NCBI GenBank assembly: GCA_027013285.1
Contig: JALUXR010000075.1
Location: forward strand, 1-36,187
Source of the DNA: Candidatus Altimarinota bacterium
Lineage (GTDB): Bacteria > Patescibacteriota > Gracilibacteria > Absconditabacterales > Absconditicoccaceae
Reading direction: 5' to 3'
DNA: 36,187 nucleotides
The position numbers were made by a program, and so were the translations under genes. Shown one piece after another: positions 1-36,187 of the stretch (the stretch's first letter is position 1; every line of letters begins with the position of its first letter). Under the pieces are notes generated by a model. It was not told where the DNA came from and searched no databases. It was given only the letters and a program-made list of their open reading frames with translations.

Positions 1-772
1 CTTTGTATCCTATACTTTGTAAGGCTTGATTTTCGATAGTATATCACATATCTAATAATGTTTTAACTTCATCTATAAGTCATTGTTGAAACATTTCTTT
101 AATTCTTTTGTTTATTTTTGGATTTGCGATTTCTTTGTCAGCCCATTTAATTATCATTAAAATAGGGAAAGGAACTTCTTGTTCATAGCAAACTTCTGAT
201 TTTGGTTTTCAGGTTTTTTCGTATATTTCAAGTGCTCTTATGATAAATCTTATAGAATTTGGATGTAGTTTCATAGCTTCTTGAGGATCTATTTTGTTTA
301 ATTTTTTTCGTAAAATTCAAGGATTTTCTTCTTCTAGTTTATAAAGTTTTTCTCTAAAGTTAAAGTCAGGCTTTGCATCTGGTAAAGAATAATTTTTATA
401 GATAGTGTCTGTATAAAGTCCTGTTCATCATACAACAAAAGCTGTTTTTCATTTTTTCTGAATTGATGAAATTATATTTAAAGTATCTTTTTTCCAGTCT
501 CATGCAGTGTAAAATTCGTTCGGCTCTAGAAAATCTATTAGATGATGTTTAATTTCTTTTCTAATTTCTAAAGGAATTTTATCTGTTCATATATTCATAT
601 GTTTAAAAAGTTGTCTGCTATCTGCTGAAACAACTTCTGCATCTATTCATGAATTTACTAAATCTATGCTAAGTTGTGTTTTCCCACTTGCAGTAGGTCC
701 TACTATAAAAACTACTCAGTTTGGATTTTTTTTTATAAAATCTTTAACTTGAAGTTGTATTTGTTCTAACAT
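1..772 (-). CDS. miaA: tRNA dimethylallyltransferase MiaA (C-terminus beyond the window)
   Basis: Transfers a dimethylallyl group to N6 of A37 in tRNAs that read UNN codons, improving codon-anticodon pairing. Translated with TGA as Gly, the N-terminus has the P-loop GPTASGKT (about residues 25-32), then SADSRQLFK and HHLIDF, which are the family signature motifs. VVGGTGLY follows at about residue 110. About 257 residues lie in the window; the family is usually about 300, so only the C-terminal end is missing. The ATG is the first one ahead of the P-loop; no Shine-Dalgarno is visible. It diverges from murA, with a plausible promoter in between. Confidence 0.95.
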
Positions 773-805
773 TTTAAGTATTAGAGAATAAAAATATTAA
801 TTATT

Positions 806-833
806 GTTATAGTTCTACTATGTTTGAAATCAA
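806..833 (-). promoter_or_regulatory. Predicted sigma70-type promoter for miaA
   Basis: On the minus strand, TTGATT and TATAAC are separated by 16 nt, about 35 nt upstream of the miaA ATG. This is a match by eye in an AT-rich spacer, so chance matches are possible. Confidence 0.4.
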
Positions 834-883
834 CTAAAAAATCATTAGTATAAATTGAATATTTAACAAGTAATATTTATTTT

Positions 884-2098
884 ATGTTTAAAGTAGAGTA
901 TAGTTCTAATTTGAAATGAGAAATCACTGTTTCAGCTAGTAAAAATGCTGCTTTACCGATTTTGGCTGCGAACTTTTTGGTTGACAAACAAATTAACTTA
1001 ACAAACTTACCTGATATAGTAGATGTTCGTGTTTTGGATGAAATATGAGATACTTACTTACAAAAATGAACTTTGGTGTGACCTATGACTGAAAGAATTA
1101 GATCTAGTATTTTACTTATTCCTGTATGACTTTATAAATATTGAAAAATTTCATTTTCGAATTGTGGAGGGTGTTCTTTGGGAAAAAGACCTTTGGATAC
1201 TTTTGATAATGCTTTTGAACAGGCCTGAGTAAAAGTTTTGATAAAACCTGATAGAAAAATATTTAAAACTGTTTCGAAGCCTAAAAAAAAGATAATTTTA
1301 ACTTCATTTTCTGTAACTGCAACAGAAGCTATTTTAACTTATTTAGCATTTTTAGATAAAATAGATTATGAGATAGAAATTGCAAATATAGCTATAGAAC
1401 CGCATGTTATAGATTTGATAAATTTTTTGAAAAATATTTGAGCAAATATAAGATTATGATATGATCATAGAGTATCTGTAAAACCATCGAAAATTAACAT
1501 TAAAAATTATGAATACGATATAGTTTCTGATTACATTGAAGCTGGCACATACTTTGGGTTGGGTGCAATAGCTGATGAAAGTGAGATTATAATAAAAAAT
1601 ATAAATCCTTCTCATCTTGAGTCTGTATTTACAACAGCAGATAAAATTTGAATAAATTATGAATATGGGAAAGATTTTATAAAAGTTAATTCATTTAATA
1701 AAAAAAATTACAAACCTACAAATATACAAACTATGATATATCCTTGATTTCCGACAGATTTACAAAGTATTTTTTGAATTTTACTTACACAAATTAAATG
1801 AATTAGCAAAATACATGAAGTTTTGTTTGAATGAAGATTTGCATATTTTGCAGAATTAGAAAATATGTGAGCTCATATTGAAATACTGAATCCACATGAA
1901 GTTTTGATAGTTTGATGAAAAAAGTTAATTTGAACTTATGTAAATACTAGAGATTTGAGAGCCTGAGCTTGATTGATTTTGTCTTGAGTAGTTGCAAAAT
2001 GAACTACATTTATAACAAATGAAAATATTATCAAAAGAGGTTATGAAAATATCGTAGCTAAATTACAGGGAATTGGGGTGAATATTGAGGAAACTTAA
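884..2098 (+). CDS. murA: UDP-N-acetylglucosamine 1-carboxyvinyltransferase MurA
   Basis: Catalyses the first committed step of peptidoglycan synthesis, moving enolpyruvate from PEP to UDP-GlcNAc in the cytoplasm. It is 404 aa, slightly short of the usual ~420. The N-terminus has the KNAALPILAA motif with the substrate-binding Lys-Asn. The catalytic loop GGCSLGKRPLD carries the active-site cysteine at residue 97, so this enzyme should be of the fosfomycin-sensitive Cys type. The C-terminal DLRAGAG motif is intact once TGA is read as Gly. The preceding SGA of the family is SAS here. The 3' end overlaps the convergent priA-like gene by 4 bp. Confidence 0.97.
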
Positions 2099-3126
2099 AT
2101 TAAATTCATAGGGAGCCAGTCTATTTGAAATCATTTTTCTCTAATTTTTAATCTTTTCACAGCCTGGTCAAAGAAAGGTTTTATATTATCTCATTTTAAA
2201 ATGATATTATAGTTATATTTTCAAAATTTTTTATAAACTAGTTGTGGGGTTTGATAAATTTCTATATTTATATTTTCTTTTTCTATGAGATATTTTAATT
2301 CAGATTCTAGTTTTGATATTTTTCTATATAAACTTTCTTCAATTTCTGCTTTATATTTTAATACTACAATTTCTGAAAAAGGAGGGTAGTTAAATTGTTT
2401 TCTATATTTTAATTCTTCTTTCCAAAATCAGTTTAAATCTAATTGTAAAATATATTTGTAAACATAATGTTCAATATTAAAAGTTTGAATTATGAAATTT
2501 GAAGTTGGATATTTTTTTATAAATTCATATAAAAATAAGAAATGTTTTTCTCATACATTAAAATCAGGGATACTTAATCAAGTATCAGCATTAAAAAATA
2601 TAATTAAATCAGGCATAAAGTTTTTACTGTATTGAGAGAATATATTTGTAGATATTATAAATTGTTGCTTTTTAAGTTCATTTTGTATTTTTAATATTTT
2701 ATTTTTACTATTTATGTTAGTATTTTCTACAATTAAAGGAGAAATATTGTATGTATTTTGTAGTATTTCTTGTAGTTTGTAAGTTCAGATTCAAGATTCT
2801 ACTATGTTTGTGCTTCAGCATTTTTGACAAACTCAAGTATTTTCATAAATTCTTTTACAAATGGGACACATAGATATAAATTGATCTTTATTTTTGTATT
2901 TAGCTATTGGAATAGAGCAGTGTTTACATTTTGGAATATATCCACAATCTTTACATATATTTGAAGAACTAAATCATTTTCTATTTGTTATGAAAAGTAT
3001 TTTTTTTCAATTAGAAATATATTTTTTTATACTTTTGTCTGTTAATTCTCAAAAAAGCCTACTTGGTCAAGCAAGTAGGTTTACAAGGGCAATTTTCTTA
3101 TTTTCTTTTTCGGATAAAATATACAT
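2095..3126 (-). CDS. PriA remnant: helicase lobe 2, zinc ribbon and C-terminal domain only
   Basis: 343 aa that align by motif with only the C-terminal half of primosomal helicase PriA (normally about 700 aa). ILFITNRKGF (residues 43-52) corresponds to the LLFLNRRGY segment of lobe 2. Four CxxC pairs follow (Cys 58, 61, 67, 70, 87, 90, 100, 103), matching all eight zinc ligands of PriA. GIGTYKLQE and the RKQFNYPPF C-terminal motif are also present. The 3' DNA-binding domain, the winged helix and all of lobe 1 (Walker A, DEEH) are absent. Motif VI, normally GRAGR, is replaced by KKYPTSN, so ATPase activity is unlikely. The upstream DNA encodes PilC in the same frame up to a TAA six codons before this ATG, so no hidden N-terminal half exists here. 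A structural or DNA-binding role is possible but unproven. Confidence 0.85.
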
Positions 3127-3141
3127 ATTTATAAATATTAA

Positions 3142-4245
3142 TTACGAATTAGACAGAGCTCAAATAAGATTTGCCATAGGTAAGAATATTGATGCAACAA
3201 TAACTCATACTATACCTGCTATAAATACCATCAATATAGGTTCTATTAAACTCATAAGTCATCATACTTTTGTATCTATTTCCTCTCTATAAAATGTAGC
3301 CATTTGGTCAAGTATTTCTCAAACATTACCTGCTTTTTCTCAAATTCATATAATTTGAATTAAAATTGGATTAAACAACCAACTTCATTCGAATGATTCT
3401 GTCATTCCAAGTCATACTTCAAGATCTTTTTTTACATCAAGTATCTTTTGTTTGTAATGATAATTTTGAAATATATTAGCTATCTGATCGAAAGATACTA
3501 AAGGAGATAATCATGCAGAATAAAAATCTCATAATAATTTTGAAAATCTATACCGGTAATATGTCATTATTAATGGTCAAACAACTGGGAGTTTTAAAAC
3601 TATTTTATCCATAATAATTTTAAATGGTAGAAATTTTGTATATAATATTTTATATATAATAGGAATTCATACAAATCATATGATAATTCATAGATAATGT
3701 GCTCTTAAAAAATCTGATGAATGCATAACAAACAACGTAATATCTGGTAATTTAGTTCCTTTTGGAAATATTATTAGTATAGAAGGTATTACTTTTATAA
3801 GAAGAACAGCAATTGCAAATGCAGCAATGATTAAAATAATACTAGGATAAATCATTGCTGATTTAAGCTTTTTTTTAATTTGTTCAAACTTTTCTAATTC
3901 TACAGCCATACTATTTAATGTATCTGGTAGATTACCCATTTGTTCTGAAGAGCGAATAAGCTCTATTTCTGCTGGTTGGAAAAAATTATCATATTTTGAT
4001 AAAGCATCTGCAAGTCAAGCTCATTCATTTATACTATATAGAGTATCTTTGATAATTTTTCTTACTCATGGATGAGATTCAGATTTTAAAATACTTTCTA
4101 ATGAATCTCTTATTCCTAAACCAGCTTTTTGAGTAACAGCTAAAAGTCTAAAAAATACTACCTTATTTTCTGACTTAGGTGTATTCATTTTGATGTATAA
4201 ATCTTCAAAAAATCATCTCTTTTGTTTTCATCAAATGATTGCCAT
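3142..4245 (-). CDS. pilC: Type IV pilus / type II secretion inner-membrane platform protein (PilC/GspF family)
   Basis: Polytopic inner-membrane protein on which the pilus assembly ATPase acts. It is 367 aa against about 400 for the family. The N-terminal FFRLLAVTQKAGLGIRDSL is the first T2SSF domain. A membrane segment lies at about residues 130-155 (YPSIILIIAAFAIAVLLI), a second near 190-205, and the C-terminal one at 337-360 (EPILMVFIAGIVGVIVASIF). The start ATG follows an in-frame TAA. It lies 16 nt after ftsK and 15 nt before the priA remnant, as if in one transcript. CPR pili are linked to DNA uptake, which fits the nearby dprA; that link is inference. Confidence 0.93.
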
Positions 4246-4261
4246 TTTATTATTTTATTAA

Positions 4262-6400
4262 TTAAATAAGTATTTCTCTTGGCTTACTTCCTTCTTGTGG
4301 TCATACTATTCATTTTTCTTCAAGTTGATCCATAAGTCTTGCAGCACGGGCAAATCATACTTTAAGCCTCCTTTGTAATAATGTAATGGATGCTTTGTGA
4401 GTTTGTTGAATAATCTCAATAGATTGTTTAATTAATTCATCGTCATCACCGTTTCATCATCATGTATAGTTACTATCAGGTTGATTTCATTCTAAAATAT
4501 CTATAAGTTCTTTATCATATATGTCTTCTTCATTTTCTATTCACTTTAGATATTTTTCTTTTAATGTAGATATTATATTTTCTGTATCTTCAGTAGAAAC
4601 TAATGGAGCTTGGACTCTAATTGGATGTTTATAGTTCGGAGATACAAACAATAAATCTCATCTTCATAATAAATCTTCAGCACCTGATCTATCTAAAATA
4701 GTTCTAGAATCTATACTACTTACAACTCAAAATGCAATTCTTGTAGGTATATTAGCTTTTATTAAACCTGTAATAACATTTACAGAAGGTCTTTGAGTTG
4801 CTAAAATTAAATGCATTCAGACAGCTCTTGCCATTTGTGCGATACGAGCAATATTATGCTCAACATCTTTTTTATTTCAACTCATCATAAGATCTGCTAA
4901 CTCATCTACTATGATTACTATTCTACTCATTTTATCTTTTTCGTCAACTTTTTCGTTATATTCATATATATTTCTTACTTTCTTATCTTTTAATAATTTA
5001 TATCTTCTATTCATAACGTCTACGGCCCATTTCAATGCTTTTAATGCTTTGTCTGGTTCATTTATAATTGGAGCTAATAAATGTGGTAATCCATCGTATA
5101 ATCATAGTTCTACTTGTTTTGGATCTACCATAATTAGTTTTAATTCATCTGGAGTATTTTGATATAATAATGAAATAATATAATCATTTATAGCTACAGA
5201 TTTACCAGATCAAGTTTGTCATGCAACAAGTAAATGTGGCATTTTTTCTAATGGTTCTAGGAATAAGCTTCAATCTATAGCTTTTCAAATAGATAAATTT
5301 GTAAATGACTTATTCATTGAATTTGAAAATTCTTTAGATTTTAGAATTTCAGATAAATAGACTATTTTTGATTTAGGATTTGGCATTTCTATTCAAACAA
5401 ACTCTGTTCAAGGTATTGGAGCTAATATTCTTATAGCTGATTTTAAAGATAATGATAAGTCTTTTTTTAGATTTTCTATACTTGAAACTTTAATTCATTT
5501 TGCTAATTTAAGCTTAAATTGTATTACAGAAGGTCACACTTCATATCACACCACTTCAACTGGAATATTAAATTCATTAAGTTTATTTTGTATTTCTCAA
5601 GCTTGTTGTATTAGTATATTTTCATCTATAGAAATAGTTGAATCTCATTGTTCAAGATTATTTACAGGAAAAGTAGGCTTATCTTTTGGATAAGATATTT
5701 TTATTTTTTCAGTTTTTGTTGTTTCTTCTATTTTCTTTTTTATTTTATCTTTAAAAATATTCTTTATTAAATTCTCTTTCTTGTTAATTATACTTTCTTT
5801 ATTTGTAAGTTCTTCATTTTTTTGTAATTTATTTATTTCGGAAACTTTAACTTTTATTTTTTTTCTTTTAATTTCTTTTTTTTCAGGAATTTCAAATTCT
5901 ATTTGAGGAATAAGCAAAAATAGGTTTAATTTCCATGCTGTAAATATTGTAGAAATTCAAAATAATGCTATGGAAAGTGTTTTTGTCGCACTTATAGAGT
6001 TTCATAATATTATAGATATTAATTTTATTCACCCATATCAAATATATCATCCTGTTGCAAATATATTATCTGAACTTGCAGAATTTAATAATGGAAATGA
6101 TAAAATTATTAGTAAAAATATAAAACTAATAAAACTATATGTAAAAATTCTTTCTTTCCAATTTGCAGGGTATAGTATAAGAACTATTCATAAAAATATT
6201 AATAATCAGTAAAAGAAATTACTTCATAATTTTCAAAAGAAAAAATCAGTAAGATAATCCAAATAAATTAGTGGAGAATTAGGTGCATAAAAATTAATAA
6301 AAAAATATAATAATCATATACTTATCAAAATTAGACCTATCTTTCAAGGACTTGATACAACTTTTCTTTTTTTAGAAGTTTTTCTTTTTTTTCTAGCCAT
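4262..6400 (-). CDS. ftsK: DNA translocase FtsK/SpoIIIE
   Basis: Septal DNA pump that clears chromosomes from the closing division site. It is 712 aa. The N-terminus is a basic stretch ([13 protein letters not shown]) followed by about four membrane segments up to about residue 160, then a Lys/Glu-rich linker. The motor has Walker A GQTGSGKS (Lys at residue 400), [20 protein letters not shown], Walker [14 protein letters not shown] and [13 protein letters not shown]. The C-terminus is a winged-helix gamma domain ([26 protein letters not shown]), the part that reads polar DNA motifs in other bacteria. Two invariant Walker glycines are encoded by TGA. It precedes pilC by 16 nt. Confidence 0.96.
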
Positions 6401-6444
6401 AAATGTTTTAAAATATTTTATAAACTATTTATGATAATATAAAA

Positions 6445-7743
6445 TTAATCTTTCTTTTCAACTAAAATATGTATATTCCCAATAGTACCATCTTTTATTT
6501 TTAAAACTTTTAATTGTATCTTTTTGTTATCTTTTAGAATTATTTCTAAATTTTCTCATTGTTTTGGAAATCTTTCTAAAATATTGGTAATTACATAGCT
6601 TAAAGTTTCTCCATCATAAGCTTTATTTTCTTCAATATCTAAATCTTTTTCAGTTAAATTAAATAATTCTAGCACTTCTTCAAAAGGAAGTATAGAACTT
6701 ACAACATATTCATTATTTGAAATCTTTTGAATATTGTTTTCTTCTTTATCTGTTTCATCTTGTATCTCTCAGAAAACCTCTTCAATAATATCTTCTAGTG
6801 TAATAAGTCAATCAACTCCACCGTATTCGTCTATAACTATAGCCATTTGATGATGATTTTTTTGAAATGTTTTTAGTAATTCATCTATTGGTTTATTTAA
6901 TGGGACTTTAATGGCTTTAAATAATTTTATATCTTTTAGTTTTTTATTTTTGTTTCAATTATTTAATTCTTCTAATAGTGTTCTAATATTTATTATTCAT
7001 ATTATTTTATCTATATCTTCATGATATACTGGTATTCTACTATGAGTATGTGTTAAAATATAGTTAATTGAATCTTCTATAGTTGTATCATCAGAAAGTT
7101 TATCAAATTTAACTCTAGGTGTCATAATCTCATCTACAGATATTTCATCAAATTCTAATATATTTTTCAGGTGTTTATGTTCTTCTTTTTCTAGTGTTCA
7201 ACTTTCTTTTCACATATCTATAAATGCTTCTATTTCTTCTTCAGAAACTTGATTCTCTTTGTTTTTTCAAGTAAATAATTTTGTTATAAATTCTATAATA
7301 ATTACTAATGGATATAATAAAAACATTAAAGTTTTATAAATTCAAGCTACAGAAAGTGAAATTTTTTCTGAATTTTTGATGGCAAAACTTTTTGGAGCTA
7401 TTTCTCAAAATAATAATAAAAGTAATGTTACTATTCAAGTTGCTATAGCTATGGCAGTAGATTGATCTAATCATAATCAAGAATTTTTTGCTATTCACAT
7501 TGCAATAGTAGTTGCAAAAGCAGCTGTAAATGTGTTTACAAGATTATTTCAAATTAAGATAGTAATAAGTAATTTATCTGATTTTTCTTTAATATATTTT
7601 AATGCTTTTGATCAAGATAATCACTGTTTTAAGAAAGATTCAATTTTATGTTTTGGTAAGCTCATAAGAGCTATTTCAGTTCAAGAAAAAAATGCTGATA
7701 GTGCTAATAAAACTATGAAAATTAATATCGTGGGTCAACTCAT
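6445..7743 (-). CDS. HlyC/CorC (CNNM-type) membrane protein with CBS pair
   Basis: 432 aa. The N-terminal DUF21/CNNM membrane domain includes SAFFSGTEIALMSLP at about residue 15, LIGNNLVN and the FGEIAPKSFAIKN motif, with three to four hydrophobic segments. A tandem CBS pair follows at about 190-320 (VDEIMTPRVKFDKL and [28 protein letters not shown]). The C-terminal CorC_HlyC domain is at about 340-425. Members of this family are linked to Mg2+ or Co2+ homeostasis; the substrate here is not known. It sits 71 nt after the VWA gene and 44 nt before ftsK. An alternative upstream start is unlikely because this ATG places the first membrane helix correctly. Confidence 0.9.
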
Positions 7744-7814
7744 TTGTTGTTATATATTTTTAATATTAAGTAAATATGCTTTGTATAACTAATTATTTGT
7801 TTTTTTCAATAAAA

Positions 7815-8777
7815 CTATTTTAGCTTAAATCTTATAAAAGTTAATCAGTAAATTGTTAATAAAATTAATAAAATCCATTTCAAATAATAGTTTAAATAAG
7901 TATATTCTGCTATTTTTTTAATTTGTTCGTAATTTTTGACATAATTATATAATTTTCATAGTATTTCTAAAAAATCTCATTTTGATTCTAATTTTTTAAA
8001 CTCTCATCAAGTTTGTTTAGCAATTTCTTTTAAAACTTTTAAATTTATGCTTGTTGGCACATCAGAACCATAAATATCTTCTCAAACTATATATCTATAA
8101 TCTTTTCAAATAGCTCCAACATAAATAGGAATCTTTAATTTTTTAATATTTTTCACGGCTATAAGAGGCTTAATTCATTTGTTTGAATCACCATCCGTAA
8201 GTAAAATCATAACTCAAGGTTTATTATTTTGTTTTGTAAATTCTACTAATTGATTTGCTCCAAGTAGTATTGCATCTCATATTGCAGTTCCTACAAAGTC
8301 CATAGTTGGAGGAAAATCAGCCATACTCATATTTTTAATTTTCCAAATTAGAGCTTTTTTATCGTTTGTCATAGGTGAATAAACTAATGGTTTCCCTGAA
8401 AATGTTATTAATCAAATATTATAGTTAGTATCTAGGTTTTTTATAAAATTAATTAATGCATTTTTTGCGACATCAAATCTGTCCGGCTTTATGTCTTTTG
8501 CAGTCATAGATAATGAGACATCAAAAAGAACTTCAATATTTAATGTAGAAACTTTTTTAATTTTAGTTCATTGATAAATTCATAAATTAAAAGGAATAAT
8601 ACAAATTATTAACATAATTAAAAAAATAAGGATTTTTTGGAAAACAGCTAATAGTCAATAATTTCATTTTTTAGGTAAAATTAAATTAATAACTTTGTAT
8701 TTTTTTAAATAAAATCATACACAAAAAACTAAAATCAATAATCATAAAAAATAAAATCAATTAGTGTTGTAAGTCAT
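7815..8777 (-). CDS. VWA-domain membrane protein, BatA/BatB-like
   Basis: 320 aa. Two hydrophobic segments near the N-terminus (about 8-24 and 45-65) and one at the C-terminus (about 290-310) flank a von Willebrand A domain. The MIDAS motif is complete: DVSLS at about residue 88, followed by LLTDGDSN at about residue 195. This layout matches BatA/BatB proteins, which are metal-dependent adhesion scaffolds in the membrane. No MoxR ATPase or other Bat gene is in the window, so the specific role is open. It follows the PBP gene by 26 nt. Confidence 0.85.
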
Positions 8778-8803
8778 AGTTTTTTATATTTGATAAAATT
8801 TCT

Positions 8804-11800
8804 TTATTTAGAATTTCCATAGTAATCTATTACACTTTCATAAGAACAATTATTTGAATTTCATACTGCAATAGGTCAGCTAAATCTTTGTTTTTTTCAA
8901 TTACAGATAAGAAATCATCATAAAACTCTAGATTCTTTATCTTTGAAGATATAAATATATTTTCAATTTTGTTTTACAATTTTGTCCAAATATGGATATG
9001 TAGTATCTTTTTTGACTAAATTTATATTTATAGTTTGTGATTTAGTATATCATTTGTTGTCTGTCAATACTATTGTGAGCTTATGTTTTCAGATTGTAAT
9101 ATTATTTTTTAAATAAACACCTACGATTTGTGTGTAATCTGAAGTCTGCACAAGTTGATTGTCTAGATAGATATCAATTTTTTTAATTTTAAATGGAGCA
9201 TTAAGAGTTTTAATCCGTAAATCAAATACATAAGATATAGTTTGGTTATTTTTTGGATAGTCTATGTTAAAATTTAACATTCATTTTTTGGCTATAACTA
9301 ACCTAGATTTACAAATTTGTGTTGGTGCTTTTAGTAAAACTGGAGCATTAAATATTTTTTGATATTTTAAAATTCAAACTGTTTTCCACCATTTTTGAAC
9401 AGGGTCTTCCCATTTAGGATTATTTGGCATGTGAGAATGAATACCAGTAATTACATATGCATATTTTTGTTCTGATTTTGGAGTATATTTGGAAACTAAT
9501 CAATTACATAATGTATCTATTTGAATCATTTTAACAGTTTGCCCATCATCTTTTGGAGGAATTCAATCTATTCTTGCTATAGTTTTTTTAGATATTTGAA
9601 TTGGAGTTAATTCTGAAGATTCTTTTCCATTTATGGTATTTACATAAATAGAAGTAGTTCATTTTTGCACCATTTCTTCGTTGTGGATATATCAATTTTT
9701 TTTAAGTTTTAGGACAAATGTTTTCCAGATTTTTCAAGCTGTCCAACCACCGTAAGCATCAGAATGCATATGTTTTCACTTTGTATTTCATGCCCAAACT
9801 ACAAAAACTTTACTTGGAGAATAACTAATAAACCATCCATCTCTTGGATATTTTTTTCCATTTTTTTTGTCTATAATATTTGTAGTTCAAGATTTGTTTG
9901 CAAGTTTAAGTCATTTTATAGATTCTTCATGTCTCCATGTAGGAGGTAAATTATAAGGATTTGATAAAATATCCCATATCATACTGACAACTCAAACAGG
10001 TATTATTTGCTTAAGTTTTTGATCTTGTTTTTTGTATATTATATTTCAATTTGGTCATTTAATTTCTAAAATGCCATTTATTTTTCTAGCTCAATTTATG
10101 TTTGATAAATTAGAAAAAGCCTGAGCCATATCTATCATACGAACATCTGCTGCTCATATTGCAAGAGGATAACCATAATATATTTTGTCAGATATAGTTT
10201 TTAATCATAAAGATTGTAAAAATGATTTTACTTTATATTCTCATCATCCAAGAAAATACATTTTAACGGCAGGTATATTCCTAGAATACGGCAAAGCCTT
10301 TTTGATAGGCATAAGTCATAAAAATCTATCATCAAAATTATTTAATGATTCTCATTTTTTTGCTATATTGAATTTTGTATCATAAATAGGAGTTTCTGGT
10401 GTAAATGTAGGATTTTTAATAAAAGCATTTGAATATATTAAAGGTTTAATTACTGACCCACATTGCCTTAGTGATGTAATCATATCCACTTTCCCATCTA
10501 TTTTTTTATTGTAATAATCTTCAGATCATACATAAGCTAATATATCTCCATTTTTACTATTTATATAAAGTAGTGCAGCATTATTTGCTCATTTTTTAAG
10601 TAAATATCCACTCCGAGCTTGAACAGATTGGTCAGCTAGTTTTTGTATATTCCGATCTAAACTAGTTTTTATGGTCCATCCTGCTTTTTCAATTAAATCT
10701 TTTCAATATTTTTTTTCTAATTCTTTTATAACTCTAAACACGAACCAAGGAGCTTTTATTTGAATATTTAATTTATATATTTTCTTATTAAAACTTTCTT
10801 GTTCTGCTTGAATCAGTTGATTTTTATCTATATATCAGTCAATATACATTCTAGCTAAAACAAAATCTTTTCTTCCAGGGATATATTTAACTTTGAAATT
10901 ATTATAAATCATATGTTTAGGTGTCAATATGTCGAAAATATCATTTTCAGATTTAGAGAATGAAAAAGTTTTATTTTTTAAATAATCAATGTATGCTTTT
11001 TCTACTTTTTTACCAATACTTGAATTTAAACTAATTTTATTTCAGCTTGCATCTAATATTTCTAATGTTCATAGATTATTAGCCCTATTAATTACTGGAT
11101 CATATTCTGTAGGTGATTTAGGTATACCTGCTAAAATAGCAGATTCTAAAACTGTTAAAGTATTTGCATCTTTGTGAAAATATGTTTGTGCTGCTGCCTG
11201 TATTCCATAAGCATTATTTCCAAAAAATACATAATTTAGATACATTTCCAAAATTTTTTCTTTCATCTTTTTTTTAATTTCTTTGTTTGATAATCACTTA
11301 TATTGAGATTTAATTTTTTGAGTAAGAAATTTATTTAATTCTAATGTTAGAACTATTTCTTTAAGTTTTCTTATAATAGTTTTTTGTCTTGTTAATAACA
11401 AATTTTTTATAAGTTGTTGTGTAAGTGTAGATCATCATTGTTTTTTTCAAAAAATAACATCTTTTATTCAAGCTCTTATAATTCATTGAATATCTATTCA
11501 TTCATTTGTCCAGAAAGTTTTATCTTCAGTAGCTACAATTGCATTTTGCATATTTGTGGCTATTTTGGATATTGGAACATATTTTCTATTTTCATTAAAC
11601 AATTTGTATAGAACTATTCAGTTTCTATCTGTAATAGTAGTTGTTTGAGAAAATACTACTTTTTCTATGTTAGCAATATTTGGTAAGTCATTTAATATAT
11701 GTTTTTTAAACCACATATATCATATAATGCTAGGAATTATCGTAAATAATAAAAATACTATAATTATAAGTTTCCAATAACTTCTTTTTTTTGGTCTTCA

Positions 11801-11854
11801 TCTTTTCTTTTTTCTTAATGATATTAATGAGAATTTCTTTCTTTTTCTAATCAT
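8804..11854 (-). CDS. Class A penicillin-binding protein (transglycosylase/transpeptidase) with long C-terminal extension
   Basis: Polymerises and cross-links peptidoglycan outside the membrane. It is 1016 aa, well above the 700-850 usual for PBP1A. After a basic cytoplasmic tail and one TM (about 30-50) comes a GT51 domain with [12 protein letters not shown] and GGSTLTQQ. The transpeptidase has SVIKP (catalytic Ser467), SRN (in [11 protein letters not shown]) and KSGTT in place of the usual KTGTT. After the transpeptidase there are roughly 250 residues. The stretch beginning [14 protein letters not shown] looks like an Ig-like or BiPBP_C-type domain. The C-terminus contains two cysteines. 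It is first in the six-gene minus-strand run and diverges from dprA. Confidence 0.95.
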
Positions 11855-11903
11855 TTTAAATTTTTTATATATAAAATATAATGTATAGTTTTATAATTTT
11901 TTT

Positions 11904-11927
11904 GATATTCTTTTCAATGAGAGTATC
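11904..11927. promoter_or_regulatory. Hairpin in the PBP/dprA divergent intergenic region
   Basis: GATATTCT and AGAGTATC form an 8-bp stem (one G-U pair) around an 8-nt loop, followed on the plus strand by TTTTAG. It lies between two divergent starts, so it could be an operator, a 5' UTR structure or a weak terminator. Nothing further distinguishes these. Confidence 0.35.
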
Positions 11928-11988
11928 TTTTAGTTGAAAAAATATTTTAAAACTTTATTTTAAATTCATTTATTATAAAAATTACATT

Positions 11989-12981
11989 ATGCAAGATAAA
12001 GCTATTTTGTATTCAATAGATGAGAAAATTACAGTTTCACAATTGAGAAAGTTAGAAAATGCTGAGTTGGATGCCAGTAAAAAAAATAAGATTTTAGATT
12101 ATTGTGAGAAAAATAACATTCAGGCTTTGATAGATAAACAAGTTTTTCTAAAGAAGACCAAGCCATTGTCTTATATTTTGTATTATATTTGAAATTATGA
12201 AATTATAAAAAATAAAAAACTCATCGGTGTGGTTTGACCAAGACAAATGAGCCAAACTACTGTTCAGCTTGTTAAAGATTTTTTTAATAAAATAAAGAAT
12301 TTTCAAAATATAGCTATAGTTTCAGGTCTTGCAGATGGAGTAGATACTTTGGCACATAAACTAGCTATAGAATACAATATTCCTACAGTTTCAGTTTTAG
12401 GATTTGGACTTGCAAAATGACTTGCTTGAACTACAAGACACTTAATAAATGATATTGTAAAAAATGATGGATTGGTTCTTTCTGAATTTAAACTTAAACA
12501 GCCAGGAACAAATCGGACTTTTCCGCAAAGAAATAGGATTATAGCTGGATTATCTGATGTTTTGTTTGTGCCTCAAGCAAGAGAAAAATCTTGAACTTTG
12601 ATAACTGTAGAAGATGCTATGGAGATAAACATTCCAGTTTATACTTGTTTTTCTTCTGTTGATGATGAAACTTGAAATTGAACAAACAAACTTATAGCAG
12701 AAAATAAAATAAAAGGAATTTATAATCGAGATTTATTTTTAGAAGAAATTAAAGACATCTTGAACTTAACTAATCAAGAAAAAACTACAAAACAGATAGA
12801 AACTGCAGAAATGACAGAAAATGAAAAACTTATATTTCAGCACATTCAGAAGTGAAGCACTACACTTGAATTACTTTGCAATAGTCTGGATATGGATACT
12901 TGAGAAATTTTAAACTTACTTTCTAGTATGGAAATCTCTGGTTATATCCAAGATAATGCTTGAGAATATAAAATTTTGTAG
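11989..12981 (+). CDS. dprA: DNA-processing protein DprA (Smf)
   Basis: Binds incoming single-stranded DNA during natural transformation and loads RecA. It is 330 aa. The Rossmann-like core has GVVGPRQM, VSGLADGVDTLAHKLA, the FPQRNRIIAGLSDVLFV motif, SGTLITVEDA and NGTNKLI. The N-terminal ~65 residues look helical (SAM-like), and the C-terminal ~60 (about 270-330) fit the winged helix found in many DprAs. Several invariant Gly residues are TGA codons, which is why the ORF track stops at 12192. Together with pilC it suggests competence. No Shine-Dalgarno is visible. Confidence 0.95.
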
Positions 12982-12984
12982 TTT

Positions 12985-13015
12985 TTGACAAAAAATAAGA
13001 ATTGATTACTATAAT
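12985..13015 (+). promoter_or_regulatory. Possible promoter for the SLT/LysM gene
   Basis: TTGACA and TATAAT are both exact consensus, but the spacer is 19 nt, longer than optimal. It sits directly after the dprA stop and 34 nt before the next ATG. Confidence 0.35.
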
Positions 13016-13048
13016 AGTAGTTAATTTATAAAACAAAAATAAAAAATA

Positions 13049-15079
13049 ATGAAACATAGTTTAGATTATTTAAGTCCAAATATTTCTAATTGAAATGATA
13101 GAATTAGTAAAGATGAAGTTCAGCAATTAAAATATATTAAGAATCTTAAAAAAGAAAAACTAAAAAAACATACAAAAACAGCATTAAAAAAATTGTCCGA
13201 TGTTTTGTTAAAGCAAGAAAAAGCATATTTAAAAAGAAAAGTAAGAAATGACTATCTTGTAAGATTACAAAAGAAAGTTTTACATAAATTAAAATGAGTT
13301 ATTTGAAAATATGTTGATAAGTATAAAAAAATTAAGAAACATAGAAACATAAAATTAAATCATTTTGTTAAAAGAAAATATCCTGTATTACATTTAGATA
13401 AAAAGATTTCCTTTGATAAAGAAAGTTTGTTAGTTAATAGTAATTTAGAGTCTTCTAGAAAAATAAATTTTAGAAGGACAAATGAGTATATTTGGAACTT
13501 GTTTAGAAGATATTGGAATAAAAATATTCCTTTATGAAAATTAGAACAGCTTAAAGATATGTATTATCAATCTTTCTATAATGAGTTTTTTATTTCAAAT
13601 AATAAAATTAACAAACCTTTATTAAGATCAGTTCAGGAATATTATATGTATAAAAAACAATGGAATCAAATTTTTGAAAAGAACTTATGAATTTTTATGT
13701 CTAATGATTTAGCTCAAAAATTTGAAATTTTATGATATGTAGAATCTTATTTTTGAAAGAATAATAATAATAAAATTGCAAAATGACCATTTCAATTTAC
13801 TGCAAATGCATGAAATACTTATGATTTAGTTGATAGGGAAAAATGAATTTTAGTAAATGATTATAGGAATGACCCACTAAAATCTGCTGAAGGAGCTTGA
13901 AAACATTTGAGAGATTTATTTTTTTCTCTTTTAATTAAAAGAAATAAGTTAGATAAAAACGATGTTTTGGAATATAAAAAAGTAAAGATTAAAAAGTGAG
14001 ATAGTTTTTTCTGATTAGCAAGAAAATATAATGTTAATACTTCAATTGTAGTATGGTTCAATAAAATTATGTGACAAAATATTAAAACTTTAACTATTTG
14101 AAAAGAAATTTATATTCCTACAAAACTTAGAAATTTACAGTCAAAAATAAAAACTGAAGATATGGCTTTTGTCCTATCTATTTATAATTGATGATTGTAT
14201 AATAGAATTAGAATAAAAAATATAGATACTATGAATGAATATATAAATATATTAAAGAAAATTTATAATAATTATAAATATGTAGTTTTAAAATCAAAAA
14301 GTTCTAATTCATTATTAGCTTGAGTAAAAAAAGTAAATAGTATTTATTTTAAACATTGAAGATGATTATTTACTCATAAGTGAAAATGGATACATAAGTT
14401 GAGATACCAAAGTTTAAATTATAAAAAAAGATTTATTTTAAAACATATAAAAGAAGTTATTTTACAACAATCTTCTTATTTCTGGAAGTTTGCTTGAGCA
14501 GTTAATTTCTTTAATTATTTAGAAAACAATAAAAAAGTATTAGAAACTAAATGATTAGTATTGAATAATATTCCCAAAAAAATAGATTTAGAGCATGATG
14601 ATTTATCAGATTATCTATATAATGAGCATATAACATTTGATTTTAAATGAAAAGGTCCATGATATATTTCTATAAATACAAAAAATTTTACTTTTCAAAA
14701 ATTTGAAGAATCAGTTAATTGATTAGCAAAATTTATGAAGGCATGAAAACCAATTTTAGTTGAGAAAGAAAAATATATAGTTAAAAATTGAGATAATTTA
14801 ACTAAAATTTGGATGAAATTTAACTTTAAAAAAGAATGAATTACTTTAAAACAATTTATATTATTTAACAAATTACTCACAACAAATATTAAAATATGAC
14901 AACTAATTCTGATTCCAAAAAAGAAATATCAGTTATTACCACGATTATCAAAGTATAAAAAGGAAAGATATCTTAAAGATAAGTTAATTCAAAAATTAAA
15001 AGAAAAATATATAGTAAGGTGATATAACATTATTGAAGATACTAGACCTAAAAGAGAAATTTATATTTTAAATAAATAA
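13049..15079 (+). CDS. MltD-like lytic transglycosylase with two LysM domains
   Basis: 676 aa. The Lys-rich N-terminal ~200 residues are not recognised and carry no evident signal peptide. Residues about 215-290 look like an SLT domain: YVESYF supplies the candidate catalytic Glu, then KGPFQFTANAGNTYDL and NDPLKSAEGAGKHLRDLF match the GPWQFIPSTG and DPEKSTDAAARYLRDL pattern of MltD. LysM 1 is at about 311-360 (KKGDSFFGLARKYNVN...IYIP) and LysM 2 at about 571-625 (VKNGDNLTKIWMKFN...LILIP). LysM binds peptidoglycan, so a cell-wall remodelling role is likely. The lack of a leader is odd; export may be non-classical or via an internal signal. It precedes a secreted protein by 2 nt. Confidence 0.8.
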
Positions 15080-15081
15080 TA

Positions 15082-16092
15082 ATGTCTTTCAAAGAAAATT
15101 ATATAGATCCAAATGGTTGAGAAAAAATAGAAGTTAAAAAACTTTCGTCAGTAGAAAGAAAGAAATATTTAAAGAAATGGACAAAATGAACTAAGGCAGT
15201 ATTGCTTTCTACACTTCTTGCAGCTTCGACAAGTTCTGCAGAAGATATAGATATTTCAAAACTTCCACATTATACTAAGAATTTTTTTTCTAAAGCTTGA
15301 GATTATATAAAAAAACATACTCATGTTTCATACGATAGAACAGCTACAGACTGGAATGATCATTATGATACAGATTATTATTATAGATATAATACAAATG
15401 TTCAAAATTTAGATAATACTAATTTAGAAGGGATAACTAATTTAAATCCGACTTGATGAGTTGTGTATTCTGATTGACAAAAAATGTCTTTAGTTTCAGC
15501 TTCTAATATTATTGAAAATGAAAGTTTTTTAAAAGAGAATGATTTAGATGAAGTTATAATAAGGATAAATTGAACACCTTTCAAAGCTAAACCTAAGTTT
15601 TTGAAATTAAATTTTCAAGCAAGTGGTAGAAAATGAATAGTTGGTTATGAAATTGGAAAAACTATTACTTTGGTCTATGTTTCTTATTTAGATAAAATTA
15701 AAGTTTTATGAACTATAGATAATTATGCTTGATACATAGAGGAAAATAATCCAAGAGAATATGAAGTTTTATCTTGAGTTGAAAATAAAAAAAGGTTGTA
15801 TAAAAAAATATCTTCTTTACTGTGATGTCATAATTGTAGATACAAAAAAGATAGTTCTTGAAATATATATTTTTATTCAAATTGAAGAAATGTTTGAACT
15901 TTAAATAATATGTGAAATGAAAAAATATTAACAAGATGAAATAAAGTTTTAGCAAAAATTATTCAACATTGAGATAATATGATTATGACAGATAGTTTTT
16001 GAAATATCCTTTATAAATCAAATGGACAAAAAGTTCTTGATATAAAATTACCAACGGCTGATGAAAGAATAGTTTTAAGTGTGCAAAATTAG
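15082..16092 (+). CDS. Secreted protein of unknown function, paired with the SLT/LysM gene
   Basis: 336 aa and not recognised. The N-terminus has a long basic region up to about residue 39, then a hydrophobic stretch AVLLSTLLAASTSSA and a possible signal peptidase site before EDIDIS. The mature part is rich in Tyr, Asn and Asp with beta-type spacing, and has one CxxC (CHNC, about residue 250). The last ~70 residues contain short repeating turns (NGRNVGTLNN, NMIMTDSFGN). The 2-nt gap to the LysM protein implies co-translation, so a cell-wall-linked role is plausible but not shown. Confidence 0.75.
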
Positions 16093-16122
16093 ATAAAACA
16101 TTATTTTTTTTTGTGAAAAGTC

Positions 16123-16150
16123 TTGATAATTACTTTAAAATATATATAAG
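16123..16150 (+). promoter_or_regulatory. Predicted promoter of the 26-aa ORF
   Basis: TTGATA, a 16-nt spacer, then TATAAG, about 44 nt before the ATG. The 11 bases AAAAGTCTTGA across the -35 are identical to those at the HU promoter. Confidence 0.5.
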
Positions 16151-16193
16151 TTTCTTCCTCTTGAATTAAGAGAGAAAAATTAAAGGAGAAGGA

Positions 16194-16274
16194 ATGAGAT
16201 TAGCATTGTTTGTTCCATTAGCTGTAGTTATAGTAGCTATTGGAGTTGTTAAAAAATTTGTACCTATTAAATAG
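16194..16274 (+). CDS. 26-residue single-pass membrane peptide with a strong Shine-Dalgarno
   Basis: Too short for the ORF track. MRLALF, a hydrophobic run of about 16 residues, then VKKFVPIK: one membrane helix with positive ends. The start is supported by AAAGGAGAAGGA-ATG, a canonical Shine-Dalgarno at proper spacing, whereas almost no other gene here has one. It is bracketed by its own predicted promoter and a strong terminator, so it looks like a small monocistronic transcript of about 160 nt. It contains no TGA codon; its single Gly is GGA. Function is unknown; possibilities are a membrane-complex subunit, a stress peptide or a toxin-like peptide. Confidence 0.65.
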   Translation: MRLALFVPLAVVIVAIGVVKKFVPIK

Positions 16275-16289
16275 GTATAAATATATTTT

Positions 16290-16315
16290 AAAGGCCGTTG
16301 TTTACGGTCTTTTTC
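16290..16315 (+). terminator. Rho-independent terminator after the 26-aa ORF
   Basis: AAAGGCCGT and ACGGTCTTT pair over 9 bp (one G-U) around a TGTTT loop, running straight into a T-rich tail. This is one of the few GC-rich stems in the window. Confidence 0.85.
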
Positions 16316-16405
16316 TTGATATAAATAATCTGATTAAATTTAGATTGTTATTTTATATAAATTTTTTATTATAAATATCAGTTTTATATTGGTTATTTTT
16401 TAATT

Positions 16406-17293
16406 ATGATACATTTACATGGACATAGTCATTATAGTATGCTTCAAGCTATATGAGATACAAAAGCTATAGCAAACAAAGCTAAAGAATTAAATCAACA
16501 AGCTATAGCTATTACAGATACAAATGCTGGTTATGGATTTTTAGAATTTTATGAAAAAACTGATTGAATTAAACCAATCTTGGGTGTAGATTTAATTTTT
16601 TCTTATGATGGTAAAAATATGATGAATATAGTTTTATTATCAAAAACTTATGAAGGTTATCAAAATATGATACAATTAATTTCTATAGCAAATACTGTGA
16701 ATATGGTAGATGTTCCATTTATAACTATGGATGATTTGAAAAAATATAGTAAATGACTTATCTGACTTTCGTGATGAAATTGAGAAATAGAAAAACTTAT
16801 CGTATGATGAGAAAAAGACAATCTTATTTTAGAAAAAATTCAAGAATATGAAGATTTATTTGAATGAGAGTTTTACTTAGAATTTCTTACTTATGATTAT
16901 AATTTATTTGAAGAAAGGCAAAAAATAGAGAAAAAATTGATACAATTTATAGAAAATAATAAAAAGAAGGCTGTGATTACATCAAATTATAAATATTTAA
17001 ATAAAGAGGATAGAGATACTTATGATGTCTTGTTATGTATAAAAAATAATTGGAAATATTGAGAAGAAAATAGACCAAGAGTAAAATGATACAATCATAT
17101 TATGACTGAAGAAGAAGTTAGAGCAGTGTTAGAAAATAATTGATTATCAGGAGATTTACAAGATATTTTAATTTGAAATACTCATAAAATATCAGAAAGT
17201 ATAGATTGTAATATTCCATTACATCAATTACTTTTCCCAAAATATGAGGTTCCAGAAAAATATAGGAAATTATATGATAAAATGGAAAAATAA
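16406..17293 (+). CDS. Stand-alone PHP domain derived from DNA polymerase III alpha (DnaE)
   Basis: 295 aa matching only the N-terminal PHP domain of DnaE. HLHGHSHYSMLQAIGD corresponds to HLHVHSEYSLLDG. AIAITDTNAGYG, GIKPILGVDLIF, YEGYQNMIQLISIAN, KYSKGLIGLSGG, FYLEF, DTYDVLLCIKNN and NTHKISESI follow in family order. A full DnaE has over 1000 residues; a TAA ends this one before the polymerase palm begins. The TDHG metal-ligand motif is TDTN here, so the usual metal site is incomplete. A role in proofreading or as a separate polymerase subunit is speculative. A small membrane protein and relA follow. Confidence 0.85.
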
Positions 17294-17315
17294 TATTTAA
17301 TTTAAAATAAAAAAG

Positions 17316-17480
17316 ATGTTTTTCAAAACTAGTTTAATGTATTTTGTTTCATTTATTATAATATTTACTTTTGCTATGGTTCTTATTTGAGATAGTAATG
17401 AAAATAAAAAAACAACTAGATTATGATATATTCTTTTGATTGTTAGTCTTTATTGTCTTTATAAAACATTTATTATATAA
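17316..17480 (+). CDS. Small two-helix membrane protein
   Basis: 54 aa, absent from the ORF track. Two hydrophobic segments (about 5-24 and 36-52) are separated by a short polar turn GDSNENKKTTR. It lies 22 nt after the PHP gene and 9 nt before relA in the same direction, with two in-frame TGA codons at turn positions, consistent with a real code-25 gene. Function unknown. Confidence 0.65.
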
Positions 17481-17489
17481 TTATTTAAA

Positions 17490-19688
17490 ATGCAGATAAA
17501 TTTAAAAAACTTTTTTGATTACAAACCAATATTTTCTGAAAAAGAAATAGAGGATTTTTTTGAAAAAGAGGTTAAACAACCTGTAATAGAATATCTTTGA
17601 GAAAAAGAATGAGAAATGTTGCAAAAAGCTTATGAATATGCAAAAAATGCTCATGGGAATGAAAAAAGACTTTCTGGTGAGCCATATATAGTGCATCCTG
17701 TTTATGTAGCAAAATATTTATTACTTATCCAACCTTGAATTTATGCATTACAAGCTGCTTTGCTTCATGATGTGATAGAGGATACTCCTATAACTTGAGA
17801 CGAAATTTTAGAAGAATTTTGACCTGAAGTTGCTTTTTTATGTTTATGATTAGAAAAAGTAGGTAGAGTAAAATATCAATGAGAAGATAGACAAATAGAA
17901 ACATTGAAAAAAACTTTTTTGGCAATGGGGCAAGATATAAGAGTAATTTTTGTGAAACTTGCAGATAGGATTCATAATATTCAAACTTTAAAATATCATC
18001 CTAAAAGAGAAAAACAAGTAAGGATAGCAGAAGAAACTTTAAAGGTTTATGCTCCTATTTCAAAAAGATTATGAATAGAAGTATTTCAACTTTACTTAGA
18101 AAATGGATCATTTGCTATTTTAGAGCCAGGAGAATTTAATAGGATATTTACTTATTTAGAAAAAAATTATTCGAAGGTAAATATAGATAAGATAAAATAT
18201 AGTATTGAGAAAATTTTAAAAAAGGATGATATAGAATATTTATCTATAAAATGAAGATTAAAGAGTCCTTATAGAATATATCTTAAGTTTTTTAAGTATA
18301 AGACGACTTGTATAAAAGAGATAAAAGATATTTTAGCTTTTAGAATAATAGTAAATAATATATCAAATTGTTATACTACATTATGAGCTATTCATTCACA
18401 ATATACTCCAATTCTTAAAAGAATTAAAGATTATATATCTATTCCAAAACCAAATGGTTATCAATCACTTCATACAACAGTTTTATGACTTTATAAAACA
18501 CCAGTTGAGATACAAATAAGAACAAAGAAAATGGATGATTTAGCAGAATATTGAGTTGCTGCACATTTTATTTACAAAGAATTATGAAATTCTAATAAAA
18601 CAGAACTTAAACAGATAGAGTGGGTAAATAAATTGAAAGAAATTTCAAAGGAATACCAAGAAAAAAGTTCAGAAAATAAAAATTTCTTTAATATATTGGA
18701 TGTTGATTTTTTGAGTAAATCTGTATTTATTTATACACCAGCTTGAAAAGTTATAGAATTACCTAAATGAGCTACAGTTTTAGATTTTGCATTTAGAGTT
18801 CATACAGATATATGATTACATTTTAAGTCTGCTACGGTAGATGGAAAGATTGTTCCTATAGATTATAAACTGAGGAATTGAGATATTGTGGAAATTAAAA
18901 CTTTTAGAAATAATGTTTCTGTAAAAAAATCTTGGTTAGATTATGTATTTTCTCCAACTAGTAAAAATAAGATAAGACAATATTTTAATCATCTTGAAAG
19001 ACAACATAGTATAGATTTATGAAAGGATATTTTAAATAAAGAATTAAAAAAATATTCTTTACCTGAGTTAGATAATAATAACAATTTGATTAAGTTAAAA
19101 CTTTCTGATCAAGAGATGGAAAGATATTTAATTCAAATTGCTAATTGAAATTTGAGTATTTCTAAATTTATTAGATGATTTTATCCTAATATTTATACTC
19201 ATAAACAAGAAATTCAAGAAAAATTAGAAGATATTCAAAAAGAAGTTAAATCACAAGTAATAATTGATAATTCTAAATTATTTAAATACATATTTTGTCC
19301 TGAATGTAAACCAATAAAATGAGATATTATTATTTGAAAAGTAATAGATGAATGAATAAAAATTCACAAAACATCTTGTAAAGCACTTAAGACTATAAAT
19401 TTTCAAAAATTAGTAGAGGCTCATTGGGAATGACAACCACAAAATGGATATGAAGTTATTTTGAATTTTAATATTACAGATAAAAAAGAAAATTTTTTGG
19501 ATATTATAAATGTTTTAAATGAATTTAAGATAAAAATATTGAATATAAATACAATAAATGAAAATTGAAAAGATTATTTACTTGTAGATATAAATATTAA
19601 ATTACCTACAACATTGCATCTTATAAATAAGAAATTAAAAAAACAACTAAATAATTTATTTAATTCGGTGAGAATAAATTTTAAATAA
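17490..19688 (+). CDS. Bifunctional (p)ppGpp synthetase/hydrolase RelA/SpoT
   Basis: Makes and degrades the stringent-response alarmone. It is 732 aa, the full RSH length. The HD hydrolase domain has HDVIEDT (His93, Asp94) and LADRIHNIQTL. The synthetase has GRLKSPYRIY, DILAFRIIV, PKPNGYQSLHTTV and EIQIRTKKMDDLAEYGVAAH. A TGS domain (SVFIYTPAGKVIELPKGATVLDFAFRVH) lies at about 410-475. The zinc-finger/RIS region CPECKPIKGDIIIGKV...HKTSC is at about 600-640, with an ACT domain at the C-terminus. Both catalytic sites look intact. It ends 7 nt short of an antisense tRNA-Thr, and its first clear terminator lies beyond that tRNA. Confidence 0.96.
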
Positions 19689-19694
19689 AAAAAA

Positions 19695-19767
19695 AGCTAC
19701 AGATCAGACTTGAACTGACGACCTTCCCCTTACCATGGGGATGCTCTACCAGCTGAGCTACTGTAGC
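19695..19767 (-). tRNA. tRNA-Thr (anticodon GGT)
   Basis: Read on the minus strand it folds as a complete cloverleaf: acceptor GCTACAG/CTGTAGC, D stem GCTC/GAGC with AGCTGGTA loop, anticodon stem TCCCC/GGGGA with loop ATGGTAA (GGT at 34-36), and T stem GTCAG/CTGAT with TTCAAGT loop. The discriminator is T, and the 3' CCA is not encoded. It lies downstream of atpC on the same strand. Confidence 0.95.
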
Positions 19768-19770
19768 ATT

Positions 19771-19798
19771 ATACTAGGTATATTCCTAGTATTTTTTT
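19771..19798 (+). terminator. Rho-independent terminator for the relA operon
   Basis: ATACTAGG and CCTAGTAT form a perfect 8-bp stem with a TATATT loop, followed on the plus strand by seven T. No T-tract follows on the minus strand, so it should act on the relA side only. Its T run overlaps the atpC stop codon. Confidence 0.75.
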
Positions 19799-20225
19799 AA
19801 TGATATTTGTTTAATTCTAGATCAGCCATTATTTTATTCATTTTAAATAATGCTTTTTCTATATCTTCAATAGATCATTTTGTTTTAATTTCTTCTATTT
19901 CTTTTTCTAATTTTTCTTTCATTTTTTGTAATTCTTCATCTGATAGAGTATTTTTTGATGTAGCAGAAGAAACTACAACAGAAATTTCTTTTCAATCTGT
20001 ATAAACTACACCATCTCAAACAGAAATAACATTAAATTCATCTTTTTTAAAGAAATCTTTATTATCTTGATTTGTCTTAAATTTACATATTCATCATTGA
20101 ACAACTCAAGCATACATAGCATGATCAGGTAAAATACCTATTTCTCATTCTTGAGTTGGAACTATTACTTCTTCTATTTCTCAGTTATATAAAGTTCCTT
20201 CTGTAGAAACTATTTTTAATTTCAT
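19797..20225 (-). CDS. atpC: F-type ATP synthase epsilon subunit, isolated from other atp genes
   Basis: 142 aa, the usual length. The N-terminal beta-sandwich is well matched: VSTEGTLYNGEIEEVIVPTQEGEIGILPDHA, then FNVISVGDGVVYTDGKEISVVVSSA. The C-terminal ~55 residues are the Lys/Glu-rich two-helix domain that can inhibit the enzyme. In most genomes atpC follows atpD; here it follows ftsZ by 53 nt and no other atp gene is present. It may share the ftsAZ transcript and precede tRNA-Thr. Confidence 0.87.
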
Positions 20226-20278
20226 TAATCTAATATTTTAATAATTAAACAATTTAATATTTTAGATAACATACAAAA

Positions 20279-21409
20279 CTATTTTGCTTTTCTTCTTAAA
20301 AATGCAGGAACATCTGATTGATTATTTTCTTTTGGTTCTATTGGTTTACTAGTGCTTAATGTTTTTGAAACAAAATCATTTCATTTACTTGTGTTGTTTC
20401 TAAATGGATTTGATTTTGTAGCTGGTCATTTGATTATATCATTTTGGATAGTTTCAGGAAATCAAGTAGCAATGATAGTAACTTTTACATCTTGTTCATA
20501 ATTTTCATCTATAGACATTCCCCAAATAATATTTGCATCATCAGCTGCGATATTTTCTATAATTCAAGCTGCTTCTTGAACCTCAGTAGGTGTTAAATCT
20601 TCACTTCATGTAACTGCAAAGATAATATTTTTTGCACCTTCAAGTTTTGCTTCTAATAAAGGATTTTCTATAGCTTGTCTTGTAGCATCTACTGTTCTAT
20701 TTTCACCTTCACCATAACCAATACCAAGTAGAGCAGTTCAAGATTCTTTCATAATTGCTAATATATCAGCAAAATCTATATTAATTAAACCTGGTTTGAT
20801 AACTAAATCAGATATTCATTGAACACCTAAGTGTAAAATTTTATCTATCATATTAAAGGCTGCTTTGAATGTTGTTTTTTTATCAATAATATTAAATATT
20901 TTATCATTTGGTATTACAATAAGAGTATCTACTCATTCTTTGATTTTTGATAATCATTCGATAGCATTTTCCAATCTTCTTTTTCATTCAAAAGAGAAAG
21001 GTTTTGTAACTACTCATACTGTAAGAATTCATAATTCTTTTGCAGCTTGTGCAATTACTGGAGCAGCACCAGTTCAAGTACCACCTCACATACCAGCAGT
21101 GATAAAAAGCATGTCTGTATCATCAAGATGTCTTTTAATTTCATCAATATTTTCTTCTGCAGCTTTTCTACCAATTTCTGGGTTTGCTCAAGCACCTAAT
21201 CATCTAGTTAAATTAAGTCAAATATTTACTTTATCATTAGCTAAGTTATTTTCCAATGCTTGTGCATCTGTATTTACTGCTATAAATTCAACTCAGTCAA
21301 TTCATTCTTGAACCATTCTATTGATAGTATTTCATCCAGCTCAACCAACTCAAATTACTTTAATTCTTGCTCCAGGAATGAAATCAGGTGTTATTTCTGT
21401 TAATGCCAT
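20279..21409 (-). CDS. ftsZ: Cell division protein FtsZ
   Basis: Tubulin-like GTPase that forms the Z ring. It is 376 aa. GVGGAGGNTINRM near the N-terminus, AVNTDAQAL, the tubulin signature GGGTGTGAAPVIAQ and the T7 loop region NIDFADILAIM are all present. Several invariant glycines (GVGGAGG and GGGTGTG) are TGA codons, which is among the clearest proof of the code in this window. The C-terminal tail is variable, ending SDVPAFLRRKAK, which carries the hydrophobic xPAFLRR type of partner-binding motif. It follows ftsA by 28 nt. Confidence 0.98.
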
Positions 21410-21437
21410 TTTAAATTTTAATTATTATATAAATGTT

Positions 21438-22616
21438 TTAGAATATTTTTTTTATCCAATCTTTAATTGCTGTAAGAAATCAGAAATTTAGTCATAAGCT
21501 AAATCATCATTCATCTCAATATTTTTCTTCCCATATATAGTTTCATATACAATTTAAGAATTGTAAATTTGTTCATAATTCTTGAAATTGAGGATCTATA
21601 ATTTTTCATCTTTTACAAGCTAAGCTAAAGTAATTTCTCGTAAATTCTTCAATATTTTTAATTTTACTTGTTCATCATGATAATATAATTCATCATGGTA
21701 ATCTTCCAGATACTCATTTTTCTTCCATTGCTTCAAGAATATATTTGTATATATCATCTTCAAGTCTAGCTTCTATAATGTTTGATAAGAAAACTTTATC
21801 AATTTCTCAATCAGTATCTATATTTTCATTATTCATAATAATTTCTCATTCTTCTTTTTTGATTTGTTCTGCTTGAGTATAATCTATCTTTAATCATATA
21901 GATATATCTTTTGTGATTTCTTCTCATCAAACAGGAATTACTCCATATCATAAGTTATTTCATTCTTCATAGATTACATAAGATGTTTGGTTTGTTCCTA
22001 TATCTATAAGTACACATCATAAATCTTTAGTTTCAGAGTCTAAACATCATTCTTCAAGTCATAAGATGTTTGGCATAAAATCGATGATATCAATTTCTAA
22101 TTTATCAAATATTTTTTCTAATTCTTTAAATATATTTGACGGAATCATAAAGACATTTGCTTTTAATTCTAATTTTCTTCCTTGTAATCAAATAGGATTT
22201 TTTGTTTTTTCAGTATCATCTATAATCCAAGTTGATGGTATTATTTTTAATACTTCATAATTTAATTCATCTATTGATTCTGGTATAGATTCTAATAAAG
22301 AAGAAACATCTTTTTCATTAATTTCTATATTTACTATCCTTTTATGGTTTGATGCTTTTATAATTTTCATATCAGGGTGTGAAAATCAAATGATAACATT
22401 ATCTATGGGTGCATCAACTTTTTTTGATAAATTATCAATAACTTTTAATATACTATTTGTTAAGTTATTTGAATCTAATATTTTTCATCTTTTTAGTCAA
22501 CTACTTTTGATCATATCTTTTGCTACGATGTTTGTGGTATCATCATATTCTTTTAGAAAGATTAATCATTTTATATATCAATTTCATATATCCAAAGAAC
22601 AGGTTAGTCAGTTCAT
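21438..22616 (-). CDS. ftsA: Cell division protein FtsA
   Basis: Actin-fold ATPase that anchors FtsZ to the membrane. It is 392 aa. LDIGNGYIKGLIF is phosphate loop 1, VLIDIGTNQTSYVIYEEG is phosphate loop 2, GVIPVGGEEITKDI follows, and IILSGGTSKIKNIEEF is the adenosine motif. The C-terminus ends GFLTAIKDWIKKIF, an amphipathic helix typical of the FtsA membrane-targeting sequence. It is first in ftsA-ftsZ-atpC. The start is the only ATG that leaves the first motif at the right distance. Confidence 0.95.
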
Positions 22617-22655
22617 ATTTTGTTATAGATGATTAGGTATTAAAAGTATAACTAC

Positions 22656-22684
22656 TATATATAGATTTTGCTTAATTAAATCAA
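22656..22684 (-). promoter_or_regulatory. Predicted ftsA promoter
   Basis: On the minus strand TTGATT, a 17-nt spacer, then TATATA, about 40 nt ahead of the ftsA ATG. The region is AT-rich, so this is a by-eye call. Confidence 0.4.
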
Positions 22685-22776
22685 TGTTTAAGTAAATATT
22701 TATGATATAAAAAGGTTATCAAAGAAAAAGAATAGATATTTGTTAATTTTAATATTAAAATTTATAACTGAAAAAT

Positions 22777-22804
22777 TTGACAAAAAATGAATAATATTTA
22801 TTAT
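22777..22804 (+). promoter_or_regulatory. Predicted promoter of the 944-aa gene
   Basis: Exact TTGACA, a 16-nt spacer, then TATTAT, 34 nt before the ATG. Confidence 0.45.
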
Positions 22805-22838
22805 TTAGTAAAAGTTTTATAAAAAATAAAAATAAAAA

Positions 22839-25673
22839 ATGAAATTTAAGATTACTAATTTAAGTGTTTTATTTAATCTAGAGGCTTCTTTTTGAAGTAG
22901 TGTTGATACTCAAAAAAGTAAAGAAAAGAAAGAAACTGATAAACAAAAAATAGATAATTTACCTAAAAATGTTCAAGATTTTTTGTGATTAAAATGAGAT
23001 AAAGATACAGAAGTAAAAATTTCTAAAAATAAAAAATGAGAAACTGTTTATAATATTTCATATACAAATCATTGATTAAGAAGAAGTATAAAAGAAAAAG
23101 ATATTTTAGTATTAAGTGGACGATTATCTAAACAAACAGATGTTTTAAATTATATGAATAATATTAATTTAACTTTATTTGATTTTTTACTAAACATCCC
23201 ACCTAATGGGAATATTGAGAAGCAAGGTATAGCTGGAAAAATAAAGGATAATATAAGTGATATATTAAAAATAAAAAAATGATTAAATAAAAATCCTGAT
23301 GGATACTTAAAAGATAAAATATTAAAAAATACAAATTTTTGATTAGAATTTATGCGAACTTTTTTGTATTATATGAATTATCAATATTGAGATATAGATG
23401 AAGTAATTGATTTGGTAAATATATATGATAAAAAGCTTTTAAAATGAAAAACTAAAAAAGAAAATATAATTTATAATATTTTTGCAGATTTAGCTGATGG
23501 ATGTAAAAATCTAAATTTTTATGAAAATCCAAAATCTAAAAATATATTAGATAATTTAAAAATTGGAAAAGGAAAAATAGAAAATCCAAATATAGTTTGA
23601 TTTTATGATAGATATTTAGATTTAACTTCATTTAATTCCAATCAACTTGATTTATCCGAACCTATAAATGATAAAATTGATTTTACAGATTTAGAAGAAT
23701 ATAATGATTTGTGATTAGAAAAAAAACTTTGAAAATGAGAAAAAGTAACTCTAAATGAACTTATAGCTATAAATCTAGTTTTATCTTGAAAAAAAGAACT
23801 TTTAAAAGAAAATTTTAAGGATAATCAATTAAAAAATATTGCTAAGAAATTTTGATTTAATGATATGGAGTCTTTTAAAAAAGATATTTATAAAGAACAA
23901 ATATGAGATGAAAGATTTAATAATATTTATTTGAAATTTCCACTTAAGAAGGCTATAAGTATTGTTAAATGATTAAAAATTACTGTAAATCCTAATAATA
24001 AAAATAAAGAGATGGCTTATAAAAATTTTAAGCAAAATGTATTAGAAGCAAGTTTCAGCTTAGATGATACTGATAAGAAAGTCTTTTTGAATGTAATTAA
24101 TTGAGAATTAGAAAAATGAGGTTTTGAAAAAATAACTACTGAAAAATCAGATGAACAATATAAAACAAATATAGATAATTTATTTTTGATAATAAATAAT
24201 ATTGAATCTACAAAAATAGATTTTGATAAATTATTAGATAAATTTTCCCATAATATAGAATGTATAGATAAAAATAAAGCAAAAAATATATTAAGTAAAA
24301 TGTTTTCAAAAGATAATATCCCAAAATTAAGAGAAGAACTTAGTAAATCTCCTTTATCTCCTATGGAATTTATATTACAACAATTAGATGAAAAACAATT
24401 TTTTGATAATTTTAAAAATAAAAATAAATCTGTTTGAAAGAAAGAAAAACATAATATGGTTTATATGATGATGAAAAATTTTTTGGAACAGATAAAATGA
24501 AGACAAGCATTGAAAATTGAAAAATCTGTAGAGGGTAATAAACAATTAAATAATTTAATAGAAGATTTGTGAAGTAATATTTTTAAAGATTGAAAAGAAT
24601 GATCTCGAAAAATAAAAAAAGATTTAGCATTGGCAAATTTGAAATATGATATTTGAAAAGTTTTAGTAAATAATAATACAGAAATTTTAACCAAAGATTT
24701 TTTAGTTAACCATAAAGATGAAATATTAAGTTTAATTAAGAAACAATTTGGAGTTAATTTAAAAGATAATTGAAATTTGAATAAATATTATGATAATGTA
24801 AAAACTTTATTAGGTCAGTTAACAAAAAAAATTCCTTCATGATGAATTGAAATAAAATTAGATTTAAAAGGATTAGAACAAACAAGAAAATTGATAGAAT
24901 CTATTAAAAAAGATAACAAAAAATATGAAGAACTTGGATACAAGTGATATATTGAGTATCAGGAGAAATTAGAAAATGAGAAAAAGATGTTGGAACATGC
25001 TTGAACTCAAGTTGATGAAAATATTCCTTTAGAAAAATCTTTGTTTAAATGAGAATCTTGACAAGGAGTGCAAACAAAAATGAAAAATGAATGATGAATT
25101 TATACTTTACAAATGCATATTCCTTGAGAAAAAAATGTAATAGAAGTTAAATCATTAAAATTAGAAGATGCAAACAAAATTATTATGTCAAAGTATATAA
25201 AAAATATGTTTTGATTTAATTTGGATTTAAAGTGAAATTCTGATCAATTAAATAAAGTTATTTCAAGTCAAACAGATATTACAAAAGATGGGATAACTTC
25301 AGAAGATTTAAAAGATACTAGTAGTTTTTTGCAAAATTATATTTATGAAACTTTTTATAAGGAGGGTAATGATAAATCTAAGAAGTTTTTGAAAAATAAT
25401 GATTTAAATATTTATGATTTGTATAACAAACCAGAAGATTTTTCACAAAGATTTGTTCAAGGCATGAAAAAACAAGTAAATATGTGATGATTTCAAGCTG
25501 ATTTTGATAAATTTAATTTAGATTTGAGTTGATTATGAGAAAACTTTTTTGATAAAAATTTAATTAAAACACATAAAGAGGAAGTAGATGATAATGGAAG
25601 AGATTTTTATAAGAATGAAGGAAATTGAGTATTTTCTAGTTTAACAAATAGGGTTAAAAAAATGTTTGGATAA
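22839..25673 (+). CDS. Large lysine-rich protein of unknown function (944 aa)
   Basis: Not recognised. It is an open code-25 frame of 944 residues with many in-frame TGA codons and no signal peptide or membrane segment. Composition is dominated by Lys, Asn, Asp, Glu, Ile and Leu, with long charged helical stretches, especially about 730-790. Near the N-terminus (about 65-110) is ETVYNISYTNHGLRRSIKEKDILVLSG, a short compact-looking part. The C-terminal ~250 residues are mixed and contain FQADFDKFNLDLSG and end SSLTNRVKKMFG. It is monocistronic, between divergent ftsA and convergent rlmE. It is probably cytosolic; no function is proposed. Confidence 0.8.
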
Positions 25674-25744
25674 AATTATAAATCCTGGATTATTTTGTGA
25701 ATAATGAGTTGTATTATGAAAATATTTTAAAATAATAGATAAAA

Positions 25745-26338
25745 TTAAGCTATCTTAATTATGTAGATTTCTTTTGAAATTTTCCTTACTGAATCTGGTT
25801 TGAAAGTTTTTATTTTTTTTCAGCCATATTTTTTTTTAAGTTCAAATATAAATTGGTCAAATCAAGGTCCCATAAAAATTTTGATAACAAATTTTCAATT
25901 TTCTTTTAAAAAAGTATCATAAAGTGGTAGAGTAGATTTGATAAGTTCCAAACTTCTGATACTATCTATATCCTTAAATCAAATAGTATTTGGTGCCATA
26001 TCGGAAGTGATAACATCTAGTTTTTCAATGTTGTGTGTTTTCAATATGTCCTTTACTTTTTCAATATCTGTAGCATCTTGGACATAACAATGAGTTTTTT
26101 TTAGATTAAGTTGGGTAGCTTTTAAATCTAATCAAATTATTTTACTTTTCGAAGCTGTGATCTTATCTAAATATTGCACCCAACTTCCTGGAGCACACCC
26201 AATGTCGAGGATATTTAATTTTTCTTTTTTATGGAATAGTTTAAATTTTTTATCTATTTCTTCTAGTTTAAAAATACTTCTTGCTTTGTATCATTCTTTT
26301 TTTGCTTTTTTAAAATAGAAATCTTGTGGGTCAAACAT
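25745..26338 (-). CDS. rlmE: 23S rRNA 2'-O-methyltransferase RlmE (FtsJ/RrmJ)
   Basis: SAM-dependent enzyme that 2'-O-methylates U2552 (E. coli numbering) in the 23S rRNA A loop. It is 197 aa, close to the usual ~205. [12 protein letters not shown] supplies the first catalytic Lys, [14 protein letters not shown] is the SAM motif, SDMAPNTIG the Asp, KFVIKIFMG the second Lys and SKEIYII the Glu, so the K-D-K-E tetrad is complete. The gene is convergent with the 944-aa gene, 71 nt apart, and its upstream region is the long structured non-coding stretch. Confidence 0.95.
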
Positions 26339-26373
26339 TGTAATTAATTGTTAATTGTAAATTAAATATTTTT

Positions 26374-26398
26374 GTCATCTCAGACTTGATTCGGGACC
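26374..26398. repeat. REP-like sequence
   Basis: GTCATCTCAGACTTGATTCG continuing into GGACC resembles the scattered intergenic palindromes of the form GTCATCCTGAACTTGATTCAGGATC known from many bacteria. The arms here are degenerate. The resemblance is from memory and unverified. Confidence 0.35.
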
Positions 26399-26409
26399 TT
26401 CTTTTTTAT

Positions 26410-26454
26410 GTTCTTCTTTATCTTGATACAAAGAAGAACCAAGAAAGATCAAGA
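26410..26454. repeat. Hairpin with a competing alternative stem
   Basis: GTTCTTCTTT pairs perfectly with AAAGAAGAAC around a 10-nt loop ATCTTGATAC. The loop sequence TCTTGAT can instead pair with ATCAAGA 20 nt downstream, so the two folds exclude each other, as in an attenuator. It may equally be a repeat relic. Confidence 0.45.
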
Positions 26455-26529
26455 CACATTACCAGATTAAATTGTTTTAACTTTACTGGTTACAGTCTTT
26501 AACTGATAAATACTGACTCATTCTTTAGA

Positions 26530-26598
26530 TTTAGATATTTAGTTGGTAGACTTGTTCCCTCCCACAAGTGGGTTCCGAGGTCGCAAGTTTTTATCAGG
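26530..26598 (+). other. tRNA-like remnant
   Basis: TTTAGTTGGTAGA resembles a D arm, ACTTGT...ACAAGT an anticodon stem (loop of 8 rather than 7) and GAGGTCGCAAGTT the 5' side of a T arm. No acceptor stem closes it and the T stem does not pair, so at best it is a decayed tRNA. Confidence 0.2.
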
Positions 26599-26668
26599 TT
26601 TTTGTAAAATAAATCTTGTATGTAAATTAGTTTCTATAAATTAGCAATTTTGTAGCTTTTATTAGTTA

Positions 26669-26684
26669 ATGAAATTAATTTCAT
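26669..26684. promoter_or_regulatory. Perfect 16-bp palindrome
   Basis: ATGAAATTAATTTCAT equals its own reverse complement, the form of a dimeric regulator's operator. No regulator gene is adjacent, and AT-rich palindromes can arise by chance. Confidence 0.35.
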
Positions 26685-26736
26685 CGTCATTATATTTGTG
26701 TCGAAAAATTGTTGTCTGTGATTTATTTGGAAACTT

Positions 26737-26811
26737 GTCCCCGGACTCAAAATCTATAAATGTATATAAAATTAATTATTTATCATAATAAACTTTGTAG
26801 AGTCCGGGGAC
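26737..26811. repeat. 75-bp element bounded by a 12-bp GC-rich inverted repeat
   Basis: GTCCCCGGACTC and its exact complement GAGTCCGGGGAC flank 51 bp of nearly pure AT. It starts only 4 nt after the stop of the minus-strand glycosyltransferase gene. It could be a small MITE-like element, a bidirectional transcription barrier or the end stem of a structured RNA. Confidence 0.7.
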
Positions 26812-26815
26812 TATT

Positions 26816-27859
26816 TTAAAGATTTACTACAATATTTTCTAACTTATCGAAACTATCGATTAATATTTTTTTTCAAGGAATGTCTTTGATAGCTCCATCG
26901 TTTATACTTATAAGAGTTTTTCATAATTTTCCAACTTGAAAATTTACAATTCAGAAACTTTCTTTAGTTAAATTTATGACAGCTTGAGAGTTTTCAATTA
27001 TATTCCAGTAATCATCATTTGTATCAGAAATATGTCATAAAAACTTAATATTATTTTTTGCTATATTTTGTAAATATTTTCTATCTGGACCATCTCACAT
27101 AATAACTAAAGGTAGTCATATCTTATTAAAAACTTCTATAATTTTGTCTAAATATTTTACAAATCTCACGGTTCTTCATACAAATAAGTAATATTTTTTA
27201 TTTAAGTTGTATTTTTTAATTACATCTATTTTTTTATAATTTGGTATTTTTACTTTTGGAAATATGACTTTTCAGCTTTTTATTCAATAAATTTGATTTG
27301 CAAGTTTTTTTGTGTAGTTTGAGTTAAAATATATTTTATCAAAGTTTATGTATTTTTTGTCCCATATTTTAAGATATTTTGAAGAAAATTTGAATATAAG
27401 TTTTTTGATTCATAAGAATTTGTTTTCATATTCATCGTAATGTGACCAAATGTATTGCATGCCTGAGTGTAGGTAGAGTATTTTTGATTTGTTGTTGTCT
27501 ATGTTTTTTCAAATAGCAAATGATGAAATTATTAGAATATCTGGATTATATTTTTTAATTTTTTGAGAAAGTAATTTAGTGAAGATAGGGAATATTGGTA
27601 GTAAATTTCTATAATATCTTGATATATTTTTTCAGTTTAAAACTGAGTTTATTTTAATATTTGTTGGATTTGGAAAATTAGGAGAATGAAAATTTGTAAA
27701 TATTTCAGTTTGTATATTTGTTGTATCTCAAAATTGTTTTAAATCTTGATATATTTTTGATTCTTTATTTTGAGTTAGGACGTCTTGGATGATATCGAAA
27801 AAGACTTTTTCTGCTCAACCAGGAGAAACTAACCAATCGTGGATGAAAGCTACTTTCAT
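26816..27859 (-). CDS. Glycosyltransferase, GT4 family
   Basis: 347 aa with a GT-B fold layout. The N-terminus MKVAFIHDWLVSPGGAEKVF is a typical GT4 start; the acceptor-side half contains LYLHSGMQYIWSHY. The sugar-nucleotide half begins about residue 210 with YYLFVGRTVRFVKYLDKIIEVF, then LPLVIMGDGPDRKYL, NIKFLGHISD and ESFGIVNFQVGKLGKTLIS, where the usual E(x)7E motif has a Glu at the start but no Glu at the end. It probably acts at the cytoplasmic face in making surface polysaccharide or glycolipid; donor and acceptor are unknown. It lies downstream of HU but is separated from it by a terminator. Confidence 0.87.
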
Positions 27860-27921
27860 AGTTTAAATTTTATAATAAATTGGAATGTATTGTTTATACT
27901 TATTGAAAAAGGAATTTAAAG

Positions 27922-27955
27922 TAAAAAAAATACTAACCTACGAATAGATTAGTAT
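27922..27955 (-). terminator. Rho-independent terminator of HU with a TTCG loop
   Basis: On the minus strand ATACTAATCTA-TTCG-TAGGTTAGTAT gives an 11-bp stem (one G-U) closed by a UUCG tetraloop, followed by eight T. It is about 20 nt past the HU stop. Confidence 0.9.
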
Positions 27956-27973
27956 AAACTAAATATATAGTTT

Positions 27974-28252
27974 TTATTCATTAACAGCTTTTTTAAATTC
28001 TGTACCAACTTTGAAACCAACAACATTTCTAGCAGGAATTTGAATTTTTTTACTAGTATCTTGTGGATTAACACCTTCTCTAGCTTCTCTATGAGATAAT
28101 TTATAAGTACCAAAACCTTGGATTCTTACTTCTTTATCTTCTTTAACACCTTCTGTTACAGTAGCTGTAAAAGTATTTACGAATTCACCAGCTAATTTTT
28201 TACTTACATCTAATTTTTCAGCAATTCTTGCTATTAATTCTGTTTTTGTCAT
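27974..28252 (-). CDS. hup: DNA-binding protein HU
   Basis: Small histone-like dimer that bends and compacts DNA. It is 92 aa, the standard length. MTKTELIARIAEKL is the helical dimer part; EVRIQGFGTYKLSHREAREGVNPQD and IQIPARNVVGFKVGTEFKKAVNE are the beta arm region and C-terminal helix, with the intercalating Pro in GVNPQD. All seven glycines are GGT and none is TGA, unlike neighbouring genes, which fits very high expression. It has its own promoter and a strong terminator, so it is monocistronic. Confidence 0.97.
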   Translation of the reverse strand: MTKTELIARIAEKLDVSKKLAGEFVNTFTATVTEGVKEDKEVRIQGFGTYKLSHREAREGVNPQDTSKKIQIPARNVVGFKVGTEFKKAVNE

Positions 28253-28307
28253 TTTAACAAATAATGATATAAAATATTACAATTAAGCTGTAATCAGCTC
28301 TATGACT

Positions 28308-28335
28308 ACTATATAAAGTTTTTTAGCTATTTCAA
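28308..28335 (-). promoter_or_regulatory. Predicted HU promoter
   Basis: On the minus strand TTGAAA, a 16-nt spacer, then TATAGT, giving a 5' leader of roughly 50 nt. The leader holds a small AGCTG/CAGCT hairpin. The -35 is embedded in AAAAGTCTTGA, shared exactly with the 26-aa ORF promoter. Confidence 0.55.
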
Positions 28336-28404
28336 GACTTTTTTATAATAAAATTATTTTATAAAACATTACTTATTTACAGTGTTTTCCTAGTTTTTGT
28401 AAAA

Positions 28405-28662
28405 TTACTTTAAAATTGCTTGCAGTAAATTTTTAATATTTTTAATCATATTTACTGAAAGATAGATGTATCAAGCATAATCTATTATTTCAAAACTTTC
28501 AATTTTTTTTTCTATCAAAGTGTATTTTATAATAAATTTTCATGAGGGTAGTTCTAAGTTAGCAATATAATTATTTGTATCAAATTCTTCTGTTTTTAAA
28601 CAAATATTTCATCTATTTATTTTTATGTTATTGCTTTTTTTAAATAATTGTAATTGTTGCAT
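28405..28662 (-). CDS. Small hypothetical protein (85 aa)
   Basis: Starts MQQLQLFKKSNN and contains three in-frame TGA codons at Gly-compatible positions (NRGNI, LPSGKF, DYAGYI), so the track misses it. It has alternating hydrophobic residues suggesting beta strands (FIIKYTLIEKKIESFEII) and no signal or membrane segment. It lies upstream of HU on the same strand, which has its own promoter. Not recognised. Confidence 0.6.
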
Positions 28663-28772
28663 AATTATATTTTATTTTAAATTTGAGATGAAGAAAAAAA
28701 CTACTTTAGCAGTTCTTTAAGTACTTAACTTATTTGGATGTTTAGTTTATATCCTTTTTTAGATTTAAAACA

Positions 28773-28841
28773 ACAGAAACATTGATTTAATTTTTATAGA
28801 AACATTGTATTGATTTTTATAGAAATATTATTATTATTTAT
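28773..28841. repeat. Three 23-nt tandem repeats upstream of the AbiEi-like gene
   Basis: A[C/T]AGAAACATTG opens copies starting at 28773 and 28796, and ATAGAAATATT opens a weaker third at 28819, exactly 23 nt apart each time. Copies 1 and 2 differ at a handful of positions. They sit 36-104 nt before the ATG, where an autoregulating antitoxin would bind. Confidence 0.65.
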
Positions 28842-28876
28842 TTAACTTAAATTTACTTATTTAGCTTTATTTGAGA

Positions 28877-29641
28877 ATGATACAATCTAACAATTATGTT
28901 AAAAAACTTTTAAAAAAGAAAAATAAAATTATTTGAATAGAAGATTTAAAAAATATGTTTAGGTCTGTCAATGATGAAATTTCTGACAAACAGATTTACA
29001 AACAAATTTATTATTTAAAAAATAAGTGATATATTATTTCACTTAAAAAGGATTTATTTTATATTAAAAATTTTGATGATGAAATTGATGTAGATGATAT
29101 TATTGAAAAAAATTATTGGAAAATATTAAAAAAAAATATTCAAGAAAAATATTTAAAAAATTATTTTATTGGATGAATAAAGTCTTTGGAAATTTGGAAT
29201 AATAATTTTTCTATTCCAGATAATTTAGTCCTTATAAATTTATATAAAAGATCGTCAGAAGTGATTTTAAAATGAAAAAAAAGTCAGAATGTTAATTATA
29301 AAATAAAATGATTTGATAATGAAAAAGCTTTTAGATATTTTAAAAAACAAACTACTACTACTTATATTGATTGAAAATCTTTTAATATTTCAAATTATGA
29401 ATTGTCACTTTTGGAAAGTTTATATTCTTTATCAATAGAAGATGAAAGATATGTAATAGAGCTTATTAAAAAAAATATTAGAAAAAATTATAAAAAGATA
29501 AATGTAGATGTTTTTGAGTATTTTCTTAAATATTGAAAATATGGCTCTTCTGTAAAAAAAATTTATGAATTAGCTTTATGAATTAGACCAGATTTTGCTG
29601 AAAAAATACAAAAAATTTTGAAAAAATGGTATTGGATGTAA
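28877..29641 (+). CDS. AbiEi-like regulator (type IV antitoxin family), without a visible toxin partner
   Basis: 254 aa. The N-terminal ~60 residues read as a winged helix (GIEDLKNMF...ISDKQIYKQIYYLKNKGYIISLKKDLFYI). Then YWKILKKNIQEKYLKNYFIGGIKSLEIWNNNFSIPDNLVLINL resembles the AbiEi C-terminal part, in which target genes are recognised as scaffold for the AbiEii nucleotidyltransferase. No AbiEii-like gene flanks it; murG is next on the opposite strand. It is isolated, with repeats just upstream. Family assignment is from overall pattern, so moderate. Confidence 0.55.
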
Positions 29642-29737
29642 AATAATTAATAATTGAGAATGGATAATTGGGACAGGATGTTAGTATTTAGCAGGATTAT
29701 AGGATGGAAATAACTGATAATTATTGTCTGTGATATG

Positions 29738-30796
29738 TTATTTTAATATTTTATCTAAAATTATTTGTTTATTGTCTGTGTTTTTTTTGTATGTGCCTTC
29801 GGTTTTTTTATAATTTGAAAGTTTTTGTAATTCAGCTTCGAGTTTGTTTAAAAAATTTTTATCAAGCTGTGAAACTAAAATATCTCATTTTTTTTGATAT
29901 TCTACTGCATTGAAATATTGGTGATTTCAGCCTGTAAAGGGTAGGGGAACTATAATCTTTTTTATATCAAATTGATCTTGTTCTGATAAAGATGTAGCTG
30001 ATCATCTCGTAATAGAAATATCTGTTTTTTTGTATAGATCTATGAGTTCGTCTTGTGATAAAAATCAGAAAAATTTAACATTATTGTATTTTTCAAAGAT
30101 ATCTTGTTTATTTAATAATCCTCATACTATGAAAATATTAAATTCTTGTAATTTTCAATTATCTAAAAGCTTTTTTATTCATTCTATGATGATTTTTGCT
30201 CATTGACTTCATCATATTACAAGTAAATTTGTTTTTCAACTTTTTTTGTAAATTCATTTTTCTTGATAAAATTTGTTTGATATGATTTGTCATACAGTTT
30301 GTATATTTTGATTTTTAAAATATTTTTTTGAATAGTCAAATCATACAAAAACATAGTTGGCAAACTTTGAAACTATTTTATTTACAAGTCATGGTATTGT
30401 GTCAGATTCATGTAAGTATATTTTTTTTCATAAAATTTTTCAAACTAAAGATGGATTAAATGCTACAAATCATCATTTTGAGAAAATAAAATTAGGTTTG
30501 TATTTTAAAATATAGAAAAAAGATTGGAAAAATCATATTAAGTTTTTTCATAAATCTATAGTATTTAAATATAAATTTTTAAAAGACAGTCATCTTCTTA
30601 TTTTTCAAGAAAGAACAGGTAAAAATACAATATTATATCAATTATTTTTTAACTCTTTAGTTATTTTTTCTTCTAATGAATTTTTATTTCCAAACCAAAG
30701 TATTTGGTATTTTGGTTTATTTATATTTTCAATTAAACTTTTTATTGGAAAGATATGTCCTCAACTTCACCCACCTGCAAATGCAATAGTTTTCAT
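29738..30796 (-). CDS. murG: UDP-GlcNAc:undecaprenyl-PP-MurNAc-pentapeptide GlcNAc transferase MurG
   Basis: Makes lipid II from lipid I at the inner face of the membrane. It is 352 aa, the family length. AGGGSGGHIFP is the N-terminal glycine loop (two Gly as TGA); SKGGFVAFNPSLVGKILGKKIYLHESDTIPGLVNKIVSKFA and VIGGSQGAKIIIEGI follow. The C-terminal donor site has SITRGSATSLSEQDQFDIKKIIVPLPFTGGNHQYFNA, matching the RAGAxTxxE...P.P...HQ..NA pattern, with Ser in place of Ala. It lies 16 nt after the 206-aa ORF in the uvrB-to-murG run. Confidence 0.95.
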
Positions 30797-30812
30797 ATAT
30801 ATTTTTGATAAT

Positions 30813-31433
30813 TTAAATATTTTTTAACATATCTTGAAGTTTTATTTTTGTATTATTTAAATAATTCATTTTTTGAATAATTATTATATTAGGATAGTTT
30901 ATATTTATTTCAAGTTGTTCATCTATTTTTTTGAGAATTATTTTTATCCATTTTCTTGATATTTTTTTATCTTTACTTTTTCATATTAAGTGTTCTCATA
31001 AATTTATAATGTTATTATTTATTTGAATCTTATACTTTATATTATTTTCATATTTTTCTAATGATTTTTTTGAATATTTTAGTGATTTTTCTGCATATTC
31101 TATTTGTAATGATTTTTTAAATAAATGTTTAGCTATATATCAAGCATGTCCATAAAAATGTGAATTTATTTTATAATCTTGAACTTGTTCAGATAATTTT
31201 ATTCATACTTCATTTAATCTTAATATTTTTTTTAATTCTTCAATAGAAAAAAAATATTTTCTTCATTTAAAAAATAAAAATGCTACTTTTGTAGATTGTT
31301 TAAGGGCATATATATTTTTTACTTCATATGGGTGAATTTCTAATAATTCTTGAATGATTTTTTGTCATTTGATAATTTCATTTTCCGTATAATTATTATT
31401 CTTTTGATTTAATTGGTATAATATATTTTTCAT
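30813..31433 (-). CDS. Hypothetical helical protein (206 aa)
   Basis: Not recognised. The protein is predicted almost wholly helical by composition. Segments such as SLQIEYAEKSLKYSKKSLEKYENN have TPR-like spacing. ATKVAFLFFKGR-type hydrophobic segment at about 50-60 is short and not a clear membrane helix. It lies 10 nt after the coiled-coil gene and 16 nt before murG, so all four genes from uvrB could be one transcript. Base composition is close to 80% AT, like the coiled-coil neighbour. Confidence 0.7.
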
Positions 31434-31443
31434 TTTTTTTATG

Positions 31444-33099
31444 TTATATTTTGAATTTCCTTTTTTTTAGTTCATTGGACATACTTTTTTTAATTAACTG
31501 TAATTTATTTGTATATATATTTAATTTATTTTCTAATTCTTCTATTTGAATATTTAAATTTTTAATCAATTTATTTTGTTGTTCTAAATGTTTTAAATCT
31601 TGTTTTAATGAATTTATTGTATGATTTAATTGAAATATTTCTTTACCATAATTCTTAATTATATTTGTTAATTCTTCAATTTTATTTTCAATTTTTTTCT
31701 TTTTTCATGATATTAATTGCATAATTTTTCAATTTAATTTTCAATTATTTAATTTAAGTAATTCATTTTCTAATTTTTGTTTATTTTGTCTATTTTTTTT
31801 AATTTTATTTCTTTTATTATTTATATTTTCTTCTAGCTTTATAATTTCATTTTTATATTTTCTAATATTTTCTAATTTTTTAGATTCTTCATTTTTTTCA
31901 ATTTCTAATTCTTTTTTAGTATATTTTATTTTTTCTTCAATATTTTTTTTGTGTTTTATGGCTTCAATTAATTTATTTAATATAAATTTATAATCATTAG
32001 TATTTATATTGTTTATGTAATCTTTTGATTTGTTTATTAAGTTTATTTTCAATTCAGGGTATTTAAATCTATAATTTATTTTTCAATCATTTTCAATAAC
32101 TATTTGTCAAGAATAATATGATAAAAATAATTCAATATTTTTTATTATACCATAGTCTTTAAAATTATTTTCTATTGTATTTATTATATTTTCTGTAATT
32201 TTAATAAATATTATTATTGTAATATAGTTTAAATTTATATTTTTAACTATCATACTAATAAATTTATCATTAATTTCTATTCATGTTTGTGATTCTAATT
32301 CTTTTTTAACTATATCTTTTATTTTTTTAATTATATTATTTATTATATTTTCATTAAATTCAAAAAAGTTTATATCTTTGTTTTTAAAATCTAATTGTCT
32401 GGTAGTATATATTATTGTGTTTTTTTCAATTTGTTTAATATTTAACATATTATTTGTAAAGTATTTTGCTAATTCTTCCAAAACTATTTCATAATTATCT
32501 CTAAATAATTTTCATGCAATTCATTTTATGATTTCTATATCTATGTCTTGTTTGATATTATTAATTAAATCTTGTATTACTAAAATATATTCATTGAAAA
32601 TAACTTTAGTATAATCGTTTGATATAAAGTTTTTCAATTTATCTTTTGTATAATTTTGAATGTTTATATTTTGCATTACTTTATATAATATGTTTTTTTG
32701 GTCAAAATCTTTTAAAAATTCATGTAATATAAAATTTATATTTTCCTCATCAAATCAGTTAAATCTTTTATCATTAGAGGATAAAATAATATATATATTT
32801 CATTTTGAAAATAGGATGACATCTTTATTTTTTAGAACAAAATTTTTTTTGATAATATTTTTTATTATATCTTTTGTTTTGTTTGTAATATTCTCTCAGA
32901 AAAAATTAAAAATTTTATTTGTTAAAAAAGAATCTAAAATTAATCTTTTTGTTTTTCAAGTTTGTTTTTCTATTATATGTTCAGAATTTTCTTCTATAAT
33001 ATTTATTATATTTTTTTCAATATTTAAAATATTAGAAATTTCATTTCAATACTTATTTTTTTCTTTTTTTGGTTCTATGGATATATTTTTTGTTTCCAT
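31444..33099 (-). CDS. Coiled-coil ORFan beginning directly after the uvrB stop (551 aa)
   Basis: 551 aa. The N-terminal ~310 residues form an Ile/Asn/Lys-rich globular or helical part with no known motif. From about residue 355 the sequence is continuous heptad-like coiled coil (KKELEIEKNEESKKLENIRK, then LEQQNKLIKNLNIQIEELENKL). No membrane segment is visible. Its ATG follows the uvrB TAA with no gap and in the same frame (TAAATG). I searched this frame for the missing UvrB lobe 2 and UVR domain and saw neither. Extreme AT bias suggests a fast-evolving or acquired gene. Confidence 0.75.
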
Positions 33100-34539
33100 T
33101 TATTTACGGTCTTTTTTAAAATTTTTTTCTAAAATATTATAGTCTCAACTTTTTGGGTAAATATATGTAATTGGATCTAAAAGTCAAGTTGGTCTAATAA
33201 TTTGTTCTACAATATGGTTATTTGAAACTTCTTTTTCATATTCAGCTGGTGTTGCAGATACAAAAAGAATATGGACTTTTTTCTTTTTTCTTCAAGTTTT
33301 ATCAAGATATTCTATTCAAATCAACGGATTGGCTCCATTTAGCTTTTCATTGCTTTCAAGGTCTTTCTTTATTTTTTCAATGTTTTTAATTCCTAACATA
33401 TACTCAAGTTCTTGCCAAAATAAAGGTCTATGGTCTATAGCAGAGGGTAGTCTAAATCCGTAATTTATTAGATTTATTTTTCTGCTTCTATCTGCAGAAG
33501 GCATAGCTTTAAATTGAGGGATAGTCATGTGAGATTCATCTATGATTAGCAAAAATTCATCTGGGAAATAATCAAAAATACTTTGAGGTGGCTCACCAGG
33601 ATTTCTTTTTTCAAAATATCTTGAATAATTTTCTACTCCTGTTGCAAATCATGTTTCTTTTAACATTTTTAAATCATATTCTACTTTTTGTTGTATTCTT
33701 TGGGCAAAAACTAATTCATTTCTTTTTTTGAAATATTCTATTCTTTCAGCTAATTCTTGCTTGATTTGTGTGATAATTTCATCTATATCATTCATATTTT
33801 GCATAAACTGAGTTGCAGGCCAAATTACAGTTTGTTGGGTTGTTCCTATATTTTCCCAAGTGATAGGATTTTTCTTTTCTATCATAAAAATTGTTTCTTC
33901 ATCAAAATGTATTCTATAAATCATATCTTCTATAGAACTATAAATATCTAACATATTTCACAAAAAATTGAAACATCAAGGTTGTATATCTCATTTCACA
34001 GGATTATATTGTATTTTAAGTAGTTTAGCTTTTAATTTTTTAAAGTCATATTCTTGTCAAACTTCTAATTTTATGCTAGATTCCATAAACAATTCGGCAG
34101 TTCCAAGTCCATAAATAGCGGAAACAGAACTTACTATTACTGTGTCTTTTCTCGATAACAAGCTGGACATAGTCGCAAGACGATACATCTCAATTTCAGA
34201 ATTTACAGCAGAATCTTTTTCAATATAAACATCTCTTTCTGGAATATAACTTTCGGGTTGATAATAATCGAAATACGATACAAAATAATTTACTGCATTT
34301 TCTGGAAAAAATCATTTAAATTCTGTCGTAAGTTGGGCAGCTAAAGTTTTGTTGTGTGACAAAACTAAGGTTGGTAGCTTTAATTTGTTTATAATATTTG
34401 CCATCGTAAAAGTTTTTCAAGTTCAAGTAGCTCATAATAAAACAACTTTATCATTTCATTCTTGAAAATTGTTCAAAATTTGTTCTATAGCTTTTGGTTG
34501 GTCTCAAGCAGGTTGGTAAGGATTGTGAAGTTTAAACAT
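33100..34539 (-). CDS. uvrB: UvrB lacking helicase lobe 2 and the UvrC-binding domain
   Basis: UvrB opens damaged DNA and recruits UvrC in nucleotide excision repair. This one is 479 aa against about 660. Present are Walker A GATGTGKT (36-43), the damage-probing beta-hairpin [22 protein letters not shown], the DESH motif (334-337) with [14 protein letters not shown] and motif [13 protein letters not shown]. The protein then reaches the linker QIIRPTGLLDP, adds [21 protein letters not shown], and stops at TAA. Motifs IV-VI (including the usual GINLLREGLD and QTIGRAARN) and the C-terminal UVR helix-hairpin are absent. Without them, helicase activity and UvrC loading should fail unless another gene supplies them. 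Confidence 0.95.
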
Positions 34540-34611
34540 TCTGTGTGTTTATGTTTTTAAATTACTATAAAATAAGATTTTAAGTTAAGATTTCAAGTAA
34601 GGAAAATTGTA

Positions 34612-34640
34612 TTGATTATTGTTTATATAATTTTTATAAT
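34612..34640 (+). promoter_or_regulatory. Predicted promoter of the FecR-like gene
   Basis: TTGATT, a 17-nt spacer, then exact TATAAT, about 38 nt before the ATG. One of the best sigma70-type matches in the window. Confidence 0.55.
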
Positions 34641-34678
34641 CTACAAGTAAATAATATTTAAATTATAAAAATATAAAA

Positions 34679-36187
34679 ATGAAAAAATTATCTTTATATG
34701 TTATATTGGTTTTAGTTTTATGAATTGTGTTTTATTCGTATAGGGCTTATGAAGATGCAAATCACGATATATTTCAAAAAAATAATTTAGCTATTGCGAA
34801 TTTTAAGTCTGTAGAAAATTATTTGGAAAAACATTATAAGTGAAATTATCCTGTTCCAAGTTGAGACCTTATACTTTTGGATAAGACAAAAAAGATGATT
34901 CATCTAACAAATAGAAATACTCCGTTAAATCAGATTAAAAACTTGTCTATAATTCAATGAACTACTTGTCAGATTTTAAAAAATGATAAAAAATTTAATC
35001 AAATAAATTATGATCCTAGATTTTCTATTATAAATAAAAAAACTAAAAAAGTGTTATTTAAAAAATGTTTTACTTATTCTGTTACAAAAGATAGGAAACA
35101 TTTTCAAATTTGATCTTTGACAAAAAATGATTTAGCAATGTTGACTTGAGATTTAACTAAATCTATAACTAAATCTTATGATTCTCCTATTTTAGTAAAA
35201 AATTGATCAGAAGACTTTTTGCCTTACTCAGATACAAAATTAAGTCCTGTAGTAGAAATTAAGAATTTATGAGATTCTAAATTAACTATAAATGTATCTA
35301 ATGACGATATTGATAGAAATATTATTGTTAAAAATGGAGTAAATCAATTATTAACTTGAAATATAAGTTGAAAGTATAATATTTCTATAACTTGAACTGT
35401 ATGAAAGAATACTCAAATAAAATTTGTATCGACAGACGGTAGTATAGTTTATATTAGATGAGATAAAAATACTCATAAAGTTAATTTTGCTTTAAAAAAC
35501 TATTCTGTAAATTGAAATAAATTAAATTATTTTGTAGAAACTTGAAGATTTATAGCAAGTATTGTAAAATTATGACCTGATAAAAATATGTCTGTAAATC
35601 ATAATTGAACTACTTTGGTTATTAGATGAACAAAATTTACTATAGATGCAAATAAAAATACATTTGATACATTTTTGAGTTTATGACATATTGTTCAAAA
35701 AATTTGAAATCAAAGTGTTGATTTGAGTATGCAAAGATGATTTTCTTTGTTAAAAAATAATCACTTAGTGAAAGATATGGAAAAAATTAAACAATTAGCA
35801 TGATTTACAATTTATTCTGATATTTTGAATCAAAATGTTTGAGAACCTAGAATATTTTGAACTTCGAATAATTTAACTTGAATTAATAGAAAAAGAATTC
35901 CAATAATTTCTTATAATGATTGACAAAATTTTTCTGTAATTAAATTAACAAAGCAAAGATTTATAGATAAAATTAATAAAAATTTTGAAAAAAATAAATC
36001 AAAATATTTTAAGGAATGTAATTGAAAAAATGGTTGTGTAAAGCTTATGAAATATAAAGATGCAGTAAATAATATTTGTGAAAATTTAAACTTATGAAAA
36101 TGAATAGATATTACAAAATTGTATTATATACTTAAAAATAATTGATTAAAAAAGTTTAGTAATTGAAAATATTGATATTCTTTTAGT
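34679..36187 (+). CDS. Membrane-anchored FecR-like protein (C-terminus beyond the window)
   Basis: 503 residues in the window, still open at its end. A single N-terminal TM (LSLYVILVLVLGIVFYSY) leads to an extracytoplasmic part. Residues about 50-60 (YLEKHYKGNYPVPSGD) recall the variable region of pseudopilins. About 220-350 matches the FecR domain layout: VYIRGDKNTHKVNFAL, YFVETGRFIASIVK, then TTLVIRGTKFTIDANKNTFDTFLSLGHIV, corresponding to the typical VRGTEFxV...V.V..G.V core. The rest is Asn/Lys-rich; two Cys pairs near the end (CNGKNGC) are notable. It may sense or scaffold at the envelope; no sigma factor is adjacent. Confidence 0.7.

What the first reader, a model, noticed from the sequence alone, without database searches (positions are those of the whole stretch)
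16093..16315. SD-led, promoter- and terminator-bracketed 26-aa membrane peptide gene
Almost no gene in the window has a Shine-Dalgarno, yet this tiny gene has AAGGAGAAGGA at ideal spacing, a promoter sharing AAAAGTCTTGA with HU, a 9-bp terminator and no TGA. These features suggest strong, specially regulated expression of a small membrane protein, or a dual-function small RNA.
Basis: partly seen in the sequence, partly recalled or inferred. Interest (0 to 1): 0.65.

Follow-up and report, generated by a model that had tools for sequence, protein, structure and literature searches.

The report
SD-led micro-gene for membrane peptide
In a bacterium whose genes almost never carry the standard ribosome-docking signal, a tiny self-contained gene does carry it; the gene makes a 26-residue peptide that probably sits in the membrane, and the only close relative examined has a diverged copy at a different place with the same kind of signals and an identical terminator.

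Summary
Window 16194-16274 (+) encodes MRLALFVPLAVVIVAIGVVKKFVPIK. It has its own promoter, the only Shine-Dalgarno (SD) among 25 genes in the window, and a 9-bp terminator. Genome-wide, none of 579 ORFs of 100 aa or more has AAGGAG upstream.

The only other genome held for the genus (Ca. Gracilibacteria S009_33) carries a homologue, MKKVKLLLVVPLAVYIVSTGITRDLLTKRV (42% identical). It keeps AAAGGAG-N5-ATG, a matching promoter (TTGATW-N16-TATAAGT), a hairpin over the stop codon, and an identical 21-nt terminator stretch that occurs once per genome. The copy lies between clpB and a DUF7897 gene. There the site matching the window's locus is empty, and the window genome has no copy at the clpB site. 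So this is a real, self-contained micro-gene with presence/absence turnover, not an artefact.

No homologue was found in 351 other genomes of the class or in phage, plasmid, Pfam, NCBIfam, PHROG or PADLOC libraries. A few other small genes share the SD, promoter and terminator layout. In 11 of 12 relatives from the same family the 16S anti-SD is eroded; the tail for this genus is unknown.

Function is inferred: a single-pass membrane peptide, possibly toxin- or effector-like. An additional RNA role is not excluded. No expression data exist.

The parts
16123..16150 (+). promoter TTGATA-N16-TATAAG (-35 at 16123-16128, -10 at 16145-16150)
   Evidence: Read from the sequence. The same layout TTGATT-N16-TATAAG precedes the G001 homologue; HU has TTGAAA-N16-TATAGT.
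16116..16126 (+). AAAAGTCTTGA, shared with the HU upstream region (28332-28342, -)
   Evidence: Only two exact matches in the window.
16158..16174 (+). small hairpin near the predicted 5' end of the transcript
   Evidence: -4.3 kcal/mol, z -0.28, weak. A hairpin sits at the same place in G001 with z -2.26.
16182..16193 (+). Shine-Dalgarno AAAGGAGAAGGA
   Evidence: -8.8 kcal/mol, unique among 25 window genes; G001 copy has AAAGGAG-N5-ATG.
16194..16274 (+). 26-aa ORF MRLALFVPLAVVIVAIGVVKKFVPIK, predicted single transmembrane helix
   Evidence: best 18-residue hydropathy mean 2.66; homologue in G001.
16256..16282 (+). hairpin spanning the stop codon
   Evidence: 12-bp stem. A hairpin of different sequence sits over the stop codon in G001.
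16290..16319 (+). intrinsic terminator AAAGGCCGT-TGTTT-ACGGTCTTT plus T-rich tail
   Evidence: CCGTTGTTTACGGTCTTTTTC is identical in G001 and occurs once in each genome.
16095..16345 (.). segment absent from the same junction of G001; flanked by near-repeats AAAATTAGAT (16085-16094) and AAATTTAGAT (16336-16345)
   Evidence: Alignment of the window with L043.
15082..16092 (+). upstream gene, left edge of the syntenic junction
16406..17293 (+). downstream DnaE-like N-terminal (PHP-type) gene, right edge of the syntenic junction

Best explanation
This is a real, monocistronic micro-gene of about 200 bp: sigma-70-type promoter, a leader of about 37 nt, an SD, a 26-30 codon ORF, a hairpin at the stop codon and an intrinsic terminator. 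It encodes a short cationic peptide predicted to span the membrane once. Unlike nearly all genes of this genome, its start is selected by SD pairing, which would let it be translated separately from the SD-less bulk of mRNAs. The gene behaves as an accessory unit: within one genus it sits at different places, each site lacking it in the other genome, and its peptide diverges fast while its expression signals stay. Shown here: anatomy, homologue, conserved signals, presence/absence at syntenic sites. Inferred: transcription, translation, membrane insertion. The most likely role, with low confidence (about 0.3), is a membrane-active accessory peptide of toxin or effector type rather than a housekeeping subunit.
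For: Homologue with the same frame, AAAGGAG-N5-ATG and promoter layout, plus an identical 21-nt terminator found once per genome. In 257 Gb of genome contigs the 19-nt core hits this relative and only three unrelated genomes. SD unique in the window and absent from 579 large ORFs. Both transcripts fold better than all 200 shuffles. In 20,000 random starts, 0.27% gave an ORF of 24-34 aa with a comparably hydrophobic stretch (cut-off 2.3). Reciprocal absence at the two junctions, although the matched ends of the flanking proteins (DnaE-like 100 aa, ClpB 156 aa) score 93-98% identical within the genus. Three other SD-led small genes in the genome have the same layout.
Against: Only two sequences are known. 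Whole-ORF dN/dS is near 1 (0.49/0.48); only the 16-residue core shows constraint (0.34/0.79). The G001 peptide is less hydrophobic (2.13). There are no expression data. The 16S tail of this genus is missing, so SD recognition is inferred. HU, usually abundant, lacks an SD here, so SD does not simply mean high expression.
Confidence: 0.7

Rival explanations
1. Type I toxin: a small hydrophobic peptide whose mRNA is silenced by an antisense RNA.
For: Size, single hydrophobic segment with cationic ends, patchy location and fast divergence fit; stable 3' structure.
Against: Short leader with an unpaired SD, whereas many type I toxin mRNAs hide the start site. No convincing promoter on the opposite strand within the cassette; the G001 scan shows weak opposite-strand candidates at chance level. 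The terminator hairpin has no T-run on the reverse strand. No PADLOC match.
Confidence: 0.18
2. Foreign gene recently acquired (phage, plasmid or another bacterium); the SD is a relic of a donor that uses SDs.
For: Genome otherwise lacks SDs; the gene is absent from the sister junction; many SD-led hits in the G001 bin look like foreign or contaminating DNA, including CRISPR-type genes.
Against: AAAGGAG-N5-ATG is kept in two diverged copies. A syntenic 87-aa gene keeps AAAGGAGCATTTTATG exactly while its protein is 55% identical, which argues for a working SD. GC and promoter are native-like. No match in phage, plasmid or viral collections.
Confidence: 0.2
3. The product is mainly a small RNA: the conserved terminator and stop-codon hairpin act on targets and the peptide is secondary.
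For: 21 identical nt at the terminator although the ORF diverged; strong 3' folding z-scores.
Against: Frame, SD and hydrophobic core are kept, and the core shows excess synonymous change. A leader built for translation is unexpected for a pure sRNA.
Confidence: 0.12
4. Chance ORF in an intergenic transcript.
For: AT-rich sequence makes 24-34 aa ORFs common: 11.5% of random starts.
Against: Homologue with the same signals at an unrelated site; SD unique in the window.
Confidence: 0.03

Closest known systems
SD-led rpsU (bS21) in SD-ignoring Flavobacteriales (PMC9976891)
   Same: A gene with a strong SD in a lineage whose other genes do not use SDs, giving a separate translation route.
   Different: Not a ribosomal protein. 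There the anti-SD is intact but hidden by bS21/bS18/bS6; here the anti-SD is eroded in 11 of 12 family relatives. A tblastn with E. coli bS21 found no bS21 in the genome, which does not prove absence.
Type I toxin peptides (Fst, TxpA, Ibs, TisB, DinQ kinds; PMC8309996, PMC3567139)
   Same: Short single-pass hydrophobic peptide with charged ends, own promoter and terminator, patchy distribution.
   Different: No antisense RNA signal, unhidden SD, no sequence relation.
Small regulatory membrane proteins such as AcrZ, MgrB, KdpF, CydX (from general knowledge)
   Same: Size and one transmembrane segment.
   Different: Those usually keep sequence and neighbourhood among close relatives; this one does not.
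SD-scarce organisms lacking CCUCC, including Absconditabacteria SR1 (PMC10783764)
   Same: Related TGA-recoded lineage with an eroded anti-SD and few SD genes.
   Different: That work, as far as read here, describes the genome-level state and not a set of SD-led exceptions.

Membership tests
Type I toxin-antitoxin | short hydrophobic toxin ORF | tested here: met
   26 and 30 aa; best 18-residue hydropathy 2.66 and 2.13.
Type I toxin-antitoxin | antisense RNA gene overlapping or adjacent | tested here: inconclusive
   No good opposite-strand promoter within the cassette; consensus scans only.
Type I toxin-antitoxin | toxicity on expression | not testable with these tools
   Needs an experiment.
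SD-dependent gene in an SD-scarce genome | strong SD where other genes lack it | tested here: met
SD-dependent gene in an SD-scarce genome | anti-SD able to pair in this organism | tested here: inconclusive
   16S absent from both bins; relatives' tails are eroded but still pair with this SD at -3.3 to -8.3 kcal/mol.
Known protein family (Pfam, NCBIfam, PHROGs, PADLOC, PDB) | profile or sequence match | tested here: not met
   Only a sub-threshold DUF4229 hit (E 0.042); otherwise none.
Known RNA family (Rfam) | covariance model match at the gathering score | tested here: not met
   Only one tRNA in the window.
Small membrane protein gene | conserved frame with a transmembrane segment in a relative | tested here: met
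   based on two sequences.

The most novel reading that the evidence does not exclude
In this recoded, SD-scarce lineage a handful of fast-evolving, self-contained small genes, this peptide among them, form an SD-only class. They would be translated preferentially by a subset or state of ribosomes able to pair with an SD, or they are kept readable for the translation machinery of another bacterium (host or prey), with the peptide acting on membranes.
Probability: 0.15. Interest if true: 0.85.

Novelty: new variant of a known kind. Interest (0 to 1): 0.5.

Why it matters
Small genes like this are easily missed in annotation, more so in recoded genomes. A lineage that has nearly given up SD signals but keeps them on a few small, fast-evolving genes is a natural test of what SD pairing is still for, and may point to peptides used in interactions between these presumed episymbionts and other bacteria.

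Tried and rejected
Weak profile hits in the class: those examined are chance, e.g. G012, which is the start of a 224-aa secreted-type protein; many others lie inside long ORFs, and most were not opened individually. G297, a near-match to the terminator, lies inside a coding region that reads like radA. The other three exact terminator hits in genome contigs are unrelated organisms and were not followed up. A shared terminator loop as a class mark: TGTT(T) loops occur in a few other terminators, so not specific. SD-led genes of G001 as a large class: most are foreign-looking or lie inside ORFs. Bidirectional terminator: no T-run on the reverse strand. SD hidden by the upstream CU-rich stretch: partial complementarity, but the predicted transcript start would exclude half of it; not pursued. 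Viral scans by DNA and protein gave nothing. Own and sister 16S: not in the bins. No structure prediction: the peptide is below the 30-aa minimum.

Full report
What is there. The window lies in a 22.9% GC draft genome (G000, 830 kb, 103 contigs) that reads TGA as glycine: 73% of glycines in 24 window genes are TGA. At 16194-16274 (+) there is a 26-codon ORF. It has AAAGGAGAAGGA directly before the ATG, a promoter TTGATA-N16-TATAAG, a hairpin over the stop codon (16256-16282) and an intrinsic terminator (16290-16312). The whole predicted transcript folds better than all 200 shuffles (z -4.21), mostly because of the 3' end (z -6.07); the 5' hairpin is not significant here.

How unusual the SD is. 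Pairing energy to a canonical anti-SD is -8.8 kcal/mol here and -2.7 or weaker for the other 24 window genes. I read essentially all of G000 in stretches. Of 579 ORFs of at least 100 aa with full upstream sequence, none has AAGGAG at -20 to -4 and one has GGAG, against 8 in a control stretch further upstream. The few SD-led genes are small: this peptide, a 95-aa gene (L219 4113-4400), an 87-aa gene (L228 16250-16513) and a 68-aa gene (L181 6682-6888, -), each with its own TTGACT/TTGATA-type promoter and terminator, plus a 118-aa gene with AGGAG (L158 1330-1684, -). Among the four, the only TGA is one in the 68-aa gene; the peptide itself has a single glycine, so its lack of TGA says little.

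The homologue. The only other genome held for the genus, G001, is WFMP01, Candidatus Gracilibacteria bacterium S009_33. It encodes MKKVKLLLVVPLAVYIVSTGITRDLLTKRV (L002 1103-1195, -), 42% identical over the alignment. It has AAAGGAG-N5-ATG, TTGATT-N16-TATAAG, a hairpin over the stop codon and the identical stretch CCGTTGTTTACGGTCTTTTTC. That stretch occurs once in each genome and not in the other 47 genomes of the family at up to 3 mismatches. In the class its 19-nt core occurs, at up to 1 mismatch, in one other genome, inside a coding region. The class-wide profile search gives E 3e-18 and 3e-14 for the two family members, which is by construction, and nothing credible elsewhere.

Location. 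In G001 the upstream gene and the DnaE-like gene that flank the cassette in the window are adjacent, 62 bp apart, and the intergenic bases that remain are almost identical to the window's. The 251-bp difference in the window is flanked by near-repeats AAAATTAGAT and AAATTTAGAT (16085-16094, 16336-16345). That fits either insertion in G000 or repeat-mediated loss in G001. In G001 the homologue lies between clpB and a DUF7897 gene; in G000 that junction carries other small genes and no peptide. Matched parts of ClpB and DnaE score 93-98% identical within the genus; those tables score TGA as a mismatch, so real identities may be slightly higher. The 42% peptide identity is therefore far below the genome background: the two copies are either not direct orthologues or evolve very fast.

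Is it coding? Frame and hydrophobic character are kept. The 16-residue core has dN 0.34 and dS 0.79, but over the whole ORF the two are equal, so the support is moderate. A random start in sequence of this composition gives a 24-34 aa ORF in 11.5% of cases, and one with a best hydrophobic stretch of at least 2.3 in 0.27%. The G001 peptide falls just under that hydropathy cut-off (2.13).

Translation. Neither bin has a 16S gene. In 12 relatives of the family the 16S tail reads like GGACCACCTCTCTA, GACCACCACCCTA or GACCATTATCCTA; 11 of 12 lack CCTCC. Eroded anti-SDs are already reported for related Absconditabacteria (PMC10783764). The peptide's SD would still pair with such tails at -3.3 to -8.3 kcal/mol. 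The syntenic 87-aa gene keeps AAAGGAGCATTTTATG exactly while its protein is 55% identical and the leader before the SD has diverged. This argues that the SD works in this lineage. A precedent for SD-led exceptions is rpsU in Flavobacteriales (PMC9976891).

Most likely working. Transcription starts near 16157 and ends at the terminator, giving an RNA of about 155 nt; the two 3' hairpins should protect it; SD pairing selects the start; the peptide inserts into the membrane. All of this is inference from anatomy. A toxin- or effector-like role is suggested by the turnover and fast divergence, with low confidence.

Noticed in passing
L134-L145 (16S 3' ends of 12 family relatives): The anti-SD of 16S rRNA is eroded in 11 of 12 relatives (e.g. 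GGACCACCTCTCTA, GACCATTATCCTA), in line with the lack of SDs in G000.
   Followed up: partly
L219:4113-4400, L228:16250-16513, L181:6682-6888(-), L158:1330-1684(-) in G000; L110 in G001: A handful of other SD-led small genes without known family; the first three and L110 have their own strong promoter and terminator. The 87-aa one is syntenic in G001 with an identical SD region but only 55% protein identity.
   Followed up: partly
L103:359-391 and 983-1015 (G000 C55): The 3' end of clpB is duplicated (33 bp, 97% identical) around a 624-bp insert carrying a 127-aa gene on the opposite strand: a possible insertion hotspot at a gene end.
   Followed up: no
window 16406-17293 and L043:913-1800(-): The DnaE-like N-terminal gene is only 295 aa in both genomes of the genus, while relatives outside the family match within ORFs of about 1,200 aa.
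   Followed up: no
window 27974-28252: HU uses GGT for all seven glycines and no TGA, although TGA makes up 73% of glycine codons in the window: possible avoidance of the reassigned codon in highly expressed genes.
   Followed up: partly
L112, L114, L121, L123, L124, L129, L131 (G001): Several SD-led, TGA-free genes in the G001 bin (WXG100-type, a likely CopG/ribbon-helix-helix-type protein, a CRISPR-type gene, a Cas4/RecB-type nuclease) look like contaminating or foreign contigs.
   Followed up: partly
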